Shown here: positions 1 through 64,000 of the stretch, piece by piece
How positions within the stretch are numbered: the first letter of the stretch is position 1
How the letters are laid out: every line of letters starts with the position of its first letter
Assembly: GCF_020991375.1 (NCBI RefSeq)
Contig: NZ_JAJLQZ010000002.1
Coordinates: forward strand, 124,001 to 188,000
Direction: 5' to 3'
DNA from: Glycomyces amatae
GTDB taxonomy: Bacteria > Actinomycetota > Actinomycetes > Mycobacteriales > Micromonosporaceae
DNA length: 64,000 nt
The notes under the pieces: model-generated
Database searches by the model: none
Told to the model about the DNA's origin: nothing
The model's input: the letters and a program-made list of their open reading frames with translations, nothing else
Made by a program: the position numbers and the translations under genes

Positions 1-413
1 CGCACCAGCACGATCACCTTGACCCCCGGCAGGTCCCGGGCGAAGCGCTCGGCCGCCAGCGGGTGGTACAGGTAGTACGGGCTCGACTCGAAGCCCACCG
101 GGGCGAGCCCGGTGTGGTCGGCGATCCGCCGCGCGCTCGCCTGCGTCGGAAAGTGCCCCCGGTACCAGGCCATGCCGCGCCCGTACCCGGTGTCGAAGTA
201 GTGGACGCCCTTGTGGAACACCGGCTTCAGCATCGCCGGATGCTGGGCCAGGGCCCGGTACAGGGACGTGGTGCCGCAGCGCTGGCCGCCGCAGATCAGC
301 AGGCCCGGCAGGATCCGCGAGGAGGCGGTCAGCCGCCCGAAGGTGCGGGACGAGTGGCCGACGACGGCCTTCAGCCGTCCCGGGATGCGCTCGCGGAGCG
401 TTCGCTGGCTCAT
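1..413 (-). CDS. Sulfotransferase family protein (3' part missing)
   Basis: PAPS-dependent sulfotransferase, cut by the left window edge; about 137 N-terminal residues are visible. Near residues 28-42 lies LLICGGQRCGTTSLY, the 5'-phosphosulfate loop of the family (normally GxxRxGTTxL). Near residues 112-137 the segment SSPYYLYHPLAA followed by VKVIVLVR matches the 3'-phosphate-binding region. The ATG at 413 follows GGAGGAG with 8 nt spacing. It is the last visible gene of a minus-strand run, 16 nt after the phosphotransferase-like gene, whose other members look like polysaccharide assembly genes. Sulfation of a surface glycan is therefore the likely role (inference). The acceptor cannot be named. 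Confidence 0.85.
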   Translation of the reverse strand, partial: MSQRTLRERIPGRLKAVVGHSSRTFGRLTASSRILPGLLICGGQRCGTTSLYRALAQHPAMLKPVFHKGVHYFDTGYGRGMAWYRGHFPTQASARRIADHTGLAPVGFESSPYYLYHPLAAERFARDLPGVKVIVLV

Positions 414-429
414 ATGGGTGACTCCTCCG

Positions 430-1689
430 TCAACGCGTTCCGTCGGCGCCGTTCGCCGGCGCGGTGCGCTGGCGGGCGATGTGGCGCAGCAGGGTCGGCA
501 GCAGCCAGCGGCCGAGGGCCCCGAGCGCGGCGCCGGCCCGCTCGGCCTGGTCGCCCATGTAGCGCGCGGCGAGGTCCACCAGGTACAGCAGCACGGTCGC
601 CTCGGCCTCGGCGGGCGCGACGCCCATGGGCGCGAGCACCGCGGGCGCGTCGGCGACGAGCCCGAGCACGGCGGTGGTCGGGTCCATCCCCTTGGTGACG
701 ATGTCGTCCTGGAGCCGGTAGTGGGCGGCGTCGAAGCCGTAGGGCACGCCGGTCTCGAAGCGCTCGAGGTCCCACAGGTAGATGACCTCGTCGGTCTCGC
801 GGGTGTTCCACGGGGCCCAGTCGCCGTGCCAGGCGCCGAAGGTCATCTCGCTGGCGGCGTACCGGTCGAGGAGGGTCTCCCCGGCGGTCTGGAGCGTGTC
901 GGCGTCCTGCTCGGCGCGCTCGGCGAGCGTCTTCAGGCGCGAGCGCAGCCGCGCGGCGTAGTCCGAGTCGCCCAGGGACGAGCGGGAGTCCCCGCAGGCG
1001 CCGGCGAGCTCGCGCATGGCGGCGACGCGGCGCCCGGGGCCGAGGTCCGCCGGCTCGGTCCAGGCCGGGAGCGCGGAGGCCACCATGACGTTGCAGCCGT
1101 TCCACTCGCCCGCGTGGAGCAGCCGCGGGACCCGCAGCAGCCTGAGGTCGCAGTGCTCGCTCAGGCGCCTGGTGGCCGCGATCTCGGCGTCCACCAGTTC
1201 GCGGGTGAGCGGGTTGACCCCGAGCTTGGCGAACGCGACCGTCTCGGCGTTCCCGTCGAGGACCTGGAGCACCGGCTTGCGGTTCGCCCGGGCCGGTCCG
1301 ATGTGGATGCTCAAGTGGACCTCGTGGCCGAGCGCCGACGCCAGGTGCTCGTCGATGCCCCGGGCGCCGTCGACCTCGAGCCGGTGCGGCAGCAGCAGGC
1401 GGTCGACGCCCAGGCGCAGCGCCAGCACGGCGGCGTCGCGCTTGAGCCGGGCGCCGCGCGCGGCGGGCCTGGCGTAGCGCGAGAGCGCGGCCGCGGCGAC
1501 CTTGCGGTCGGCGGCCGGGACGAGCACGCGGGGCCTGCGCCGCCCCGGCACGATGATGTAGGGCCGGCGCGCGCCCTTCGCCTCGGGAGGCGCCGCCCCG
1601 TTCCCGCCGGGGTAGAGCTGGTCGATCACCTCCGCCAGGTAGGTCGCCCGCCTCCGCAGGTCGTCGGCGGTCTTCAGGGCTCGGCTCAT
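430..1689 (-). CDS. APH-fold phosphotransferase-like protein
   Basis: A 419-residue protein with the kinase core of the aminoglycoside/choline phosphotransferase fold. HGDWAPWN (about residues 305-312) is the HGDxxxxN catalytic loop, and YLWDLERFE just after it supplies the metal-binding Asp. The N-terminal half is unlike antibiotic kinases and contains a repeated-R basic region. The start ATG overlaps the stop of the upstream O-antigen ligase-like gene as ATGA, so the genes are translationally coupled. Between a glycan polymerase/ligase and a sulfotransferase, phosphorylation of a sugar or polyprenyl-glycan is more plausible than drug resistance (inference). Substrate unknown. Confidence 0.75.
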   Translation of the reverse strand: MSRALKTADDLRRRATYLAEVIDQLYPGGNGAAPPEAKGARRPYIIVPGRRRPRVLVPAADRKVAAAALSRYARPAARGARLKRDAAVLALRLGVDRLLLPHRLEVDGARGIDEHLASALGHEVHLSIHIGPARANRKPVLQVLDGNAETVAFAKLGVNPLTRELVDAEIAATRRLSEHCDLRLLRVPRLLHAGEWNGCNVMVASALPAWTEPADLGPGRRVAAMRELAGACGDSRSSLGDSDYAARLRSRLKTLAERAEQDADTLQTAGETLLDRYAASEMTFGAWHGDWAPWNTRETDEVIYLWDLERFETGVPYGFDAAHYRLQDDIVTKGMDPTTAVLGLVADAPAVLAPMGVAPAEAEATVLLYLVDLAARYMGDQAERAGAALGALGRWLLPTLLRHIARQRTAPANGADGTR

Positions 1690-3104
1690 CGCTTCTCCGT
1701 CTCTGGGCCAAGGGTCCCGGTTTCGGGACCGGGCGAATGCGCGTCCTCGGCGGCGGCGGTGCCGTTCGCGGCGAGGAGGACGTAGCTGAGCAGGGTGAGC
1801 AGGAGGGGCGTGACGAGGGCGTTGTAGTAGAACATCGACAGCAGCGAGAACGCGACCACGGCGCTGCCCGCGATGCCGATCGCGCTGTGGTCCTTCCTGA
1901 AGCGCCACAGGACCGCGAGCGCGAACCCGAGGTAGGTCACCGTGCCCGCGATGCCGTGGGCGAACATGACCTGCCAGAACTGGCCGTTCCCGCCGAGGGT
2001 GCGCCCGCCGCAGCGGGGGCACTCGGGGGTCGGGCCGACGGCGATCGACTCGCCCGAGCCGAGGGTCTTCCTGGTGGAGCCGAATCCGAGCACGGGGGAG
2101 TGCTCCACGACCAGCTCGGTGGCGCGCTCGGACGAGAAGGCCCGGCCCTCGTCGGAGTGGCCGTTGTCGAGCCGGGCCTGGACCACCGTCCCCAGCGGCG
2201 TGAGCATGATGAGGAGCACCGCGGCGCAGCCGGCCCCGCCGAGCGCGAGCATCCCGCCGGGGCGGCCCGAGATCAGCAGCCGCAGCGCCGCGAAGACGGC
2301 GATGGCGGCCAGGCCGAGCCACAGGCCGCGGTTCATCGAGTACACGGCCGGCACCAGCGAGACGACGAGGAGTGCGACCGCGGCGACGCGCCACTTCACG
2401 GCGTTCGGGACGCAGAAGGCGGCCACGACGGCCCACACGGCGGTGATCGCGAAGTTGTTGCCCCAGGTGTTCGTGTACCCCCACGGCGCCGAGGGCCGCG
2501 GCGTCTCGTAGCCGAGGAAGTCCATGGTCTGGGCCGCGGCGGGGTGCACCAGCGACTGCACGAACCCGTCCTTGGCGACGGAGTGGGGCAGCAGGGCCTC
2601 CACGGGGGAGGTGTACTCGAAGCCCCCGGCGAAGGTCCCCAGGAGCCCGCCCGCGACGGTGACGACGAACAGCCACGCGAGCAGCCGCACCAGGCGCTCG
2701 CGCCGCAGCCGACCTTCGAGGACGAGGTTGTAGGCCCACAGGGCGATGAGGGTGCAGCAGCAGTAGAAGCCGAACCGGTACGTGGCCCCCGCCAGGCTCG
2801 AGAACCAGGTCTCGGGCACCACCCCGGGCGGGTCGACGCCGAGGTTCGCCAGGCTCAGGGTGACCGCGAGCAGGAACAGCAGCCACCAGCCGAACGCGGG
2901 CGGGACGGCGATCGAGCGCCGCCGCACCAGCTTGACGGCGGCGACGGCGGCCACGAACGGGATCGCCAGGACGCCGAGGCCGAGCGCCCACCACAGCGGG
3001 TAGGCGGCCATGAGCCAGAACAGCGAGCCGCCCTCCCGCGAGGAGGGCCGCTCTAGGCCGAGCCGCCCGCGCCCGGCGGCGCGGGCGGCCGAGAGGAGGA
3101 TCAT
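1686..3104 (-). CDS. O-antigen ligase/polymerase-like membrane protein
   Basis: A 472-residue polytopic membrane protein with about ten to twelve hydrophobic segments. A large loop between the later segments begins RLDNGHSDEGRA and includes LGFGSTRKTLGSG and ECPRCGGRTLGGNGQF. This arrangement (many helices, one large periplasmic-side loop with Arg and a GxG-type stretch) is that of the Wzy/WaaL family. The ATG at 3104 overlaps the stop of the Wzz-like gene as ATGA, and its own stop overlaps the next start in the same way. Likely role: polymerising or transferring an exopolysaccharide at the membrane. The CxxC-like pair in the loop is not typical. Ligase cannot be told from polymerase here. 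Confidence 0.75.
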   Translation of the reverse strand: MILLSAARAAGRGRLGLERPSSREGGSLFWLMAAYPLWWALGLGVLAIPFVAAVAAVKLVRRRSIAVPPAFGWWLLFLLAVTLSLANLGVDPPGVVPETWFSSLAGATYRFGFYCCCTLIALWAYNLVLEGRLRRERLVRLLAWLFVVTVAGGLLGTFAGGFEYTSPVEALLPHSVAKDGFVQSLVHPAAAQTMDFLGYETPRPSAPWGYTNTWGNNFAITAVWAVVAAFCVPNAVKWRVAAVALLVVSLVPAVYSMNRGLWLGLAAIAVFAALRLLISGRPGGMLALGGAGCAAVLLIMLTPLGTVVQARLDNGHSDEGRAFSSERATELVVEHSPVLGFGSTRKTLGSGESIAVGPTPECPRCGGRTLGGNGQFWQVMFAHGIAGTVTYLGFALAVLWRFRKDHSAIGIAGSAVVAFSLLSMFYYNALVTPLLLTLLSYVLLAANGTAAAEDAHSPGPETGTLGPETEKR

Positions 3105-4762
3105 CGCTGCTCGGCCGAGCGGGCCGCCGGGGTCGCCACCGCGGGGATCGTCTCGGTCGGCGCCTCGCCGTCCTCGACGGCCTCGAGCGAGTCCGTGGGC
3201 GTCTCGTCCGCCGACACCGCGTGCCCCGAGGCGAGCTCGCGGCGGGCGGTCGGCAGCGGCACGGCGTTCATCGGGCCGAGCACGCCCGGCAGCAGGACCG
3301 CTCCGAGGAGCGGCGTGTCGATCTGGCGCATGGCGACCGCGGCGGCGGCGGTCTCGGTGATGGCGTCTCGCTGGGACTGGACCGCGAGGATCACCGCGTC
3401 GGCGTGCCCGGCGAGCAGCTGCGCGTCGGCCGAGCACGACAGCGGCGGCGCGTCCACGACGACGAACCGCCCGGCCTCGGCGAGCGTCGCGAACGTCTCG
3501 GCGGCGGCCTCGCTGGTGGGCCCGGCGGCGCGGGCCGCGGCGCCGGGGCCGATGACGTTGAGGCTCGGCTGCCGCGGGGCGGCCTGGGTGGCCGCGGCGA
3601 GGCCGACGCGCCCGGCCCAGACGTCGGCCAGGCCCGGGACGGGCTCGGTGCCGAACAGCTCGGGCAGGCCCACGGTGGTGCTCGGGTTCGCGGTGACGGC
3701 GGTGACGCGGTCCCCGGCGCGGGACATGGCGGTGGCGAGGTTGGCGGCGACGACGCTGGCGGCCGGACCGGGGGCGACCCCGGCGACGACGATCACGCGC
3801 TGCTCGCCGGTGAGCTGGGAGGCCACCACGTTGCGCAGCTGGGAGAACACCCGGCCGCCGGGGCTGTAGGCCCCGAAGACCTCGCGGCGCTGGAACTTCA
3901 CGGCCGGGGGCACGGAGGCGAGCACGTCGAGCTCGCAGCGCTCGACCAGGTCGGCCGGGTAGGACACCTTGCGGGCCAGGCGGTGCCGGGCCCAGGCGAG
4001 CATGAGGCCCAGCGGCAGGCCGACACCGAGCGCGGCGGCGAGGTTGAACGCCATGTTGGGGCTCACCGGCGCCTCGGGCAGCGCGGGCTGGTTGATGACC
4101 CGCCCGGGCGAGACGGCGGTCTGCTCGGCCTCCAGCGCGGCGATGTCGGCTTCGAGCTCGCCCGCCTGGCCGCGCAGGTCGTCCAGGGCGGACTCCAGCG
4201 AGGCCCGTCCGCCGTCGCCCGAGTCCATGCCGGACAGCTCGTCCTCGGCGGCGGCGATGTCGGCGTTGACCGCGTCGAGCCCGACCGCGGTCGACTCGAT
4301 CGCGCGGTCGAGCGAGGCGGTGGCCCCGGTGAGGCGGTGCGCGAGGTAGGCGTCGCTGAAGGCCACGGCCCCGGCCCTGGCGCCTTCGGCGGTGTCGGCC
4401 CGGAAGGCGATCTCCAGCACGGACGTGTTGGGCGGCACCGTCACCGAGACCTGCGAGAGCAGGTCGGCGTCCGGGTCGGCGCCGAGCGCCTCGGCCGCGC
4501 CCTCGGCGACCTGCGTGGACTTCACCAGCTGGGCCTCGGTGTCGAGGTTGACCTGGCCGGCGGTGCGCGCGCCGGCGACGTCGGTGTCGCTCGCGGTCGG
4601 CAGCACGAGGACCGAGGCGGTCGACTCGTAGACCTGCTCGGTCACCGTCGTGTAGGCGAAGCCGGCGGCGACCGCCACGGCCGCCGTTCCGATGACGAGC
4701 CACCAGGAGCGGCGGACGATGACGCCGTAATCGGCGAGCGTGCGGGCGGCAGGGGTCCTCAA
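3101..4762 (-). CDS. Wzz/CpsD-like chain-length protein with degenerate ATP site
   Basis: A 553-residue tandem of a Wzz domain and a BY-kinase-like domain. Two membrane helices (about residues 16-38 and 215-240) flank a coiled-coil extracellular region, as in polysaccharide co-polymerases. The C-terminal half resembles CpsD/Wzc ATPase, but the Walker A region reads GVAPGPAASVV (about residue 325), with no GKS/T lysine. The A' motif reads VTANPST instead of the usual DAD. Walker B (RFVVVDAPPL) is kept. There is no tyrosine-rich tail. I chose the TTG at 4762, which follows AGAAAGG by 8 nt and gives the usual short cytoplasmic start. It heads a coupled operon and probably controls chain length without kinase activity (inference). 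Confidence 0.8.
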   Translation of the reverse strand: MRTPAARTLADYGVIVRRSWWLVIGTAAVAVAAGFAYTTVTEQVYESTASVLVLPTASDTDVAGARTAGQVNLDTEAQLVKSTQVAEGAAEALGADPDADLLSQVSVTVPPNTSVLEIAFRADTAEGARAGAVAFSDAYLAHRLTGATASLDRAIESTAVGLDAVNADIAAAEDELSGMDSGDGGRASLESALDDLRGQAGELEADIAALEAEQTAVSPGRVINQPALPEAPVSPNMAFNLAAALGVGLPLGLMLAWARHRLARKVSYPADLVERCELDVLASVPPAVKFQRREVFGAYSPGGRVFSQLRNVVASQLTGEQRVIVVAGVAPGPAASVVAANLATAMSRAGDRVTAVTANPSTTVGLPELFGTEPVPGLADVWAGRVGLAAATQAAPRQPSLNVIGPGAAARAAGPTSEAAAETFATLAEAGRFVVVDAPPLSCSADAQLLAGHADAVILAVQSQRDAITETAAAAVAMRQIDTPLLGAVLLPGVLGPMNAVPLPTARRELASGHAVSADETPTDSLEAVEDGEAPTETIPAVATPAARSAEQR

Positions 4763-4995
4763 CGCGAAAGCCTTTCTCGTTCTTGGGATCTCGGTTGAGT
4801 AACGAGTGATGAGCCGTTCAGGTGACGGGGGCGCCGGACCCGTCGGCGCCCGAGGGGCTGGAAAGGTGGTATTCGGGCATGTGGGATGGCGAAAACCGAT
4901 TTGTTCGCTAATATGTTGTTTCGCGCATTTTGAAGCTCGGTCACATTGGACTGTGCCTCCTGGACGCGGGCACACGAGACGGAAGCAGGTGGACG
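4763..4995. promoter_or_regulatory. Divergent promoter region, Wzz-like / GH26
   Basis: This 233-nt spacer separates the divergent polysaccharide operon and the glycosidase gene. Its centre (about 4880-4945) is much richer in A/T than its surroundings. An imperfect inverted repeat, GCGAAAAC at 4889-4896 and GTTTCGC at 4918-4924, lies there and could be an operator or hairpin. I could not pick one convincing -35/-10 pair for either direction. Confidence 0.4.
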
Positions 4996-6870
4996 ATGAG
5001 CGATCCGGAGCACAAGCAGCGGCGCTGGGCCGGGCGCGGCCTGGTGACCGTCCTGGGGGTCCTGCCGCTGGTCCTGGCCGGGTTCGTGATCGGGTACGGC
5101 GTCGGCTCCGACGGCGACCGCCTCGGCGAGACCCTCGACGAGGCCTGGGAGGGCGGGGAGGGCACGGTCGACCACCGGCCGCTCGCGGCCTCCTTCGTCG
5201 CCACCGGCGTCGCGGGCCCCGCGCCCGACGCGCCCGCCGTGCTGCCCGTCGGCTACTCCGAGGACCTCGGCATCGCCGTCACCCACCTCCAGTTCGCGAT
5301 CGACGAGTCCACCGTGCGCCCCGGCCACACCGCCGAGCTGCGGCTGCCCGTCGCCGTCCCGCCCGATAGCGAGGGCATGACCCTCGAGGTCGCCTCCGTC
5401 CGCCCCGTGCACTGCCTGTGCTCGCTGACGGCCGCCTCGGCGCCGCCGTACGGGACCGTCTGGGACGTGGCCGAAGTCGACGCCTCCTCCACCGAGGTCG
5501 TCTTCGACGTGACCGGCGCGATCGACGCGCCCGGCCGCTACGGCTTCGCCGTCACCTCGCCCGACCGCGAGGCCTACGTCGAGTTCGAGGGCGCCGAGTA
5601 CGGCGGCGGCCCCGCCCTGCGGACCGTCTCCGAACCGCCCGCGCCCCCGTCGAGGCCGGTCCCGCCGACCGCGCCCGCGCCCTACCCGCACCCGGACCCG
5701 ACCGGCACCGACGCGGCCCCCTCCCCGTCGGAGGACCCGTCGCCGGCCGCCGAGAGCCCGCTGCCCGTGGCGGACCCGACGCCCTCGTCCGCCCCGACGG
5801 CTCCGGCCGAACCGGCGCCCTCGTCCGACCCGGGCGCCGTCCCGGGCCTGCCCGCCATGGACCCGACCACGGCGGGCCCGCCCGAGTCGCCCACCGGCGA
5901 GTCGGGCCCGACCGAGGACGGCTTGAGCGACTGCCGGACCGGGGCCAAGCTCATCCCCACCTGCGGGGCCCTCATCGGCGTCTCGCCCGGCTCGCACACC
6001 TCCAAGGACAAGGAGGACGAGCACCTCGTCTTCGAGTCCAGGGTGGAGAAGACGCAGCAGATCCACCACGCCTACCACCGGGGGATCGAGAAGGTCTTCC
6101 CCACCGAGGACCAGATCGCGCTCACGAACGACCCCGAGCACCCGCGGACCCTCCTGCTCAACTGGAAGCCGCAGGCCGCCACCTGGGCCGAGATCGCCGC
6201 CGGGGACCCGGAGGTCGACGCGTTCCTCGACCGGCTCGCCGCCCACCTCAAGGAGAACTTCGACAAGCCGTTCTTCTTCACCGTCCACCACGAGCCCGAG
6301 AACGACGTGATCCAGGAGGAGGGCTCCGGCATGGAGGCCGCCGACTACGCCGACATGTACCGGCACGTCGTCGAGCGTCTGCGCGGGGCCGGGGTCGACA
6401 ACCTCGTCACCGTCATGAACTACATGGGCTACCTCAAATGGGTCGAGAAGCCCTGGCACCACGAGCTCTACCCCGGCGACGACGTGGTCGACTGGATCGG
6501 CCTCTCGGGCTACGGCCAGTCGCTCAAGGACGACGGCCACTCCGACTTCGGGGAGATCGTCGACCAGACCAACGACACCGCCTGGCCCGGGTTCTACCAC
6601 TGGATCGCCAGGGAGCACCCGTCCAAGCCGATGATGCTCGCCGAATGGGGCGTCTTCCAGATGGACGAGTACCCCGACCACCAGGCGACGGTGTTCGAGG
6701 CCGCCCGCTACCAGATGGCCCACTACCCGAGGCTCAAGGCGATCGTCTACTTCGAGTCGCCCGACGCCGAGGGCCGCAACTCCGAGGTCCACCACGACCC
6801 GGAGGTCCTGGAGGCCTTCAAGACCCTGATGCGGTCGCCGCACTTCCAAGTGCGGCTCGAATGGCCTTAG
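4996..6870 (+). CDS. Membrane-anchored GH26-like glycoside hydrolase
   Basis: A 624-residue protein. Residues about 15-37 are one hydrophobic helix preceded by KQRRWAGR, giving a signal anchor. A beta-rich region follows to about 215, then a Pro/Ser/Ala/Asp linker to about 310, then a TIM-barrel-type hydrolase domain. HHEPEND places the probable acid/base at E433, and MLAEWGVF the probable nucleophile at E550. The pattern fits GH26 and relatives (beta-mannanase, exo-mannanase, lichenase). The ATG at 4996 follows GCAGGTGG. It diverges from the polysaccharide operon, so it may trim or release that polymer or attack an external mannan. GH family assignment is by motif only. Confidence 0.7.
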   Translation: MSDPEHKQRRWAGRGLVTVLGVLPLVLAGFVIGYGVGSDGDRLGETLDEAWEGGEGTVDHRPLAASFVATGVAGPAPDAPAVLPVGYSEDLGIAVTHLQFAIDESTVRPGHTAELRLPVAVPPDSEGMTLEVASVRPVHCLCSLTAASAPPYGTVWDVAEVDASSTEVVFDVTGAIDAPGRYGFAVTSPDREAYVEFEGAEYGGGPALRTVSEPPAPPSRPVPPTAPAPYPHPDPTGTDAAPSPSEDPSPAAESPLPVADPTPSSAPTAPAEPAPSSDPGAVPGLPAMDPTTAGPPESPTGESGPTEDGLSDCRTGAKLIPTCGALIGVSPGSHTSKDKEDEHLVFESRVEKTQQIHHAYHRGIEKVFPTEDQIALTNDPEHPRTLLLNWKPQAATWAEIAAGDPEVDAFLDRLAAHLKENFDKPFFFTVHHEPENDVIQEEGSGMEAADYADMYRHVVERLRGAGVDNLVTVMNYMGYLKWVEKPWHHELYPGDDVVDWIGLSGYGQSLKDDGHSDFGEIVDQTNDTAWPGFYHWIAREHPSKPMMLAEWGVFQMDEYPDHQATVFEAARYQMAHYPRLKAIVYFESPDAEGRNSEVHHDPEVLEAFKTLMRSPHFQVRLEWP

Positions 6871-7452
6871 TCAGGGCTTCGGGGCCTTGGGATGGCGCTT
6901 GTACGGGGACACGTAGCGGTCGTCGGCGACCCAGAACCGCCAGGCGGTGTCGGCCGCCTTCGTGATCCCCGTCCGGGGCCCGGCGAGCACCGCCGGCGCC
7001 TCGGCGGCCGCCCGCACGGCACCGACCATGTCGGCGCCGTCGTCGGACCGGTCCCAGCCCATGGCCTGCGCCAGCCGCGCCGGGCCGCGCGCCAGGTCCC
7101 GGTCCGGCACCCGCTCGCCCCGGCGCCGCCGCGCCGCCGCGGCCCCGTCCACGACCTCGCCGGCGCGCAGCAGCACCCCGGCCCCGAACCCGGCCTCGCC
7201 GCAGACCAGGTTGGCGCAGTAGTGCATCCCGTACGTGAAGTAGACGTACAGGTGCCCCGCGGGCCCGAACATGACCGCCGTGCGATTGGTCGGCCCCCGG
7301 AAGGAGTGCGAGGCCGGATCGTCCTGGCGGTACGCCTCGACCTCGGTCAACCGGACCGTGACGCCGTTCGCGGTCACCGTGCAGCCCAGCAGCTCCGGCG
7401 CCACCGCGACCGGGTCCCGCGCGAAGAAGGACCGGTCCAGCGGGGCGCTCAC
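6871..7452 (-). CDS. 3-methyladenine DNA glycosylase, AAG/MPG family
   Basis: A 193-residue protein matching the alkyladenine glycosylase family, which removes alkylated purines in base-excision repair. TEVEAY (residues 36-41) holds the catalytic Glu, E39 by alignment with human E125. NRTAVMFGPAGHLYVYFTYG and MHYCANLV are family signatures, and LARGPARLAQAMG is the conserved C-terminal block. The GTG start overlaps the stop of the DUF3515 gene as GTGA, so the two are coupled. Its stop codon abuts the stop of the convergent GH26-like gene with no base between them. Confidence 0.92.
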   Translation of the reverse strand: MSAPLDRSFFARDPVAVAPELLGCTVTANGVTVRLTEVEAYRQDDPASHSFRGPTNRTAVMFGPAGHLYVYFTYGMHYCANLVCGEAGFGAGVLLRAGEVVDGAAAARRRRGERVPDRDLARGPARLAQAMGWDRSDDGADMVGAVRAAAEAPAVLAGPRTGITKAADTAWRFWVADDRYVSPYKRHPKAPKP

Positions 7453-7997
7453 GCGCAACCGGTCGGGGCGTCCGCCGCGACCGGGATCTTCTCGCCGATG
7501 ACGTTCGACAGGTCGTTCAGCACGTCCACCGGCTGCTCGTACTCCTCGGGGAAGCCCACCGCCACCGGCACCTGCCGGTCGAGCGTCGTCCACTCGGCGC
7601 CGTCCCCCTCGGAGAACCAGCACACGCCGTTGAGCTTGTAGACCGCGGCCGTGTCCTCGACCGCGACCGGCTCGGCCCCGCAGGTCGCCACGACCGCCGG
7701 GTCGCCGTAGGCCATCACGGACTCCGCCGCGCGCTCGCCGCCCTCGACCGGGCGCGCCTCCAGCCCGCCCGCCGTCTCCGGCGCGGTCGCCGTCAGCGCC
7801 AGGCACACCACCGCGTCCTCGTCGCCCAGCGCGGGGACCTCCACCGACACCGGGGACAGGTCCTCCTGCACCAGGTCCGCGTCCTCGGCCTCGGGCGCGA
7901 TCGCGTTGAACACCACGATGCCCGCCACCACGGCGACCGGCACCGCCACGGCGGTCGCCAGGACCGCCGGAAGCCTCGACTTGCCCACAGAGCCCAA
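7449..7997 (-). CDS. DUF3515-family secreted or anchored protein
   Basis: A 182-residue protein with an N-terminal hydrophobic segment (about residues 10-30) after a short basic stretch, then an extracytoplasmic domain. It has the DUF3515 pattern: an early VCLALTATAP block, a CGAEPVAV block, GVCWFSEG, and a final Cys. The cysteines probably form disulfides outside the cell. I used the TTG at 7997, 10 nt after GAGGGG; a GTG nine bases downstream is an alternative. This family commonly sits beside thiL and an Lrp-type sensor in actinobacteria, as here. Its biochemical function is not known. Confidence 0.8.
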   Translation of the reverse strand: MGSVGKSRLPAVLATAVAVPVAVVAGIVVFNAIAPEAEDADLVQEDLSPVSVEVPALGDEDAVVCLALTATAPETAGGLEARPVEGGERAAESVMAYGDPAVVATCGAEPVAVEDTAAVYKLNGVCWFSEGDGAEWTTLDRQVPVAVGFPEEYEQPVDVLNDLSNVIGEKIPVAADAPTGCA

Positions 7998-8011
7998 GCG
8001 GACCGCACCCC

Positions 8012-8245
8012 TCAGATCTTGAGAATCGAACAGGTCAGCGTGCGGGTAATGCCCGCCACCCTCTGGACTCTACTCACCACGGCGGTTCCCAGGTCGTGGA
8101 CGGTGGCGGCCTCGGTGAGCACCACCACGTCATAGGGCCCGGTGACGGTGTCGACCCTGATCACGCCCTCGATCTCGGAGACGGCGTCGGCCACCCGGCC
8201 GGCCATGCCGACCTCGGTCTGCACCAGTATGTACGCCTGCACCAC
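8012..8245 (-). CDS. Stand-alone Lrp/AsnC ligand-binding (RAM) domain protein
   Basis: A 77-residue protein made only of the Lrp/AsnC C-terminal ligand-binding fold (ferredoxin-like, beta-alpha-beta-beta-alpha-beta): QAYILVQTEVG at the first strand and helix, VTGPYDVVVL in the middle, and a final TLTCSILKI strand. It has no helix-turn-helix, so it cannot bind DNA alone. Such proteins act as amino-acid-responsive oligomers or partners of full regulators. Two GTG codons, 8245 and 8242, follow GAGGAGG by 6 and 9 nt, and either could initiate. It diverges from thiL. Confidence 0.88.
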   Translation of the reverse strand: MVQAYILVQTEVGMAGRVADAVSEIEGVIRVDTVTGPYDVVVLTEAATVHDLGTAVVSRVQRVAGITRTLTCSILKI

Positions 8246-8387
8246 GCCAGGCCTCCTCAGGGAAAGGGGCGGAGGGGGATCGGCGGTCGAACTCGACACG
8301 GGCGGGCCTGACCGGTTCCCGATCGGGGTTGAGCGAAGATTAGCGAGTGGAACACCGATCTTCAACCACCCCGGAAATGACACGGCC

Positions 8388-9338
8388 GTGAGCGAGACCG
8401 TCGCCGAAGTCGGCGAGTTCAGGCTGATCGAACGCTTCACCCGGCACTTCGGGACCACTCCCGACGTCGTGCTCGGCCCCGGCGACGACGCCGCGGTCGT
8501 CGCGGCCCCCGACGGCCGGGTCGTGGCCTGCACCGACATGCTCGTGGAGGGCAACCACTTCCGCCGCGACTGGTCCTCCGCGGCCGACGTCGGGCACAAG
8601 GCCGCCGCCGCCAACCTCGCCGACCTCGCGGCCATGGGGGCCCGGCCCACCGCGCTCCTCGCGGCCGTCTCCGCGCCGCAGGACACCCCCGCCGAATGGC
8701 TCGAAGGGCTCGCCTCGGGCCTGGCCGCCGAGGCCGCCGCGGTGGGCGCGGCCGTCGTCGGCGGGGACACCACCCGCGGCGACCGGCTCACCGTCACCGT
8801 CACCGCCCTCGGCGACCTCGAGGGGCGCGAGCCGGTCACGCGCGGCGGCGCCCGCCCCGGCGACGTGCTCGCCCTCGCGGGCCGGACCGGCTGGGCCGCG
8901 GCCGGGCTCAACGTGCTCTCCCGCGGCTTCCGCTCTCCGGGCGCCCTCGTGAGCGCCTACCGCAGGCCGCAGCCGCCGTACGCGGCCGGGCGCGACGCGG
9001 CCCTCGCGGGCGCGCGGGCCATGATCGACGTCTCCGACGGGCTCCTCGCCGACCTCGGCCACCTCGCGGCGGCCTCGGGTGCGGCGATCGACGTGGACAC
9101 CGCGGCGCTGCCGGTCCCCGAGACGATGCGCAACGCCGCCGAAGCGCTCGGCGCCGACGCGCGGCGGTGGATCCTGACCGGGGGAGAGGACCACGCGCTG
9201 GCCGGGGTGTTCCCGCCGGACGCGGTCCTGCCGGAGCAGTGGAGGCGGATCGGCGCGGTCGCCGAGGGGCGGGGCGTGACGGTGGACGGCCGCGCCTGGA
9301 CGGGCCCGACCGGCTGGGACCACTTCGACGAGGAGTGA
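8388..9338 (+). CDS. thiL: Thiamine-monophosphate kinase
   Basis: ThiL makes thiamine diphosphate from thiamine monophosphate and ATP, the last step of the pathway. The 316-residue length is typical. GPGDDAAVV (residues 31-39) is the N-terminal metal/phosphate motif. CTDMLVEGNHF, NLADLAAMGARP and GGDTTRGDRL are the Asp-rich ATP/Mg motifs, ISVSDGLLADLGH-type sequence is present as IDVSDGLLADLGH, and GGEDHAL is the C-terminal motif (usually GGEDYEL, so the Tyr-Glu pair is replaced). The GTG start follows GGAAATG by about 12 nt. No TPP riboswitch is evident upstream. Confidence 0.93.
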   Translation: MSETVAEVGEFRLIERFTRHFGTTPDVVLGPGDDAAVVAAPDGRVVACTDMLVEGNHFRRDWSSAADVGHKAAAANLADLAAMGARPTALLAAVSAPQDTPAEWLEGLASGLAAEAAAVGAAVVGGDTTRGDRLTVTVTALGDLEGREPVTRGGARPGDVLALAGRTGWAAAGLNVLSRGFRSPGALVSAYRRPQPPYAAGRDAALAGARAMIDVSDGLLADLGHLAAASGAAIDVDTAALPVPETMRNAAEALGADARRWILTGGEDHALAGVFPPDAVLPEQWRRIGAVAEGRGVTVDGRAWTGPTGWDHFDEE

Positions 9339-9393
9339 CGAAGCCGGCCGGCGAGGCCCCGCGGCGAGCGCGAAGCGGGGGCCACGCTGCATC

Positions 9394-9458
9394 GGTGCGG
9401 TGCGGTGCGGTGCGGTGCGGTGCGGTGCGGTGCGGTGCGGTGCGGTGCAGTGCAGTGC
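9394..9458. repeat. GGTGC pentanucleotide tandem repeat
   Basis: Eleven perfect GGTGC copies (9394-9448) are followed by two AGTGC variants (to 9458), directly downstream of thiL. No gene covers it. The period of five is not a multiple of three, so length changes would shift any frame crossing it. It looks like a slipped-strand microsatellite. Confidence 0.95.
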
Positions 9459-9466
9459 GCGGACCT

Positions 9467-9527
9467 CCCACCCAGGGTGGGTAGGTGAGGAACCCGCGCC
9501 GTCGACTCTCCCGCCCGGGTCCGACGG
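9467..9527. repeat. Interspersed palindromic element, copy A
   Basis: It starts with CCCACCCAGGGTGGG (9467-9481), a palindrome apart from its central base, and ends with CCGCCCGGGTCCGACGG (up to 9527). The same 15-mer recurs exactly at 17300-17314, and a variant with nearly the same right end recurs at 28531-28581. Intergenic, between thiL and rpmB. It resembles a small REP-like element. Confidence 0.6.
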
Positions 9528-9623
9528 TCCGGCCCCTCTTGCCGCCCGGTGTCGGCATTATCACTCGCCTGCGCCGCCCCGAGCGCCGTCACTCCGCGAG
9601 CCGCCGTCCTCCGCGGGGACGAC

Positions 9624-9654
9624 AAAACGCCGCCGGGGCTCGGCCCCGGCGGCG
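9624..9654 (-). terminator. Rho-independent terminator of rpmB
   Basis: On the minus strand, GCCGCCGGGGC (9653-9643) pairs perfectly with GCCCCGGCGGC (9639-9629) around a 3-nt loop, with one more flanking pair. A TTTT run follows. It lies 24 nt after the rpmB stop. Confidence 0.85.
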
Positions 9655-9677
9655 GTAAGTCTTCGCGGCGTCAGCCC

Positions 9678-9869
9678 TTAGCGGGTGACCTTGCCGGCCT
9701 TGATGCACGAAGTGCAGACCTTGGCGCGGCGCTTGTTGTCACCGGAGCCAGTCGCGATGCGGATGGTCTGCAGGTTCGGGTTCCAACGACGACGGGTCTT
9801 CTTGTGGGACCACGGGACGTTGTTGCCGAAGCCCGGGCGCTTGGCGCAGACTTCACACACGCTCGACAT
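9678..9869 (-). CDS. rpmB: 50S ribosomal protein L28 (zinc-binding form)
   Basis: A 63-residue large-subunit protein. It has the C+ form with two CxxC pairs, CEVC near residue 5 and CTSC near residue 53, which bind structural zinc. GNNVPWSHKKTRRRWNPNLQ is the L28 signature. I chose the ATG at 9869, which follows AGGAG by 9 nt; an upstream in-frame ATG at 9887 lies before that site. It is transcribed alone, with its own terminator, divergent from the gene at 10247. Confidence 0.97.
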   Translation of the reverse strand: MSSVCEVCAKRPGFGNNVPWSHKKTRRRWNPNLQTIRIATGSGDNKRRAKVCTSCIKAGKVTR

Positions 9870-10246
9870 AATCCAAAACTCCTGCATTGACGTTCATTCG
9901 GCCCACCCCGACGGCGGGCAACCCGGCAATTCTAACGGACCCTGGAGACCGGCGGCCATCCAGGTGGCGGGACCTGCGCCACAGCGCCCCGTCCGAGCCC
10001 TCCCACGGCCCGCTCGCGGACCCGGCGGGCCTTTCGGCCCCGGAGGCGGTGGGCCTGCGCCGCAACCGGTCCCGAGCCCGAATTGCGCGGTCTGCTCGGT
10101 CCTGCCAGGACGCTCCGCGGCCGCTCTGTACTGTGGCGGCTGCCGCGGGCGGCTACCGTGGGTGACTCTAGGATGGGACCCAATCCCGTAGGCTGGCCGC
10201 ATACAAGTGTTGTGCCGATGCCCATATATTTTTTGGTGAGTCGAAC
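9870..10246. promoter_or_regulatory. Divergent spacer with rpmB -10 box
   Basis: This 377-nt gap separates rpmB and the membrane-protein gene. On the minus strand TAGAAT (9934-9929) is a good -10 hexamer for rpmB, about 53 nt before the L28 start; no clear -35 is present. The right end (10222-10234) is a short A/T-rich run just before the ribosome-binding site GGTGAG of the plus-strand gene. I see no RNA gene here. Confidence 0.5.
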
Positions 10247-11425
10247 ATGAGCCACACCCCGCAGCAGCCTGCAGACGGCTGGCAGCAGCCGCAGCAACAG
10301 CCCCCGGTGTACCGCCCGAACGAGCAGCCTCCGGCCGAAGAACCGCCACCGTGGTCCCCGGAGAGCCAGCGCATGTCGCCGCCGAGCCAGCAGGTCCCCC
10401 CGCCGGTCGAAGACGACGGCACCGTCAAGTACGTCGGCGGACCCGGCATGCAGCAGTCGCCGCAGTACGGCCCGCCTCCGGGCGTCCCCGTCTCGCCGTT
10501 CGACGCGCCGCCCCAGCAGCCGCACCTGCCTCCCCAGCCCCCGCAGGGCATGCCCCCCCAGGGGATGCCCGCCTCGGACCCGTTCGGCGGCGGTGGCGGC
10601 GTGCCCGTCTCCGGGATGCCGGTGTCCGGGATGCCCCCCGTGTCGTCGATCCCCGCCTCGGGGATGCCGGTCTCCGCGCCGGGCGGCCCCGGCCAGTACG
10701 GGCAGCCGCCGTTCGGCGGCGGCCAGTTCGGTCCGCAGGGCGGCCAGCTCGTCCCGGTCTCGGGCGGCGGGGCCCAGCCGTGGGGCGCGCCGGACGCGAT
10801 CCAGCGCAACAACAAGAAGAAGGGCAAGGGCCCGATGTGGCTCCTGCTCGTCGGCGTAGTGGTCATCGTCGCTGCCCTGGGCGTCGGCGGGTTCATCCTG
10901 TTCAACCCGACCGGCGGCGACCCCGAGGGCGAGCAGACCGGCACCATCGAGAGCGCCGAACCCGGGGTCGCCGAGGTCCCTGCGGACATGATCCGCGTCA
11001 ACGAGGCGTCCGGCCTGAGCGTCCTCGCCGGTGCCGATTGGGCCGAGAACACCGAGGCCCCCACGGTCTTCTCGGACGTGACCGGCCTGGCCACGGCCGA
11101 CGGCGCCAACTCCGCCTACTTCGGCGTCCTGGACGCGGAGGTGCTCGGCGTGACCGAGGAATCGGGCACCGGAGAGGTCGGCTCCGCCTTCGACGCGCTG
11201 CTCGCCGAGCACCTGGGCGGCGAGGTCGGGGCGGACGTCACGGCCACCTCCTACCGGGTCGACGCCCGGGCCGCCGAGTTCCGGACCTTCACGGTCGGGG
11301 AGACGACGGTCCTGACGGCCCTCATCGAGACGCCCGACGGCTACGTCGGGTTCGCCGGCTTCGCCGTGGCCGGCAACGCCCAGATCGTCGACTCCCTGCG
11401 CTCGACCCTCACCTTCGGCCCCTGA
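10247..11425 (+). CDS. Pro/Gln-rich single-pass membrane protein
   Basis: A 392-residue protein of unknown function. Residues 1-180 are low-complexity Pro/Gln/Gly with repeated GMPVSGMP-type units. A basic patch (NNKKKGKG) precedes one membrane helix (WLLLVGVVVIVAALGVGGF, about residues 197-215). The remaining 170 residues are an acidic extracytoplasmic domain without a signature I recognise. The arrangement, an inside proline-rich tail, a helix, then an outside domain, is common in actinobacterial envelope proteins. The ATG follows GGTGAG by 6 nt. A strong terminator follows, so it is probably monocistronic. Confidence 0.75.
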   Translation: MSHTPQQPADGWQQPQQQPPVYRPNEQPPAEEPPPWSPESQRMSPPSQQVPPPVEDDGTVKYVGGPGMQQSPQYGPPPGVPVSPFDAPPQQPHLPPQPPQGMPPQGMPASDPFGGGGGVPVSGMPVSGMPPVSSIPASGMPVSAPGGPGQYGQPPFGGGQFGPQGGQLVPVSGGGAQPWGAPDAIQRNNKKKGKGPMWLLLVGVVVIVAALGVGGFILFNPTGGDPEGEQTGTIESAEPGVAEVPADMIRVNEASGLSVLAGADWAENTEAPTVFSDVTGLATADGANSAYFGVLDAEVLGVTEESGTGEVGSAFDALLAEHLGGEVGADVTATSYRVDARAAEFRTFTVGETTVLTALIETPDGYVGFAGFAVAGNAQIVDSLRSTLTFGP

Positions 11426-11440
11426 CCGATCGACCGCCAC

Positions 11441-11476
11441 GGCCCGGCCCGCGCCGAAGCGCGGGCCGGGCCTTTT
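11441..11476 (+). terminator. Rho-independent terminator
   Basis: A 14-bp perfect stem, GGCCCGGCCCGCGC (11441-11454) with GCGCGGGCCGGGCC (11459-11472), a CGAA loop, then TTTT. It lies 15 nt after the stop of the Pro/Gln-rich membrane protein and isolates it from the DAK2 gene. Confidence 0.9.
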
Positions 11477-11568
11477 CCGCCGCCGCCCGGTCCGGCGGCG
11501 GGACCCGGAGCGCCCCCACGACGCGGCGCGCTGCCGGGCGCCGCGGCGGGGGCGTATCCTCATGGCCC

Positions 11569-13254
11569 GTGGTGGAAATCCCTGAGACCGGACGCCAGGC
11601 CCTCGACGCCGACATCATGCGCGAGTGGGCCGCCCGCGGCATCGACACGTTGACCCGCCACCGGCGCGGCGTCGACGAGCTCAACGTCTTCCCCGTCGCC
11701 GACTCCGACACCGCGACGAACATGCTCGCGACCCTCCAGGCCGCCTTCCAGGGCGGCACCCCCGGCCTGGGCCTCGAAGCGCTCCTCGACGAGGCCGCCG
11801 GGCGCGCGCTCCTGTCGGCCCGCGGCAACTCCGGGGTGATCCTCGCGCAGATGCTCCGCGGCCTCGCCGACGCCTGGAACGGCGACGAGATCGACGCCAA
11901 GGGCTTCGCGTCCGGCCTGCGGTCGGCCACCGACGCGGCCACGGCCGCCGTCGCGGTCCCGACCGCGGGGACCATCCTCACCGTCGCCGAGTCGGCCGCG
12001 TCCGCCGCCGCCAAGGCCGCCCCGTTCGGGTTCGTCTCGGCCGCCCGCGCCGCCGCCGAGGCCGGCGCCCAGGCCGTCGCCGCCACCCCCGGCCAGCTCC
12101 CCGCGCTCGCCCGCGCGGGCGTCGTGGACGCGGGGGGCCTGGCCCTCACCCTCATCCTCGAGGCCCTCGTCGAGACCCTCACCGGCTCGGTCTCCACCGG
12201 CGCGCTCGACCTCCTCGAACGCCACCGCGTGCGCGCGGTCGAGGAGGCCGAGCAGGTGCCGCGCGAGACCGGCTCCGAGGTCTTCGGCTACGAGGTCCAG
12301 TACCTGCTCGAGGCCGACGCTGCCGCCGCCGCCGAACTGCGGCACCGGCTCACCGCGCTCGGCGACTCGGTGGTCATCATCGGCTCGCGCGCCGCCAAGG
12401 ACGTCACCACGTTCAACGTCCACGTGCACGTCAACGACATCGGCGCGGCCATCGAGGCCGGGATCGAGCGCGGCCGCGTCCACCGCATCTCGGTGACACG
12501 CTTCGACGACGCCCACCACACCCAGGCCGCCCACCACACCGAGTCCGCCCACCACACCGGGGCCGACCGCCGCCACCAGGCCCCGCCCGAGCCCCGGCAG
12601 GCCCCCGAGCGGGCCGTCGTCGTGGTCACCGCCGCGGGCGTCCGCGACTTCCTCGAACGCGAGGGCTGCCGCGCCGTGCGGGTCGAGCGCCTCCCCGACG
12701 AGGACGAGGCCGTCGCCGCCACCGCCGACCGCATCGCCGCCGAGCTCGCGGCGGTCCGCGAGGCGGGCGGGTCGAGCGCCGTCGTGGTCACCGACGAGCC
12801 CGCCGCGGCCCGCGCCGCCCGCGGGGCCGTCCAGCGGGCCCGCCAGGACGGCTACCGCGTCACCGTGCTGCCCACCGGCTCGGTCGTGCAGAGCCTCGCG
12901 GCGTTCGCCGTCCACGACCCCGACCGCCACTTCGACGACGACGTGGTCGCCATGTCCGAGGCCGCCGCCGCCTGCCGCACCGGCGAGCTCCGCTCCGGGA
13001 CCGAGGGCGTCGAGGTCGTCGTCGGCGAGGCGGACCTCGGCGTCTTCGACACCGCGCTCGAAGCCGCCCGCGACCTCGCCGACCGCCTCTGCGGCACCGG
13101 CGCCGAACTCCTCACCGTCCTGCCCGGCGCCGCGTTCGAACCGGAAAGTGTCACAGCCCTGAGCGATCATGTCCGCGAGGCGTGGCCGCTCGTGGAGATC
13201 CAGCGACTGCCCGCCGGAGACGACGAACCGCTGCTGCTGATCGGAGCCGAATGA
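11569..13254 (+). CDS. DAK2-domain protein, FakA-like
   Basis: A 561-residue protein with an N-terminal DAK2 (dihydroxyacetone-kinase L) domain and a C-terminal DegV/FakA-type region. NVFPVADSDTATNM (about residues 38-51) carries the Asp residues that bind ADP-Mg, and LSARGNSGVILAQ (about 82-94) is the glycine-rich nucleotide loop. The best-known relative, FakA, phosphorylates fatty acids bound to FakB. A His-rich insertion at 12511-12564, three AHHTxx units, is unusual. The GTG at 11569 (or 11572) is the only sensible start. Its TGA overlaps the recG ATG as ATGA. No FakB gene is in the window, so the substrate is unproven. Confidence 0.85.
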   Translation: MVEIPETGRQALDADIMREWAARGIDTLTRHRRGVDELNVFPVADSDTATNMLATLQAAFQGGTPGLGLEALLDEAAGRALLSARGNSGVILAQMLRGLADAWNGDEIDAKGFASGLRSATDAATAAVAVPTAGTILTVAESAASAAAKAAPFGFVSAARAAAEAGAQAVAATPGQLPALARAGVVDAGGLALTLILEALVETLTGSVSTGALDLLERHRVRAVEEAEQVPRETGSEVFGYEVQYLLEADAAAAAELRHRLTALGDSVVIIGSRAAKDVTTFNVHVHVNDIGAAIEAGIERGRVHRISVTRFDDAHHTQAAHHTESAHHTGADRRHQAPPEPRQAPERAVVVVTAAGVRDFLEREGCRAVRVERLPDEDEAVAATADRIAAELAAVREAGGSSAVVVTDEPAAARAARGAVQRARQDGYRVTVLPTGSVVQSLAAFAVHDPDRHFDDDVVAMSEAAAACRTGELRSGTEGVEVVVGEADLGVFDTALEAARDLADRLCGTGAELLTVLPGAAFEPESVTALSDHVREAWPLVEIQRLPAGDDEPLLLIGAE

Positions 13255-15413
13255 CCATCGGGCTGGAGACCCGCCTGCGCGAGGTCCTCGACAAGAAGTC
13301 GGTGGAGAAGCTCGGGGAGGAGCTGGACCTCGACACCATCGGGGACCTGCTCGGCCACTACCCGTTCCGCTACATCGGACAGGGCGAGCGCCCCGACCTC
13401 GGCCGCCTCGCCATCGGTGAGGAGGTCACCGTCTTCGCCGAGGTCCGCGCCGCCGTCGCGAGGAAGTACCAGCCCAAGCGCCCGGGCAAGAAGGCCCGGC
13501 GCGCCGAGCGTCTCGAAGTCGTCATCGCCGACGAGGACGGCCGGACGCTGACCCTCGTCTACTTCAACCAGCCCTGGCTCAAAGAGCACCTCACCGCCGG
13601 GAAGCAGGGGCTCTTCGTCGGCAAGGTCGGCCAGTTCAACGGCCGCCTCCAGCTCAACTCCCCGCAGCACTTCCTGGTCGACGAGTGGAACGTGACCAGC
13701 GGCCTCCTCCCGGTCTACCCCGGCACCGCCGAACTGCCGTCCTGGAAGATCATGAAGGCCGTCCACACCGTCCTCGGACTCGTCCCCGGCCTCGCCGACC
13801 CGCTCCCGCGCGAGATCCGCTCCCGCCTCGGCCTCCTCGGCTACGGCGAGGCGCTGCGCCGCATCCACCGCCCCGAGACGCACGAAGTCCTCGGCGCGGC
13901 CAAGAAGCGCCTCAAATGGCAGGAGGCCCTGGTCCTCCAGACCGTGCTGGTCCGGCGCAAGGCCGAGTCCCTCGCCGAGGCCGCCACCCCCTACCCCGCC
14001 GGCGGGGCGATCCTCGACGCGTTCGACGCCCGCCTGCCCTTCGACCTCACCGCCGGGCAGCGCCGGGTCGGCGCCGAGATCGCCGCCGAGATCGCGCAGC
14101 CGCACCCCATGCACCGGCTCCTCCAGGGCGACGTCGGCTCCGGCAAGACCCTCGTCGCCCTCCGCGCCATGCTCCAGGTCGTCGCCCACGGCGGCCAGGC
14201 CGCGCTCCTGGCCCCCACCGAGGTCCTCGCCGCCCAGCACCACCGCTCCATCGCCGAGATGCTCGGCGACCTCGCGAACGGCGGCCAGCTCGGCGCGCCG
14301 CCCGAGGCCACCCAGGTCGTGCTCCTCACCGGCTCGGCCACCGCCGCCCAGCGCCGCCCCGTCCTCGACGCCGTCAGGACCGGCGCCGCCGGGATCGTCA
14401 TCGGCACCCACGCGCTCCTCTACGACGGCGTGGACTTCGCCGACCTCGGCCTGGCCGTCGTCGACGAGCAGCACCGCTTCGGCGTGGAGCAGCGGGACGC
14501 CCTGCGCGCCAAGGCCCAGCGGCCCCCGCACACCCTCGTCATGACGGCCACGCCGATCCCGCGCACCGTCGCGATGACCGTCTACGGCGACCTGGAGACC
14601 AGCCGCCTCACCGAGCTCCCCGCCGGGCGCACCCCCATCGCCACCCACGTCGTGCCCTACACCGACCAGCGCTGGATGCAGCGCACCTGGGCCCGCCTGC
14701 GCGAAGAGGTCGCCGCCGGACGCCAGGCGTACGTGGTCTGCCCGCGCGTCGGCGACGACCAGAAGAACGACGACGACCTCGGCGGCGCCGACGGCGACAA
14801 GCGCCCGCCGCTGGCGGTCACCGACGTCATCGAGCAGCTGCGCGGCGGCCCGCTCCAGGGCCTGCGGCTCGGCCTCCTGCACGGGCGCCTCGACGCGGAC
14901 GAGAAGGACCGCGTCATGCGCGCCTACGCCGCGGGCGAGATCGACGTCCTCGTCGCCACCACGGTCATCGAGGTCGGCGTGAACGTCCCCAACGCGACCG
15001 CCATGGTCGTCCTCGACGCCGAGCGCTTCGGCATCTCCCAGCTCCACCAGCTGCGCGGACGCGTCGGCCGCGGCGCCCACCCGGGCCTGTGCCTGCTCGT
15101 CAGCGAGGCCGCCGAGGGCAGCTCCTCGCGCGAGCGCCTCGACGCGGTCGCCTCCACGACCGACGGGTTCGCGCTGGCCGAGCTCGACCTGGAGCAGCGC
15201 CGCGAGGGCGACGTGCTCGGCGCGGCCCAGTCGGGCGTGAAGTCGCACGTGAAGCTCCTGTCGCTGCTCAAGGACGCCGACATCATCGAGGAGGCCCGCG
15301 CCGAGGCCGCCGCGCTCATCGGCGCCGACCCCGACCTGCGCGGCGAGCCGGCGTTCGCGGCCCTCGTCGACGACCTGGCGGCCGACCGCGGGGAGTTCCT
15401 GGAGAAGGGCTGA
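13251..15413 (+). CDS. recG: ATP-dependent DNA helicase RecG
   Basis: RecG remodels stalled replication forks and branch-migrates Holliday junctions. The 720-residue protein has the N-terminal wedge/OB domain (about 1-240) and then two helicase lobes. GDVGSGKT (about residues 293-300) is motif I, DEQHRFG (about 405-411) motif II, TATPIPRT motif III, ATTVIEVGVNVPNA motif V and QLRGRVGRG motif VI. The start overlaps the DAK2 stop, the usual arrangement in actinobacteria. Confidence 0.97.
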   Translation: MTIGLETRLREVLDKKSVEKLGEELDLDTIGDLLGHYPFRYIGQGERPDLGRLAIGEEVTVFAEVRAAVARKYQPKRPGKKARRAERLEVVIADEDGRTLTLVYFNQPWLKEHLTAGKQGLFVGKVGQFNGRLQLNSPQHFLVDEWNVTSGLLPVYPGTAELPSWKIMKAVHTVLGLVPGLADPLPREIRSRLGLLGYGEALRRIHRPETHEVLGAAKKRLKWQEALVLQTVLVRRKAESLAEAATPYPAGGAILDAFDARLPFDLTAGQRRVGAEIAAEIAQPHPMHRLLQGDVGSGKTLVALRAMLQVVAHGGQAALLAPTEVLAAQHHRSIAEMLGDLANGGQLGAPPEATQVVLLTGSATAAQRRPVLDAVRTGAAGIVIGTHALLYDGVDFADLGLAVVDEQHRFGVEQRDALRAKAQRPPHTLVMTATPIPRTVAMTVYGDLETSRLTELPAGRTPIATHVVPYTDQRWMQRTWARLREEVAAGRQAYVVCPRVGDDQKNDDDLGGADGDKRPPLAVTDVIEQLRGGPLQGLRLGLLHGRLDADEKDRVMRAYAAGEIDVLVATTVIEVGVNVPNATAMVVLDAERFGISQLHQLRGRVGRGAHPGLCLLVSEAAEGSSSRERLDAVASTTDGFALAELDLEQRREGDVLGAAQSGVKSHVKLLSLLKDADIIEEARAEAAALIGADPDLRGEPAFAALVDDLAADRGEFLEKG

Positions 15414-15550
15414 CCGGCTCCGCAGGGCGACCACGGACCGGGCCGCCGGGCTCGGCGCCGGGGCCGATGACCGGCCCCGCGCGGCGGCGGCCCGCGAGGC
15501 CGCCCGTGAGCCGTCCCGGCCGCGGCGGGCGCGGATTACAGTAGTGCCAA

Positions 15551-16108
15551 ATGACTAGGATCATCGCCGGCAGCCTCAAGGGCCGCCGCCTCGCCACGCC
15601 GCCGGGGGACCGCACCCGGCCCACGTCGGACCGGGTCCGCGAAGCCCTGTTCAACTCGCTCGCGCCCGGCGGCGACCTCGACGGCCTCCGCTTCGCCGAC
15701 CTCTACGCCGGCTCCGGAGCGGTCGGACTGGAGGCGCTCTCCCGGGGCGCCTCGGCCGCCCTGTTCGTCGAGTCCCACGCGCAGACCGCGAAGCTCCTGC
15801 GCCGCAACATCGCCGATCTCGGCGTCACCGGCGCCGAAGTGATCTGCGCCCCCGTCGAGAAGGTCCTCCAGAACGAGCCGGCCCTGCCCTTCGACATCGT
15901 CTTCGCCGACCCGCCGTACGCGGTCACCGACGCCGGGATCGCCGACCTCCTCGAGTCCCTGGTCGCGCACGGCTGGCTCGCCGCGGACGCCGACGTCGTG
16001 GTCGAGCGCGGCGGCAGGGACGCGGCCGTGCCGTGGCCCGACCAGATCGCAGAAGACCGCGTCCGCCGCTACGGCACCACGGCCCTTTGCTACGGTCACG
16101 CCCTGTGA
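15551..16108 (+). CDS. rsmD: 16S rRNA (guanine966-N2)-methyltransferase
   Basis: RsmD uses S-adenosylmethionine to methylate G966 of 16S rRNA. The 185-residue protein begins MTRIIAGSLKGRRL, the family's usual N-terminus. DLYAGSGAVGLEALSRG is the SAM-binding motif I and FADPPY the catalytic (N/D)PPY motif IV. TACAGT at 15537-15542 sits 9 nt before the ATG, and there is no good ribosome-binding site, so a leaderless or nearly leaderless transcript is possible. The stop overlaps the coaD start. Confidence 0.95.
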   Translation: MTRIIAGSLKGRRLATPPGDRTRPTSDRVREALFNSLAPGGDLDGLRFADLYAGSGAVGLEALSRGASAALFVESHAQTAKLLRRNIADLGVTGAEVICAPVEKVLQNEPALPFDIVFADPPYAVTDAGIADLLESLVAHGWLAADADVVVERGGRDAAVPWPDQIAEDRVRRYGTTALCYGHAL

Positions 16109-16596
16109 AACCTGAAGCCCGAATCGCCGTCTGCCCCGGGTCGTTCGATCCGGTGACGTACGGTCATCTCGACATCCTCGGACGCGCCGCCCAGCTGTAC
16201 GATGAGGTATGGGTCGCGGTCTTCCACAACGCCTCCAAGAACCCGCTGTTCAGCGTCGAGGAACGAGTGGAACTCCTCAGCGAGACCACCAAGGACATGC
16301 CCAATGTGCGAATAGCGTCCTCCCAGGGCCTGGTCGTCGACTTCTGTCGGCGGCACGGCGCCGGAGTACTCGTCAAAGGCGTCCGCGCGGTCTCGGACTT
16401 CGACTACGAACTGCAGATGGCACAGATGAACTACGGGTTGGGAGGCGTCGAGACGGTGTTCATCCCGACCAACCCCCAGTACTCCTTCCTTTCGTCCTCG
16501 ATGGTCAAGGACGTGGCGAAATGGGGCGGCGACATCTCGCCCTATGCGCCGGAAATCGTCCAATCACGACTGGTTGAGCGATTGGGGCAGGATTAG
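16105..16596 (+). CDS. coaD: Phosphopantetheine adenylyltransferase
   Basis: CoaD joins 4'-phosphopantetheine and ATP to dephospho-CoA, the penultimate step of CoA synthesis. The 163-residue length is standard. CPGSFDPVTYGH is the nucleotidyltransferase (H/T)xGH motif region, KGVRAVSDFDYE the pantetheine-binding part and YSFLSSSMVKDVA the C-terminal ISSTxIR-like motif. The GTG at 16105 overlaps the rsmD stop codon; the pair is a classic coupled unit. Confidence 0.97.
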   Translation: MKPEARIAVCPGSFDPVTYGHLDILGRAAQLYDEVWVAVFHNASKNPLFSVEERVELLSETTKDMPNVRIASSQGLVVDFCRRHGAGVLVKGVRAVSDFDYELQMAQMNYGLGGVETVFIPTNPQYSFLSSSMVKDVAKWGGDISPYAPEIVQSRLVERLGQD

Positions 16597-16631
16597 CCAC
16601 GTTTTCAACCCTCATCCGGGACAATGTCCCC

Positions 16632-17171
16632 ATGACTGACATCGACGGGAGCAAATCGGTGGGTGCGCTCGACCGGATCGAAGAGATCATCGCCTACGTG
16701 GAGCAGGCCAAGGCCGTGCCCATGTCCCGCGCCTGCAAAGTGGACCGGGCCGAGATGATCGCCATGCTCGAAGAGCTCCAGAACGAACTCCCCGGCGACC
16801 TGCGCCGCGCGGAGGCCATGCTCCAGGAGCGCGACAAGATCATCGACGCCGGCGAACGCGAGGCCGAGCGCATCATCACCGAGGGCGAGACCGAGCACGC
16901 GCGCCTGGTCTCGCGGCACGAGATCACCGTGTCGGCCGAGCACGAGGGCAACCGCATCATCGCGGAGGCCCGCGGCGAGGCCCAGCGCCTGCGCGACGAG
17001 GTGGACGAGTACGTGGACACCACGCTCGCGAACTTCGAGCAGTTCCTGCACCGGGCCCTGTCGGGCGTCGAGCGCGGACGCGACAAGATGCACACCCTCC
17101 GGGAGATCGGCACCTTCGCGCCCGCGCAGCAGGAGCAGATGGAGGAGGAGAAGCCACTCCCGCAGCTTTAG
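16632..17171 (+). CDS. DivIVA-like coiled-coil protein
   Basis: A 179-residue, strongly charged protein with long heptad-like helices between about residues 30 and 160 (repeated EAxRIIxEGE-type segments). This resembles the coiled-coil proteins found between coaD and DUF177 in actinobacteria, which are usually annotated as DivIVA-like or ATP synthase b-like. A role in cell-pole or division scaffolding is inferred. GGGACAATGTCCC (16618-16630) is a perfect palindrome touching the start codon; within it GACAAT lies at -12 to -7, so a leaderless message is possible. The last codons and stop are duplicated downstream. Confidence 0.75.
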   Translation: MTDIDGSKSVGALDRIEEIIAYVEQAKAVPMSRACKVDRAEMIAMLEELQNELPGDLRRAEAMLQERDKIIDAGEREAERIITEGETEHARLVSRHEITVSAEHEGNRIIAEARGEAQRLRDEVDEYVDTTLANFEQFLHRALSGVERGRDKMHTLREIGTFAPAQQEQMEEEKPLPQL

Positions 17172-17288
17172 CGGAGGGAGCGTGGGTCCAGTCGCAGCTT
17201 TAGCGGAGGGAGCGTGGGTCCAGTCGCAGCTTTAGCGGAGGGAGCATGGGCCCGGTCGCAGCTCCAACGAGGGGCGCGGGTCCGGCCG
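17161..17288. repeat. 32-bp tandem repeat containing a gene end
   Basis: Copies 1 and 2 (17161-17192, 17193-17224) are identical. Copy 3 (17225-17256) has three changes, and copy 4 (17257-17288) is degenerate. Each of the first three begins CGCAGCTTTAG, so the terminal codons and the TAG of the coiled-coil gene lie within copy 1 and recur after the gene. There are no spacers, so it is not a CRISPR array. Confidence 0.95.
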
Positions 17289-17299
17289 TGGCGTATCCA

Positions 17300-17360
17300 C
17301 CCACCCAGGGTGGGGAAGTGGTCCTCCCCGCCAACATCGCATCCGCGACCGACGATTCCG
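17300..17360. repeat. Interspersed palindromic element, copy B
   Basis: CCCACCCAGGGTGGG at 17300-17314 is identical to the copy after thiL. The right side (GACCGACGA near 17349-17357) is only loosely like the other copies. The rest of the 17172-17538 gap holds the tandem repeat and the DUF177 promoter region. Confidence 0.5.
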
Positions 17361-17475
17361 GCCCGGTTCCCCCCTCGCTATAGCCGGAATCACATCGCCG
17401 CCGCCGTGTCGCGCCGCCGCATCCGGCGGCCCCGCCCCGGCTCCCACCTGGGTTGGAGCCGCCGCCTCCGCTGAT

Positions 17476-17505
17476 GTAACATTGTCGGTCGGCCTCGATC
17501 GAGGC
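17476..17505 (+). promoter_or_regulatory. Probable DUF177-rpmF-rnc promoter and palindrome
   Basis: TAACAT at 17476-17481 is a fair -10 box. A perfect 14-bp palindrome, GCCTCGATCGAGGC (17492-17505), begins a few bases after the predicted start point. It could be an operator or a short leader hairpin. The -35 is not clear. Confidence 0.45.
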
Positions 17506-17538
17506 GCATCTCCCTGACGTGAGGACCGCAGTACACCC

Positions 17539-18111
17539 ATGACGAAAGCCGCTCTGGATCCCGCCGCGCCGCTGGTGTTCGACACCGCGGAGCTGGGGCG
17601 CAGCTCGGGCACGACCATGCACATCGAGCGCGGCGTCCCCGCGCCCGAGGCGTTCGGTCTCGAAGGCGTGTACGCCGTCCCCAAGTCGTCGACCGTCGAC
17701 CTCGACGTCCGGCTGACCGCGGTCAGCGAGGGCGTCCTCGTCGACGGCGAGGTCGAGGCCGTCGCCGAGGGCGAGTGTGCGAGGTGCCTCGCACCCGTGC
17801 GGGACACCCTCAGGGTCCAGGTGCAGGAGCTGTACGCTTATGAAGGCTCCGTCACCGAAGCGACCACCGACGCCGATGAGATCATGCGGCTCGAGGGGGA
17901 CCTGCTCGATCTGGAGCCCGCGGTTCGGGACGCGCTGGTGCTGGCCATGCCGGTCACTCCGCTGTGCCGACCTGACTGCCCGGGGTTGTGCGCCGAATGC
18001 GGCGTCCCCTGGGACGAACTGCCCGACGACCACGGCCACGAGGCCGTGGACCCCCGTTGGGCGGGCTTGGAGAAGCTTCGGCTCGCCGACACCGATGGCG
18101 AATCGAAATAG
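17539..18111 (+). CDS. DUF177 (YceD-family) protein
   Basis: A 190-residue protein of the DUF177/YceD family, linked to 23S rRNA or large-subunit accumulation. GECARCLAPV carries the first CxxC, and PLCRPDCPGLCAECGV a second Cys cluster typical of the family. It is 27 nt upstream of rpmF, the conserved DUF177-rpmF pair. The spacing to rnc suggests one operon, DUF177-rpmF-rnc. The start ATG follows GAGGA with rather long spacing (about 13 nt). Confidence 0.92.
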   Translation: MTKAALDPAAPLVFDTAELGRSSGTTMHIERGVPAPEAFGLEGVYAVPKSSTVDLDVRLTAVSEGVLVDGEVEAVAEGECARCLAPVRDTLRVQVQELYAYEGSVTEATTDADEIMRLEGDLLDLEPAVRDALVLAMPVTPLCRPDCPGLCAECGVPWDELPDDHGHEAVDPRWAGLEKLRLADTDGESK

Positions 18112-18138
18112 CACAGCGTATAGGTATGGAGTTCTGAA

Positions 18139-18312
18139 GTGGCTGTTCCGAAGCGTCGTATGTCGCGCAGCAACACCCGGCACCGTCGGTCGCAGTGGAA
18201 GGCTGCGCCGATCCAGCTGGTCGAGTGCCCGCAGTGCCACGCCAAGAAGCGCGGCCACCAGGTCTGCGAGGTGTGCGGCACGTACAAGGGCCGCCAGGTC
18301 CTCGAGGTCTGA
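18139..18312 (+). CDS. rpmF: 50S ribosomal protein L32 (zinc-binding form)
   Basis: A short gene of 57 codons. The protein begins [20 protein letters not shown], the standard L32 N-terminus. CPQC and CEVC, thirteen residues apart between the pairs, form the zinc site of the C+ form. The GTG at 18139 is the natural start. It lies between DUF177 and rnc with short gaps (27 and 12 nt). Confidence 0.97.
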
Positions 18313-18324
18313 GCCCTCCCGCTC

Positions 18325-19041
18325 ATGGGCGACAAGGCTGTACAACATTTCGAAGCGGTGTTCGGGGTCAGGGATATCGACCCCGAACTGCTGCGTCTCG
18401 CCCTGACCCACCGGTCGTACGCGTACGAGCACGGCGGACTGCCCACCAACGAGCGCCTGGAGTTCCTCGGGGACTCCGTGCTCAGCCTGGTGATCACCAC
18501 CGCGCTCTACCGCAACCACCCGGACCTGCCCGAGGGGCAGCTCGCGCGCCTGCGCGCGTCGGTGGTGAACATGAAGGCGCTGGCCGGCGTGGCGCGCCGC
18601 ATGGGCGCGGGCGGCATCGGCCCGCACCTCCTGCTCGGCAAGGGCGAGGAGACCTCGGGCGGACGCGGCAAGAACTCGATCCTGGCCGACGCGGTCGAGG
18701 CGCTGCTCGGCGCCGTCTACCTCCAGTACGGGGTGGAGATCGCCAAGCGGGTGGTGCACTCGTTCTTCGACTCGCTCATGGAGGCCGCCGCCGGGCAGGG
18801 CGCGGCCTTGGACTGGAAGACCAGCCTCCAGGAGCTGACGGCCGACTCCGGCCTGGGGGTGCCCGAGTACCGGATCACCGAGTCCGGGCCCGACCACGCC
18901 AAGGAGTTCACGGCCTGGGCCGTGGTGGCCGGCGAGGAGTTCGGCGAGGGCTCCGGCGGCTCCAAGAAGGACGCCGAGCAGATCGCCGCCAAGCTCGCCT
19001 GGACCGTCCTATCCGAACGACTGGGCGTCAAGCAGCGGTGA
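18325..19041 (+). CDS. rnc: Ribonuclease III
   Basis: RNase III cuts double-stranded RNA, including rRNA precursors. The 238-residue protein has the endonuclease domain with the signature [12 protein letters not shown] (residues about 42-53), the second acidic site [11 protein letters not shown], and a C-terminal double-stranded RNA-binding domain ending in [14 protein letters not shown]. It follows rpmF by 12 nt and converges on mutM. Confidence 0.97.
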
Positions 19042-19201
19042 TGGTGGCGGTCCGCCGTGGCCCGGCAGGACCGCCCCAGAACAAATCTGAGCTGCGGCTG
19101 GACTCGTCGCAAGTACGCTCCGCTGATGTACTGGCTCCTCACCAGCCTTGTCAGATTCGCCTTGGAACGGTCCCTATGGCTGCGACCGTCACCGGGTAAG
19201 G

Positions 19202-20032
19202 CTATCGCTGGCACTTGGGGCAGTAGTGGGCCGAGCGGTCGCCGATGACCTCGCGCGCGATCGCGGTCCCGCAGCGACGGCACGGCTGGCCCGCCCGTCC
19301 GTAGACCGCCAGCTCCCTCGCGAAGTACCCGGCCTCGCCCCTCGCGTCCACGTACAGCTCGTCGAAGGACGTCCCGCCCACCGCGAGCGACTCGGTCAGC
19401 ACGTCCCTGACGTGCCCCAGCAGCTCCAGGGCCTTGCGCCGCGACAGCGAGTCGCCGCTGCGCCGCCCCCGCAGGCGCGAGCGCCACAGCGCCTCGTCGG
19501 CGTAGATGTTCCCGACCCCGCTGATCCAGCCCTGGTCCAGCAGCGCCTTCTTCACCTCGATGCGCCGCCGCAGCAGCCGCGTCGCGCTCAGCTCCGCGTC
19601 GAACTCGGGCTCGAACACGTCCGGGGCGATGTGCCCCATGGTCTTGGGGACCGCCCCGTCCAGGTCGGCCAGCTCCCAGTACCCGAAGGTCCGCTGGTCG
19701 ATGAACCACAGCTCGCGCGCGTCGGTGAAGCGCATCCGCCCCCGCAGGTGCCTGTGGGCCTCGCGCCCGTCGGTGACGACGTGCAGCTGGCCGCTCATCC
19801 CCAGGTGGCAGATGAGCGCGCGGCCGTCGTCGAGGCCGAGCCACATGAACTTGCCCCGGCGCCCCGAACCGGTGATCCGGAGCCCCGCGAGGCTCCGCTG
19901 GAAATCGGCGATGCCGGGGACGTGGCGGCGCACGGTCCGCGGGTTGTAGACCTCGACGGCGCTGATCTGTCCGCCGCGGAAGGCCGCGTCGACCCCGCGG
20001 CGGACCGTTTCGACTTCGGGTAGCTCTGGCAC
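19202..20032 (-). CDS. mutM: Formamidopyrimidine-DNA glycosylase
   Basis: Fpg removes 8-oxoguanine and formamidopyrimidines and has AP-lyase activity. The 276-residue protein begins MPELPEVE, with Pro2 as the catalytic nucleophile and Glu3 next to it. HLGMSG, the conserved QGWISGVGNIYADEAL block and the C-terminal zinc finger (CRRCG ... CPKCQR) are present. No key residue is missing. The 160-nt gap to the convergent rnc holds nothing I can assign. Confidence 0.97.
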   Translation of the reverse strand: MPELPEVETVRRGVDAAFRGGQISAVEVYNPRTVRRHVPGIADFQRSLAGLRITGSGRRGKFMWLGLDDGRALICHLGMSGQLHVVTDGREAHRHLRGRMRFTDARELWFIDQRTFGYWELADLDGAVPKTMGHIAPDVFEPEFDAELSATRLLRRRIEVKKALLDQGWISGVGNIYADEALWRSRLRGRRSGDSLSRRKALELLGHVRDVLTESLAVGGTSFDELYVDARGEAGYFARELAVYGRAGQPCRRCGTAIAREVIGDRSAHYCPKCQR

Positions 20033-20063
20033 GTTTCAAGTATGCCCCGGGCCCGGCCGCCCC

Positions 20064-20696
20064 CTAGCTCAGCTGCGGGTGCTTCTCCCTGACCGTGTCG
20101 ATGCCGTAGTTGATCGCGAAGGCGATCGCCGCGAGCCGCGAGTTCACGCCGAGCTTGCCGAGCACGTTCTGCACGTGGGAGCGGACCGTGGAGACCGAGA
20201 CGCCCATCTGGTCGGCCATGTGGCTGGTCGGCTCGCCGCGCACGATGCGGCGCAGCACGTCGTCCTCGCGCGGCGTCAGGTGGTGCGCGAGCTCGAGCGC
20301 GTCGTCGTCGCCCAGGAGCGGCGCCGGTTGGAGCGCCGCCCGCAGCAGCTGCGGATCGTAGTACGGGGGGCTGGCGAGGCCGCGGTCGATGGCGTGCAGC
20401 AGCTCGCCGGGCATGATGTGGGTGTTGGCTATCCCGGCGGCGGAGACGGAGACGGCCTTGCGCAGCACCGAGCCGTCGTCGCGGTCGGTGATGAGGAAGA
20501 CGGGGCGTTTGCAGTCGGTCAGGACCCGGTTGCGGGAGACCGCCTCGAGCGCGACGAGGCAGCAGTCGATCTGCGCGTCCGCGGACACGAGCGCCCTCGC
20601 GCTCCTCGCCTCGATCGGGATGTCACCGCGTCGGTGGAGCAGGGGCCGAATGCTGGCGGAGAAGACCTGATTCGGGTCGTACAGCATGACACGCAC
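20064..20696 (-). CDS. LuxR-type regulator with unphosphorylatable receiver
   Basis: A 210-residue two-domain regulator. Residues 1-120 follow the receiver fold, starting VRVMLYDPNQVF. The phospho-acceptor position in DCCLVALE is Ala49, and only one of the usual N-terminal acidic pair remains (D7). The C-terminal LuxR helix-turn-helix is intact: LTPREDDVLRRI ... VSVSTVRSHVQNVLGKLGV. It should bind DNA without classical phosphorylation. I chose the GTG at 20696, 8 nt after GGATGAGG; GTG 20705 and ATG 20687 are alternatives. No sensor kinase is nearby. Confidence 0.85.
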   Translation of the reverse strand: MRVMLYDPNQVFSASIRPLLHRRGDIPIEARSARALVSADAQIDCCLVALEAVSRNRVLTDCKRPVFLITDRDDGSVLRKAVSVSAAGIANTHIMPGELLHAIDRGLASPPYYDPQLLRAALQPAPLLGDDDALELAHHLTPREDDVLRRIVRGEPTSHMADQMGVSVSTVRSHVQNVLGKLGVNSRLAAIAFAINYGIDTVREKHPQLS

Positions 20697-20887
20697 GGTT
20701 GGCACCTCATCCTTCAGGTTTTTCGCGCCTCCCCAGATGCGCGCCCGTTCAGGCGGCCACCCCAGCATGACCGTTGGTAATCATTCAGTCCAGCGTTGAG
20801 TCGGATGGACGACAGTAAGAGGTATGGGCGGCGCCTACCTGCGATAATGCGGGCCCCTGAAGGACCGGGCCCGGCGGCGGCGCCGTC

Positions 20888-21637
20888 TCAGCCGAAGTTC
20901 TGCACCCAGTAGATGGTGCCGTCCCTGTCGTACGCGCCGACGCCTATGACGCTGTAGCCGCAGTTCAGGATGTTGGCCCGGTGGCCCTCGGAGTTCATCC
21001 AGCCCTCCATGACGGCCTCGGCGTCGGGGTAGCCGTAGGCGATGTTCTCGCCGACGCCGCCGTCGTAGCCCTGCTCGTTCGCGCGGTCGGTGGGGCTGCG
21101 CCCGTCCTGCGAGGTGTGGCTGAAGTAGTCGTTGACGGCCATGTCCTCGGCGTGGAGCAGCGCGGCGGCGTCGAGCCGCCCGTCGCGGTCGAGGGAGCCG
21201 CAGCCGTTGTCGGCGCGGTAGTCGTTGACGAGGTCGAGCACGGCCGACTCGGCGTCGGCGTGCTCCGAGTCGCCGGAGCCGCCCCCCGAGTCGCCGCCGC
21301 CGCTGCCGCCGGTGTCCCCGCCGCCGTCGTCGTCCTCCTCGGCCGCCTCCGTGGTCTCCTCGGCGGCCTCGGTGGTCGGGGCCTCCTCGGCCTCCTGCGG
21401 CTGGATCGCGGCCTCGTCGAGCAGCAGCTCGGGGAGGGCCTGCGCGGTCGGGGCCGCCGCGGCGGACTCGGTCTCGGGTGCGCCCTCAGTGGAGGCGGCG
21501 TCGCCGTCGAGTGGCGAGTCGAGCGCCCACAGTGAGGTCGCGGCGGTCGCGAGGCCGAAGGTCACCAGGATCGACAGGAGGATCCGGCGCCGGCTCTCGG
21601 CGGGGTCGCGGTGGCGCCCGCCCTGGAGTCTTCGCAT
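20888..21637 (-). CDS. Secreted CAP (SCP/PR1) domain protein
   Basis: A 249-residue exported protein. An N-terminal basic stretch and a hydrophobic segment (about residues 18-40) form a signal peptide or anchor. An acidic Ala/Glu/Gly/Ser linker follows (about 45-125), and then a CAP domain. Family markers are AALLHAEDMAVNDYFSH (His and Glu of the CAP cavity), VGENIAYGY, and GHRANILNCGYSVIGVG. Two cysteines can form a disulfide. Bacterial CAP proteins are extracellular, with unsettled activity (sterol/lipid binding or proteolysis). Confidence 0.88.
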   Translation of the reverse strand: MRRLQGGRHRDPAESRRRILLSILVTFGLATAATSLWALDSPLDGDAASTEGAPETESAAAAPTAQALPELLLDEAAIQPQEAEEAPTTEAAEETTEAAEEDDDGGGDTGGSGGGDSGGGSGDSEHADAESAVLDLVNDYRADNGCGSLDRDGRLDAAALLHAEDMAVNDYFSHTSQDGRSPTDRANEQGYDGGVGENIAYGYPDAEAVMEGWMNSEGHRANILNCGYSVIGVGAYDRDGTIYWVQNFG

Positions 21638-21986
21638 GGGGGTACGGCCTCGTCACGTGGGGTTACGTGTGGAATGTTCGTATTTTCCGCGGACCCTACC
21701 AGGTTCGGGCGGGATTTGCACGGCTCGATCCGCCGCGATCGGTGCGACGCACCCCCCACAGGTGTGACCCCCGTCGAATCAGGAGGGCAAAGCATGTGCA
21801 AAGCTTGACGAAGACCGCCGATCAGGCGGATGATGTTGAGAGACGGCCAGTGTTCACGAGCCGTGCTCCACTGGTCCGTCAAGGGGCAATCGGCCCCGGC
21901 GGCTAACAAATTCACTCACCGAAATGCGACGTTTTTCATGGTGCGTACGCCAACGCCACCAGACGACGTGATCGCAAGGAGAAACC
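21638..21986. other. Intergenic region, CAP gene / small coiled-coil gene
   Basis: A 349-nt divergent gap. It has a direct repeat near the CAP start (CACGTGGGG and TACGTGTGG, 21655-21675) and an inverted repeat CCGCC-GATCA-GGCGG around 21813-21828. An AAGGAGA ribosome-binding site at 21977-21983 serves the next gene. I see no coding or RNA gene. Confidence 0.5.
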
Positions 21987-22175
21987 ATGGCGAAAGCCCT
22001 CTACGGCCACATCGGCCAGGCTCCCAACAAGCGCCTGCTCGAGGAAGTGGTCCAGCTACGTGCGCGAGTACGCAACCTGGAGACCGAGCTCGCCGAGCTC
22101 CGGGCACGGGAGGCCGAGATCGAACACGATCAGGTCGAGGAGCTGATGCGGCTGCACGAGCCCGCGTTGACTTAA
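21987..22175 (+). CDS. Small coiled-coil protein
   Basis: A 62-residue protein with an excellent ribosome-binding site (AAGGAGA) a few bases before its ATG. MAKALYGHIGQAP is followed by a heptad-rich helix (RLLEEVVQLRARVRNLETE) to near the end. The charged, leucine-zipper-like helix suggests dimerisation. It has no catalytic motif or membrane segment. Short proteins of this form occur in other actinobacteria as far as I recall; function unknown. The codon bias matches its neighbours, which supports a real gene. Confidence 0.75.
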   Translation: MAKALYGHIGQAPNKRLLEEVVQLRARVRNLETELAELRAREAEIEHDQVEELMRLHEPALT

Positions 22176-22361
22176 ACCGTCACTCGCGACAACGGAACAC
22201 GCGCGCGCCTGCTGCCAACAGCCGGCGCGCATCGTCATGTCTGGGCCCCGAACGCGGGCGCCGGGCCCGTCCCGGGGCTTTGACCTGCCGGGTTCGGTCA
22301 CACCGGCCTTGTAGGCTGGGACGGTCCCGAACCACGCCGACGCACCCGCCCGGAGCGACCG

Positions 22362-25300
22362 TTGTACCTCAAGAGCCTCACGCTGAAGGGATTCAAGTCC
22401 TTCGCCTCGGCCACGACCCTGCGCTTCGAACCGGGGATCACCTGCGTGGTCGGGCCCAACGGCTCCGGCAAGTCCAACGTCGTCGACGCCATCGCCTGGG
22501 TCCTCGGCGAGCAGGGCGCGAAGTCCCTGCGCGGCGGCAAGATGGAGGACGTCATCTTCGCCGGCACCACCGGTCGCCCCGCGCTCGGCCGCGCCGAGGT
22601 CACCCTCACCATCGACAACTCCGACGGCGCCATCCCCATCGACTACTCCGAGGTCTCGATCACCCGCCGCATGTTCCGCTCCGGCGAGGGCGAGTACGAG
22701 ATCAACGGCGACCGCTGCCGCCTCCTCGACGTCCAGGACCTCCTCTCCGACGCCGGCATCGGCCGCGAGATGCACGTCCTCGTCGGCCAGGGCAAGCTCG
22801 ACTCCTACCTCCACGCCCGCCCCGAGGACCGCCGCGCCTTCATCGAGGAGGCCGCGGGCGTCCTCAAGCACCGCAAGCGCAAGGAGAAGGCCCTCCGCAA
22901 GCTCGAGGGCATGCAGGGCAACCTCGACCGCCTCGCCGATCTCACCGGCGAGCTGCGCCGCCAGCTCAAGCCCCTCGGCCGCCAGGCCGAGCTCGCCCGC
23001 CGCGCCCAGACCATCCAGATGGACCTGCGCGAGGCCCGCCTGCGCCTGCTCGCCGACGACCTCACCTCCCTGCGCGGCAACATCGCCAAGGACCTCGCCG
23101 ACGAGGAGGCCCTGAACGAGCGCAAGGCCGTCCTCGCCGAGGAGCACGAGCGCCTCGCCGCCCAGACCGCCGAGTTCGAGGCCGCCCACGCGGCCGACAA
23201 GCCGCGCCTGGCCCGCCTCCAGGAGACCTGGTACCGCCTCCAGGCCGTCGCCGAGCGCCTGCGCTCCACCGCCCAGCTCGCCGCCGAGCGCCGCCGCTAC
23301 CTCTCCGAGGAGCAGGAGGACCGCGCCGGACGCGACCCCGAGGTCCTGGAGACCGAGGCCCAGCGCATCCGCGAGCAGGAGATCGAGCTGCGCGAGTCCA
23401 TCGCGGAGGACTCCGAGCGCCTCGCCTCGGCCGCCGAGGCCCGCGCGGAGACCGAGGCGGCCCTCGCCGACGCCGAGCAGCGCATCGTCGCCGGCGTCAA
23501 GGCCGCCGCCGAGCGCCGCGAGGCCCTCGCGACCCTGCGCGGCCGCGTCGACGCCCTCCGGACCCGCACCGCCGCCGCGGCCGAGGAGCTCGAACGTGCC
23601 ACCGTCGCGCTCGCCGAGGCCAGGGAGCGCGCCGAGGCCGCCGCCGAGGCCGTCGCCGAAGCCGAGGCCGAAGGCGAGGCGGTCGACACCGGCACCGAGT
23701 TCGACGAGGCCCTCGCCGAGGCCAAGGCCCGCGTCGCCGCCGCCAAGGCCGAGGCCGACCGGCTCCAGGCCGCCGAGCGCGAGGCCGACCGCGAGGCCTC
23801 CCAGTGGGCCGCCCGCGAAGAGGCCCTCGCCGTGGGCCTGCGACGCAAGGACGGCGCCGCCACCCTCCTCGCCCGCGTCGCCGACGCGCGCCCCGGCGAC
23901 GCCGACGGCGCCCCCCTCGCCCCGGACGAGGTCCTCGGCAGCGTCGCCGCCCTCCTCACCGTGGAACCCGGCTACGAGCCCGTCCTGGCCGCCGCCCTCG
24001 GCCGCCTCGCCGACGCCGTCGCCGTCACCGGCCCCGACAGCGCCGCCCGCGCCCTCCGGCTCCTGCGCGACGAGGACGGGGGACAGGCGGGCTTCCTCTA
24101 CGCGTACGGCCCCGCCGCCCCGCACGTCGACGTCCCGCCCGGCCGCAGGGCCGTCGCCGACACCGTCGCGGCCCCCGCCGAACTGGCCGGGACCGTCCGC
24201 GCCGTCCTCGCCGGCATGGTCGTCGCCGACGACCTCGACGACGCCCGCGCGCTCCTCGCCGCCCACCCCGGGCTCACCGCCGTCACCCGCGAGGGCGACG
24301 TCCTCGGCGCGGCCACCGCCCACGGCGGGTCCGCCAAGGGCCAGTCCTACATCGAGATCCAGGCGGCCGTCGACGAGGCCCGCGACCGCAAGATCGCCGC
24401 CGAGTCCCTCGCCGCGCAGCTCGGCGAGCAGCTCGCCGCCGCCCGCGAGGCCCACGCCGAGGCCGAGGCCGCCGCCGAGCAGGTCCGCGCCGCCAGGCGC
24501 CAGGCCGAGGCCGCCCAGGGCGTCGTCCAGCGCCGCCTCGCCGAACTCGGCGCCGCCGCCCGCAGCGCCGAAGCCGAGGTCGCCCGCCTCGCCCAGGCCC
24601 GCGACCGCGCCCAGACCGCCCGCGAGAGCGACACCGCCGGCATCGAAGACCTCGAGGAGCGGCTCGAGGAGCTCGAGTCCCTCCCCGAGATCGAGGAGCC
24701 CTCCACCGACGAGCGCGACGTCCTCGCCCGCGAGCTCGACGCCGCCCGCCAGAACGAGATGGAGACCCGCCTCGCCGTCCGCACCGCCGAGGAGCGCGCC
24801 TCCGCCCTCGCCGGACGCGCCGACGCCCTGGCCCGCCAGGCCCAGTCCGAACGCGCCTCCCGCGCCCGCGCCGAGGCCCGCCGGGCCGCCCGCGCCCGCG
24901 GCGCCGCCGTCGCCGGGCTCGTCGCCGAGGCCGCCTCCGAGGCCGGGGTCCAGCTCACCGACTCCCTCGAGGCCGCCGCGATCGAACGCGACCGCGTCAG
25001 CGCCGAGCAGTCCCGCCGCGAGGCCGCCCTCGCCGAACTCCGCACCCGCACCGGGGCCACCGCCGCCGAGCTCGAGCGCATCACCTCCGCCGCCCACCGC
25101 GACGAGGTCGCCCGCGCCGAGCAGCGCCTGCGCATCGAGCAGCTCGAGGAGAAGGCCGGCGACGAGTTCGGCGTCGACATCGAGACGCTCCTGGCCGAGT
25201 ACGGCCCCGACCGGCCCGTGCCGCCCGGCGCCGACGAGATCGCCGCCGCGGCCGAGCAGGGGCGGCCCGAACCGGCCCCGCACGACTTCGACCGCGCCCT

Positions 25301-25946
25301 CATGGAGAAGCGCGCCGCCCGCGGTGAGCGCGAGCTCAAGCTCCTCGGCAAGGTCAACCCGCTCGCGCTCGAGGAGTTCGCGGCGCTCGAGGAGCGCTAC
25401 AAGTTCCTCAACGAGCAGCTCGAGGACGTCAAGAAGACCCGCGCCGACCTCCACACGGTCGTCAAGGAGGTCGACGACCGCATCCAGCAGGTCTTCGCCG
25501 AGGCCTTCGCCGACACCGCCCGCGAGTTCGAGCACGTCTTCCAGACCGTCTTCCCCGGCGGCGAGGGCCGCATCCTGCTGACCGACCCCGAGGACCTGCT
25601 CACCACCGGCGTCGAGGTCGAGGCCCGCCCGCCCGGCAAGAAGGTCAAGCGGCTCTCGCTCCTGTCGGGCGGCGAGCGGTCCCTGACCGCGCTGGCGCTG
25701 CTGTGCGCGATCTTCCGCGCCCGCCCCAGCCCGTTCTACCTGATGGACGAGGTCGAGGCGGCGCTCGACGACGTGAACCTCGGCCGCCTCCTCGACCTGC
25801 TGCGCCAGCTCCAGGAGAACTCGCAGCTGCTCATCATCACCCACCAGAAGCGCACCATGGAGATCGGCGACGCCCTCTACGGCGTCACGATGCGCTCGGG
25901 CGTCACGCAGGTCATCAGCCAGAAGTTCTCCCGCGAGGAGGACTGA
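22362..25946 (+). CDS. smc: Chromosome segregation ATPase SMC
   Basis: SMC is the ring-shaped ATPase of condensin that compacts and separates chromosomes with ScpA/ScpB. The 1194-residue length is standard. GPNGSGKSN (about residues 32-40) is Walker A. Two Ala/Glu/Arg-rich coiled coils flank a hinge at roughly residues 505-660. LLSGGERSLTALALL is the ABC signature and FYLMDEVEAALDD is Walker B with the D-loop. I used the TTG at 22362, about 7 nt after GGAG, because the family starts exactly there (YLKSLTLKGFKSFAS). Its last 42 nt recur downstream. Confidence 0.97.
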   Translation: MYLKSLTLKGFKSFASATTLRFEPGITCVVGPNGSGKSNVVDAIAWVLGEQGAKSLRGGKMEDVIFAGTTGRPALGRAEVTLTIDNSDGAIPIDYSEVSITRRMFRSGEGEYEINGDRCRLLDVQDLLSDAGIGREMHVLVGQGKLDSYLHARPEDRRAFIEEAAGVLKHRKRKEKALRKLEGMQGNLDRLADLTGELRRQLKPLGRQAELARRAQTIQMDLREARLRLLADDLTSLRGNIAKDLADEEALNERKAVLAEEHERLAAQTAEFEAAHAADKPRLARLQETWYRLQAVAERLRSTAQLAAERRRYLSEEQEDRAGRDPEVLETEAQRIREQEIELRESIAEDSERLASAAEARAETEAALADAEQRIVAGVKAAAERREALATLRGRVDALRTRTAAAAEELERATVALAEARERAEAAAEAVAEAEAEGEAVDTGTEFDEALAEAKARVAAAKAEADRLQAAEREADREASQWAAREEALAVGLRRKDGAATLLARVADARPGDADGAPLAPDEVLGSVAALLTVEPGYEPVLAAALGRLADAVAVTGPDSAARALRLLRDEDGGQAGFLYAYGPAAPHVDVPPGRRAVADTVAAPAELAGTVRAVLAGMVVADDLDDARALLAAHPGLTAVTREGDVLGAATAHGGSAKGQSYIEIQAAVDEARDRKIAAESLAAQLGEQLAAAREAHAEAEAAAEQVRAARRQAEAAQGVVQRRLAELGAAARSAEAEVARLAQARDRAQTARESDTAGIEDLEERLEELESLPEIEEPSTDERDVLARELDAARQNEMETRLAVRTAEERASALAGRADALARQAQSERASRARAEARRAARARGAAVAGLVAEAASEAGVQLTDSLEAAAIERDRVSAEQSRREAALAELRTRTGATAAELERITSAAHRDEVARAEQRLRIEQLEEKAGDEFGVDIETLLAEYGPDRPVPPGADEIAAAAEQGRPEPAPHDFDRALMEKRAARGERELKLLGKVNPLALEEFAALEERYKFLNEQLEDVKKTRADLHTVVKEVDDRIQQVFAEAFADTAREFEHVFQTVFPGGEGRILLTDPEDLLTTGVEVEARPPGKKVKRLSLLSGGERSLTALALLCAIFRARPSPFYLMDEVEAALDDVNLGRLLDLLRQLQENSQLLIITHQKRTMEIGDALYGVTMRSGVTQVISQKFSREED

Positions 25947-26014
25947 GGGCGCCCGCCCGGCCGGTGGCGGACCCGCGCGCGCCCGCGTGCGCGCAGACGG
26001 CGAACCCCGCCGAT

Positions 26015-26056
26015 GTCACGCAGGTCATGAGCCGGAAGTTCTCCCGCGAAACGGAC
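26015..26056 (+). pseudogene. Duplicated fragment of the smc 3' end
   Basis: These 42 nt match smc positions 25902-25943 with five mismatches, 113 nt further on. In the same frame sense it encodes VTQVMSRKFSRETD against VTQVISQKFSREED in SMC. It has no start and lies after the smc stop, so it is a remnant of a local duplication or of an older gene end. Confidence 0.85.
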
Positions 26057-26132
26057 CGAACCGGCCCCAGTACAGTGTTTGCGTGCGCTCTTGCCTGCGT
26101 GCAGACGAACAACCGCTGTTGGAGGACTCGCC

Positions 26133-27269
26133 GTGGACAACCTGTGGATCTGGGTGGTCGCCGCCGTCGTCGCGATCGCCCTCGTCGTCGGCGTCGTGGT
26201 CGCCGTGCGGAGCCGCTCGAAGTCGGCTCCCGTGGAGGCGCCGACCGAGGAGCCGCAGGTGGAGGCCCCGAAGCAGGGCGAGCCGAAGATCGCCGAGCCG
26301 GCCGCCCCCGCCGCCCCGGCGATCGAGACGCCCGAGCCCGTCGCGGGCCGGCTGGTGCGTCTGCGCTCGCGCCTCGCCCGCTCCAACAACGCCCTCGGCA
26401 AGGGCCTCCTCGCGCTGCTGGCGAGCGACAGGCTCGACGACGACGTGTGGGACGAGGTCGAGGAGACCCTCCTGACCGCGGACGTGGGCATGGCCGACAC
26501 GACCGCGGTCGTCGAGCGCCTGCGCGAGCGCGTCAAGGTCCTCGGCACCCGCGACCCCGAGGAGCTGCGCAGCCTGCTCAAGGCCGAGCTCAGCGCCGTC
26601 CTCGACCCCGGCCTCGACCGCTCCATCGCCACCGCCTCACCCTCGGGCGAGGGCCCGGCCGTGATCCTCATGGTCGGCGTCAACGGCTCGGGCAAGACCA
26701 CGACCTGCGGCCGCGTCGCCCGCGTGCTCATCGCCGAGGACAAGACCGTGATCATGGGCGCGGCCGACACGTTCCGCGCCGCCGCCGCCGAGCAGCTGGA
26801 GACCTGGGGCGCCCGCGTGGGGGCCAGGGTCGTGCGCCGCGGCGAGGGCGCCGACCCCGCCTCCGTGGCCTTCGACGCGGTCAAGGCCGGTGCCGACGAG
26901 GGCGCCGACGTCGTCCTCGTGGACACCGCGGGCCGCCTCCAGAACAAGGCCGGGCTGATGGACGAGCTCGGCAAGGTCAAGCGGGTCGTCGAGAAGCAGG
27001 GCCCGGTGGCCGAGACGCTGCTGGTGCTCGACGCCACCACCGGGCAGAACGGCCTCCAGCAGGCGAAGGTGTTCGGCGAGGTCGTCCAGGTCACCGGCAT
27101 CGTGCTCACCAAGCTCGACGGCAGCGCCAAGGGCGGGATCGTGATCGCGGTACAACGGCAGTTGGGGGTACCGGTTAAGCTGGTCGGACTCGGAGAAGGC
27201 CCGGACGACCTGGCCCCGTTCGAGGTCGGAGCGTTCGTCGACGCGATCGTCGACGGCGCCGAGAGCTGA
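26133..27269 (+). CDS. ftsY: Signal recognition particle receptor FtsY
   Basis: FtsY is the SRP receptor GTPase that docks ribosomes at the membrane. The 378-residue protein has an N-terminal membrane helix (about residues 4-25), typical of actinobacteria, and an acidic/Pro linker. The NG domain carries GVNGSGKTTT (G1, about residues 183-192), the DTFRAAAAEQL insertion-box motif, DTAGRLQ (G3) and TKLDGSAKGG (G4 region). The GTG at 26133 follows GGAGG by 7 nt. It is the normal neighbour of smc; ffh is not in the window. Confidence 0.97.
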   Translation: MDNLWIWVVAAVVAIALVVGVVVAVRSRSKSAPVEAPTEEPQVEAPKQGEPKIAEPAAPAAPAIETPEPVAGRLVRLRSRLARSNNALGKGLLALLASDRLDDDVWDEVEETLLTADVGMADTTAVVERLRERVKVLGTRDPEELRSLLKAELSAVLDPGLDRSIATASPSGEGPAVILMVGVNGSGKTTTCGRVARVLIAEDKTVIMGAADTFRAAAAEQLETWGARVGARVVRRGEGADPASVAFDAVKAGADEGADVVLVDTAGRLQNKAGLMDELGKVKRVVEKQGPVAETLLVLDATTGQNGLQQAKVFGEVVQVTGIVLTKLDGSAKGGIVIAVQRQLGVPVKLVGLGEGPDDLAPFEVGAFVDAIVDGAES

Positions 27270-27300
27270 AACTGATACGGAACGGGCACAGCGGGGACCG

Positions 27301-28089
27301 GTGAGCCAAGACGAGATTCCGCTGATCGGCGGCAACACGAGCACGGTCATCCGGCTGGGGGACACGGTCCGCCGGAACACGGGACCGTGGACGCCGGCGG
27401 TGCACGCGCTCCTGCGGCACCTCGACGGCGCCGGGTTCACGGGCGCGCCGCGGGTGTTCGGCATCGACGAGCACGCCCGGGAGGTGCTCTCCTTCGTCGA
27501 GGGCGAGCCCGGGAAGTACCCGCTGGCGCCGCACTGGACCACCGACGAGACCATGAGCGCGGTGGCGAAGATGCTGCGCATGTACCACGACGCGCAGTAC
27601 GGCTTCCGGCCGCCGCCGGGCGCGACCTGGCGGTCCTTCGGGCCGCCGCCGCCGGACACCGAGGTCATCTGCCACCACGACGCCGCGCCGCACAACGTGG
27701 TCTGGCGGCCCGACGGGACGCTGTCGCTCATCGACTTCGACCTGGCGAGCCCCGGGGCGCGGATCTACGACGTGGCGTACGCGGCCTGGACCTGGGTGCC
27801 GATCTTCACCGACCGGGACTCGATCACCCTGGGCTGGAAGAAGCCCGACCGGGCGCGGCGACTGCGCATGTTCGCCGACGCCTACGGGCTCTCCGACCGC
27901 GACCGCCAGCGGTTCATCAAGGTGATCCGCAAGCGCATCGTGGACCACATCGAGGGCATCCGGCGCATGGCGCAGGCGGGGGACCCGGCGTTCGAGCGGA
28001 TCGTCGAGAAGGGACACCTGCGCCGCCCGGCGCGGGACCTGCGCCTGCTCGACGCCGAGCGGTACATCCTGGACGAGGCGCTCCGCTGA
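27301..28089 (+). CDS. Aminoglycoside phosphotransferase-family protein
   Basis: A 262-residue APH-fold protein. CHHDAAPHNVVW is the HxDxxxxN catalytic loop (His-Asp-Ala in place of His-Gly-Asp) and LIDFDLASPG the DFD metal motif. Proteins of this type phosphorylate small alcohols or amines, and many in actinobacteria have no known substrate. GTG start, 31 nt after ftsY, so probably co-transcribed. There is nothing to indicate antibiotic resistance specifically. Confidence 0.82.
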   Translation: MSQDEIPLIGGNTSTVIRLGDTVRRNTGPWTPAVHALLRHLDGAGFTGAPRVFGIDEHAREVLSFVEGEPGKYPLAPHWTTDETMSAVAKMLRMYHDAQYGFRPPPGATWRSFGPPPPDTEVICHHDAAPHNVVWRPDGTLSLIDFDLASPGARIYDVAYAAWTWVPIFTDRDSITLGWKKPDRARRLRMFADAYGLSDRDRQRFIKVIRKRIVDHIEGIRRMAQAGDPAFERIVEKGHLRRPARDLRLLDAERYILDEALR

Positions 28090-28135
28090 CCGACGGCGCC
28101 CGCCGATGTGGCGGACACGTATGTCCTTGGGGCCC

Positions 28136-28183
28136 AAAAGAACGAAGACCCACCGACGAGCCGGGAGCCGAGGGTCTTCGTTC
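28136..28183 (-). terminator. Terminator of the candidate small RNA
   Basis: On the minus strand, GAACGAAGACCC (28183-28172) pairs perfectly with GGGTCTTCGTTC (28151-28140) around a 20-nt loop and is followed by TTTT (28139-28136). It could also end the plus-strand phosphotransferase transcript as a simple hairpin. Confidence 0.65.
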
Positions 28184-28290
28184 GCTGGAGCGCTCCCAAA
28201 GGAGGATGCGACCGCCTCCGCCGAGCTTCGGTGGAGACGTGCTTCCAGGAGGGGCGCCGGGCTTGGTCGCACGATGGATTTGAGGGAATT
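28136..28290 (-). ncRNA. Candidate small RNA
   Basis: A minus-strand transcript of about 155 nt is predicted between a near-consensus promoter (28297-28325) and a terminator hairpin (28136-28183). It does not overlap an annotated gene. The RNA contains two CCTCC-bearing stretches (around 28241 and 28201 on the plus strand, read as CCCCTCCTGG and CATCCTCCTTTGG) that could pair with ribosome-binding sites, as C-rich actinobacterial sRNAs do. I do not recognise a named family. A short peptide reading frame also crosses it, but without a ribosome-binding site. Confidence 0.5.
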
Positions 28291-28296
28291 GCAGCA

Positions 28297-28325
28297 AATT
28301 TACCGTGCTAACGTTTGCCTGTCAA
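28297..28325 (-). promoter_or_regulatory. Near-consensus promoter on the minus strand
   Basis: TTGACA (28325-28320), a 17-nt spacer, and TAAATT (28302-28297) predict transcription from about 28290 leftward. It lies in an A/T-rich island (about 28270-28352) in an otherwise very G/C-rich gap. No coding gene follows in that direction before the hairpin at 28136-28183. Confidence 0.6.
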
Positions 28326-28400
28326 TACATAGTAAAACGTCAATATTAAGTCGTCGCCGAGGCGCTCCGCGGCGAATCCGCCCCGGAGCGGGGCGGGAAC

Positions 28401-28581
28401 GCGCCCTCCACCCGCCCAGAGTGGCGGTGCCGCCGAGCCGGCCGATGACGGTCTCGCGCCTTCGGCCCGCCGAGGTGCCCGGCCGCCGGTGCGGCCGGTG
28501 GCGGTGGTGGTCGCGGCGGCGCGCCCTCCACCCGCCCTGGGTGGGTGTCATAGCACCCACCGTTCCCGCCGGGTCCGACGG
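28401..28581. repeat. Interspersed palindromic elements, copies C and D
   Basis: The 17-mer GCGCCCTCCACCCGCCC occurs at 28401-28417 and 28521-28537, each time leading into a palindrome (CCCGCCCAGAGTGGCGG and CCCGCCCTGGGTGGG). Copy D ends with CCCGCCGGGTCCGACGG, almost the same right end as copy A near thiL. The gap 28090-28630 otherwise holds the small RNA and its promoter. Confidence 0.6.
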
Positions 28582-28630
28582 AATCGCACCTCCCGCGGCT
28601 CGCATGTGGCGGGTTCTCATGCGCCGGCCC

Positions 28631-29887
28631 TCACGCCGCGGTCCAGCGCAGCTCCCGGGCCGTCAAGGGCCCGTAGGGCGTCAGCGCCGCGAGCTCGGCC
28701 CGGTGCTCGCCCGGGGCGCGGTCGAGCGCCCGCGTGAAGCGCCGCTCCGCCGCGTGCGGGCCCGGGCCCGCCTCGATCGCCTCGCCGTTCCACACCCCGC
28801 CCACCGCGTACGGGTGCGCCGGGCTGATCCGCACCGCCGCCTCCCCGTCCAGGGCCGCCACCGCCACCCCGAGGTCCGACAGCCGCGGGTAGGCGCCCCC
28901 GGCCTCCCGCAGCAGCCGCTCGGTCGGCAGCACCTGCCCGTCCTGGAACACCGGCACGTACCCCTCCGGCGCCCACGCGGCCCCGCTGACCGACGCGTGC
29001 GCGAAGTACGCCGACCACAGGGCCGGGTCCTGGATGCCCGCCCTCGGCCCCACGTGGACCGGTCTCGCGGGCCGCCCGCGCGCCTGGAGCTCCGGCAGCC
29101 CCAGGGCCCGACCCTCCTCGTCGACCCAGTAGGCCCCGTGCTGGCCGTCGAGCAGGACCCACCGGTCCAGGTCGTCGATCCACGCCTCCGCCGCGGCGTG
29201 CCCCTGGCCCACGCCGTCGTGGTAGTCCCCGCGGCGCAGCGACACCCGCCGCGCCGGGATCCGCAGGGCGTTGAGCCCCTGCGCCAGCACGATCGCGTAC
29301 TCCACGCACGAGTACCGCGCGCCGTTCGCGACCTGCTCCAGCACGTCCACCGCGTCCCCCGCGTTGATGCGGGCGTTCGCGTGCCGCCACAGGGCCGAGG
29401 TCCAGGCGAGCAGCTCCCTGGCGGTCTGCCACGCCCCCGCGGCGGGACGCGGCAGCCGGGACAGCAGCTGCGGCTCGCGGTGGGGCTCGGCGCGGTCGAG
29501 CCGCAGGGGCGCGGCCGGGCCGGGCTCGGGCCACGCGGTGAGCCGCAGCGGCGGCGCCGGCACGTTCGCCCGCGCCCGCTCGAGCACCTGCGCCCAGTCC
29601 GGGTCCCTCCCGAACGCCGCCGTCAGCTCCGGCTCGAACAGGTCCGTCTGGTGGAAGCCCGCCGCGATCGCCTCGTCGAGCCGCGCCCGCGCGCCCGCGA
29701 GCCCGACCTTGTGCGCGGCGATCGACAGCGAGGGCGCCCACAGGTCCCGCCAGAACTCGGTGTCGGCGCGCAGCGTCCGCTCCAGGTCCAGGAGCGTCCA
29801 CCACCGGGCGCCGCGCATGGCGTCCTGCGCGACGGTGCGCACGCGCGCGAGCTGCGGGGTTCGGGCCATGGGTATGAGGTTAGTCAT
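28631..29887 (-). CDS. Transglutaminase-like protein
   Basis: A 418-residue protein with a papain/transglutaminase-like core in the middle. GARYSCVEYAIVLAQGLNAL has the nucleophile Cys, HAAAEAWI the His, and WVLLDGQHGAYW the Asp. The order Cys-His-Asp and the spacing match the TGc domain. No signal peptide is seen, so it acts inside the cell. The flanking halves are not recognised. The ATG at 29887 lies almost on top of a GGAG, so the in-frame ATG at 29869 (MARTPQ) may be the true start. Substrate unknown. Confidence 0.72.
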   Translation of the reverse strand: MTNLIPMARTPQLARVRTVAQDAMRGARWWTLLDLERTLRADTEFWRDLWAPSLSIAAHKVGLAGARARLDEAIAAGFHQTDLFEPELTAAFGRDPDWAQVLERARANVPAPPLRLTAWPEPGPAAPLRLDRAEPHREPQLLSRLPRPAAGAWQTARELLAWTSALWRHANARINAGDAVDVLEQVANGARYSCVEYAIVLAQGLNALRIPARRVSLRRGDYHDGVGQGHAAAEAWIDDLDRWVLLDGQHGAYWVDEEGRALGLPELQARGRPARPVHVGPRAGIQDPALWSAYFAHASVSGAAWAPEGYVPVFQDGQVLPTERLLREAGGAYPRLSDLGVAVAALDGEAAVRISPAHPYAVGGVWNGEAIEAGPGPHAAERRFTRALDRAPGEHRAELAALTPYGPLTARELRWTAA

Positions 29888-30121
29888 CTCCGAACGCGCC
29901 GCAAACCCCGTTGTGCCGCGGCCCCGCGGACGCTAGAGTGGGCGGCATGATCCTTTAGAAGAGATTCGGCCGCCCCGCTTCCGTACTCGACCGGCCGTCG
30001 AGCGCCGGGCCCGGCCAATACGACTGAGTGCAGCTTTCGACAAGCACAGCCATGAGACGTCGAGCCACGGCTCCGTTTCGCGCTCACGTCTCTTCACGCT
30101 CTACCCGAGAAGGGGATCCGT

Positions 30122-30325
30122 ATGACCGCCGAAGCTCCCGAACCGCAGCAGGACGACGCCGAGGGCGCCGAGCCGCTCAACCGCGAGCAGCGTCGGGCCC
30201 TGGCCCGCGGCAAGAAGACCGGCAAGTCCGGTCACCAGGCGATCGGCGACAAGAAGTCGAACGTCCGCTCGCAGATGCCGAAGGGCGGGGTCGGCAAGTT
30301 CCAGCTCCCCACCAAGAACGGCTGA
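30122..30325 (+). CDS. Small basic hypothetical protein
   Basis: A 67-residue protein with an acidic N-terminus (MTAEAPEPQQDDAEG) and a basic rest containing NREQRRALARGKK and a PKGGVGKFQLP tail. It is predicted to be disordered with no membrane segment. AGAAGGGG precedes the ATG with good spacing and a strong hairpin follows the stop, so it is a discrete transcription unit. Small NREQRR-type proteins occur in many actinobacteria; function unknown. A nucleic-acid-binding role is possible from its charge only. Confidence 0.75.
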   Translation: MTAEAPEPQQDDAEGAEPLNREQRRALARGKKTGKSGHQAIGDKKSNVRSQMPKGGVGKFQLPTKNG

Positions 30326-30340
30326 GAGGCCGCGAGCGAC

Positions 30341-30374
30341 GGAGGCCGCCGGACCGAAAGGTCCGGCGGCCTCC
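30341..30374. terminator. Bidirectional hairpin terminator
   Basis: A perfect 15-bp stem, GGAGGCCGCCGGACC (30341-30355) with GGTCCGGCGGCCTCC (30360-30374), and a GAAA tetraloop. It lies between the convergent small-protein and GH5 genes. There is no strong U-run. Confidence 0.75.
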
Positions 30375-30398
30375 GCCTTCACTGCCCCTCAGCAGGTA

Positions 30399-31805
30399 CT
30401 AGACCGCCTCGCAGGTCACGGTCGGAGCCGTGGCCGGGGTCGAGGCGATGAACCCGAAGACCTCGCGGGACTGGCCGCCGGCGACCGACCCGTTCCAGCC
30501 CACGTCGACGGCCGTCACGCCCGCGCCCGAGGAGGTCACGGTCGCGTTCCAGCTGCTGGTGATCCGGGTCGAGCCGGGCCAGGTCCAGGTGAGCCGCCAG
30601 CCGTCCAGCGCTTCGCCTGCGGCGGTCACCGTCACGTTGCCCTGCCAGCCCGAGCCCCAGTCGTTGGCCACGCTGATCGTCGCCGTGCAGTCGCCCTCGC
30701 CGGGCTCCTCGGTCGGCCCGTCCGTGGTGGGTTCCTCCGTGGTCGGCTCCTCGGTGGTCGGGCCGGGGTCGTCGCCGAAGATGCTCGCGCGCTCGGCGGT
30801 GTTCCCGATGCCGTACTGGCTGTCGAAGACCTGCTCGCCCCAGCTGGTCAGCTGGTTCGGGTCGAAGCCGGTCACCTGGTCGAGGTACTCGACGCCGCTG
30901 CCGTTGCCCGAGTAGGACCACGCCAGCCAGCCGATGCCGCGGGCGTTCGCCTCGGACTGGACGGTCTCCCACGCGACCGGCTGGCCGTTGTGCAGGTAGC
31001 CGTACTCGCCCACGATGAGCGGCAGGTTCATGTCCTCGAACGCGTCGAAGTAGTCCACGACGGTCTGCGCGGAGCCGTAGACCTCGTACATGTGCACCGA
31101 GAAGAGGGTGTTGCCCTGGCTGTCGGCCGCGGCGACCGCGGGGGCGTTGGAGCGCATGATGCCCTCCCAGTCCTGGCCCCAGTTCGGCGCGTCGACCACG
31201 AGGGTGTGGTCGAAGCCCGAGCTGCGCATCTCCTGGATGGCGTCGGTGGTGGCGGCGGTCCAGCCGGAGGCGTTCTGGTTGCCCCACGGCTCGTTGCCGA
31301 TGTTGATGAGGACGTACGCCTCCTGGCCCTCCAGGACGCTCTGGATGCTCTGCCAGTAGTCGACCGCCTGCGCGAGGGTCGCCGCGCCGCTCTGCTCGCC
31401 GTAGCCGGTGGTGTCGTGGACCTCGAGCATGCAGATGAGTTGGTGCGCCTTGCACTCGTCGATGATGTCCGCGACGCGGTCGGCCGAGGAGGTGCCCCAG
31501 CCGCGCTGGCCCGAGCCGAGCACGACGCGGACGGTGTTGGCCCCCAGGTCGCTGATCTCGCCGTAGCTGGCGAACTCGCCCTGGTACCAGACGTCGGCGT
31601 GGGAGGTGCCGCGCATGATGAACGGGTTGCCGTTCGCGTCGATGAGCTGCGTGCCGTCGATCGAGAAGCCGCCCTGCTGCGCGCCGGCGGGGGCGAGCTG
31701 CCAGACGCCCGCCACGGCCATCGCCAGTGCCGCGGTGGCCGCCATGAGCCACCTGCGCATCCGACGACGCCGTGCCGGGGCGGCGTCGGTGGTGCCGTTT
31801 TCCAT
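30399..31805 (-). CDS. Secreted GH5-type glycanase with CBM2
   Basis: A 468-residue exported hydrolase. A basic start plus a hydrophobic segment ending PAGAQQGG form the signal peptide. The GH5-like barrel (about residues 45-330) has INIGNEPWG with the acid/base E172 and IVGEYGY with the nucleophile E267. A Thr/Glu/Pro linker (repeats of TTEEP) leads to a C-terminal CBM2 with the Trp-rich pattern WGSGWQGNVTV and WTWPGSTRI that binds cellulose. The activity could be endoglucanase or beta-mannanase; the nearby beta-mannosidase favours mannan. I chose the ATG at 31805 over 31817 on ribosome-binding-site spacing. It is probably regulated by the LacI protein upstream. Confidence 0.85.
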   Translation of the reverse strand: MENGTTDAAPARRRRMRRWLMAATAALAMAVAGVWQLAPAGAQQGGFSIDGTQLIDANGNPFIMRGTSHADVWYQGEFASYGEISDLGANTVRVVLGSGQRGWGTSSADRVADIIDECKAHQLICMLEVHDTTGYGEQSGAATLAQAVDYWQSIQSVLEGQEAYVLINIGNEPWGNQNASGWTAATTDAIQEMRSSGFDHTLVVDAPNWGQDWEGIMRSNAPAVAAADSQGNTLFSVHMYEVYGSAQTVVDYFDAFEDMNLPLIVGEYGYLHNGQPVAWETVQSEANARGIGWLAWSYSGNGSGVEYLDQVTGFDPNQLTSWGEQVFDSQYGIGNTAERASIFGDDPGPTTEEPTTEEPTTDGPTEEPGEGDCTATISVANDWGSGWQGNVTVTAAGEALDGWRLTWTWPGSTRITSSWNATVTSSGAGVTAVDVGWNGSVAGGQSREVFGFIASTPATAPTVTCEAV

Positions 31806-31829
31806 GTCGATACCCATCTTCTCTGTGAA

Positions 31830-31887
31830 GGTGAATCGGTTAATCCCGATCTTCAGATAGACAAGCATAAATATCGAAATGGTTCAA
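31830..31887 (-). promoter_or_regulatory. Tentative GH5 promoter and operator
   Basis: TTGAAC (31887-31882), a 17-nt spacer and TTGTCT (31864-31859) give a weak minus-strand promoter. CGGTTAA at 31837-31843 shares the core of the operator-like sites at 38640 and 38886 and would lie just after the start point. A second TTGACA (31946-31941) overlaps an AAGCGCTT palindrome (31945-31952) but has no good -10. Confidence 0.4.
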
Positions 31888-31960
31888 GACATGGCGGTGA
31901 TTTTGGCCTTCCGGGCAGGTGGAAAACCCTGTGAGAGCGTTGTCAAGCGCTTCCGTAGGC

Positions 31961-32998
31961 CTACGCGAAGGCCGGTCCGGTCGAGCCCCGCGGGGACAGC
32001 TGGGCCGGACGGCACTGAACCGAGAAAGTTCGGGCCTCGGTGCTCGGCGCCTCCGCCCCGATGAGCGTCAGCAGCACCTCGGCGCAGTTGGAGCCGTACG
32101 CCGTGATGTCGCGGGTCAGCGACGTGAGCGCGGGATGCGTCAGGCGGCACAGCGGCGAGTCGTCCCAGGCCACGATGGACAGCTGCTCGGGCACGTCGAG
32201 GCCGAGCTCGTGGGCGACGCCCAGGCCCGCCACCGCCATCACGTCGTTGTCGTAGATGATCGCCGTGGGGCGCTTGGCGGAGCTGAGCAGGCGGCGCGTG
32301 ATCCGCGCGCCCTCCTCGCCGGTGTAGTCGCTGTGGAGGGTCGTCATGGACTCGAAGTCGAGCACGGCGGTGGTCTCCGCGTAGGCGGCGTCGCGGATCG
32401 TGGTGTGCAGCAGGCGGGAGAGTCCGGCGACGCGGGCGACCCGCCGGTGCCCCAGCGCGTACAGGTACTCCATGATCTCCCGGCACGGCTCGGCGTCGTC
32501 GTGCCAGACCGCCGGGAGGCGCGCCCCCTCCACAGGCCCCCCGACGGCCACGGCCGGCAGGCCCAGGTCCGCCACGAAGTCGAGCCGCTGGTCGCCGACG
32601 CCGATGTCGCACAGGAAGACCCCGTCGACCCGCCGCTCGGCCCACCAGCGCCGGTACACCTCCAGCTCCTCCTCGACGGTGTCGACCACCTGGAGGGTCA
32701 GGCCGAACGACCCCGCCGAGAGCGTCGCCTCGATGCCGCTGATGAGCTCCATGAAGTAGGGCTCGATCCCCAGGGTGCGCGCGGTGCGGCGCAGCGCGAT
32801 GCCCACCGCCTGCGCCGAGGAGACCGACAGCGACCGGGCCGCCCGGTTGGGCACGAAGCCCATCTCGCCCGCGATCGCCAGGATCTTCGCCCTGGTCGAC
32901 TCGGAGACGCCGGGCCTGCCGTTGAGCGCGTACGAGACCGCGCCCTTCGACACGCCCGCCGCAGCGGCGATGTCGGCGATGGTGACGCGCCTGGCCAT
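31961..32998 (-). CDS. LacI-family transcriptional regulator
   Basis: A 345-residue repressor. VTIADIAAAAGVSKGAVSYALNG (residues about 5-27) is the LacI helix-turn-helix with the hinge helix after it (RAARSLSVSS). The rest is a periplasmic-binding-type sugar sensor domain, ending with the usual DDSPLCRLTHPALTSLTRD block. It sits between the GH5 glycanase and the ABC importer genes, all in one direction. It most likely senses the imported beta-linked oligosaccharide and represses the locus (inference). Confidence 0.93.
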   Translation of the reverse strand: MARRVTIADIAAAAGVSKGAVSYALNGRPGVSESTRAKILAIAGEMGFVPNRAARSLSVSSAQAVGIALRRTARTLGIEPYFMELISGIEATLSAGSFGLTLQVVDTVEEELEVYRRWWAERRVDGVFLCDIGVGDQRLDFVADLGLPAVAVGGPVEGARLPAVWHDDAEPCREIMEYLYALGHRRVARVAGLSRLLHTTIRDAAYAETTAVLDFESMTTLHSDYTGEEGARITRRLLSSAKRPTAIIYDNDVMAVAGLGVAHELGLDVPEQLSIVAWDDSPLCRLTHPALTSLTRDITAYGSNCAEVLLTLIGAEAPSTEARTFSVQCRPAQLSPRGSTGPAFA

Positions 32999-33047
32999 GG
33001 GGCCTCCTCGGTGTGGTGCGACGCCCCGGGGGGGCCAGGGGCACGGC

Positions 33048-33935
33048 TCAGGAGCGGGCCGCGACCCAATGGTGCTCGGTGACCTCCGTCAACGGCGGCG
33101 GGGGGACCTCCCTGTCGCCGTCCGGCTCCAGCTCCTCCGGCTCCGTCTCACTGTCCGACCATTTTCGGTGCAGCTGCGGCACCGACGCCAGCAGGTTTCG
33201 CGAGTATGGGTGCTGCGGGTCGGTGAACACCTTGCCGGTCAGACCCGTCTCCACCACCGCGCCGTGGCGCATGATGACGACCCGCTCGCTGATGTAGTTC
33301 GCCAGCGACAGGTCGTGCGTGATGAACAGCACGCCCAGGCCGCGCTCCTTCAACTCGCCCAGCAGGTTGAGCACGTCGATCCGGGTCGAGGCGTCCAGCA
33401 TGCTGATGATCTCGTCGGCCACCAGCACCTGGATGTCCAGCAGCAGCGCGCGGGCGATGAGCATCCGCTGGAGCTGCCCGCCGCTGAGCTGGTGCGGGTA
33501 CTTGTTCAGCACCGAGCCCGGGTCGAGCCGCACCCCCTGGAGCACCTCCTCGACGCGCGCGTTCCACGCGGCGCGCTTGACCTCGGGGAAGTAGGACTCG
33601 CGGACGGTCTCGAAGATCCTGTCGGCCTTGAAGATCGGGTTGTAGCTGCTGAACGGGTCCTGGAAGACCCCCTGCACCTTCCGGTAGTACGCCTTGCGCT
33701 GGGCGTGGCCTCGCGCCGTGACGTCGGCCCCGTCCAGCAGGATCGACCCGCGCGTGACGGAGGTCAGCTGGAGGACCATCTTCCCGATCGTGGTCTTCCC
33801 GCTGCCGGACTCGCCGACGACCGAGAGGACCTCGCCGGGGGCGATGTCGATGCTGACGTCCCGGACCGCCGTCAGGCGCTTGGAGCCGAGCGCCCCGACC
33901 CGGTAGGACTTCCACACGTTCCTGAGTTCGAGCAT
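33048..33935 (-). CDS. Oligosaccharide/peptide ABC transporter ATPase (OppF type)
   Basis: A 295-residue cytoplasmic ATPase of the Opp/Dpp family, one of two that pair at the importer. GESGSGKTT is Walker A, LSGGQLQRM the signature, and VLVADEIISMLDAS Walker B and D-loop (EIIS replaces the usual EPTS, with the catalytic Glu kept). The His switch is in ITHDLSL. It starts one base after the OppD-type stop, so it is the last of five importer genes. Confidence 0.93.
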   Translation of the reverse strand: MLELRNVWKSYRVGALGSKRLTAVRDVSIDIAPGEVLSVVGESGSGKTTIGKMVLQLTSVTRGSILLDGADVTARGHAQRKAYYRKVQGVFQDPFSSYNPIFKADRIFETVRESYFPEVKRAAWNARVEEVLQGVRLDPGSVLNKYPHQLSGGQLQRMLIARALLLDIQVLVADEIISMLDASTRIDVLNLLGELKERGLGVLFITHDLSLANYISERVVIMRHGAVVETGLTGKVFTDPQHPYSRNLLASVPQLHRKWSDSETEPEELEPDGDREVPPPPLTEVTEHHWVAARS

Positions 33936-33936
33936 C

Positions 33937-34890
33937 TCAGTCCACCGCCTTCCAGCACGAGACCTCGTGGCCCGCTTCGACGGCCACCTTCGGGGGTTCG
34001 GTTTCGCACTCCTCGGACGCGAGCGGGCACCGGTCGCGGAACCGGCAGCCCGTCGGCGGGTTGAGCAGGTGCGGGGGCTTGCCGGGGATGCTCTTGAGCC
34101 GCTCGTCGCCGTACTCGAGCCCGACCTCGGGCAGCGCCCCGATGAGCGCCTTCGTGTACGGGTGCTTGGGGGACTTGATGATCGTCTCGGCCGAGGCCTT
34201 CTCGACGATCTGCCCGGCGTACATGACCATGATGGTGTCGGCGATCTGGTACACCAGCGACAGGTCGTGGGTGACCACGATCATCGACTTGACGAACCCC
34301 ATGTCGCGGAACCGGACCAGCGTCTCGGCCACCGCCTTCTGGTTGGTGACGTCGAGCGCGGAGGTGACCTCGTCGGCGATGAGCAGGCTCGGGTCCAGCA
34401 GGGTCGACAGCACCATGACCACGCGCTGCTTCATGCCGCCCGACAGCTCGATCGGGTAGTTGTCGAGCACCTTCTCGGAGAGGCCGACCAGTTCGAGGCG
34501 CCGGACCAGCTCGTCCTTGAGCTCGCGGTACGACTTGCCCCGCGAGCGCAGCAGCTCGGCGGTCATCTTCCCGATCTTGCGGGTGGGGTTGAGGGCGCTC
34601 ATCGAGTACTGCGGGATGATCGACACCTCCTTCCACCGGTGGGCGTTCATCGCGCGGTCGTCGCCGATGGGCAGCTCGGTGCCGTCGAGCACGGCCGTGC
34701 CGCCCATGTGCCGCATCCGCCCGTCGAGCCGGATGAGGCTCTTGCCGAGGGTGGTCTTCCCGCAGCCGGACTCCCCGGCGAGGCCGACGATCTCGCCGTC
34801 CTCGAGCGAGAAGGACACCCCGTCGAGAGCGCGCACGTCGCCCTTGACGGTGCGGTAGTGGACCTTCAGGCCCTCCACTTCCAAGGCCAT
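33937..34890 (-). CDS. Oligosaccharide/peptide ABC transporter ATPase (OppD type)
   Basis: A 317-residue ATPase. GESGCGKTT (Walker A), LSGGMKQRV (signature), LLIADEVTSALD (Walker B) and VTHDLSL (His switch) are complete. The C-terminus has the Opp/Dpp extension with a Cys cluster (CRFRDRCPLASEEC ... CWK) that can hold an iron-sulfur cluster in relatives. The ATG follows GAGGGAG by 8 nt. Confidence 0.94.
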   Translation of the reverse strand: MALEVEGLKVHYRTVKGDVRALDGVSFSLEDGEIVGLAGESGCGKTTLGKSLIRLDGRMRHMGGTAVLDGTELPIGDDRAMNAHRWKEVSIIPQYSMSALNPTRKIGKMTAELLRSRGKSYRELKDELVRRLELVGLSEKVLDNYPIELSGGMKQRVVMVLSTLLDPSLLIADEVTSALDVTNQKAVAETLVRFRDMGFVKSMIVVTHDLSLVYQIADTIMVMYAGQIVEKASAETIIKSPKHPYTKALIGALPEVGLEYGDERLKSIPGKPPHLLNPPTGCRFRDRCPLASEECETEPPKVAVEAGHEVSCWKAVD

Positions 34891-34892
34891 GG

Positions 34893-35774
34893 CTACATCT
34901 CCCTCAGTTTCGGGTTGAAGACCTCGTCGAGGCCGACGTTGGTGATGTACAGGGCCCCGACGATCAGGGTGATCGCCAGGCCGGGCGGGATGAACCACCA
35001 CCACATTCCCAAGTGGAGCGAGCTCCACGCCATCGACTGCTGCATCATCGTGCCGAGCGAGACGGCGTTGGACGGGCCCAGGCCGATGAAGTCGAGCATG
35101 GCGGCGAACAGGATCGCGCCGCCGAAGAGCAGGATCATCGACATGAGCAGGTAGGAGGCCATGTTCGGCATGATCTCGCGCATGATGATCTGCGGGGACC
35201 GCTTGCCGGTGAGGCGCGCGAGGTCCACGTAGTCGCGGTTGCGCAGCGTGAACGTCTGCGCCCGGACCGCCCTGGCCACCCACGGCCAGGAGAAGACGCC
35301 GATGATGACCGCCTGGCTCACCACGCCGCGCACCTCCAGGTAGGAGCTGATGACGATGAGGACGGCCAGCGCGGGGAGCACCAGGACCACGTTGGTGATC
35401 ATGTTGAGGACCTCGTCGACCATGCCGCCCCGGTAGCCGGCGGTGAAGCCGATGGTCAGGCCGATGACGAAGGCGATGCCGCCGCCGAGCGCGCCGACCA
35501 GGTAGGACGAGCGGAGCCCGTGGACGAACTGCGTGAACACGTCCTGCCCGAAGTAGGTGGTGCCGAACCAGTACTCGCCCGAGGGCGCCTCGGACTTGGG
35601 GCCGACGTACTCGTTGGGGGAGTCGGACAGGAAGAACGGCCCGATAAGGCCGAGCAGGAGCAGCGCGAGCACGACCACCAGGCCGATGACGACCTTGGGG
35701 TTGCGCAGCGCGAAGTACAGGTGCTCGTTGCGCCGTCCGACCGGCTCGGTCTGGAGTACGACTTCGGCGCTCAT
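34893..35774 (-). CDS. ABC transporter permease (OppC type)
   Basis: A 293-residue membrane permease. An N-terminal helix (residues about 29-50) precedes the core of five to six helices. The EAA-type loop reads ARLTGKRSPQIIMREIMPN, where the ATPase docks. The start overlaps the OppB-type stop as ATGA. It forms the channel with that partner. Confidence 0.93.
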   Translation of the reverse strand: MSAEVVLQTEPVGRRNEHLYFALRNPKVVIGLVVVLALLLLGLIGPFFLSDSPNEYVGPKSEAPSGEYWFGTTYFGQDVFTQFVHGLRSSYLVGALGGGIAFVIGLTIGFTAGYRGGMVDEVLNMITNVVLVLPALAVLIVISSYLEVRGVVSQAVIIGVFSWPWVARAVRAQTFTLRNRDYVDLARLTGKRSPQIIMREIMPNMASYLLMSMILLFGGAILFAAMLDFIGLGPSNAVSLGTMMQQSMAWSSLHLGMWWWFIPPGLAITLIVGALYITNVGLDEVFNPKLREM

Positions 35775-36766
35775 GACTGGCCTCCTTCGAGTCCGAGGCG
35801 GGTGCGGGGGTCGACCAGGACGTACACGACGTCGGCCAGGAAGTTGAACACGAGCACGCCGATCACGATGAACAGCAGGATGCCCTGGAGCAGGAAGAAG
35901 TCCTGGTTGTTGATGGCGTTGAGCAGGAGGCTGCCCAGGCCCGGGTAGGCGAACACGACCTCGGTGACCAGGGCCCCGCCGACCACCACGCCCAGTTGGA
36001 GCGCCAACCCGGTGATCTGGGGCAGGACCGCGTTGCGGAAGGCGTAGCGCCGGACCAGCCGGTTCGGGGCGCCGAGCGCCTGGAGGTAGTTCGAGTAGTC
36101 GGACTCCAGCTCGTAGATCACCAGGTTGCGCATGCCGATCGCCCAGCCGCCGAGGGCGACCACGAAGAGCGAGAGGAACGGCAGGAACCAGTGGTGGAAG
36201 AGGTCCGCGATGAAGGTCCAGGTGAAGGCCGGGGTGAGCGCGAAGCTGTAGCCGCCGGCGACCGGGAACCAGCCGAGGAGGATGCCGCCGACCCAGGCGA
36301 GCAGGATCGCCAGCCACATGTAGGGCACCGCGGTGAGGACGTACCCGATCGGCAGGGCGCCGTTGTCGAGCAGCTTGTTGCGGGCGGCCATGGCGCCCAG
36401 GGCGTTGCCGACGACCCAGCTGAGGAGGATCGAGGGCAGCAGCAGCGCCAGCGTGTACGGCAGGGCGTCGGCCACCACCGAGGACACCGGGGCGGGGAAG
36501 GCGAAGACGCTGACGCCCAGGTCGCCCTGGAACAGGGCCGCCCAGTAGTTGAGGTACTGCTTCCAGAGCGGCACGTCGAGCCCGAAGAGGTCGTTGAAGT
36601 ACCCGCGCATGGCCTCGGAGGACTCGAGGTTGGCGACCGAGTTGCGGGTGAGCATCCGCGCCACCGGGTCGCCGGGCATGAGGCGGGGGACCGCGAAGTT
36701 GATCGAGACGGCGATGATGAAGGTCAGGCCGTAGATGAGCAGTTTGCGCCTGAAGTATCGGCCCAT
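35771..36766 (-). CDS. ABC transporter permease (OppB type)
   Basis: A 331-residue permease. It has the family N-terminus (RRKLLIYGLTFIIAVSINF, then PRLMPGDPVARML) and six helices. The cytoplasmic EAA loop reads LQALGAPNRLVRRYAFRNA. It follows the solute-binding protein gene by 61 nt, which hold a hairpin. Confidence 0.94.
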   Translation of the reverse strand: MGRYFRRKLLIYGLTFIIAVSINFAVPRLMPGDPVARMLTRNSVANLESSEAMRGYFNDLFGLDVPLWKQYLNYWAALFQGDLGVSVFAFPAPVSSVVADALPYTLALLLPSILLSWVVGNALGAMAARNKLLDNGALPIGYVLTAVPYMWLAILLAWVGGILLGWFPVAGGYSFALTPAFTWTFIADLFHHWFLPFLSLFVVALGGWAIGMRNLVIYELESDYSNYLQALGAPNRLVRRYAFRNAVLPQITGLALQLGVVVGGALVTEVVFAYPGLGSLLLNAINNQDFFLLQGILLFIVIGVLVFNFLADVVYVLVDPRTRLGLEGGQS

Positions 36767-36784
36767 GTGGACTCCTGGGGTCGG

Positions 36785-36820
36785 GGCGGGGCCGGGCCGC
36801 GATCGGGCCCGTGCCCCGCC
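36785..36820 (-). terminator. Partial hairpin between binding-protein and permease genes
   Basis: GGCGGGGC-CGGGCC (36785-36798) can pair with the stretch at 36805-36820, with one bulge. There is no U-run. Such a stem often stabilises the upstream message or attenuates the downstream genes, giving more binding protein than permease. Confidence 0.5.
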
Positions 36821-36827
36821 GGCCTAC

Positions 36828-38552
36828 TTACTCGGCGAGCTTGAGCTCGGTCAGCATGTAGATCGCGCCCATGTTCCACAGGCTGTTCCACATGGACGGG
36901 AACACGTCCGGAGTGCCCTCGGCGTCGGAGGGCCAGTTGGTCCAGACGGTGTTGTTCACCTGCGACCAGGCGCCGTTGTACCAGATCGGGATGGCCGGCA
37001 TGTCCACCAGCGAGTGGCGCTGGAGCTCGGAGAGGATCTCCTGGTAGCGCGGGTCCTCGGCGGCGGTGGCAGCGAGCTCCTCGGTGAGGGCCCAGGCCTC
37101 CTCGTTGGTCCAGCGGGAGAAGTTCGCCGTGGACTGGTTGTCGAGGACCGGGAGCTGGAACAGGTACCGGTAGTGGGTCCAGGGCGTGTGGCTGGTGCCG
37201 CTCCAGTTGTTGAGCATCAGCTGGAAGTCGCCGGTGGTGCGGGCGTCGTCGACGGCGCCGGCGTCGAGGAACTCCTCGGTGACGTTGATGCCGGCGGCGC
37301 GCAGGTCGGCGGCCATGCTGCGCGCGGCCTCCTCCCAGTCGGTCCAGCCGGTCGGGACGTTGAGCTTGAACTCGATCGGGTCGCCGCCCTTGGTCTCGAC
37401 GAAGCCGTCGCCGTCGGCGTCCTCGTACCCGGCGGCGGCGAGGATCGACTTGGCCTCGTTCGCGTCGAAGCTGAACCCGACCTCGCCGATGACGGCCTGG
37501 TCCAGGTACTTGTCCCAGATCGGCAGCAGCCCGGTGGGGTTGGAGGCGGCCACGAGACCGGAGTACACCGAGTCGACGATCTTCGCCGAGTCGATGGCGA
37601 AGGCCATGGCGCGGCGGAACTCGGGGTCGTCGAGCGGCTCGATCGTGGTGTTGGGGATGAGCATCGCGGTGTTCGCCGAGAGCATGTACGGCGCCTCGGG
37701 GTAGTACGTGCTCAGGTCGGGGTTGGACGCGATGAGGTCCTGGATGCCCGGCAGGAAGTTGTTCGAGATGTCGAGCTCGCCCTGCGCCATGAGGTTGAGG
37801 GTGACCTCGTTGGAGGTGTTGACGATGTCGACGATGAACCGCGGCTTGACCTCGAGGCCGAGCGCCTCGGTGGCCCACCAGTCGTCGCGCTTGACCCACG
37901 CGAGCCGGTCCTGGTCGTAGCTGTGGACGGTGTAGGGGCCGGAGACCACGGGGTTCTCGTTCGAGCCGGTGAGGAGCTCCTCCTCGGACAGCTTCGAGAG
38001 CACGTGCTGGGGCACGATCTGCTCGGCCCACAGGAAGTTGTTCCACTCCTGGTGGCGGGCCTCGGTGAAGGTGAACACCACGGTGAGGTCGTCGGGGGCC
38101 TCCACCGAGGAGAGCCAGCCCCAGATGTTGGCGTAGGGAACCGCCTCGATCTGGCCGAGCTCGGCGGTGTACTTGACGTCCTCGGAGGTCAGCTGCTCGC
38201 CGTCGGACCACTTGATGCCGTCGCGGAGTTTGAGCGTGTAGACGAGCTCCTCGGTCCACTCGCCGGACTCGGCGAGCCACGGGGTGAGCTCGGTGGTCAG
38301 CGGGTCGAACAGGAAGAGGGTCTCGTAGCCGAGCCCGTTGAGGCCGGTGACCTCGCCGGGCGTGACGGTGTTCCAGTCCGCCGGCGGTCCCCAGGCGGTC
38401 CCGGTGGAGTAGAGGGTCTCGTTGCGCGGGAACTCGTTCATCGAGAGTTCCGAGGGGTCCTCACTGCTGCTGCCGTCGTCGCTGCAAGCCGTGGCGGTGG
38501 CCGCGACGGCGGTGCCGGCGGCGAGGGTGAAGATCGTTCGCCGTCTTATCAT
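36828..38552 (-). CDS. Extracellular solute-binding lipoprotein (family 5)
   Basis: A 574-residue binding protein of the DppA/OppA/CbtA type. MIRRRTIF starts the signal peptide, and ATATACSD is a lipobox-like site with the lipid-bearing Cys near residue 23. The body has the family pattern YTLKLRDGIKWSDGEQLT (the SBP_bac_5 signature) and LDDPEFRRAMAFAID. GGAG lies 6 nt before the ATG. Family-5 proteins also take beta-oligosaccharides, and the neighbouring mannosidase and GH5 enzyme suggest that here. Confidence 0.93.
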   Translation of the reverse strand: MIRRRTIFTLAAGTAVAATATACSDDGSSSEDPSELSMNEFPRNETLYSTGTAWGPPADWNTVTPGEVTGLNGLGYETLFLFDPLTTELTPWLAESGEWTEELVYTLKLRDGIKWSDGEQLTSEDVKYTAELGQIEAVPYANIWGWLSSVEAPDDLTVVFTFTEARHQEWNNFLWAEQIVPQHVLSKLSEEELLTGSNENPVVSGPYTVHSYDQDRLAWVKRDDWWATEALGLEVKPRFIVDIVNTSNEVTLNLMAQGELDISNNFLPGIQDLIASNPDLSTYYPEAPYMLSANTAMLIPNTTIEPLDDPEFRRAMAFAIDSAKIVDSVYSGLVAASNPTGLLPIWDKYLDQAVIGEVGFSFDANEAKSILAAAGYEDADGDGFVETKGGDPIEFKLNVPTGWTDWEEAARSMAADLRAAGINVTEEFLDAGAVDDARTTGDFQLMLNNWSGTSHTPWTHYRYLFQLPVLDNQSTANFSRWTNEEAWALTEELAATAAEDPRYQEILSELQRHSLVDMPAIPIWYNGAWSQVNNTVWTNWPSDAEGTPDVFPSMWNSLWNMGAIYMLTELKLAE

Positions 38553-38639
38553 CTTCTGCTCCGCTTTCGGATGGAGGGATTGGCGAGACCCGGCTCGGAC
38601 GCCGCCGCGGTGACGGGGTTGACGTTGTGACCGATCGCA

Positions 38640-38690
38640 CCTTAACCGGGTCAGTGATGGCACTGAATCATGCGCACCTGCGGTTGTCAA
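38640..38690 (-). promoter_or_regulatory. Promoter and operator of the ABC importer operon
   Basis: On the minus strand, TTGACA (38690-38685), a 17-nt spacer and TTCAGT (38667-38662) predict a start at about 38655. CCTTAACCGGGTCAGT (38640-38655) lies exactly at +1 to +16. It matches the inverse of the site at 38886-38901 in 14 of 16 positions. It is probably the LacI-type operator. Confidence 0.6.
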
Positions 38691-38849
38691 GTGGAGAGCG
38701 TGAAACATCCACGTTCTGTTCCCGAATTCAAATGTTTTTCTCAAATATCGAGATTTCTCGAATCTTTTCGAAGGGTCGACACCTCTTGGTCGTGTGGGTC
38801 CCATGGAGGGTCGCAGGGTTCCAACTTGATTGCAAAGGTTCCTTAAATA

Positions 38850-38901
38850 TTGACGAAACTAGATCGATGGTGTACCTTCAGTCCAACTTACCCGGTTAAG
38901 T
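38850..38901 (+). promoter_or_regulatory. Promoter and operator of the beta-mannosidase gene
   Basis: TTGACG (38850-38855), a 17-nt spacer and TACCTT (38873-38878) predict a start at about 38885. ACTTACCCGGTTAAGT (38886-38901), a palindrome with two mismatched pairs, begins at +1 or +2. The rest of the 38553-39055 gap is A/T-rich around 38700-38880, with no gene visible. Confidence 0.6.
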
Positions 38902-39055
38902 GACCTCGCTCCCACGGGAGTCGGCCTCCAGCCGCCCCGCGAAGCCGATGAACCCGCCGGCAGCGCCCCCGACTACGCTGCCCACGGCCGCGCGCCGCTT
39001 CCCGCGGACGCCCCGAACCGTGACCGCCGTCCGCCCCCAAGGCATAGGAGTCTCT

Positions 39056-41482
39056 TTGAGCGCCAAGCGAACCCTGCACGAAGGCTGGACCGTCTCCGCC
39101 GATACCGACACGCCGGTGGCCGTCGCGGGCGTCCCGGCCTCGGTGCCCGGCGTCGTCCACACGGACCTGCTGGCCGCCGGACTCATCGGCGACCCGTACG
39201 TGGACGAGGCCGAGCGCGAACTGGCCTGGATCGGCCGCACCGACTGGACCTACCGCACCGTCTTCACCGTCGACGACCTCGAATCCGACGGCGCCGACCT
39301 GGTCTTCGACGGCCTCGACACGGTCGCCCGCGTCAGCCTCAACGGCACCGTGCTCGGCGAGACCGCCAACATGCACCGCCGCTACCGCTTCGACGCCCGC
39401 CAGGCGCTCCGCGAGGGCCCCAACGAACTCGAAGTGGCCTTCACCTCGCCGTACGCCTACGCCGAGGCCCAGCGCGACCGCCTCGGCGACCGGCCGAACG
39501 CCTACCCCGAGCCCGGCAACTTCATCCGCAAGGCCGCCTGCAACTTCGGCTGGGACTGGGGCCCGAACCTGGCCGGCGTCGGCATCTGGCGCCCCGTGCG
39601 CCTCGAGACCTGGAACGCCGCCCGCGTCGACGAGGTCGTCCCGCGCGCCGCCCTCGACGGCGCGACCGGCGTCGTCGACTTCGCGGTCCGCCTCGCCAAG
39701 GCCGCCGACGTCGACGTCGACGTCGTGTGCGCCGTCGCCGGGCACGAGGCGACCGCCCGCCTGACCGCGGGCCTCGCCACCGCGAACGTCCGCGTCGAGG
39801 TCCCCGACGCGGACCTGTGGTGGCCCCACGACCGCGGCGCCCAGCCGCTCTACGACGCCGCCGTGACCGTCCGCGACGGCGACCGGGAGCTCGACGCCTG
39901 GACCGGCCGGATCGGCTTCCGCACCGCCGAGCTCGACACCGCCCCCGACGAGGAAGGCCGCCCCTACACGCTCCGCGTCAACGGCGAGCCCGTCTGGGTC
40001 AAGGGCGTCAACTGGATCCCCGACGAGGCCCTGTTCAGCCGGATCGACCCGGCCCGGATCGAGCGGCGCCTGCGCCAGGCGATCGCCGCCGGCGTCAACT
40101 ACGTCCGCATCTGGGGCGGCGGCGTCTACGAGTCCGAGGACTTCTACCGCCTCTGCGACGAGCTCGGCCTGCTCGTCGCCCAGGACTTCCCCTTCGCCTG
40201 CGCCGCCTACCCCGAGGAGGAGCCGTTCTGGTCCGAGGTCGAGGCCGAGGCGCGCGACAACCTCGCCCGCCTCGCCCCGCACCCGAGCCTGGTCACCTGG
40301 ACCGGCAACAACGAGAACATCTGGGGCTGGCACGACTGGGACTGGCAGGCCGACCTCGAGGACCGCACCTGGGGCGCGGGCTACTACCACGACCTCCTGC
40401 CGAAGCTGGTGGCCGAGGTGGACGGCACCCGGCCGTACTGGCCCGGCAGCCCCTACTCCGGCGTGCGCGAGCTCCACCCCAACGAGCAGGCGCACGCCTC
40501 CGTCCACATCTGGGACGTGTGGAACGACGAGGACTACACCCGCTACCGGGAGTGGCGGCCGCGCTTCGTCGCCGAGTTCGGCTACCAGGCCCCGCCGACC
40601 TGGGCCACGGTGCGGCACATGGTCACCGACGAGCCGCTCAGCCCCGACTCGCCCGCGATGCTGTGGCACCAGAAGGCCGCGAACGGCCAGGGCAAGCTCC
40701 AGCGCGGCCTCGACGCCCACCTGCCCGCGCCGCGCGACTTCGACGACTGGCTCTACTACACGCAGGTCAACCAGGCCCGCGCGATCCGGCTCGGCATCGA
40801 GCACTTCCGCTCGCTCCAGCCCTACTGCACCGGGTCGGTCGTGTGGCAGCTCAACGACTGCTGGCCCGTGACCTCCTGGGCCGCGATCGACGGCGAGGAG
40901 CGGCTCAAGCCGCTGTGGTACGCCCTCCGGGACGCCTACGCCGCCCGCTCGGTGACCTTCCAGCCCGACGGCGAGGGCCTGAAGCTGGTGGTGCTCAACG
41001 ACGCCGCCGAATCCTGGAACGGCGTCGTCGGGTTCTGGAAGTGCAGCCCCGAAGGGCGCATCATCGGCCGGGTGCTCGCCGAGATCGAGGTCGACCCGCG
41101 CGACGCGGTCGCGGTCGCCCTGGCCCCGGAGGCGGTCCCGGCCGACGGCGAGTTCCTGGTCACCGGACCCGAGGACTTCCCGCGGGCGACCTGGTTCTCC
41201 AAGGAGGACAAGGACATGGACTGGCCGAAGGCCCGGTTCGAGGCGACGACCGAGGTGGTCGAGGGCGGCGTGGCGCTGACGGTGACGGCCGAGACCGTCC
41301 TGCGCGACGTGTGCGTCTTCGCCGACCGCCTCGACCCCGACGCGGTCGTCGACAAGGCCCTGGTCACGCTCCTGCCCGGCGAGCGGGCCGTCTTCACCGT
41401 CGCCAGCGAGGCGATCGCGGCCTCGCCGGAACTGGCGCAGGCCCTGACGGCCAAACCGGTGCTGCGCGCGATCAACGACTGA
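39056..41482 (+). CDS. Beta-mannosidase, glycoside hydrolase family 2
   Basis: An 808-residue cytoplasmic enzyme (no signal peptide) that releases mannose from the ends of beta-mannosides. It has the GH2 order: sugar-binding domain (about 1-180), Ig-like domain, TIM barrel (about 290-600), C-terminal beta domains. WTGNNENIWG gives the acid/base E420 and FVAEFGYQ the nucleophile E507. NFGWDWGPN and CNFGWDWG-type Trp motifs are typical of beta-mannosidases. The TTG at 39056 follows GGAG by 5 nt. It is divergent from the importer, so imported oligosaccharide is its likely substrate. Confidence 0.93.
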   Translation: MSAKRTLHEGWTVSADTDTPVAVAGVPASVPGVVHTDLLAAGLIGDPYVDEAERELAWIGRTDWTYRTVFTVDDLESDGADLVFDGLDTVARVSLNGTVLGETANMHRRYRFDARQALREGPNELEVAFTSPYAYAEAQRDRLGDRPNAYPEPGNFIRKAACNFGWDWGPNLAGVGIWRPVRLETWNAARVDEVVPRAALDGATGVVDFAVRLAKAADVDVDVVCAVAGHEATARLTAGLATANVRVEVPDADLWWPHDRGAQPLYDAAVTVRDGDRELDAWTGRIGFRTAELDTAPDEEGRPYTLRVNGEPVWVKGVNWIPDEALFSRIDPARIERRLRQAIAAGVNYVRIWGGGVYESEDFYRLCDELGLLVAQDFPFACAAYPEEEPFWSEVEAEARDNLARLAPHPSLVTWTGNNENIWGWHDWDWQADLEDRTWGAGYYHDLLPKLVAEVDGTRPYWPGSPYSGVRELHPNEQAHASVHIWDVWNDEDYTRYREWRPRFVAEFGYQAPPTWATVRHMVTDEPLSPDSPAMLWHQKAANGQGKLQRGLDAHLPAPRDFDDWLYYTQVNQARAIRLGIEHFRSLQPYCTGSVVWQLNDCWPVTSWAAIDGEERLKPLWYALRDAYAARSVTFQPDGEGLKLVVLNDAAESWNGVVGFWKCSPEGRIIGRVLAEIEVDPRDAVAVALAPEAVPADGEFLVTGPEDFPRATWFSKEDKDMDWPKARFEATTEVVEGGVALTVTAETVLRDVCVFADRLDPDAVVDKALVTLLPGERAVFTVASEAIAASPELAQALTAKPVLRAIND

Positions 41483-41502
41483 GCCGGCGGCGCGCCATGC
41501 TC

Positions 41503-41535
41503 CCGTATCCTGGGAATCTGATTCCCAGGATACGG
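41503..41535. terminator. Perfect 15-bp hairpin after the beta-mannosidase gene
   Basis: CCGTATCCTGGGAAT (41503-41517) and ATTCCCAGGATACGG (41521-41535) pair fully around CTG. It lies 20 nt after the stop. There is no T-run, so it is either a hairpin-only terminator or an operator for the next gene. Confidence 0.6.
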
Positions 41536-41639
41536 CGGTTCGGGTAACGTCGCCGCCGACCGGAGTCCGCCTCGCGCCCCTTCGCCCCTCTTCGGAGGTG
41601 CCGGTTCCCTGGAAGCCCGAACAGAGAGCGGTTCCCCTG

Positions 41640-42605
41640 ATGATCAAGCGCGTCAGCGACCTCACCGGCACCTGGCTGCCCGCCATCGTGCTCGTCGCGG
41701 CGGCGGTCGCCTTCGCGACCCCGAGCACCTTCGCCCCGCTCGGCGCCGCCGTCCCCTACCTCCTCATGGTCATCATGCTCGGCATGGGCATGACCCTGCG
41801 CCCCGTCGACTTCGCCGTCATCGGCAGGCGCCCCTGGCCGGTCGTCCTCGGCGTGGTCGCCCAGTTCCTCGTGATGCCCCTCGCCGGGTACGGCCTCGCC
41901 CGCGCCTTCGACATGGAGCCGATGCTCGCGGTCGGCATGGTCCTGGTGGGCGCAGCCCCCGGCGGCACCGCCTCGAACGTCATGGTCTACCTCTCGAAGG
42001 GCGACACCGCGCTCTCGGTGGCGATGACCTCGATCTCCACCCTCCTGGCCCCGCTCCTCACCCCGGTCCTGGTGCTGTGGCTCGCGGGCGAGTTCCTGCC
42101 GGTCGACGCGGGGGACCTGTTCGTCTCGATCGTCCAGATCGTGCTCGTGCCCGTCGTGGTCGGGCTGCTGCTGCGCCGCTTCGCCCCGCGCCTGATCGAC
42201 AGGGTCCTGGACGCGCTGCCGCTGGTCTCGGTCCTCGGCATCACCCTCGTGGTCATGGCGGTCGTCGCCGGCAGCGCCGACACGCTGCTCGAGGTCGGCG
42301 CCCTCGTCGCCGTGGCCGTGGTGCTGCACAACGCCTTCGGCCTCGCCCTCGGCTACGGGCTGGCGAGGCTGTGCCGCCTGCCGGCCACGGGACGCCGCGC
42401 CGTGAGCATCGAGGTCGGGATGCAGAACTCCGGGCTCGCCGCGGCGCTGGCCACGACCCACTTCAACCCGGTGGCGGCGCTGCCCGCGGCCGTGTTCTCG
42501 GTGTGGCACAACATCTCCGGATCGCTCATCGCCGCCTACTGGTCCCGCAGGCCGGTGGCCGACGCGCCGGAACCGAACGAGGACCGCGACCCCGCGGAGG
42601 CCTGA
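41640..42605 (+). CDS. Bile acid:sodium symporter (BASS) family transporter
   Basis: A 321-residue membrane protein with about nine to ten helices. It has the family pattern LGMGMTLRPVDF after the third helix, APGGTASNVMVYLSKGDTALSVAMTS at the crossover, and IEVGMQNSGLAAALA. The paired motifs bind sodium and the substrate. Bacterial members move pantoate, taurocholate, keto-acids and other anions; the substrate here is not clear. I used the ATG at 41640; a GTG at 41598 would add 14 residues but lies inside its own GGAGGTG. A strong terminator follows. Confidence 0.88.
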   Translation: MIKRVSDLTGTWLPAIVLVAAAVAFATPSTFAPLGAAVPYLLMVIMLGMGMTLRPVDFAVIGRRPWPVVLGVVAQFLVMPLAGYGLARAFDMEPMLAVGMVLVGAAPGGTASNVMVYLSKGDTALSVAMTSISTLLAPLLTPVLVLWLAGEFLPVDAGDLFVSIVQIVLVPVVVGLLLRRFAPRLIDRVLDALPLVSVLGITLVVMAVVAGSADTLLEVGALVAVAVVLHNAFGLALGYGLARLCRLPATGRRAVSIEVGMQNSGLAAALATTHFNPVAALPAAVFSVWHNISGSLIAAYWSRRPVADAPEPNEDRDPAEA

Positions 42606-42634
42606 CCCCGGCGGCCGCGGTGCCGCGGTGAACG

Positions 42635-42667
42635 GAACGGCGCGACCGGAACCCGGTCGCGCCGTTC
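42635..42667. terminator. Hairpin terminator after the BASS gene
   Basis: A perfect 15-bp stem, GAACGGCGCGACCGG (42635-42649) with CCGGTCGCGCCGTTC (42653-42667), and a 3-nt loop. It sits between the convergent BASS and CobT-like genes and has no strong T-run. Confidence 0.75.
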
Positions 42668-42689
42668 GACGTCATATCGTCCTGGCAGG

Positions 42690-43838
42690 TCAGACCCGCT
42701 CGTCTCCGCCTTCGGCGGCGGTCTCGGGGTCGACCTGCTCGACCTCCGGTTCCGCCGCGGACTCGGCGTTGGTGGCCGTCTCGGCCTCCTCGGCGTCGGC
42801 CATGGTCTCGGGGGCCTCGGCCGCCGGCTCCGGCTCGGGCTCCTCCTTCGCGGGCATCGGCAGCGCCTGCGCGATCCGCAGGCTCTGCTGGATCAGGTCC
42901 CAGCCGATCGGGAGCGCGGCGGCGTCCGGCAGGTCGAACTCGAGGCCGAGGTCGTCCGCCAGCCCGCCCTGCTTCGCGAGCTTGACCACGACCGGGTGCG
43001 CCGATCGGTTCGGCGCGTAGCACCACTTCGGCGCGGCCAGCCCGAAGTCCCGGGCGATCATCATGGCGGCCACGGCGGCCGGGCCGTCGATGAGCATCGC
43101 GGTGGAGCGCACCGCGGCGGTGAAGATCGCGGCGGCCATGGCGCCGATCGCGGCCCCGCCGAGGCGCCCGATCAGCGCCTCGGGGCTGCGCTTGAAGCCC
43201 CGGTTGAACGCGACGTGGTCGCGCAGGGCCGCGACGCGGCCCATCCACGCGGAGTCGAAGACCGAGCCGCCGGGCGCGTGCAGCTGCGGCTGGAACGAGG
43301 TGATGTCGTCCTTGGCGATGAACGAGCAGACCGCCACCGAAGCGGTCGCCGCGCCCGCGCCGAGCCCGGAGATCAGGAGCAGGTCCGCGCCCTCGTCGAT
43401 CGCGCGGTCGGCGGTCTCGCGGCCCAGCCGCAGCGCCGCCTCCACCTCGGTCTCGTCCAGGAGCGGGCCGTCCACGCCCCCGCTCGCGCCCGTGCGCACC
43501 ACCGTCAGCGGCAATCCCGAGCGCGTCGCCTGCTCGGCGAGGCGCCCGCGGCCCTCCTCCAACTCGGTGGCCTGCTCCTCGACGGGCGCGTAGTCGCCGG
43601 CGTCCCAGCCCTGCGGGTACGCCCCGGCGAACAGCAGCATCCGCGGCGAGGCGAACGGCTCGGGCGCCTCGGTCGCCTGCATCCGGGCGGCCCAGCCGAC
43701 CGCCGTCTGGAGGCGGCCCAGACCGGCGCCCTCGATGAGCGCGTCCTGGAGCCGCGCGTTCGCCCTCGTGGTCCACACCCCGTTGGGGAACTTCGCTTTC
43801 AGCTCGGCGAGGGGCCCGGCGTCGGTCGTCTGTGTCAC
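42690..43838 (-). CDS. CobT-like (DMB phosphoribosyltransferase family) protein
   Basis: A 382-residue protein with the overall CobT fold: RETADRAIDEGADLLLISGLGAGAATAS in the middle, a later GGAAIGAMAAAIFTAAVRSTAMLIDGPAAVAA block and the APNRSAHP motif. Active CobT ends with a catalytic Glu in a GxGxGA-type loop (usually LGEGTGA), but here the place reads LPDAAALP, so the Glu seems absent. A long Glu/Ala/Pro tail follows (about 325-382). It may be a non-catalytic relative or have another substrate. GTG start at 43838. It converges on the BASS gene and diverges from dapF. Confidence 0.75.
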   Translation of the reverse strand: MTQTTDAGPLAELKAKFPNGVWTTRANARLQDALIEGAGLGRLQTAVGWAARMQATEAPEPFASPRMLLFAGAYPQGWDAGDYAPVEEQATELEEGRGRLAEQATRSGLPLTVVRTGASGGVDGPLLDETEVEAALRLGRETADRAIDEGADLLLISGLGAGAATASVAVCSFIAKDDITSFQPQLHAPGGSVFDSAWMGRVAALRDHVAFNRGFKRSPEALIGRLGGAAIGAMAAAIFTAAVRSTAMLIDGPAAVAAMMIARDFGLAAPKWCYAPNRSAHPVVVKLAKQGGLADDLGLEFDLPDAAALPIGWDLIQQSLRIAQALPMPAKEEPEPEPAAEAPETMADAEEAETATNAESAAEPEVEQVDPETAAEGGDERV

Positions 43839-43879
43839 GGCACAAGGCTAGCGCGGAGGCCGTGGGGCACAATTGCCAC

Positions 43880-44719
43880 GTGACCACCATCGACTTCGCC
43901 AAGGGGCACGGCACCGGCAACGACTTCGTGATCGTGCCCGACCTCAAGGACGCCCACCCGCTCAAGGACGCGCAGGTCGCCGCCATGTGCGACCGCCGGT
44001 TCGGGATCGGCGGCGACGGCCTGCTGCGCGTGGCCCCCTCCGAGGACCCGGCGGCCGAGTGGTTCATGGACTACCGCAACGCCGACGGCTCGATCGCCGA
44101 GATGTGCGGCAACGGCGTGCGGGTCTTCGTCCGCTACCTGCTCGAGCAGGGCCTGGCCGAGGGCCCCGAGGTCCCGGTGGCCACGAGGGCGGGGATCAAG
44201 ACCGTGCACGTGGACGGCGACGAGCTGCGCGTGGACATGGGCCCGGCCGCGTTCGGCCCCGCCTCGCAGGCCTCCGTGGAGGGCTTCACCCGCCCGTCAC
44301 CCGCCACCACCCGAACCGGAGCGAACACTCTGCTCAGCGTGCAGGGCCAGGCCGTCTCGATGGGGAACCCGCACCTGGTCTGCCAGCTCGGTGACGAGGC
44401 CGAGCTGGAGGCCCTCGAGCTGTTCCACCAGCCCCGGTACGACGCGGCGGTCTTCCCCGACGGGGTGAACGTGGAGTTCGTGACGGGCGCCGCGCCGCAC
44501 GTGCGGATGCGCGTCCACGAGCGCGGCGTCGGCGAGACGGCCTCGTGCGGCACCGGCGCGTGCGCGGTCGCGGCGGTCGCCCTGCGGCACGCCGGGCAGG
44601 ACACGGGCGTGTGCAAGGTGGACGTCCCGGGAGGGACGCTCACGATCACCGTCACCGACGAGACGCTCTTCCTCGCGGGCCCGGCCGTGATCGTCGCGGA
44701 GGGCACCGCCCGCGTCTAG
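43880..44719 (+). CDS. dapF: Diaminopimelate epimerase
   Basis: DapF converts LL- to meso-diaminopimelate for lysine and peptidoglycan. The 279-residue protein has two half-domains with catalytic Cys pairs: AEMCGNGVRVF and ASCGTGACA. GTGNDFVI and GNPHLVC are family signatures. The GTG start has CACAAT at -12 to -7 and no ribosome-binding site, so a leaderless message is possible. In many actinobacteria hflX follows dapF closely. Here two extra genes lie between them. Confidence 0.96.
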   Translation: MTTIDFAKGHGTGNDFVIVPDLKDAHPLKDAQVAAMCDRRFGIGGDGLLRVAPSEDPAAEWFMDYRNADGSIAEMCGNGVRVFVRYLLEQGLAEGPEVPVATRAGIKTVHVDGDELRVDMGPAAFGPASQASVEGFTRPSPATTRTGANTLLSVQGQAVSMGNPHLVCQLGDEAELEALELFHQPRYDAAVFPDGVNVEFVTGAAPHVRMRVHERGVGETASCGTGACAVAAVALRHAGQDTGVCKVDVPGGTLTITVTDETLFLAGPAVIVAEGTARV

Positions 44720-44754
44720 GACGGGCGGTGGACGCCGTCTGCGAGACTGGCCCC

Positions 44755-47700
44755 ATGCCCCCGATCGACAGCCCCGAGGAAGACCACCCTGCCGAGCGCG
44801 AGGCCCGCGACGACGTGCGCGCGGCGGTCGAGGCGGTCCTCGAGGCCGCCGCCGACGACGGCGAGGCGCTCCAGGAGCTCACCACCGGTGCGCTCGCCCG
44901 CCTCCGCGGCGACTTCACCGACCCCGCCGAACTGCTCCTCCAGGTCCACCGCGCCCTCGACGCCCTCCAGGACGGCCTCTACCGGCAGGAGACCCGCCGC
45001 CGCATCGAGACCGACGGCGGCCGCCGCCGCGCCGTCCGGCTGCGCCTCATCCGCGAGCAGCTCGTCGGCCTCGCCGCCGCCGAGCCCGCCGACCCCGCCG
45101 AGGGCCCCGACCCGCGCTGGCGGCGGGAGTCGCCCTACCGGGGCCTGTGGCCGTTCTCCGAGGACCAGTCCGCGGTCTTCTACGGCCGCTCCCGCCTCAC
45201 CGCCGAGCTCACCGGCCACCTCGAGGCGTGCCTGAACGACACCGGCATGGCCGTCGTCACCGGGGCCTCCGGCGCCGGGAAGTCCTCCCTCGTCCGCGCT
45301 GGCCTCCTCCCCGCCGTCGCCAAGGGCCAGCTCCCCGTCGCCGGCTCCGAGGACTGGCCGGTCCTGACCACCACGCCCGGCTCGAACCCGCTCGAAGGCC
45401 TGGCCCGCCGCCTCGCCGACCTGACCGGCACCGACGCCGGGTCGATCCGGAACACCCTCGCCTCCCGCCCCGGCGAGGCCTACCTCTACGCCCGCCAGGC
45501 CGTCTTCGCCCACACCGACGGCATGGAACCCGACCGCCGCGACCGCGTCCGCGCCTCCGGCCGCCTCATCGTCGTCGTCGACCAGTTCGAAGAGCTCTTC
45601 ACGCTCACCCGCGACGAGGCCGCCCGCGCCGCCTTCCTGGCCGCCCTCTTCGCGATCGCCTCCGGCGGCGACCGCCCGTCCGGCGTCGTCGTCATCGGCG
45701 TGCGCGGCGACTTCATCGACCGCTGCGCCGCCGTCCCCGCCCTGGTCCCGGTCCTGCGCCGCCACTCCTTCGTCGTCGGCCCGCCCGAACCCGAGGAGCT
45801 GCGCCAGGTCGTCACCGGCCCCGCCGCCGCCGCGGGGCTGCGCCTCGACGACGGCCTCGCCGACGACCTCCTCGCCGACCTCCGCAGCGCCTCCGGCGGC
45901 GGCGCCTACACCGCCGGGGCCCTCCCGCTGCTCTCGCAGACGATGCTGTCGCTGTGGCAGCGCCGCGACGGCGACCGGCTGCTCCGGTCCGCCTACAACG
46001 AGCTCGGCGGCGTCGGCCGCGCCATCGAGGCCGGAGCCGAACGGGTCTACCAGGGCCTGGACCCGAACCGGCGGGCGCTGGCCGCCGAGGTGTTCCGCCG
46101 GCTCACCGTCGTCGACCGCCACGGCGACGTCTCCCGCCGCCGCGCGAGCCGCTCCGCGCTCCTCGCCGCCCTGCCCGGCGCGGCCCCGGTCCTGGAGGCC
46201 TTCACCGCCGCGCGCCTGGTCGTCATGGTCGGCGACTCGGTCGAGATCGCCCACGACGTGCTGCTGCGCTCCTGGAAGCGCCTGGACGCCTGGCTCCAGG
46301 AGGACCGCGCGCACCGGGCCCTGCTCACCGAGGTCGCCGACGACGCCGCCCAATGGCTCGACCACGGCAAGGAGCCCTCCTTCCTCTACCAGGGGGCCAA
46401 ACTCGAGGCCGCCGCCGCCACCCGCGCCTCCTGGCAGGCGAACCCGGACGCCTACCGGGAGTGGAACACCGGCGTCCAGGCGTTCCTCGACGCCGCCGAG
46501 CGGGCGGCGGCCCGCCGCGCCGCCGTCCGCCGCACGGCCGTCGCCGCCCTCGTCGCGCTGCTCGCGGTCGCCCTGACCGCCGCGGGCGTCGCGTTCGACC
46601 GGAACCGCGCCGCCGAGTCGGCCAACGCCGAGCTCACCGCCGAGCGCGACCGCCTCCTCGCCGAGGACCTCGCCCAGGCCAGCGCCGACAGCGCCGGACT
46701 CGACGGCGAACTCTCCCGGCTGCTCGCCGCGGCCGCCTGGCAGATCGACCCGAGCGGCGCCAACGCGACCGCGATGGTCCGCGCCCTCGACGACCCGGTC
46801 GCCTACACCGCCGAGCCGCACGTCGACGGCGCCGACCAGATCGCCTTCGACCCCGGCGGCGACCTGCTCGCCAGCACCGACGCCGCGGGCGAACTCGTCG
46901 TCTGGGACGTCGCCGGCCGCACCGAGGCGGCCCGCACCGACCAGTACCTGGTCGAGTCGCTCGCCTTCAGCCCCGACGGCGGCCGCCTCGCCGTCGACGT
47001 CGGCGACGACGTCCGGCTGCTCGACCCGGTCGACCTGACCGAGCGCGCGGCCCTCCCGGACCCCTCCACCGAGGCGACCGGCCTCGGCTACGGCCCCGAG
47101 GGCATCCTGGTCGCCGCCGGCGCCTCCCTCGTCGCCATCGACCCCGACACCGGGGACCAGGCCGAGGCCCCGGCCTGGGACCTCGGCGACGTCGACTCGG
47201 TCGCCTACAGCACCGAACTCGGCGCCTACCTCGTCCGCGACACGGAGGGCATCTGGGCCGGCGCCGGACTCGACGCGGCACCCGAGCTCATCTGGGCCGG
47301 TTCCGGGGACGGCCGGTTCAGCGCCGACGGCCGCTACCTCGTCGAATGGGAGGACGCCTCGGTCACGCTCGTCGACCTCGAGCTGGGGCTCCCGGTCCGC
47401 ACCATGCAGGTGGGCGAGGCGATCGCCGACGCCGCCGTCGACACCGACGGCGGGACGATCGCGCTCGCGGCCGAGAGCGGCGTCCACTACGTCGACACCG
47501 CCGACATGGCCGAGGTCGCCGCCGTCGACACCGGCTACAGCGGCGCGCTCGACTTCGACTTCAGCGCCGACGGCACCCGGATCGCCCTCACCGGCCCCAG
47601 CGGCACCCAGGTGTGGAAGATCGACGGGAGCGGCCTCACCGAGCAGGTCTTCGACGCCCCCGACCGGCCCGGGCGCCTCGTGCGCCTCCACCCGGGCGGC

Positions 47701-48570
47701 GAGTCGGTCATGATCGTCGACGCGGGCGGCCACCGCCTGTTCGACCTCGCCACCGGCGAGGAGCTCCCCGTCCCGTGGGACCCCGAGGACTGGATCGCCC
47801 ACGTCTCGTACAGCCCCGACGGCCGCTGGATCACCGTCATCGACGGCGAGAACCACTCCGACGAGGAGACCGCCGCCTTCGACCTCGACCCGCACGCCAC
47901 CGTCTACGACGCCGAGACCGGCGAGGCGCACCTCGTGATCGAGCCCGTCAACGGCGAGACGGCCATGTTCGGCGAGGCCACCGTCGCCTACGCGCCCGAC
48001 GGGTCGGCCGTCGCCGCCGTCGACGACCAGACCGTCCGCGTCTGGAGCCTCGCCGACGGCGCACTGGTCGACGAGGTCACCGGCGACTTCTCCCCGACCT
48101 CGACGCTCGCCTACAGCTTCGACGGCGAGCGCCTGGCCGTCCTCGGCGAGGCGGCGCCGATGGTGTGGGAGCCGGCCTCCGGCGAACTGCGCGCCATGGA
48201 CGAGCCCGAGACCGAGGGCTTCGCGGACTTCGACTTCGCCAGCCCCGTCGCCTTCAGCTACAACGGCCGCTACGTGGTCGAGACCTCCCAGTCCGGCGGC
48301 TCGATCGACATCTGGGACGCGGGCACCGGTGCGCACCTGGTGTCCCACGACATGACCGCCGAAGACCTCGAGCAGCGCTACGTGGACGTGCGGGAGGCCG
48401 TGTACGGCCTCGACGCCGAGGGCACCCTCTACCGCCGGGACGTCGGGTACCTCGGCACCCCCTACGAGACCCTCTGCGCCCGCACCGACCGCGCCCTCAC
48501 CGAGGAGGAGTGGGCCGCGTACCTGCCCGAGCTCGAGTACGGCTCGATCGAGGTGTGCCCCGAGGACTGA
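44755..48570 (+). CDS. nSTAND ATPase with WD40 beta-propellers
   Basis: A 1271-residue signal-type ATPase. An acidic N-terminal region (1-125) of helices leads to the nSTAND1 hallmark SPYRGLWPFSEDQSAVFYGR. GASGAGKSS (about residues 170-178) is Walker A, LIVVVDQFEELF (about 268-279) Walker B. A winged-helix/helical arm follows. One membrane helix (about 590-615: RTAVAALVALLAVALTAAGV) divides it from two WD40-type propellers (about 680-1230, repeats such as LVVWDVAG, VRVWSLAD, IDIWDAGT). This is the STAND plan: a sensor propeller gates an ATPase. It may act in stress or defence signalling; no effector domain is visible. Confidence 0.85.
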   Translation: MPPIDSPEEDHPAEREARDDVRAAVEAVLEAAADDGEALQELTTGALARLRGDFTDPAELLLQVHRALDALQDGLYRQETRRRIETDGGRRRAVRLRLIREQLVGLAAAEPADPAEGPDPRWRRESPYRGLWPFSEDQSAVFYGRSRLTAELTGHLEACLNDTGMAVVTGASGAGKSSLVRAGLLPAVAKGQLPVAGSEDWPVLTTTPGSNPLEGLARRLADLTGTDAGSIRNTLASRPGEAYLYARQAVFAHTDGMEPDRRDRVRASGRLIVVVDQFEELFTLTRDEAARAAFLAALFAIASGGDRPSGVVVIGVRGDFIDRCAAVPALVPVLRRHSFVVGPPEPEELRQVVTGPAAAAGLRLDDGLADDLLADLRSASGGGAYTAGALPLLSQTMLSLWQRRDGDRLLRSAYNELGGVGRAIEAGAERVYQGLDPNRRALAAEVFRRLTVVDRHGDVSRRRASRSALLAALPGAAPVLEAFTAARLVVMVGDSVEIAHDVLLRSWKRLDAWLQEDRAHRALLTEVADDAAQWLDHGKEPSFLYQGAKLEAAAATRASWQANPDAYREWNTGVQAFLDAAERAAARRAAVRRTAVAALVALLAVALTAAGVAFDRNRAAESANAELTAERDRLLAEDLAQASADSAGLDGELSRLLAAAAWQIDPSGANATAMVRALDDPVAYTAEPHVDGADQIAFDPGGDLLASTDAAGELVVWDVAGRTEAARTDQYLVESLAFSPDGGRLAVDVGDDVRLLDPVDLTERAALPDPSTEATGLGYGPEGILVAAGASLVAIDPDTGDQAEAPAWDLGDVDSVAYSTELGAYLVRDTEGIWAGAGLDAAPELIWAGSGDGRFSADGRYLVEWEDASVTLVDLELGLPVRTMQVGEAIADAAVDTDGGTIALAAESGVHYVDTADMAEVAAVDTGYSGALDFDFSADGTRIALTGPSGTQVWKIDGSGLTEQVFDAPDRPGRLVRLHPGGESVMIVDAGGHRLFDLATGEELPVPWDPEDWIAHVSYSPDGRWITVIDGENHSDEETAAFDLDPHATVYDAETGEAHLVIEPVNGETAMFGEATVAYAPDGSAVAAVDDQTVRVWSLADGALVDEVTGDFSPTSTLAYSFDGERLAVLGEAAPMVWEPASGELRAMDEPETEGFADFDFASPVAFSYNGRYVVETSQSGGSIDIWDAGTGAHLVSHDMTAEDLEQRYVDVREAVYGLDAEGTLYRRDVGYLGTPYETLCARTDRALTEEEWAAYLPELEYGSIEVCPED

Positions 48571-48572
48571 GT

Positions 48573-48602
48573 CCGGGGCGGGCCCCGCGGGGCCCGCCCC
48601 GG
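48573..48602. terminator. Convergent hairpin terminator
   Basis: A perfect 14-bp stem, CCGGGGCGGGCCCC (48573-48586) with GGGGCCCGCCCCGG (48589-48602), and a tight GC loop. It lies between the nSTAND and malic-enzyme stop codons. Confidence 0.75.
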
Positions 48603-48606
48603 CCCT

Positions 48607-49995
<1,389 letters not shown>

Positions 49996-50234
49996 GCCGC
50001 TCCTTTATGTGTGCACTTCGTCGTGGACGCGTTGTCGGATGTCTTGAATGATGCCACCGCCTCGCGACCTGCCGTCCCGGCCCTGTCCTGGGGATGTGCC
50101 CGCCACTGCCGCCTCCGCCGGGGGCGGCGAGGGCGGCAAGCGCTCGCACCGCGGCGGCCCCGCTTCGCGCAGGGCGAACGGGTCCGCGCGATATTCGTTC
50201 GCCGTCGCCTCCGGGGCGTGTCAAGCTTGAGGGG

Positions 50235-51647
50235 ATGCACGAAGAGCACATGAACTTTCACGAGGACTATCCGTCCGACGCCCCTTCGACGGGCGAACTG
50301 GACCTGGAGGCGCGCCAGGCGCTGCGCCGCGTCTCCGGTCTGGCCTCCACCGAACTCGAGGACGTCACCGACGCCGAGTACCGGCGCCTGCGCCTGGAGC
50401 GCGTCGTCCTGGTCGGCGTCTGGACCGAGGGCTCGATCGAGGACGCCGAGAACTCCCTCGCCGAACTCGCCCAGCTGGCCGAGACGGCCGGCTCCGAGGT
50501 CGCCGACGGCCTGATCCAGCGCCGCTCCAAGCCCGACGCAGGGACCTTCATCGGCTCCGGCAAGGTCAAGGAGGTCAAGGAGACCGTCGAGGCCCTCGGG
50601 GCCGACACGGTCATCGCCGACGGCGAGCTGTCCCCGGGCCAGCTGATCGCCCTGGAGAAGGCCATCAACGTCAAGGTCATCGACCGCACCGCGCTGATCC
50701 TCGACATCTTCGCCCAGCACGCCAAGAGCGCCGAGGGCAAGGCCCAGGTCGAGCTCGCGCAGCTCCAGTACCTCCTGCCGCGCCTGCGCGGCTGGGGCGA
50801 GGCCATGAGCCGCCAGGGCGGCTCCAACGGCGGCGTGGGCCTGCGCGGCCCCGGTGAGACCAAGCTCGAGACCGACCGGCGCCGCATCCGCGCGAAGGTC
50901 GCCAAGCTCCGCCGCGAGCTCGCCAAGCTCACCGTCACCCGCGAGACCAAGCGCGACTCCCGCACCCGCAACCGGGTCCCCGGCGTGGCCATCGCCGGCT
51001 ACACCAACGCGGGCAAGTCGAGCCTGCTCAACGCCCTCACCGGCGCGGGCATCCTCGTCCAGGACGCCCTGTTCGCGACCCTCGACACCTCCACGCGGCG
51101 CTCGCGCACCGCCGAGGGCCGGGAGTACACGGTCACCGACACGGTCGGGTTCGTGCGGCACCTGCCCCACCAGCTCGTCGAGGCCTTCCGCTCCACGCTC
51201 GAGGAGGTCGCCGAGGCCGACCTCATCGTCCACGTCCTCGACGGCTCCCACCCCGACCCGCTCGGCCAGGCCGAGGCGGTCCGCGAGGTGCTCGCCGAGG
51301 TCGGCGCCGACGAGGTCCCCGAGCTGATGGTGGTCAACAAGCTCGACGCGATCGAGCCCGACGACCTGCTCCAGCTGCGCTCGGACTGGCCCGACGCCGT
51401 GTTCGTCTCCGCCCGTTCGGGAGACGGCGTCGACAAGCTCCGCGCCGCCATCGAGCAGGCCCTCCCGCAGCCGGACACCACCCTCACCGTCTGCATCCCC
51501 TACGTGCGCGGCGACCTGGTCTCCCGCATGCGGTCCCGCGGCGAGGTCCTCGCCACCGAGCACCGCGGCGACGGCACCGTCATCACCGCGCGCGTCGACG
51601 AATCCCTCGCGGGGGAATTGCGAGCATTCGTCCTGGAAACTGATTGA
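50235..51647 (+). CDS. hflX: Ribosome-associated GTPase HflX
   Basis: HflX splits stalled ribosomes after stress. The 470-residue protein has the N-terminal HflX domain (GTFIGSGKVKEV, then GLRGPGETKLETDRR) and the GTPase domain with GYTNAGKSS (G1), DTVGFVRHLPHQLVEAF (G3) and NKLD (G4). The ATG at 50235 touches GAGGGG, so the in-frame ATG at 50250 could be used instead. The 239-nt gap before it separates divergent malic enzyme and hflX. Confidence 0.95.
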   Translation: MHEEHMNFHEDYPSDAPSTGELDLEARQALRRVSGLASTELEDVTDAEYRRLRLERVVLVGVWTEGSIEDAENSLAELAQLAETAGSEVADGLIQRRSKPDAGTFIGSGKVKEVKETVEALGADTVIADGELSPGQLIALEKAINVKVIDRTALILDIFAQHAKSAEGKAQVELAQLQYLLPRLRGWGEAMSRQGGSNGGVGLRGPGETKLETDRRRIRAKVAKLRRELAKLTVTRETKRDSRTRNRVPGVAIAGYTNAGKSSLLNALTGAGILVQDALFATLDTSTRRSRTAEGREYTVTDTVGFVRHLPHQLVEAFRSTLEEVAEADLIVHVLDGSHPDPLGQAEAVREVLAEVGADEVPELMVVNKLDAIEPDDLLQLRSDWPDAVFVSARSGDGVDKLRAAIEQALPQPDTTLTVCIPYVRGDLVSRMRSRGEVLATEHRGDGTVITARVDESLAGELRAFVLETD

Positions 51648-51718
51648 ATCGCCGTGGTCCTGAACATGTCTCACGGGGGTCCCTTCGCTGACCCGGCGTG
51701 TTCTGCGACACTGACGTG

Positions 51719-53455
51719 ATGCGAGAGCGCCGTGTGGGTCGAGTGGCCCTGCCTGCGCGGCTCGTCGCCGGAGCGGCTGGTGCGGCCGTCCTGGTCACGG
51801 CCGCTCCCCCCGCCTACGCCCAGGACGAGGAGTCCGGCGGTGGGGAGGTGCTGTGCGAACTGCACGATCCTCGCCTCGCCGACCCCTCGGGCATCACGGC
51901 GGCCGACGGCGGCAATGGCTGGTGGATCGTCCCGAGCGGTGACAACCAGTCCGGGGGCATGGCGATCCTGCGCGTCGGCGAGGACTGCGCCGTCGACGAG
52001 GTCGAGTCGATGTTCATCGAGCACCAGCCGCTCGACCCGCAGGCGCTGGCGATCGACACCGACGGCTTCCTGTGGGCCGCAGACACCGGCGGCGCCGCCG
52101 AGCGCGACAGCATCTCGGTCACCCAGGCCACGGCCGGCGTCTCCACCGGCACCGCCATGTACCGCTTCGTCTTCCCCGACGGCCCCGAGGACGTCAACGC
52201 GTTCGTGATCGAACCGGACGTCGACGACCCGATCTTCTTCTCCGCCGCCGAAGGCGAGTCCACGGTCTACGTCCCGGCCGCCGAGAAGGCCGAGTACGAC
52301 ACCCCGATGGAGGCCGCCGGCACGGTCGCGCTCGCCGAGGGCGGCTCGGTCACCGGTGCCGCCGTCAACGCCGACTCCTCGAAGATCGTGCTGCGCACCG
52401 AGAACGCCGCCTACGAGTACACCGTGGAGGGCGGCGACGTCGTCGCGGCCGTCACCGGCACCGAACCGGTGGTCACGCCGCTCGCCGACGAGGGCACCGC
52501 GCAGGACATCGCCTACGACGCCGACGGGAACTTCAACACCCTCGCCTCGACCGACGGCGGCGACGGCACCGAGGGCGTCGTCACCGCCTACACCCCGGGC
52601 GCCCCCGCCGCCGAGGAGGAGGAGCCCGCGGCGGAGGGCGACGACGCCGCCCCCGCCGAAGAGGAGGGCCCGAGCCTCGTCGACCGCGTCCTCGACCTCG
52701 GCATCGGGACCATCGTCAACATCCTGGCCGTCATCGCGATCCTGGGCCTGCTGACGATGGTCGGCGGCATCATGGTCATCCGCAAGCACAAGAAGCGCGA
52801 CCCCGACGACGAGGACGACGACGAAGTGGGCTTCGCCCGCGAGGAGTCCGGCTTCGGCGACGACGAGGGCTTCCCCGCCGAGGACCCCGTCGACCTCGGC
52901 CTCGACTCCGGACAGCCCGACCCCGACCTCGGCCAGGTGGCCCGCGGCGGCGTCTACGGCGGCGCCCGCCAGGAGCCCGCCGGGAACGTCTACGGCGCCA
53001 AGCAGGCCGAGCCCTCGGGCAACGTCTACGGCGGTGCCGCGCGGTCCGAGCCCTCAGGCAACGTCTACGGCGGCGCGGCCCGCTCCGATTCCCCGCCCCG
53101 CCCCACCCCGCCGGCTCCGCCCCGCCAGCAGCAGCCCGGCGGCTCGGTCTACGGCGGCGGCGCCCGCGAGGAACCCCAGTACGGGGCCTTCGAGAGCGGC
53201 GGCAACGGCAGCGTCTACGACGACGCCGGCCCCGGCCGGTCCTTCAGCGCCCGGTCCGAGCCCTCGGGCAACGTCTACGGCGCCGCGGCCCGCCCCGAAC
53301 CGCCCGCCCAGCCGGGCGGGAACGTCTACGGCGCCAGGGGGTCGGCCCAGGGCTCGGTCTACGGCGCCGGAGCCGGCGAGCGGACCCCCGACGCCGACGA
53401 AGGCTACTGGGGCCCGTCCGACAGCGGCGGCTCCACCTACGGCCGAGGCCGCTGA
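51719..53455 (+). CDS. One-pass membrane protein with Tyr-Gly repeat tail
   Basis: A 578-residue protein of unknown function. A signal peptide ends at about AYAQDE (residue 33). The exported part to about 310 resembles an NHL/SMP-type propeller (PQALAIDTDGFLWAADTG). An acidic linker leads to one helix (about 328-355: IVNILAVIAILGLLTMVGG). The cytoplasmic tail is disordered and holds some nine (N/S/G)VYG-like units spaced by Ala/Arg/Glu/Pro. The plan suggests an outside sensor with an inside repeat tail. The ATG at 51719 is directly after a GTG. Confidence 0.8.
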   Translation: MRERRVGRVALPARLVAGAAGAAVLVTAAPPAYAQDEESGGGEVLCELHDPRLADPSGITAADGGNGWWIVPSGDNQSGGMAILRVGEDCAVDEVESMFIEHQPLDPQALAIDTDGFLWAADTGGAAERDSISVTQATAGVSTGTAMYRFVFPDGPEDVNAFVIEPDVDDPIFFSAAEGESTVYVPAAEKAEYDTPMEAAGTVALAEGGSVTGAAVNADSSKIVLRTENAAYEYTVEGGDVVAAVTGTEPVVTPLADEGTAQDIAYDADGNFNTLASTDGGDGTEGVVTAYTPGAPAAEEEEPAAEGDDAAPAEEEGPSLVDRVLDLGIGTIVNILAVIAILGLLTMVGGIMVIRKHKKRDPDDEDDDEVGFAREESGFGDDEGFPAEDPVDLGLDSGQPDPDLGQVARGGVYGGARQEPAGNVYGAKQAEPSGNVYGGAARSEPSGNVYGGAARSDSPPRPTPPAPPRQQQPGGSVYGGGAREEPQYGAFESGGNGSVYDDAGPGRSFSARSEPSGNVYGAAARPEPPAQPGGNVYGARGSAQGSVYGAGAGERTPDADEGYWGPSDSGGSTYGRGR

Positions 53456-53494
53456 CGGATCCGCGCCGCCCCCCCGGGACGGCGCGGTGCCGAT

Positions 53495-54151
53495 TCAGAT
53501 CTTCCGGAGGACGGCCACGACGCGGCCGAGGATCTCGGCCTCCGAGGCGTCGATCGGGTCGTACAGCGCGTTGGCCGGGAGGAGCCACGGCTTGCCGTTC
53601 TTGCGCTTCCAGGTCTTCACCGTCGCCTCGCCGTCGATCATGGCGGCCACGATCTCGCCGTTGAGCGCGTCGGGCTGCTGGCGCACGACGACCCAGTCGC
53701 CGTCGGTGATGGCCGCCTCGACCATCGAGTCGCCCTTGACGCGCAGGAGGAAGTGCACGCCCTCGCCCACGAACTCGGCCGGCAGGGGCATGACGTCGTA
53801 GTCGCGCTCCTCGGCCAGGATCGGCTGCCCCGCGGCGATCTCGCCGACCATCGGGACGTAGCGGGGGCGCGGGTGCTGGGAGCAGGTCTGGACGCCGCCG
53901 GGGGTGGACTGCCGGACCCCGACCGCGCGCGGCCGGCCGGCCAGGCGGTTGAGGTAGCCCTTCCGCTCCAGCTGCTTCATCTGGTAGGCGACGGAGGAGG
54001 CCGAGGCGAGGCCGACTTCGGCGCCGATCTCTCGGACGCTGGGGGGGTACCCCTTGTTGTTGATGAACTCCTCGATGTACTCGAGGACTTGCTGCTGCCG
54101 ACGCGTCAGCTTGCGCGTTTTCGGTCGGGCTGTGGTGGTCTCGCTGGCCAC
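53495..54151 (-). CDS. lexA: SOS-response repressor LexA
   Basis: LexA represses DNA-damage genes and cleaves itself when RecA is activated. The 218-residue protein has a winged-helix DNA-binding domain (TRRQQQVLEYIEEF ... VASA-type SASSVAYQMKQL), the scissile A107-G108 in GEIAAGQPI, and the Ser-Lys dyad S142 (GDSMVEAAI) and K179 (ATVKTWK). The GTG start follows AGGAG by 6 nt. It diverges from nrdR. Confidence 0.97.
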   Translation of the reverse strand: MASETTTARPKTRKLTRRQQQVLEYIEEFINNKGYPPSVREIGAEVGLASASSVAYQMKQLERKGYLNRLAGRPRAVGVRQSTPGGVQTCSQHPRPRYVPMVGEIAAGQPILAEERDYDVMPLPAEFVGEGVHFLLRVKGDSMVEAAITDGDWVVVRQQPDALNGEIVAAMIDGEATVKTWKRKNGKPWLLPANALYDPIDASEAEILGRVVAVLRKI

Positions 54152-54196
54152 AGGAGGCTCCTGTAAGACAAATGGGACGGTATGTCTGATTCCGAC

Positions 54197-54225
54197 AATG
54201 TAACTCAGCTGCGGTGTCAAGTCAA
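54197..54225 (-). promoter_or_regulatory. Likely lexA promoter
   Basis: TTGACT (54225-54220), a 17-nt spacer and TACATT (54202-54197) predict a start at about 54190, 39 nt before the lexA GTG. ACGAATGTTTG just upstream is only loosely like an SOS box. Confidence 0.55.
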
Positions 54226-54280
54226 ACATTCGTGCGATGTCGGCGTGTCGGCGCGCTGGTCGGAATGTGTTTTGCCCCAG

Positions 54281-54300
54281 GTTCACCCGCACGGGTGAAC
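54281..54300. promoter_or_regulatory. Perfect 9-2-9 palindrome between lexA and nrdR
   Basis: GTTCACCCG (54281-54289), CA, CGGGTGAAC (54292-54300). It lies about 55 nt upstream of the lexA -35 and 80 nt upstream of the nrdR -35. It looks like an operator for a dimeric regulator. The actinobacterial SOS consensus has the half-sites in the opposite order, so LexA is not the obvious ligand. Confidence 0.55.
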
Positions 54301-54379
54301 GAGAGGGCGGCGCCAGGTGGTTGACTGGAGCCCGTCCCCGAACTCCGACATGATCTTGGCACATCGTTCCGCGCTATCC

Positions 54380-54408
54380 TTGACACAAGATCTTGTGGTT
54401 TGTTGTAT
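54380..54408 (+). promoter_or_regulatory. nrdR-nrdJ promoter with an NrdR box
   Basis: TTGACA (54380-54385), a 17-nt spacer and TTGTAT (54403-54408) form a near-consensus promoter. ACACAAGATCTTGTGG (54383-54398) is a 15-of-16 palindrome, resembling known NrdR boxes, and covers the -35 end and the spacer. NrdR binding there would block polymerase. A second box about one to three turns away is not clear; GATCTTGG at 54352-54359 is a weak candidate. Confidence 0.7.
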
Positions 54409-54542
54409 CGTCTTTCACTAGGTGTTGGGGTTGCTGCCGCGACCGGTGCCGCGGAGGGCAGACTGTCCCCCGACCGGAGGGGGCGCCGCTCCCCGGGAAC
54501 GCCATTCCTCCAGGGACGACGGCCGAGAAGGAGACTCTAGCG

Positions 54543-55007
54543 ATGCGATGCCCTTACTGTCGCCATCCCGACAGCCGCGTCGTCGACTCGCGCGAGGCCG
54601 AGGACGGCAAGATCATCCGCCGCCGCCGCGTCTGCCAGCAGTGCGAGAAGCGCTTCACCACCGTCGAGGAGTCCGTCCTCGCCGTCGTGAAACGAAGCGG
54701 CGCAACGGAACCCTTCAATCGCGGCAAGGTCGCCTCGGGCGTCCTCAAGGCCTGCCAGGGCCGCCCGGTCGACGCCGACGACGTCGCCAAGCTGGCCCAG
54801 GCCGTCGAGGACGAGATCCGGTCCAAAGGCGTGGCCGAGGTCCCCAGCAACGAGGTCGGCCTGGCCATCCTGGGGCCCTTGCGCGAACTCGACGAGGTCG
54901 CCTACCTGCGCTTCGCCAGCGTCTACCGCGGCTTCGAGTCCCTCGAGGACTTCGAGGCCGCCATCGCGCAGCTCCGCGAGGAGCACGCCGCCCGGGGCAC
55001 CGGCTGA
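54543..55007 (+). CDS. nrdR: Ribonucleotide reductase repressor NrdR
   Basis: NrdR senses ATP/dATP and represses ribonucleotide reductase genes. The 154-residue protein has the N-terminal zinc ribbon (CPYC near residue 3 and CQQC near residue 31) and the ATP-cone domain ([16 protein letters not shown] onward). AAGGAG precedes the ATG. It lies 59 nt before nrdJ, the usual actinobacterial operon, and a matching box overlaps its promoter. Confidence 0.96.
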
Positions 55008-55066
55008 CACCACCAGAACATCTGTACGATTCCCGCAGTCCAGGCATGAGGAGACAGGGGCGAGAC

Positions 55067-58000
55067 ATGCCGAAGGCCACCAGAGCCGCCGAGAAGACCG
55101 TTACCAAGACCAGCGCGAACAAGGGCCTCAAGGTGGAGCGCGTCTTCACTACGCCCGGGACGCACCCGTACGACGAGGTCGCGTGGGAGTCCCGCGACGT
55201 CGTCATGACCAACTGGCGCGACGGCTCGATCAACTTCGAGCAGCGCGGCGTCGAGTTCCCCTCCTTCTGGAGCCAGAACGCCACGCAGATCGTGACCTCG
55301 AAGTACTTCCGCGGCGCCGTCGGCACCCCGCAGCGCGAGACCGGCCTCAAGCAGGTCATCGACCGCGTCGTGCAGGCGTACCACAACGCGGGGGAGAAGT
55401 ACGGCTACTTCGCCACCGCCGAGGACGCCCAGATCTTCGCCGACGAGCTCACCTGGCTCCTGCTCCACCAGTACTTCAGCTTCAACTCCCCGGTGTGGTT
55501 CAACGTGGGGACCGCCGCGCCCCAACAGGTTTCAGCGTGTCAGCCTTACGGCGCCCTGGTGAGCACCCCCGCCGGCCCGATCCCGATCGGCAAGCTCGTC
55601 GAGGACGAGATGATCGGGGCCAAGGTCTACGACGCCGAAGGCCTCACGCGGATCCTCGCGGTCAAGGCCAACGGCGTCAAGGACGTGCTGCGGCTCCACA
55701 CCAAGTCCGGCCACGCGCTCGACGTCACCGCCGACCACCTGGTCTGGAAGGCCACCGGCGAGGGCACGGGTCGTTTCGTCGAGGCGGGGACGCTGCGGGA
55801 GAACGACCAGCTGGAATGGCACCGCTGGTACACCGAGGGCGAAGAGGAGTTCGTCCCCGCCGAGGTGTACGAGGCCGCGCTCGCCGGCTGGCTCCAGGCG
55901 GACGGCTTCGTCGGCCAGTACGCCGAGGGCACGAACCGGTCGCTCACCATCGAGGCCGTCACGGTCACCGAAGCCGAGCACGCATGGGTGCTCGAGGCCG
56001 TCGAAGCGGTCTTCCCCGGCGCGCATTACAAGGTCCGTGACGCGAAGACCCAGGACGAGCAGCTGGACTGCAAACGCATCCGCCTCTACGGCGAACACCT
56101 GCGGCCGTTCATAGAGCGGTGGGGACTGCTCACCCGCGGCGTCGACATGACCGTGCCCGAGCGCCTCTACACCGCGCCGCTGCCGGTCGTGAAGGCGTAC
56201 CTGCGCAGCATCTTCCAGGCGGAGGGCTTCGTGTCGGCCCGCGAGCGCTCGACCATGGTCGGCTGCGCCATGATCAGCGAAGGCCTGATCCGGGGCATGC
56301 AGGAGCTGCTTCAGCGGTTCGCGATCTTCTCCCGCGTGACCCGCAAGTCCGAGCCGCGCGCGAACCGCCACGACACCTGGCACCTCGGCATCCAGAACGA
56401 CGGCGACCGCGGCGTGTTCGCCACCGAGATCGGCTTCGTCTGCGAGCGCAAGCACGAGAAGCTCGTCGCGAGCTTCGACAAGCCCGGCCGCCCCGCCAAC
56501 GGGATCAAGCGGCTCCAGATCGCCTGCATCGAGCACCTCGGTCCGCAAGAGGTCTACGACATCCAGACCGAGAGCGGCGAGTACCTGTCGCACAACCTGC
56601 GCGTCCACAACTGCTTCATCCTCAGCGTGGACGACACCATGGAGTCGATCCTGGACTGGTACAAGGAAGAGGGCATGATCTTCAAGGGCGGCTCCGGCGC
56701 CGGGATCAACCTCTCCAAGATCCGCGCCTCCGCCGAGCTCCTCTCCTCCGGCGGCAACGCCTCCGGCCCGATCAGCTTCATGCGCGGCGCCGACGCCTCG
56801 GCCGGCACCATCAAGTCCGGCGGCGCCACCCGCCGCGCCGCGAAGATGGTCGTCCTCGACGTCGACCACCCCGACATCGAGGCGTTCATCGACACCAAGG
56901 CCCGCGAGGAGGACAAGATCCGGGCCCTGCGCGACGCCGGGTTCGACGTCGACCTCGGCGGCGAGGACATGTTCTCGGTCCAGTACCAGAACGCCAACAA
57001 CTCGGTCCGCGTCTCCGACGTCTTCATGAAGGCGGTCGAGGCCGGCACCGACTACCCGCTCACCGCCCGCCTCGACGGGAGCGAGATCGGCCGCCGCGAC
57101 GCGGGCGGGGTCTTCCGCCGCATGGCGCAGGCCGCCTGGGAGTGCGCCGACCCGGGCATCCAGTACGACGACACGATCAACGACTGGCACACCAACCCGA
57201 ACACGGACCGCATCCACGCGTCCAACCCCTGCTCGGAGTACATGAGCCTCGACGACTCGTCCTGCAACCTGGCGAGCCTGAACCTCATGAAGTTCCTCGG
57301 CGACGACGGCTCGTTCGACGTCGACCGGTTCGTCAAGACGGTGGAGTTCGTCATCACCGCCATGGAGATCTCGATCTCCTTCGCGGACTTCCCGACCGAG
57401 AAGATCGGCGAGACCACCCGCGACTACCGCCAGCTCGGCATCGGGTACTCGAACCTGGGCGCGCTGCTCATGACCTCGGGCCACGCCTACGACTCCGCGG
57501 AGGGCCGCGCCCTCGCCGCCGCGATCACCGCGCTCATGACCGGCGTGTCCTACCGCCGCTCGGCCGAGATCGCCGGGGCCGTCGGCCCCTACGCCGGCTA
57601 CGAGGCCAACGCCGAGCCGCACCGGCGGGTCATGGCCAAGCACGCCGCCGCCGCGGACGCCGTCGCCGTCTTCGGCGACGTCGACGCCACGGTCCTGGAG
57701 GCCGCCAAGGCCGAGTGGGCCCGCGGCAACGAGCTCGGCGCCGTCGACGGCTGGCGCAACGCGCAGGCCTCGGTGCTGGCGCCGACCGGCACCATCTCCT
57801 TCATGATGGACTGCGACACCACGGGCATCGAGCCCGACCTCGCGCTCGTCAAGCACAAGAAGCTCGTCGGCGGCGGCTCCATGGAGATCGTCAACCAGTC
57901 GGTCCCGGCCGCGCTCCGCAACCTCGGCTACGGCGAGGACGAGCGCAAGGAGATCGTCGACTTCATCGCCGAGCACGGTCACGTCGTCGGCGCCCCGCAC

Positions 58001-58999
58001 CTGTCCGAGGACCACTACCCGGTGTTCGACTGCGCCATGGGCGAGCGGGCCATCTCCCCGATGGGCCACGTGCACATGATGGCCGCGGTGCAGCCGTTCC
58101 TGTCCGGGGCGATCTCCAAGACGGTCAACGTCCCCGAGTCGGCCACTGTGGAGGACATCGAGGAGGTCTACTTCCAGGGCTGGAAGCTCGGCCTCAAGGC
58201 CCTCGCGATCTACCGCGACAACTGCAAGGTCGGCCAGCCGCTCTCGGCGAAGAAGAAGGACGTCGAGCAGGCCGTCGAGGCGGCCGTGGAGCAGGCGATC
58301 GAGACCGTGGCGGCCCACGGCCCGGTCCGCCGGAAGCTCCCGAAGAAGCGCCCGAGCCAGACCATCTCGTTCACCGTGGGCGGCGCCGAGGGGTACATGA
58401 CCTCCTCATCCTACCCGGACGACGGCCTCGGCGAGGTCTTCCTCAAGATGTCGAAGCAGGGCTCGACCCTCGCGGGCGTCATGGACGCGCTGTCGGTGTC
58501 GATCTCGATCGCCCTCCAGTACGGGGTGCCGCTGGAGAAGTACGTCGAGAAGTTCACCAACATGCGCTTCGAGCCGGCGGGCATGACCGACGACCCGGAC
58601 ATCCGGATGGCCTCCTCGGTGGTGGACTACATCTTCCGGCGCCTGGCCCTGGACTACCTGCCGTACGAGGAGCGGGCGGCGATCGGGGTCCTGACGACCG
58701 CCGAGCGGACCGCCGAGCTCAACGGCGAGGACCCCGCCAAGCTCTCCCAGCCGGAGGTCGACCTGGAGGCGCTGCGCGGTTCGGCTCCCGTGGAGGACGC
58801 GTCCGAGGCGGAGGAGATCGCCGAGGCGGTCGCGGAGCGTGTCCAGGCCGAGTCGAAGCGGTCGCGTTCGGACCTGCTCAACTCGGCGCAGGCCCGCAGC
58901 GACGACGCGCCGCTGTGCATGAACTGCGGGACGAAGATGCGCCCGGCCGGCTCGTGCTACGCCTGCGAGGGCTGCGGCGCGACCAGCGGTTGCAGCTGA
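55067..58999 (+). CDS. nrdJ: B12-dependent class II ribonucleotide reductase with intein
   Basis: NrdJ reduces ribonucleotides to deoxyribonucleotides with adenosylcobalamin. The 1310-residue precursor includes a 358-residue intein; the mature enzyme would be about 952 residues, normal for the family. NPCSEYMSLDDSSCNLASLNL holds the active-site Cys and Glu region, PTGTISFMMDCDTTGIEP is the conserved phosphate loop, and CMNCGTKMRPAGS plus CYACEGCG is the C-terminal cysteine-rich tail. I chose the ATG at 55067 (MPKATRAAE), about 6 nt after GGGG. No cobalamin riboswitch is visible, and regulation is probably through NrdR. Confidence 0.95.
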   Translation: MPKATRAAEKTVTKTSANKGLKVERVFTTPGTHPYDEVAWESRDVVMTNWRDGSINFEQRGVEFPSFWSQNATQIVTSKYFRGAVGTPQRETGLKQVIDRVVQAYHNAGEKYGYFATAEDAQIFADELTWLLLHQYFSFNSPVWFNVGTAAPQQVSACQPYGALVSTPAGPIPIGKLVEDEMIGAKVYDAEGLTRILAVKANGVKDVLRLHTKSGHALDVTADHLVWKATGEGTGRFVEAGTLRENDQLEWHRWYTEGEEEFVPAEVYEAALAGWLQADGFVGQYAEGTNRSLTIEAVTVTEAEHAWVLEAVEAVFPGAHYKVRDAKTQDEQLDCKRIRLYGEHLRPFIERWGLLTRGVDMTVPERLYTAPLPVVKAYLRSIFQAEGFVSARERSTMVGCAMISEGLIRGMQELLQRFAIFSRVTRKSEPRANRHDTWHLGIQNDGDRGVFATEIGFVCERKHEKLVASFDKPGRPANGIKRLQIACIEHLGPQEVYDIQTESGEYLSHNLRVHNCFILSVDDTMESILDWYKEEGMIFKGGSGAGINLSKIRASAELLSSGGNASGPISFMRGADASAGTIKSGGATRRAAKMVVLDVDHPDIEAFIDTKAREEDKIRALRDAGFDVDLGGEDMFSVQYQNANNSVRVSDVFMKAVEAGTDYPLTARLDGSEIGRRDAGGVFRRMAQAAWECADPGIQYDDTINDWHTNPNTDRIHASNPCSEYMSLDDSSCNLASLNLMKFLGDDGSFDVDRFVKTVEFVITAMEISISFADFPTEKIGETTRDYRQLGIGYSNLGALLMTSGHAYDSAEGRALAAAITALMTGVSYRRSAEIAGAVGPYAGYEANAEPHRRVMAKHAAAADAVAVFGDVDATVLEAAKAEWARGNELGAVDGWRNAQASVLAPTGTISFMMDCDTTGIEPDLALVKHKKLVGGGSMEIVNQSVPAALRNLGYGEDERKEIVDFIAEHGHVVGAPHLSEDHYPVFDCAMGERAISPMGHVHMMAAVQPFLSGAISKTVNVPESATVEDIEEVYFQGWKLGLKALAIYRDNCKVGQPLSAKKKDVEQAVEAAVEQAIETVAAHGPVRRKLPKKRPSQTISFTVGGAEGYMTSSSYPDDGLGEVFLKMSKQGSTLAGVMDALSVSISIALQYGVPLEKYVEKFTNMRFEPAGMTDDPDIRMASSVVDYIFRRLALDYLPYEERAAIGVLTTAERTAELNGEDPAKLSQPEVDLEALRGSAPVEDASEAEEIAEAVAERVQAESKRSRSDLLNSAQARSDDAPLCMNCGTKMRPAGSCYACEGCGATSGCS
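55538..56611 (+). other. Intein within nrdJ (LAGLIDADG homing-endonuclease type)
   Basis: A 358-residue in-frame insertion, residues 158-515 of the precursor. It starts with Cys (CQPYGALV) and ends with VHN before the C-extein Cys516 (CFILSV). Removing it joins QVSA to CFILSVDD, the family's uninterrupted sequence. GHALDVTADHLV is the block B region with the His. LAGWLQADGFVG and LRSIFQAEGFVS are two LAGLIDADG-type motifs, each keeping one acidic residue. All splicing residues look present. Confidence 0.93.
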
Positions 59000-59011
59000 T
59001 CCGCACGTAGG

Positions 59012-59098
<87 letters not shown>

Positions 59099-59119
59099 TG
59101 GCGGGGCCCCGGGTGGGTG

Positions 59120-60676
59120 TCAGGTCGCGGTGCAGGTGACGTCTGGTGTGGTGGCGGGGCCTGCGGCGATGAAGCCCCAGGCGTCGATGGTCTGGCCGGC
59201 GGCTATGGCGGCGTTCCAGCCGACGTCGGTGGCGGTGACGGTGGCGGCGGTGGTGGTGACGGTGGCGTTCCAGTGGCTGCTGATGGTCTGTCCGGCGGGC
59301 CAGGTCCAGGTGAGGGTCCAGCCGTTGAGGGCGGTGGTGCCGGCGGTGATGGCGAGGTTGCCCTGCCAGCCGCTCCCCCAGTCGCCGGTGACGGTGAGGT
59401 GGGCGGTGCAGTCGTCGGTGGCGGGGGGCGGGTCGTCGGGTCCGTCGGGGTCGGCGGGGCCGGTGCGGGGGTCGATGTCCTGGGTGAAGACGCGTTGGAT
59501 CTGGGCGCGGTCCTGGTCGATGCTGGTGTCGGGGATGAGGTCGGAGGCGTAGAGGGGTGCGGTGAGTTCGTCGAGGAGGGTCTGGGCGAGGCCGGATTCG
59601 TAGAGTTCGGCCTTGAGGTCGTGGAAGGTCTGCTCGTAGAGGGTGCGGAAGGCGGGTACGGCGAGGGCGCGTTCGACGCAGGGGCAGCCCCAGGTGGTGC
59701 GCTGGTCGGTGTCGATGTCGCCGGGGGTGGGGTCGGGGGGTGCGGGGAGGATGCCGAAGGAGAGGTTGTGGTCCCAGGGGACGATGGTCATCTTGCCGGT
59801 GTCGGGGCTCCAGCGGAAGAAGCCGTTCTGGCCGGGGCCGTCGATGTCGTCCCAGTTGAGGATGAGGTCTTGGACGGCGAGGTAGGTGGCGAAGGTCTGG
59901 GTGTCGATGCGGGTGTCGAGTTCGGCGGCGAACTGGGCGTCGGTGGCGTTGTTGAGCCAGTCGAGGAAGTCGAAGAGGGGTTGCCAGTTGTCCTCGTCGC
60001 CGCCGGTGGGTTCCCAGGCGCCGTCGTAGTCGTCGGGGTCGGTGCCGAGGTAGGCGAAGTCGAGGTCCCATTTCTTCTTGTAGAGGGTGCCGCCGTCTTT
60101 GGTGCCGTCGGGGGCGGGGAACTGCTCGTGGTCGAAGGTCTTGTCGAGTTCTTGGATGACGAGGCGGAGTTCGGGTGCGCCGCCGTTGACGCTGAAGGCG
60201 GCGGGGACGTGCCTGGTGGTGTTGAGTCCGGTGTGTTCGAGGAGGCGGAGGGCGAGGGCTTCGTTGAGGGAGGTGGGGGTGTAGTTGGTGCGGACGATGA
60301 AGCGTTTGTAGCCGTCGAGGTCTTGTTCGGTGTACTTGTCGAGGCGGATGAGCCAGGGCAGGGTGGTGGGGTCTGAATCGGGGTTGACGCCCCAGAGGCT
60401 GGAGTTGCCTTTGAGTTTGACGCCGGATCCGGGGAAGGCGCGGCCGTCGATGGTGACGTCGGCTTCGATCCATTCCTTGTCGCCGGTGTCGAGGTAGGTC
60501 TGGACCATGGCGGTGAAGTCGTCGGGGTCGATGGTGAATTGGAAGTCGTGGATCTGTGCGGCGTTCCAGACGGGGCTGCCTTGTGGTGGTTGGGCGGTGG
60601 CGGGGGTGGCGGTGATGCCGAGCGCGAGTGCCAGGGTGGTCGCGATGGCGGCGAGGGTGCGTTGGAGTGGTCGCAT
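59120..60676 (-). CDS. Secreted CotH-type kinase fused to CBM2
   Basis: A 518-residue exported protein. The signal peptide ends near PATAQPP (residue 29). The CotH domain (about 35-400) has VKLKGNSSLWG, KRFIVRTNYTPTSLNEALALRLL, then ILNWDDIDGPGQNGFFRW with catalytic Asp D276 and IVPWDHNLSFG with the metal Asp D302. CotH proteins are atypical protein kinases, the best known phosphorylating spore-coat proteins. A Pro/Asp linker leads to CBM2 (about 418-518: GDWGSGWQGNLAI, WTWPAGQTISSHW) for cellulose. It diverges from the DUF4956-VTC genes. The target protein or polymer is unknown. Confidence 0.85.
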   Translation of the reverse strand: MRPLQRTLAAIATTLALALGITATPATAQPPQGSPVWNAAQIHDFQFTIDPDDFTAMVQTYLDTGDKEWIEADVTIDGRAFPGSGVKLKGNSSLWGVNPDSDPTTLPWLIRLDKYTEQDLDGYKRFIVRTNYTPTSLNEALALRLLEHTGLNTTRHVPAAFSVNGGAPELRLVIQELDKTFDHEQFPAPDGTKDGGTLYKKKWDLDFAYLGTDPDDYDGAWEPTGGDEDNWQPLFDFLDWLNNATDAQFAAELDTRIDTQTFATYLAVQDLILNWDDIDGPGQNGFFRWSPDTGKMTIVPWDHNLSFGILPAPPDPTPGDIDTDQRTTWGCPCVERALAVPAFRTLYEQTFHDLKAELYESGLAQTLLDELTAPLYASDLIPDTSIDQDRAQIQRVFTQDIDPRTGPADPDGPDDPPPATDDCTAHLTVTGDWGSGWQGNLAITAGTTALNGWTLTWTWPAGQTISSHWNATVTTTAATVTATDVGWNAAIAAGQTIDAWGFIAAGPATTPDVTCTAT

Positions 60677-60744
60677 GGGTGGTGCCTCCTCGGTGGTGGC
60701 GGGGTTTCGTGCTTTTTGGATGGGGGGACGGTAGCAATCGGGTC

Positions 60745-60829
60745 TGTGGAAACCCTATGGAAACGCTTGCCGGTTCATAGGGTCCACATAGCCGTTTCAC
60801 TCGGTCTTCATAGGTTCGCGTTTTAGCAT
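60745..60829. promoter_or_regulatory. Divergent regulatory region, CotH / DUF4956
   Basis: TGTGGAAACCCTATG (60745-60759) and CATAGGGTCCACA (60776-60788) form an inverted repeat with a two-base insertion in one arm; it encloses GGAAACGCTTGCC, a LacI-type half-site pattern. A third TTCATAGG copy is at 60808-60815. TAGCAT (60824-60829) is a -10 box exactly 6 nt before the DUF4956 ATG, so that message is probably leaderless. Confidence 0.6.
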
Positions 60830-60835
60830 TGGTGT

Positions 60836-61426
60836 ATGAATGCGATCGGATGGACGGGGCTGGCGGCGGATCTGGCGCTGATCAGCGCCTTGGTCTTCGG
60901 GGTGTACTACCGCAGGCACCGCAGGTGGCACATGGTGGTCCCCTATATCGGCCTGAACGTCGGGGTGTTCGCGGTGGTGACGGCGCTGCTGGGCGCGGAG
61001 ATCGGCGTGGGCGTGGGCTTCGGCCTGTTCGGCGTGCTCTCGATCATCCGGTTGCGGTCGTCCGAGATCAGTCACGGGGACGTCTGCTACTACTTCTCGG
61101 CGCTCTCCATTGGACTGGTGTGCGCGGTGCCGCTCGCGTCGGCGTGGACCGGGCCGGCGCTGGGGCTGCTGGTGGTGGGTGTGATGGCGGTGATCGACCA
61201 GCCGTTCCTGCATCGGCGCCACCGCCAGGAGCGGGTGGTGCTGGAGCGGGTCTTCGCCACGCGCGAGGAGCTGGAGGCGCGGTTGACGGACCTGCTGGGC
61301 GCGGAGGCGATCCTGCGGGTCGAGACGGTGGAGACCGACCTGGTGCGCGATGCGCAGACGGTGGAGGTCGCCTACCGGGTCTCGGCGGCCCGGGCGCAGC
61401 AGCGCCGTCCGGTGCTGGCGCGGTAG
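60836..61426 (+). CDS. DUF4956 membrane protein
   Basis: A 196-residue protein. Four helices occupy about residues 5-130 (ending GLLVVGVMAVID), with the conserved FGLFGVLSIIRLRSSEISHGDVCYYF between them, typical of DUF4956. A cytoplasmic domain of about 65 residues follows. DUF4956 is commonly next to VTC polyphosphate polymerase and often CotH genes, as here, and may be a membrane partner. Its ATG has no ribosome-binding site and probably begins a leaderless message. Confidence 0.88.
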   Translation: MNAIGWTGLAADLALISALVFGVYYRRHRRWHMVVPYIGLNVGVFAVVTALLGAEIGVGVGFGLFGVLSIIRLRSSEISHGDVCYYFSALSIGLVCAVPLASAWTGPALGLLVVGVMAVIDQPFLHRRHRQERVVLERVFATREELEARLTDLLGAEAILRVETVETDLVRDAQTVEVAYRVSAARAQQRRPVLAR

Positions 61427-61435
61427 GGGCGGGGC

Positions 61436-62218
61436 ATGGAAGCGGCGTTGTCGCCGATCGGGCTGGCCGAGCTGCTGGCCGTGGCCGAGTTGCAGACGCG
61501 GGTGGACCGCAAGTACCTGGTCGAGTGCGCGGATCTGGGCCCGCTGCTGCACGATCCGCGCGGTGAGCTGGCGGTGCTGGAGATCGATCGGCGGCGCCGG
61601 TTCCAGTACGAGTCGGTGTACTTCGACGCGCCGGACCTGCCGAGTTATCTGGGTGCGGCGCGGTCGCGGCGGCGCGGGTTCAAGGTGCGCACGCGCACGT
61701 ACCTGGATTCGGGCCAGTGCATGCTGGAGATCAAGACGAAGGCGGGCGAGGCGACGGTCAAGCGCCGGTTCGACTACCCGGTGGCCGACCGGCGGCGGAT
61801 CACCGCGGACGGGTGCCTGTGGATCGAGGACTCGGGCGAGGTGCCGGTGTCGGCGTTCGCGCTGGAGCCGGTGCTGGTGACGCGGTATGTGCGGGTGACG
61901 CTGCTGCACCGGCCCAGCGGGGCGCGGATGACGTGCGACACGGGGTTGCGGTTCGAGGACTTCGCGGGCCGTTCGGGGGTCTTGGGTCCGGAGCTGGCGG
62001 TGGTGGAGGTGAAGAGTCCGGGCCGGACGGTGCCGTTGGACCGTCGCCTGTGGAAGGCGGGGTACCGGCCGTGCCCGATCAGCAAGTACGGGACGGGGAT
62101 GGCGTTCCTGCGTCCGGAGCTGCCGGCGAACAAGTGGAACCGGACGCTGCGGCGCCATTTCGGGTGGCGGCCCGGGCGTGCGGCCGCGGCGCCGGTTCAG
62201 TCCGCTTTGAGGACGTAG
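61436..62218 (+). CDS. VTC-domain polyphosphate polymerase
   Basis: A 260-residue protein with the tunnel-fold VTC domain, which makes inorganic polyphosphate from ATP in yeast Vtc4. VDRKYLVE, SVYFDAPDL, then RRRGFKVRTRTY (Arg pair), MLEIKTKAGEATVKRRFDY (Lys/Glu), VTRYVRVTL, LAVVEVKSPGR (metal Glu) and ISKYGTGMAF (Lys) follow the family order. It lies 9 nt after DUF4956. The last 22 nt overlap the 3' end of the convergent response-regulator gene. Confidence 0.9.
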   Translation: MEAALSPIGLAELLAVAELQTRVDRKYLVECADLGPLLHDPRGELAVLEIDRRRRFQYESVYFDAPDLPSYLGAARSRRRGFKVRTRTYLDSGQCMLEIKTKAGEATVKRRFDYPVADRRRITADGCLWIEDSGEVPVSAFALEPVLVTRYVRVTLLHRPSGARMTCDTGLRFEDFAGRSGVLGPELAVVEVKSPGRTVPLDRRLWKAGYRPCPISKYGTGMAFLRPELPANKWNRTLRRHFGWRPGRAAAAPVQSALRT

Positions 62219-62922
62219 CCGACGCCGCGGACGGTGTGGATCATCGGGGCGTCGCCGTGGCCGATCTTGCGGCGCAGGTAGGAGATGTAGAGCTCGACGA
62301 TGCTGGCGCGGCCGCCGAAGTCGTAGCTCCAGACCTGGTGGAGGATCTGGCGTTTGCTCAGGACGCGGCGGGGGTTGCGCATGAGGTAGCGCAGGAGGCG
62401 GAACTCGGTGTCGGTGAGGGTGACGCTGACGCCGCTGCGGTTGACCTCGCGGGTCTCCTCGTCGAGTTCGAGGTCGCCGACGACGAGTTTGGCGGGAGCG
62501 CTCCCGGTGGGTGCGGTGCGGCGGCGCAGGCGTTTGAGGCGGAGCATGACCTCTTCGAGGTTGAAGGGTTTGGCGACGTAGTCGTCGGCGCCGACGGCGA
62601 GGCAGCCGATGCGGCGGCGCTCGCCGTCCTCTGCGGCGAGGACGAGGACGGGGGTCTCGGGGAACTCCGAGTGCATGCGGGCGAGCAGGACGAGGCCGTC
62701 GACGTCGGGCATGGCCAGTTCGGTGACCACGAGGTGGGGCCGCTGGGCGCGCAGGTGGGCCAGGGCGGTGGCGCCGTCGTCGGCGGGTATGGCGTGCCAG
62801 CCTTCGAGGCGGAACGCCAGGGTGAGCAGTCCGCGGACGTTGGGGTCCGGGTCGGCTGTGAGGATCCTAGTGAGGGTGGAGTCAGAACCGCTCAGCCGTG
62901 GTGTTTTCAGGTTGAACTCCAC
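62197..62922 (-). CDS. OmpR-type regulator with Glu at the phosphorylation site
   Basis: A 241-residue regulator: a receiver domain (about 18-130) and a winged helix (about 145-241: LTDTEFRLLRYLMRN ... IVELYISYLRRKIG). The receiver's phospho-acceptor position in HLVVTELAMPD is Glu68, which mimics phospho-Asp. The second residue of the acidic pair is Pro25, and the usual Thr/Ser is Ala (VLAAED). Lys is kept (AKPFN). It may be constitutively active. The GTG start lies 6 nt after a TAGAAT box, so a leaderless message is likely. No kinase is nearby. Confidence 0.9.
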   Translation of the reverse strand: MEFNLKTPRLSGSDSTLTRILTADPDPNVRGLLTLAFRLEGWHAIPADDGATALAHLRAQRPHLVVTELAMPDVDGLVLLARMHSEFPETPVLVLAAEDGERRRIGCLAVGADDYVAKPFNLEEVMLRLKRLRRRTAPTGSAPAKLVVGDLELDEETREVNRSGVSVTLTDTEFRLLRYLMRNPRRVLSKRQILHQVWSYDFGGRASIVELYISYLRRKIGHGDAPMIHTVRGVGYVLKAD

Positions 62923-62928
62923 GTGAAC

Positions 62929-62934
62929 ATTCTA
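62929..62934 (-). promoter_or_regulatory. -10 box of the OmpR-type regulator gene
   Basis: TAGAAT on the minus strand (62934-62929) predicts a start at 62922, the first base of the GTG. There is no convincing -35 and no ribosome-binding site. Confidence 0.55.
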
Positions 62935-63011
62935 AACCAGACATACCCGGTGCATCTATGTGCGTCGATATGTTTTCGGGGCCCCGGCGCTGCCGCCGGG
63001 GCCGGGCGCAT

Positions 63012-63626
63012 TCAGGCGTCGGCGGCCCGGCGGGCGGCCTGTTCGACCTTGTCGCGGTAGGCGGCCCACCACTCGGCGCCGCCTTCGGGGAGGTTGTCGT
63101 TGCCCGCGCGCAGGCCCGCGGCGCCGTCGATGGTCTCGCGGACGATGTCGGCGTGCCCGGCGTGGCGGTTGAGCTCGGCGATCATGTGGACGAGGATCTG
63201 GTGGAGCGTGACGTCGGCGCGCTCGTCGGGCCACCACGGGACGCGGCCGGGCGATGCCAGGTCGAGCGCGGCGATGGTGTCGTCGGCGTGGGCCCAGACG
63301 CGGGCGTAGAGGTCGAGGACGGACGCGGTGGTCTCCTCGGGGGCGGCCCACATGTCGGCGTTGGGCTCGGCGTCGGGGTCGAACCAGGGCTGGGGGTCGG
63401 GGAAGGGCCGGTCGAAGACGGACCCGAAGTAGTCGGCGCCGACGCAGGCGAGGTGCTTGACCAGGCCGAGGAGGTTGGTGCCGGTGGGGGTCAGGGGGCG
63501 GCGCAGGTCGTACTCCCCCAGGCCTTCGAGTTTCCACAGGACGGCTTCGCGGGCGCTGGTGAGGTACTGGTGCAGGTGGGTCTTCGGGTCGGTCATGGGT
63601 GCGAGTGTGCCATCGGGGTGCGACAT
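63012..63626 (-). CDS. DinB/mycothiol-transferase-like (DUF664) protein
   Basis: A 204-residue protein of the DinB-like four-helix family, which uses a metal site to move thiols or hydrolyse small molecules. LLGLVKHLACVGADYF and TLHQILVHMIAELNRHAGHADI hold the His residues (one near residue 58, two in the HxxxH segment). I used the ATG at 63626, which overlaps the upstream stop as TGATG; the ATG at 63596 (MTDPKTH) is the alternative and gives a more typical N-terminus. Probably a two-gene unit with the ABM protein. Confidence 0.82.
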   Translation of the reverse strand: MSHPDGTLAPMTDPKTHLHQYLTSAREAVLWKLEGLGEYDLRRPLTPTGTNLLGLVKHLACVGADYFGSVFDRPFPDPQPWFDPDAEPNADMWAAPEETTASVLDLYARVWAHADDTIAALDLASPGRVPWWPDERADVTLHQILVHMIAELNRHAGHADIVRETIDGAAGLRAGNDNLPEGGAEWWAAYRDKVEQAARRAADA

Positions 63627-63934
63627 CACAGGGCTGCGGGGCTGGAGGTGAAGACCTGGACGTCGGCGGGAGCGCCGCGGTGGGCGTCGAGGGCGGCCGA
63701 GAGCGCGACGTGGTGGGGCGCGGCGAGGTGGGCGCGGAGGGCGTCCATGTCGGTCCAGGCCTCGACGCACACGAACGCGTCGGGGTCGTCGATGCTCTGC
63801 CAGAACCGGTAGTCGAGGCAGCCGGCGTCGTGTTCGAGGGTGGCGGCCCGGAGGGCGCGCAGGCCCTCGCGGTAGGCGTCGCGGTGGTCGGGGTGGGAGC
63901 GCAGGTACGCGTGGACGGTGATCACGGGGTCCAC
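63626..63934 (-). CDS. ABM-family (YgiN-like) monooxygenase-fold protein
   Basis: A 102-residue protein with the dimeric alpha-beta barrel of the antibiotic-biosynthesis monooxygenase family. ITVHAYLRSHPD, then TLEHDAGCLDYRFWQS and FVCVEAWTDMDALRAHL are the typical blocks. Such proteins handle quinones or act as small oxygenases. The GTG at 63934 or the one at 63925 is the start. The stop overlaps the downstream gene's start. Confidence 0.85.
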   Translation of the reverse strand: MDPVITVHAYLRSHPDHRDAYREGLRALRAATLEHDAGCLDYRFWQSIDDPDAFVCVEAWTDMDALRAHLAAPHHVALSAALDAHRGAPADVQVFTSSPAAL

Positions 63935-63989
63935 GGTAGCGGGGTAAACCGGTTGCCCGCGGGAACGGGCGCCGTTAGCGTGGCGGGCG

Positions 63990-64000
63990 ATGACTGAACA
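63990..64000 (+). CDS. Possible gene start cut by the window edge
   Basis: ATGACTGAACA begins at 63990, preceded by GGCGGGCG. Only three codons are visible, so neither the product nor the reality of the gene can be judged. Confidence 0.2.

Follow-up and report, generated by a model that had tools for sequence, protein, structure and literature searches.

What do an exported CotH-type kinase, a DUF4956 membrane protein, a VTC-type polyphosphate polymerase and an OmpR-family regulator do side by side in one genome? Four adjacent genes of these families lie in the 64,000-nucleotide stretch of Glycomyces amatae DNA that we analysed (the window), as a first-pass annotation had stated, and their coordinates, strands and Pfam assignments all hold, with every Pfam match of the four proteins above its curated cut-off. 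The CotH-type kinase gene (59120..60676, minus strand) encodes 518 amino acids with a signal peptide recognized by eye, a Pfam kinase domain at residues 101-374 (59555..60376, minus strand) and a C-terminal CBM2 cellulose-binding domain at residues 423-513 (59138..59410, minus strand; Pfam CBM_2). Divergent from this leftward transcript, the genes for DUF4956 (60836..61426, plus strand; 196 amino acids) and VTC (61436..62218, plus strand; 260 amino acids, a stand-alone tunnel domain) run rightward and are separated by 9 bp. The regulator gene (62197..62922, minus strand) is convergent to VTC and overlaps it by 22 bp. The nearest genes flanking the locus are those of a class II ribonucleotide reductase and of the MST and ABM families. 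We found that the four genes form a conserved, apparently co-regulated unit, and we give a probability of roughly 55% to one co-regulated cell-envelope module in which a membrane polyphosphate synthase would serve an exported kinase or adhesin.

The first-pass annotation had proposed weighing the co-occurrence of these families against chance. Among 396 genomes of the phylum VTC was found in 42 and DUF4956 in 44, and all 42 VTC genomes also carried DUF4956 (hypergeometric P 1e-54). A same-strand VTC gene lay within 380 bp of 46 of the 48 DUF4956 matches. CotH-bearing genomes had VTC in 26 of 31 cases (P 6e-25), while 16 of the 42 VTC genomes were without CotH. A first draw of 149 genomes gave DUF4956 in 16, VTC in the same 16 and CotH in 13, all inside those 16; the two surveys have genome handles in common and are therefore nested, not independent. 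No VTC was detected in five of the 31 CotH genomes (G157, G298, G304, G326 and G374), among them the one-contig genome G374 and G304, where DUF4956 is followed by a Cthe_2159-like piece instead of VTC. In G204 VTC adjoins CotH without DUF4956. Our view across phyla consists of 14 control genomes, and DUF4956 and VTC matched in the same three. In one control, C. glutamicum, matches to CotH, DUF4956 and VTC were all obtained. Bacillus subtilis, whose CotH acts in sporulation, was the sole control with CotH but neither VTC nor DUF4956.

We then considered individual loci, naming the best 80 of at least 559 confirmed relatives; since a number of them share a genus, counts among them overstate independent events. 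The search models were iterated on these same loci, and the initial CotH model missed one (L064) that Pfam recovered. VTC adjoins DUF4956 in 76 of these best 80 of at least 559 and was not found near DUF4956 in four (L027, L028, L029 and L097). L027 is truncated by a contig end; the other three have CotH beside DUF4956 and no VTC in the fetched stretch.

CotH scored 104.3 bits against PF08757 (cut-off 23.8) and its CBM_2 domain 66.2 bits against PF00553 (cut-off 24), and a profile of 22 CotH proteins reached the CotH structure 5jd9 (E 5.9e-26). Conservation of the acidic pair singled out in the first-pass annotation is borne out by an alignment of 22 of the 31 CotH sequences (L012, L014, L018, L019, L020, L021, L023, L064 and L094 were left out): D276 is present in all 22 proteins and D302 in 21. 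Together with the Pfam match and the signal peptide seen by eye, this agrees with the earlier call of an exported kinase-type protein. By a crude rule, export signals are present in 27 of 31 CotH and 24 of 24 Cthe_2159 proteins, versus 21 of 99 VTC proteins and five of 57 regulators. CotH may act on surface proteins or glycans.

The cellulose link suggested earlier needs correction. Among the matches listed, just three loci have CBM2 attached to CotH, namely that of the window and the two closest to it (L025 and L026); the domain is a local addition. However, Cthe_2159, a surface protein of carbohydrate-binding type, is a frequent partner, near the module in 21 of the 80 named loci (the best of at least 559). 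CotH alternates, or co-occurs, with this adhesin-type beta-helix protein, which is a new observation. Neither was present within 4 kb in 43 of the best 80 of at least 559 loci, nor in 33 of the 63 among them with long flanks, and an exported partner is therefore not always nearby.

CBM2 and Cthe_2159, as carbohydrate-binding families, also suit an accessory module of exopolysaccharide synthesis, in which the genes would tune or modify a surface polysaccharide, as has been suggested for Pel loci, and VTC and CotH would act there. In the part of PMC7112168 available to us, streptococci, clostridia and bifidobacteria are described as having the CotH, polyphosphate-polymerase and DUF4956 genes next to pelDEADAFG. 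We found GGDEF matches in three of 16 first-draw loci (L010, L018 and L019) and glycosyltransferases near L018, L020 and L022 among the tested neighbours. Against this, the window locus has ribonucleotide reductase, MST- and ABM-family genes at its flanks, and GGDEF, the sole polysaccharide-linked family sought, occurs in one (L103) of the best 80 of at least 559 loci. We regard this explanation as tentative; it can overlap with a membrane polyphosphate synthase, which is the core of the module that we favour.

The VTC protein matched PF09359 with 82.9 bits (cut-off 23). A single-sequence phmmer search of the PDB returned one chance-like match, and yeast Vtc4 was reached only with a 50-sequence profile (E 7.6e-7), which at E up to 1 matched only VTC-complex proteins. 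When the predicted model was compared with solved folds, it aligned with Vtc4 (3g3r_A) over 210 residues (Z 17.0, rmsd 3.1). The top seven rows were VTC-complex chains (Z 16.2-17.0); other tunnel enzymes reached at most 14.3, and two further Vtc4 entries 14.4 and 13.4. Residues R22, K26, R85, R87, K100, K109, R153 and R164 align with basic tunnel residues of Vtc4, which we take to be R196, K200, R264, R266, K281, K294, R361 and R373, numbers that fit the printed alignment. In an alignment of 50 sequences, made up of the window protein and 49 of 57 non-redundant relatives, K26 is conserved to at least 90% and the other seven are invariant; this comparison stops short of the C-terminal tunnel residues. 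Only the VTC domain was found in the 260 amino acids; the SPX and membrane domains of the eukaryotic complex are absent from the chain. The match of the predicted model to a yeast polyphosphate polymerase, with its tunnel residues kept, is new, and profile, fold and residues bear out the original assignment to this type. The VTC protein is likely to synthesize polyphosphate, which would be its product.

The DUF4956 protein was assigned by Pfam (165.2 bits), by its model and by profile comparison. Its predicted model (pLDDT 89.3) has five long helices followed by an alpha/beta domain. Foldseek gave no solved-fold match at E 0.001 or better, the best VIA-align Z was 6.5 with no clear leader and no convincing solved fold, and a profile of eight DUF4956 proteins found nothing significant in the PDB. 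A second DUF4956 form (eight sequences) matched MgtC (24 sequences) with probability 96 and E 4e-9, versus 0.2 for a reversed control, and the window's form matched this second form with probability 97.7. Compared directly, the window's form and MgtC matched weakly (probability 11). Pfam MgtC (PF02308) had no match in 46 proteins of the window's form, the window protein included, and one paralogue (C23) scored 27.2 bits against the MgtC cut-off of 31.4. This points to DUF4956 as a five-helix, indirect relative of MgtC, a possible kinship that is new. MgtC goes unmentioned in the passages on DUF4956 found by full-text search, which mostly leaves out subscription papers.

If DUF4956 is MgtC-like, it could instead be a regulator of phosphate or ATP homeostasis, with VTC either a sensor of polyphosphate or a different phosphohydrolase of the tunnel fold. 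The tunnel fold is common to triphosphatases and related enzymes, and MgtC activates phosphate transport through PhoR, according to the available portion of PMC6658541. Yet the leading fold rows, all from the VTC complex, stand above the other tunnel enzymes, and the VTC profile matches that complex alone. We consider a protein other than a polymerase unlikely.

Is the envelope polyphosphate module that we prefer switched as a unit? Between the divergent transcripts lie two candidate operators. One faces DUF4956-VTC (60774..60817, plus strand) with four 11-bp repeats, TTCATAGGGTC, CACATAGCCGT, TTCACTCGGTC and TTCATAGGTTC, and the other faces CotH (60744..60765, minus strand) with two 11-bp repeats reading CATAG-N6-CACAG on the minus strand. 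The repeats facing DUF4956-VTC had a score reached by none of 300 shuffles, and two copies arose in none of 100. The tandem pattern CA[C/T]AG-N6-CA[C/T]AG occurs upstream of DUF4956 in 21 of the best 80 of at least 559 loci and is absent in its exact form from 59. Upstream regions gave 26 matches in 22,400 bp, versus eight in 1.19 Mb elsewhere, and other spacings from 7 to 19 gave one upstream match (period 13). The core was chosen after viewing the window and eight other loci, six of them among the named 80; with those six removed, 17 matches remained in 16 of 74 named loci (from the best 80 of at least 559), a 107-fold enrichment. Some of the nine pre-viewed regions were unremarkable or borderline, their scores being reached by 57 (L089), four (L032) and two (L009) of 300 shuffles. 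A minus-strand copy also precedes leftward CotH in L025, L026, L032, L049 and L068; of the six minus-strand copies, the one in L071 is without a leftward CotH neighbour. CotH or Cthe_2159 is present in 20 of 21 operator loci versus 17 of the 59 other named loci (best 80 of at least 559).

Across the window's own genome CAYAG-N6-CAYAG shows no excess, with 17 matches versus 22 for a backward control, and CATAG-N6-CATAG occurs twice, once at this locus, versus four for its control; the evidence for the operator is therefore positional. Five of the 17 matches fall at C1:69.9-72.0 kb and presumably resemble DnaA boxes. A general scan for three 11-bp repeats gave the window a z of only 1.7; its high scores belonged to different cores, found in other regulator clades. 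The putative 11-bp tandem operator, conserved upstream of the module in 21 of the best 80 of at least 559 loci, is a new observation.

The regulator has a receiver (Response_reg, 74.9 bits) and a winged-helix output domain (Trans_reg_C, 88.3 bits). In place of the phospho-acceptor aspartate it carries glutamate, as do L025 and L026 among 50 scored regulators; the other 47, a few of the 50 not being next to the module, have aspartate. The eight operator loci with a scored regulator, the window included, all fall in one 12-member clade (support 0.81). It had been called an orphan, and no histidine kinase was found in its fetched neighbourhood; it belongs to the clade that goes with the operator. 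It looks like a true partner of the module and would bind the tandem sites, and its orphan state seems to accompany a lost phosphorylation site. The window's regulator, like those of the two closest relatives among the matches listed, probably works without a kinase. This looks like a two-component output that is now kinase-independent and has retained its sites, and it offers a concrete candidate regulator-operator pair for switching the module.

Our proposed mechanism builds on what the computation establishes, namely the linkage, the facing tandem sites, the VTC fold and tunnel residues, the CotH acidic residues, the regulator clade and the lost aspartate. VTC, a cytosolic tunnel enzyme of yeast Vtc4 type, would make polyphosphate from ATP. 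With a soluble domain and some five membrane helices, the MgtC-like DUF4956 would tether VTC to the membrane and, if the yeast complex is a guide, pass or control the chain. Polyphosphate may cross the membrane, its export being speculative, and would serve a surface component: the exported CotH kinase, here with CBM2, Cthe_2159 in related loci, or both. The OmpR-type regulator would act on the tandem sites facing both transcripts and switch them together.

ATP is scarce outside the cell, and in a bolder special case of the favoured module polyphosphate exported via DUF4956 might replace it as phosphoryl donor for CotH. Such donation is speculative. CotH genomes mostly have VTC (26 of 31) while VTC genomes often do without CotH (16 of 42), most CotH proteins have an export signal (27 of 31 by the crude rule), operators face both transcripts, and the only control with CotH but without VTC and DUF4956 has the sporulation protein. 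But CotH uses ATP in the accessible text of PMC7821199, and we found no report of polyphosphate use. Furthermore, Cthe_2159 loci have VTC and DUF4956 without the kinase, five CotH genomes of the 396 surveyed lack VTC, and three of the best 80 of at least 559 loci pair CotH with DUF4956 without nearby VTC. We think it improbable, and give equally poor odds to its fuller form, in which bacteria would have a two-protein equivalent of the VTC complex of yeast, with DUF4956 exporting the polyphosphate made by VTC in the cytosol and CotH marking surface proteins or glycans with it. If true, this would explain where a kinase outside the cytoplasm gets its phosphate when there is no ATP. A chance neighbourhood of unrelated genes has next to no likelihood and is rejected, contradicted as it is by the linkage in both surveys (149 and 396 genomes) and in the named loci, the positional operator and the operator-partner association.

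Taken together, the linkage, the MgtC lead, the CotH/Cthe_2159 alternation and the conserved operator turn separate unknowns into one testable system. In the literature found there was no tested role for the bacterial VTC-DUF4956 pair, though about a tenth of the 396 genomes carry it. The grouping itself is already in print: as far as PMC7112168 was available (Whitfield 2020), cotH, poly-phosphate polymerase, DUF4956 and DUF4832 form an accessory group of Gram-positive Pel clusters. The window has three of these families, likewise contiguous. It differs in having no Pel genes among its nearest neighbours, and from the published group, as partly available, by the OmpR-type regulator, tandem operator and divergent orientation; Cthe_2159 as alternate partner is a feature of loci related to the window. 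In Clostridium perfringens NELoc-2, according to the available parts of PMC2879425 and PMC11677781, VTC and CotH genes also lie together, and VTC has neighbours of 222 and 226 amino acids with a tubulin/FtsZ annotation that may be DUF4956 proteins. The gene table of NELoc-2, as available, has no OmpR-type regulator, and its flanking genes are other than the window's. With the MgtC family (PF02308) DUF4956 appears to share a glycine-rich helix motif, by profile comparison through the second form, whereas one paralogue falls below the Pfam cut-off and the window protein has no Pfam MgtC match. The Bacillus CotH spore-coat kinase (5jd9) resembles the window protein in profile (E 5.9e-26) and conserved acidic pair, but the latter is exported, bears CBM2 and is encoded beside VTC and DUF4956. 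Finally, the predicted VTC model shares its tunnel fold (Z 17.0) and aligned tunnel residues with Vtc4 of the yeast VTC complex (3g3r, 7ytj, 8i6v), but it is without SPX and without membrane helices in the same chain, and the membrane part of a bacterial counterpart would be a separate protein.

The four genes that the first-pass annotation had grouped were present as it described, with coordinates correct and all Pfam matches above the curated cut-offs. CotH (59120-60676) lies on the minus strand; its product starts with a signal peptide (by eye), has a CotH kinase domain and ends in a CBM2 (Pfam). On the opposite, plus strand, the genes for the membrane protein DUF4956 (60836-61426) and for VTC (61436-62218) are separated by 9 bp, and an OmpR-type regulator gene (62197-62922, minus) converges on VTC with a 22-bp overlap. 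We found all four genes in identical order in the closest named relatives in DUF4956 among the matches listed, Glycomyces sp. NRRL B-16210 (80% identity) and G. paridis (82%), so the host too is probably a Glycomyces. Just downstream of CotH, about 100 bases (59013-59110) are nearly all G, with runs of 32 and 26 G; these are the window's only G or C runs of at least 12 and are possibly an assembly or sequencing artefact. A class II B12-dependent ribonucleotide reductase gene (54422-58999) has an intein-like insert containing a LAGLIDADG domain, and upstream of it are LexA (53495-54364, Pfam) and an NrdR-like reading frame (54393-55007, by eye).

The same genome holds three VTC and three DUF4956 genes, in pairs, and two CotH genes. 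The second copy (L006; G000:C23:177480-180222) has the order VTC-DUF4956-CotH, and a histidine kinase and a regulator converge on it. The third, at C12:116.3-117.6 kb (L008; G000:C12:116319-117574), is DUF4956-VTC without CotH and is adjoined by a regulator, a kinase-like gene and a frame that reads by eye as a family-2 glycosyltransferase.

A survey of co-occurrence showed that the neighbourhood is conserved. Among 149 genomes of the phylum DUF4956 was found in 16 and VTC in the same 16, which include all 13 CotH genomes. In an overlapping draw of 396 genomes, DUF4956 was found in 44 and VTC in 42, all 42 of which have DUF4956, and for 46 of 48 DUF4956 matches VTC lay on the same strand no more than 380 bp away (between profile matches). 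CotH genomes mostly had both partners (VTC in 26/31, DUF4956 in 27/31), and 27 of 42 CotH matches were within 6 kb of DUF4956. The exceptions in this draw were CotH without VTC in G157 (a partial match), G298, G304, G326 and G374, and DUF4956 without VTC in G274 (a weak match) and G304, where a 6.2-kb contig carries a piece resembling Cthe_2159, an adhesin-type surface protein, after DUF4956. One genome of the host's family (L129, G204:C1:2975741-2978163) has VTC then CotH with no detectable DUF4956. Of the 14 control genomes, C. glutamicum and M. acetivorans matched all three families, Bacteroides ihuae matched DUF4956 and VTC without CotH, and B. subtilis matched CotH without the other two. 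We put the probability that the linkage of these genes is real at about 0.95.

We then used models built here on 80 named loci, the best 80 of 559 confirmed in one profile scan of genome contigs. In 76 of these, no more than 600 bp separated VTC from DUF4956. Counting weak matches, 18 loci had CotH within 4 kb and 21 had Cthe_2159, while 40 had a regulator within 4.5 kb and 38 a kinase; 43 loci had neither CotH nor Cthe_2159 nearby. VTC was missing from L027, where a contig end cuts the locus, and from L028, L029 and L097, which have CotH. Over 99 loci the pair always shared a strand, ordered DUF4956-VTC in 85/96 and VTC-DUF4956 in 11/96. L028 (4142-6822) and L097 are DUF4956-CotH pairs of Acidimicrobiia, and in L028 a Bax1-I family membrane protein gene precedes DUF4956. 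In Nocardioides (L056, 9443-11188) the gene after VTC encodes a protein that weakly matches the TAT-signal and calcineurin-like phosphoesterase profiles. The contig of L101 is labelled Sporosarcina beigongshangi, has a GC content of 65% and pieces 77-91% identical to Arthrobacter sp. HY1533 (L082), and is probably mislabelled or contaminated.

Between CotH and DUF4956 in the window we found 11-bp tandem repeats, a spacing typical of OmpR/PhoB-type sites. The window's four-repeat score was equalled by 0/300 shuffles. One copy (60744-60765, minus) is directed at CotH and one (60774-60817, plus) at DUF4956-VTC; two copies occurred in 0/100 shuffles. The stretches around the DUF4956 starts, each from 250 bp ahead of the start to 30 bp past it and 22,400 bp in all, had 26 matches to CA[CT]AG-N6-CA[CT]AG in 21 of the 80 loci (best of 559), and the remaining 1.19 Mb had 8; all other spacings from 7 to 19 gave one match in total around these starts. 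The core was picked after inspection of six of the 80 loci, and without these six the putative operator was found in 16/74, with 17 matches versus 8 elsewhere (107-fold). A minus-strand copy precedes a leftward CotH in L025, L026, L032, L049 and L068 and occurs without one in L071; an exact match was absent from the divergent loci L009 and L011. CotH or Cthe_2159 accompanied 20 of 21 operator loci; for the loci without the operator the figure was 17 of 59 (Fisher P 7e-8, kinship ignored; best 80 of 559). The module transcripts are very probably co-regulated; we grade this separately from linkage, as some of the loci surveyed had also served to pick the core.

A FastTree phylogeny with midpoint root placed the window's regulator and those scored for seven other operator loci in one clade with L006, L009, L011 and L077 (support 0.81); regulators from Nocardiopsis, from Nonomuraea and of the third-copy type lay outside it. 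The phospho-acceptor Asp is replaced by Glu (TEL for LDL) in the regulators of the window, L025 and L026, where the acidic pair and conserved Thr are altered too; the remaining 47 of 50 regulators keep it. A search of these three loci turned up no kinase. The simplest reading of the sequences is that this regulator became kinase-independent and kept its putative sites.

A 50-sequence VTC profile found yeast Vtc4 (E 7.6e-7). The VTC model (pLDDT 91.6) superposed 210 residues on Vtc4 (Z 17.0, rmsd 3.1); seven VTC-complex chains scored Z 16.2-17.0, two further Vtc4 entries 14.4 and 13.4, and other tunnel enzymes at most 14.3. In the printed profile alignment R22, K26, R85, R87, K100, K109, R153 and R164 align with Vtc4 residues that we take to be R196, K200, R264, R266, K281, K294, R361 and R373, numbers consistent with that alignment. 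Across 50 proteins all of these but K26 are invariant, and K26 is conserved in 90% or more. The window protein is a likely maker of polyphosphate.

The predicted fold of DUF4956 (pLDDT 89.3) combines five long helices with an alpha/beta domain, which we infer to be cytosolic. One paralogue gave a sub-threshold MgtC match (E 5.5e-6). By profile comparison, a second DUF4956 form (8 sequences) matched 24 MgtC proteins (prob 96, E 4e-9; reversed control 0.2) and the window's form matched the second (prob 97.7). The apparent kinship of the window's form with MgtC is indirect because it runs via the second form; the direct comparison gave prob 11, and Pfam MgtC matched 0/46 proteins of the window's form.

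A 22-sequence CotH profile matched the CotH structure 5jd9 (E 5.9e-26). D276 is present in 22/22 and D302 in 21/22 aligned proteins; the second Asp of CotH is presumably D251. D276 corresponds by position to CotH D228, and in the D228Q mutant the phosphorylated coat species were reported as not produced (PMC7821199). A crude rule gave an export signal for 27/31 CotH and 24/24 Cthe_2159 proteins, 21/99 VTC proteins and 5/57 regulators. Among the loci compared, CBM2 on CotH is limited to the window, L025 and L026, and the suggested link to cellulose through it is therefore local. In L010 (5920-12640) CotH-DUF4956-VTC stands between a GGDEF protein gene and a gene for a glycerophosphodiesterase that carries a CBM2 itself. 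Cthe_2159 (PF14262) is the third gene where CotH is absent in L015-L017 (E 4.3e-79 to 2.4e-93), and both genes occur in L082 and L101. Proteins of the Cthe_2159 family are described as having a beta-helix and binding cellulose and acidic sugars (PMC6712302).

Most likely, a membrane-held polyphosphate synthase would serve an exported kinase or adhesin, and a single regulator would switch both transcripts. Translocation of polyphosphate across the membrane is a tentative addition; in yeast VTC the membrane helices are described as a channel-like structure, thought to be its path (PMC10657179). That polyphosphate is the phosphoryl donor for CotH is unlikely, its odds lowered because three named loci pair CotH with DUF4956 without VTC.

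Our literature search covered one full-text library with few subscription papers and found nothing published about this operator or regulator, about a relationship of DUF4956 to MgtC or about the alternation of CotH with Cthe_2159. C. perfringens NELoc-2 contains VTC and CotH genes (PMC2879425, PMC11677781), and 222- and 226-aa proteins adjoining VTC, annotated in the NELoc-2 table as tubulin/FtsZ GTPases (PMC2879425), may be DUF4956 proteins. In streptococci, clostridia and bifidobacteria, Whitfield et al. (2020, PMC7112168) described pelDEADAFG clusters adjoined by genes for CotH, for a poly-phosphate polymerase and for DUF4956, accompanied by DUF4832 or a diguanylate cyclase/phosphodiesterase, and they proposed that Pel is regulated through phosphorylation.
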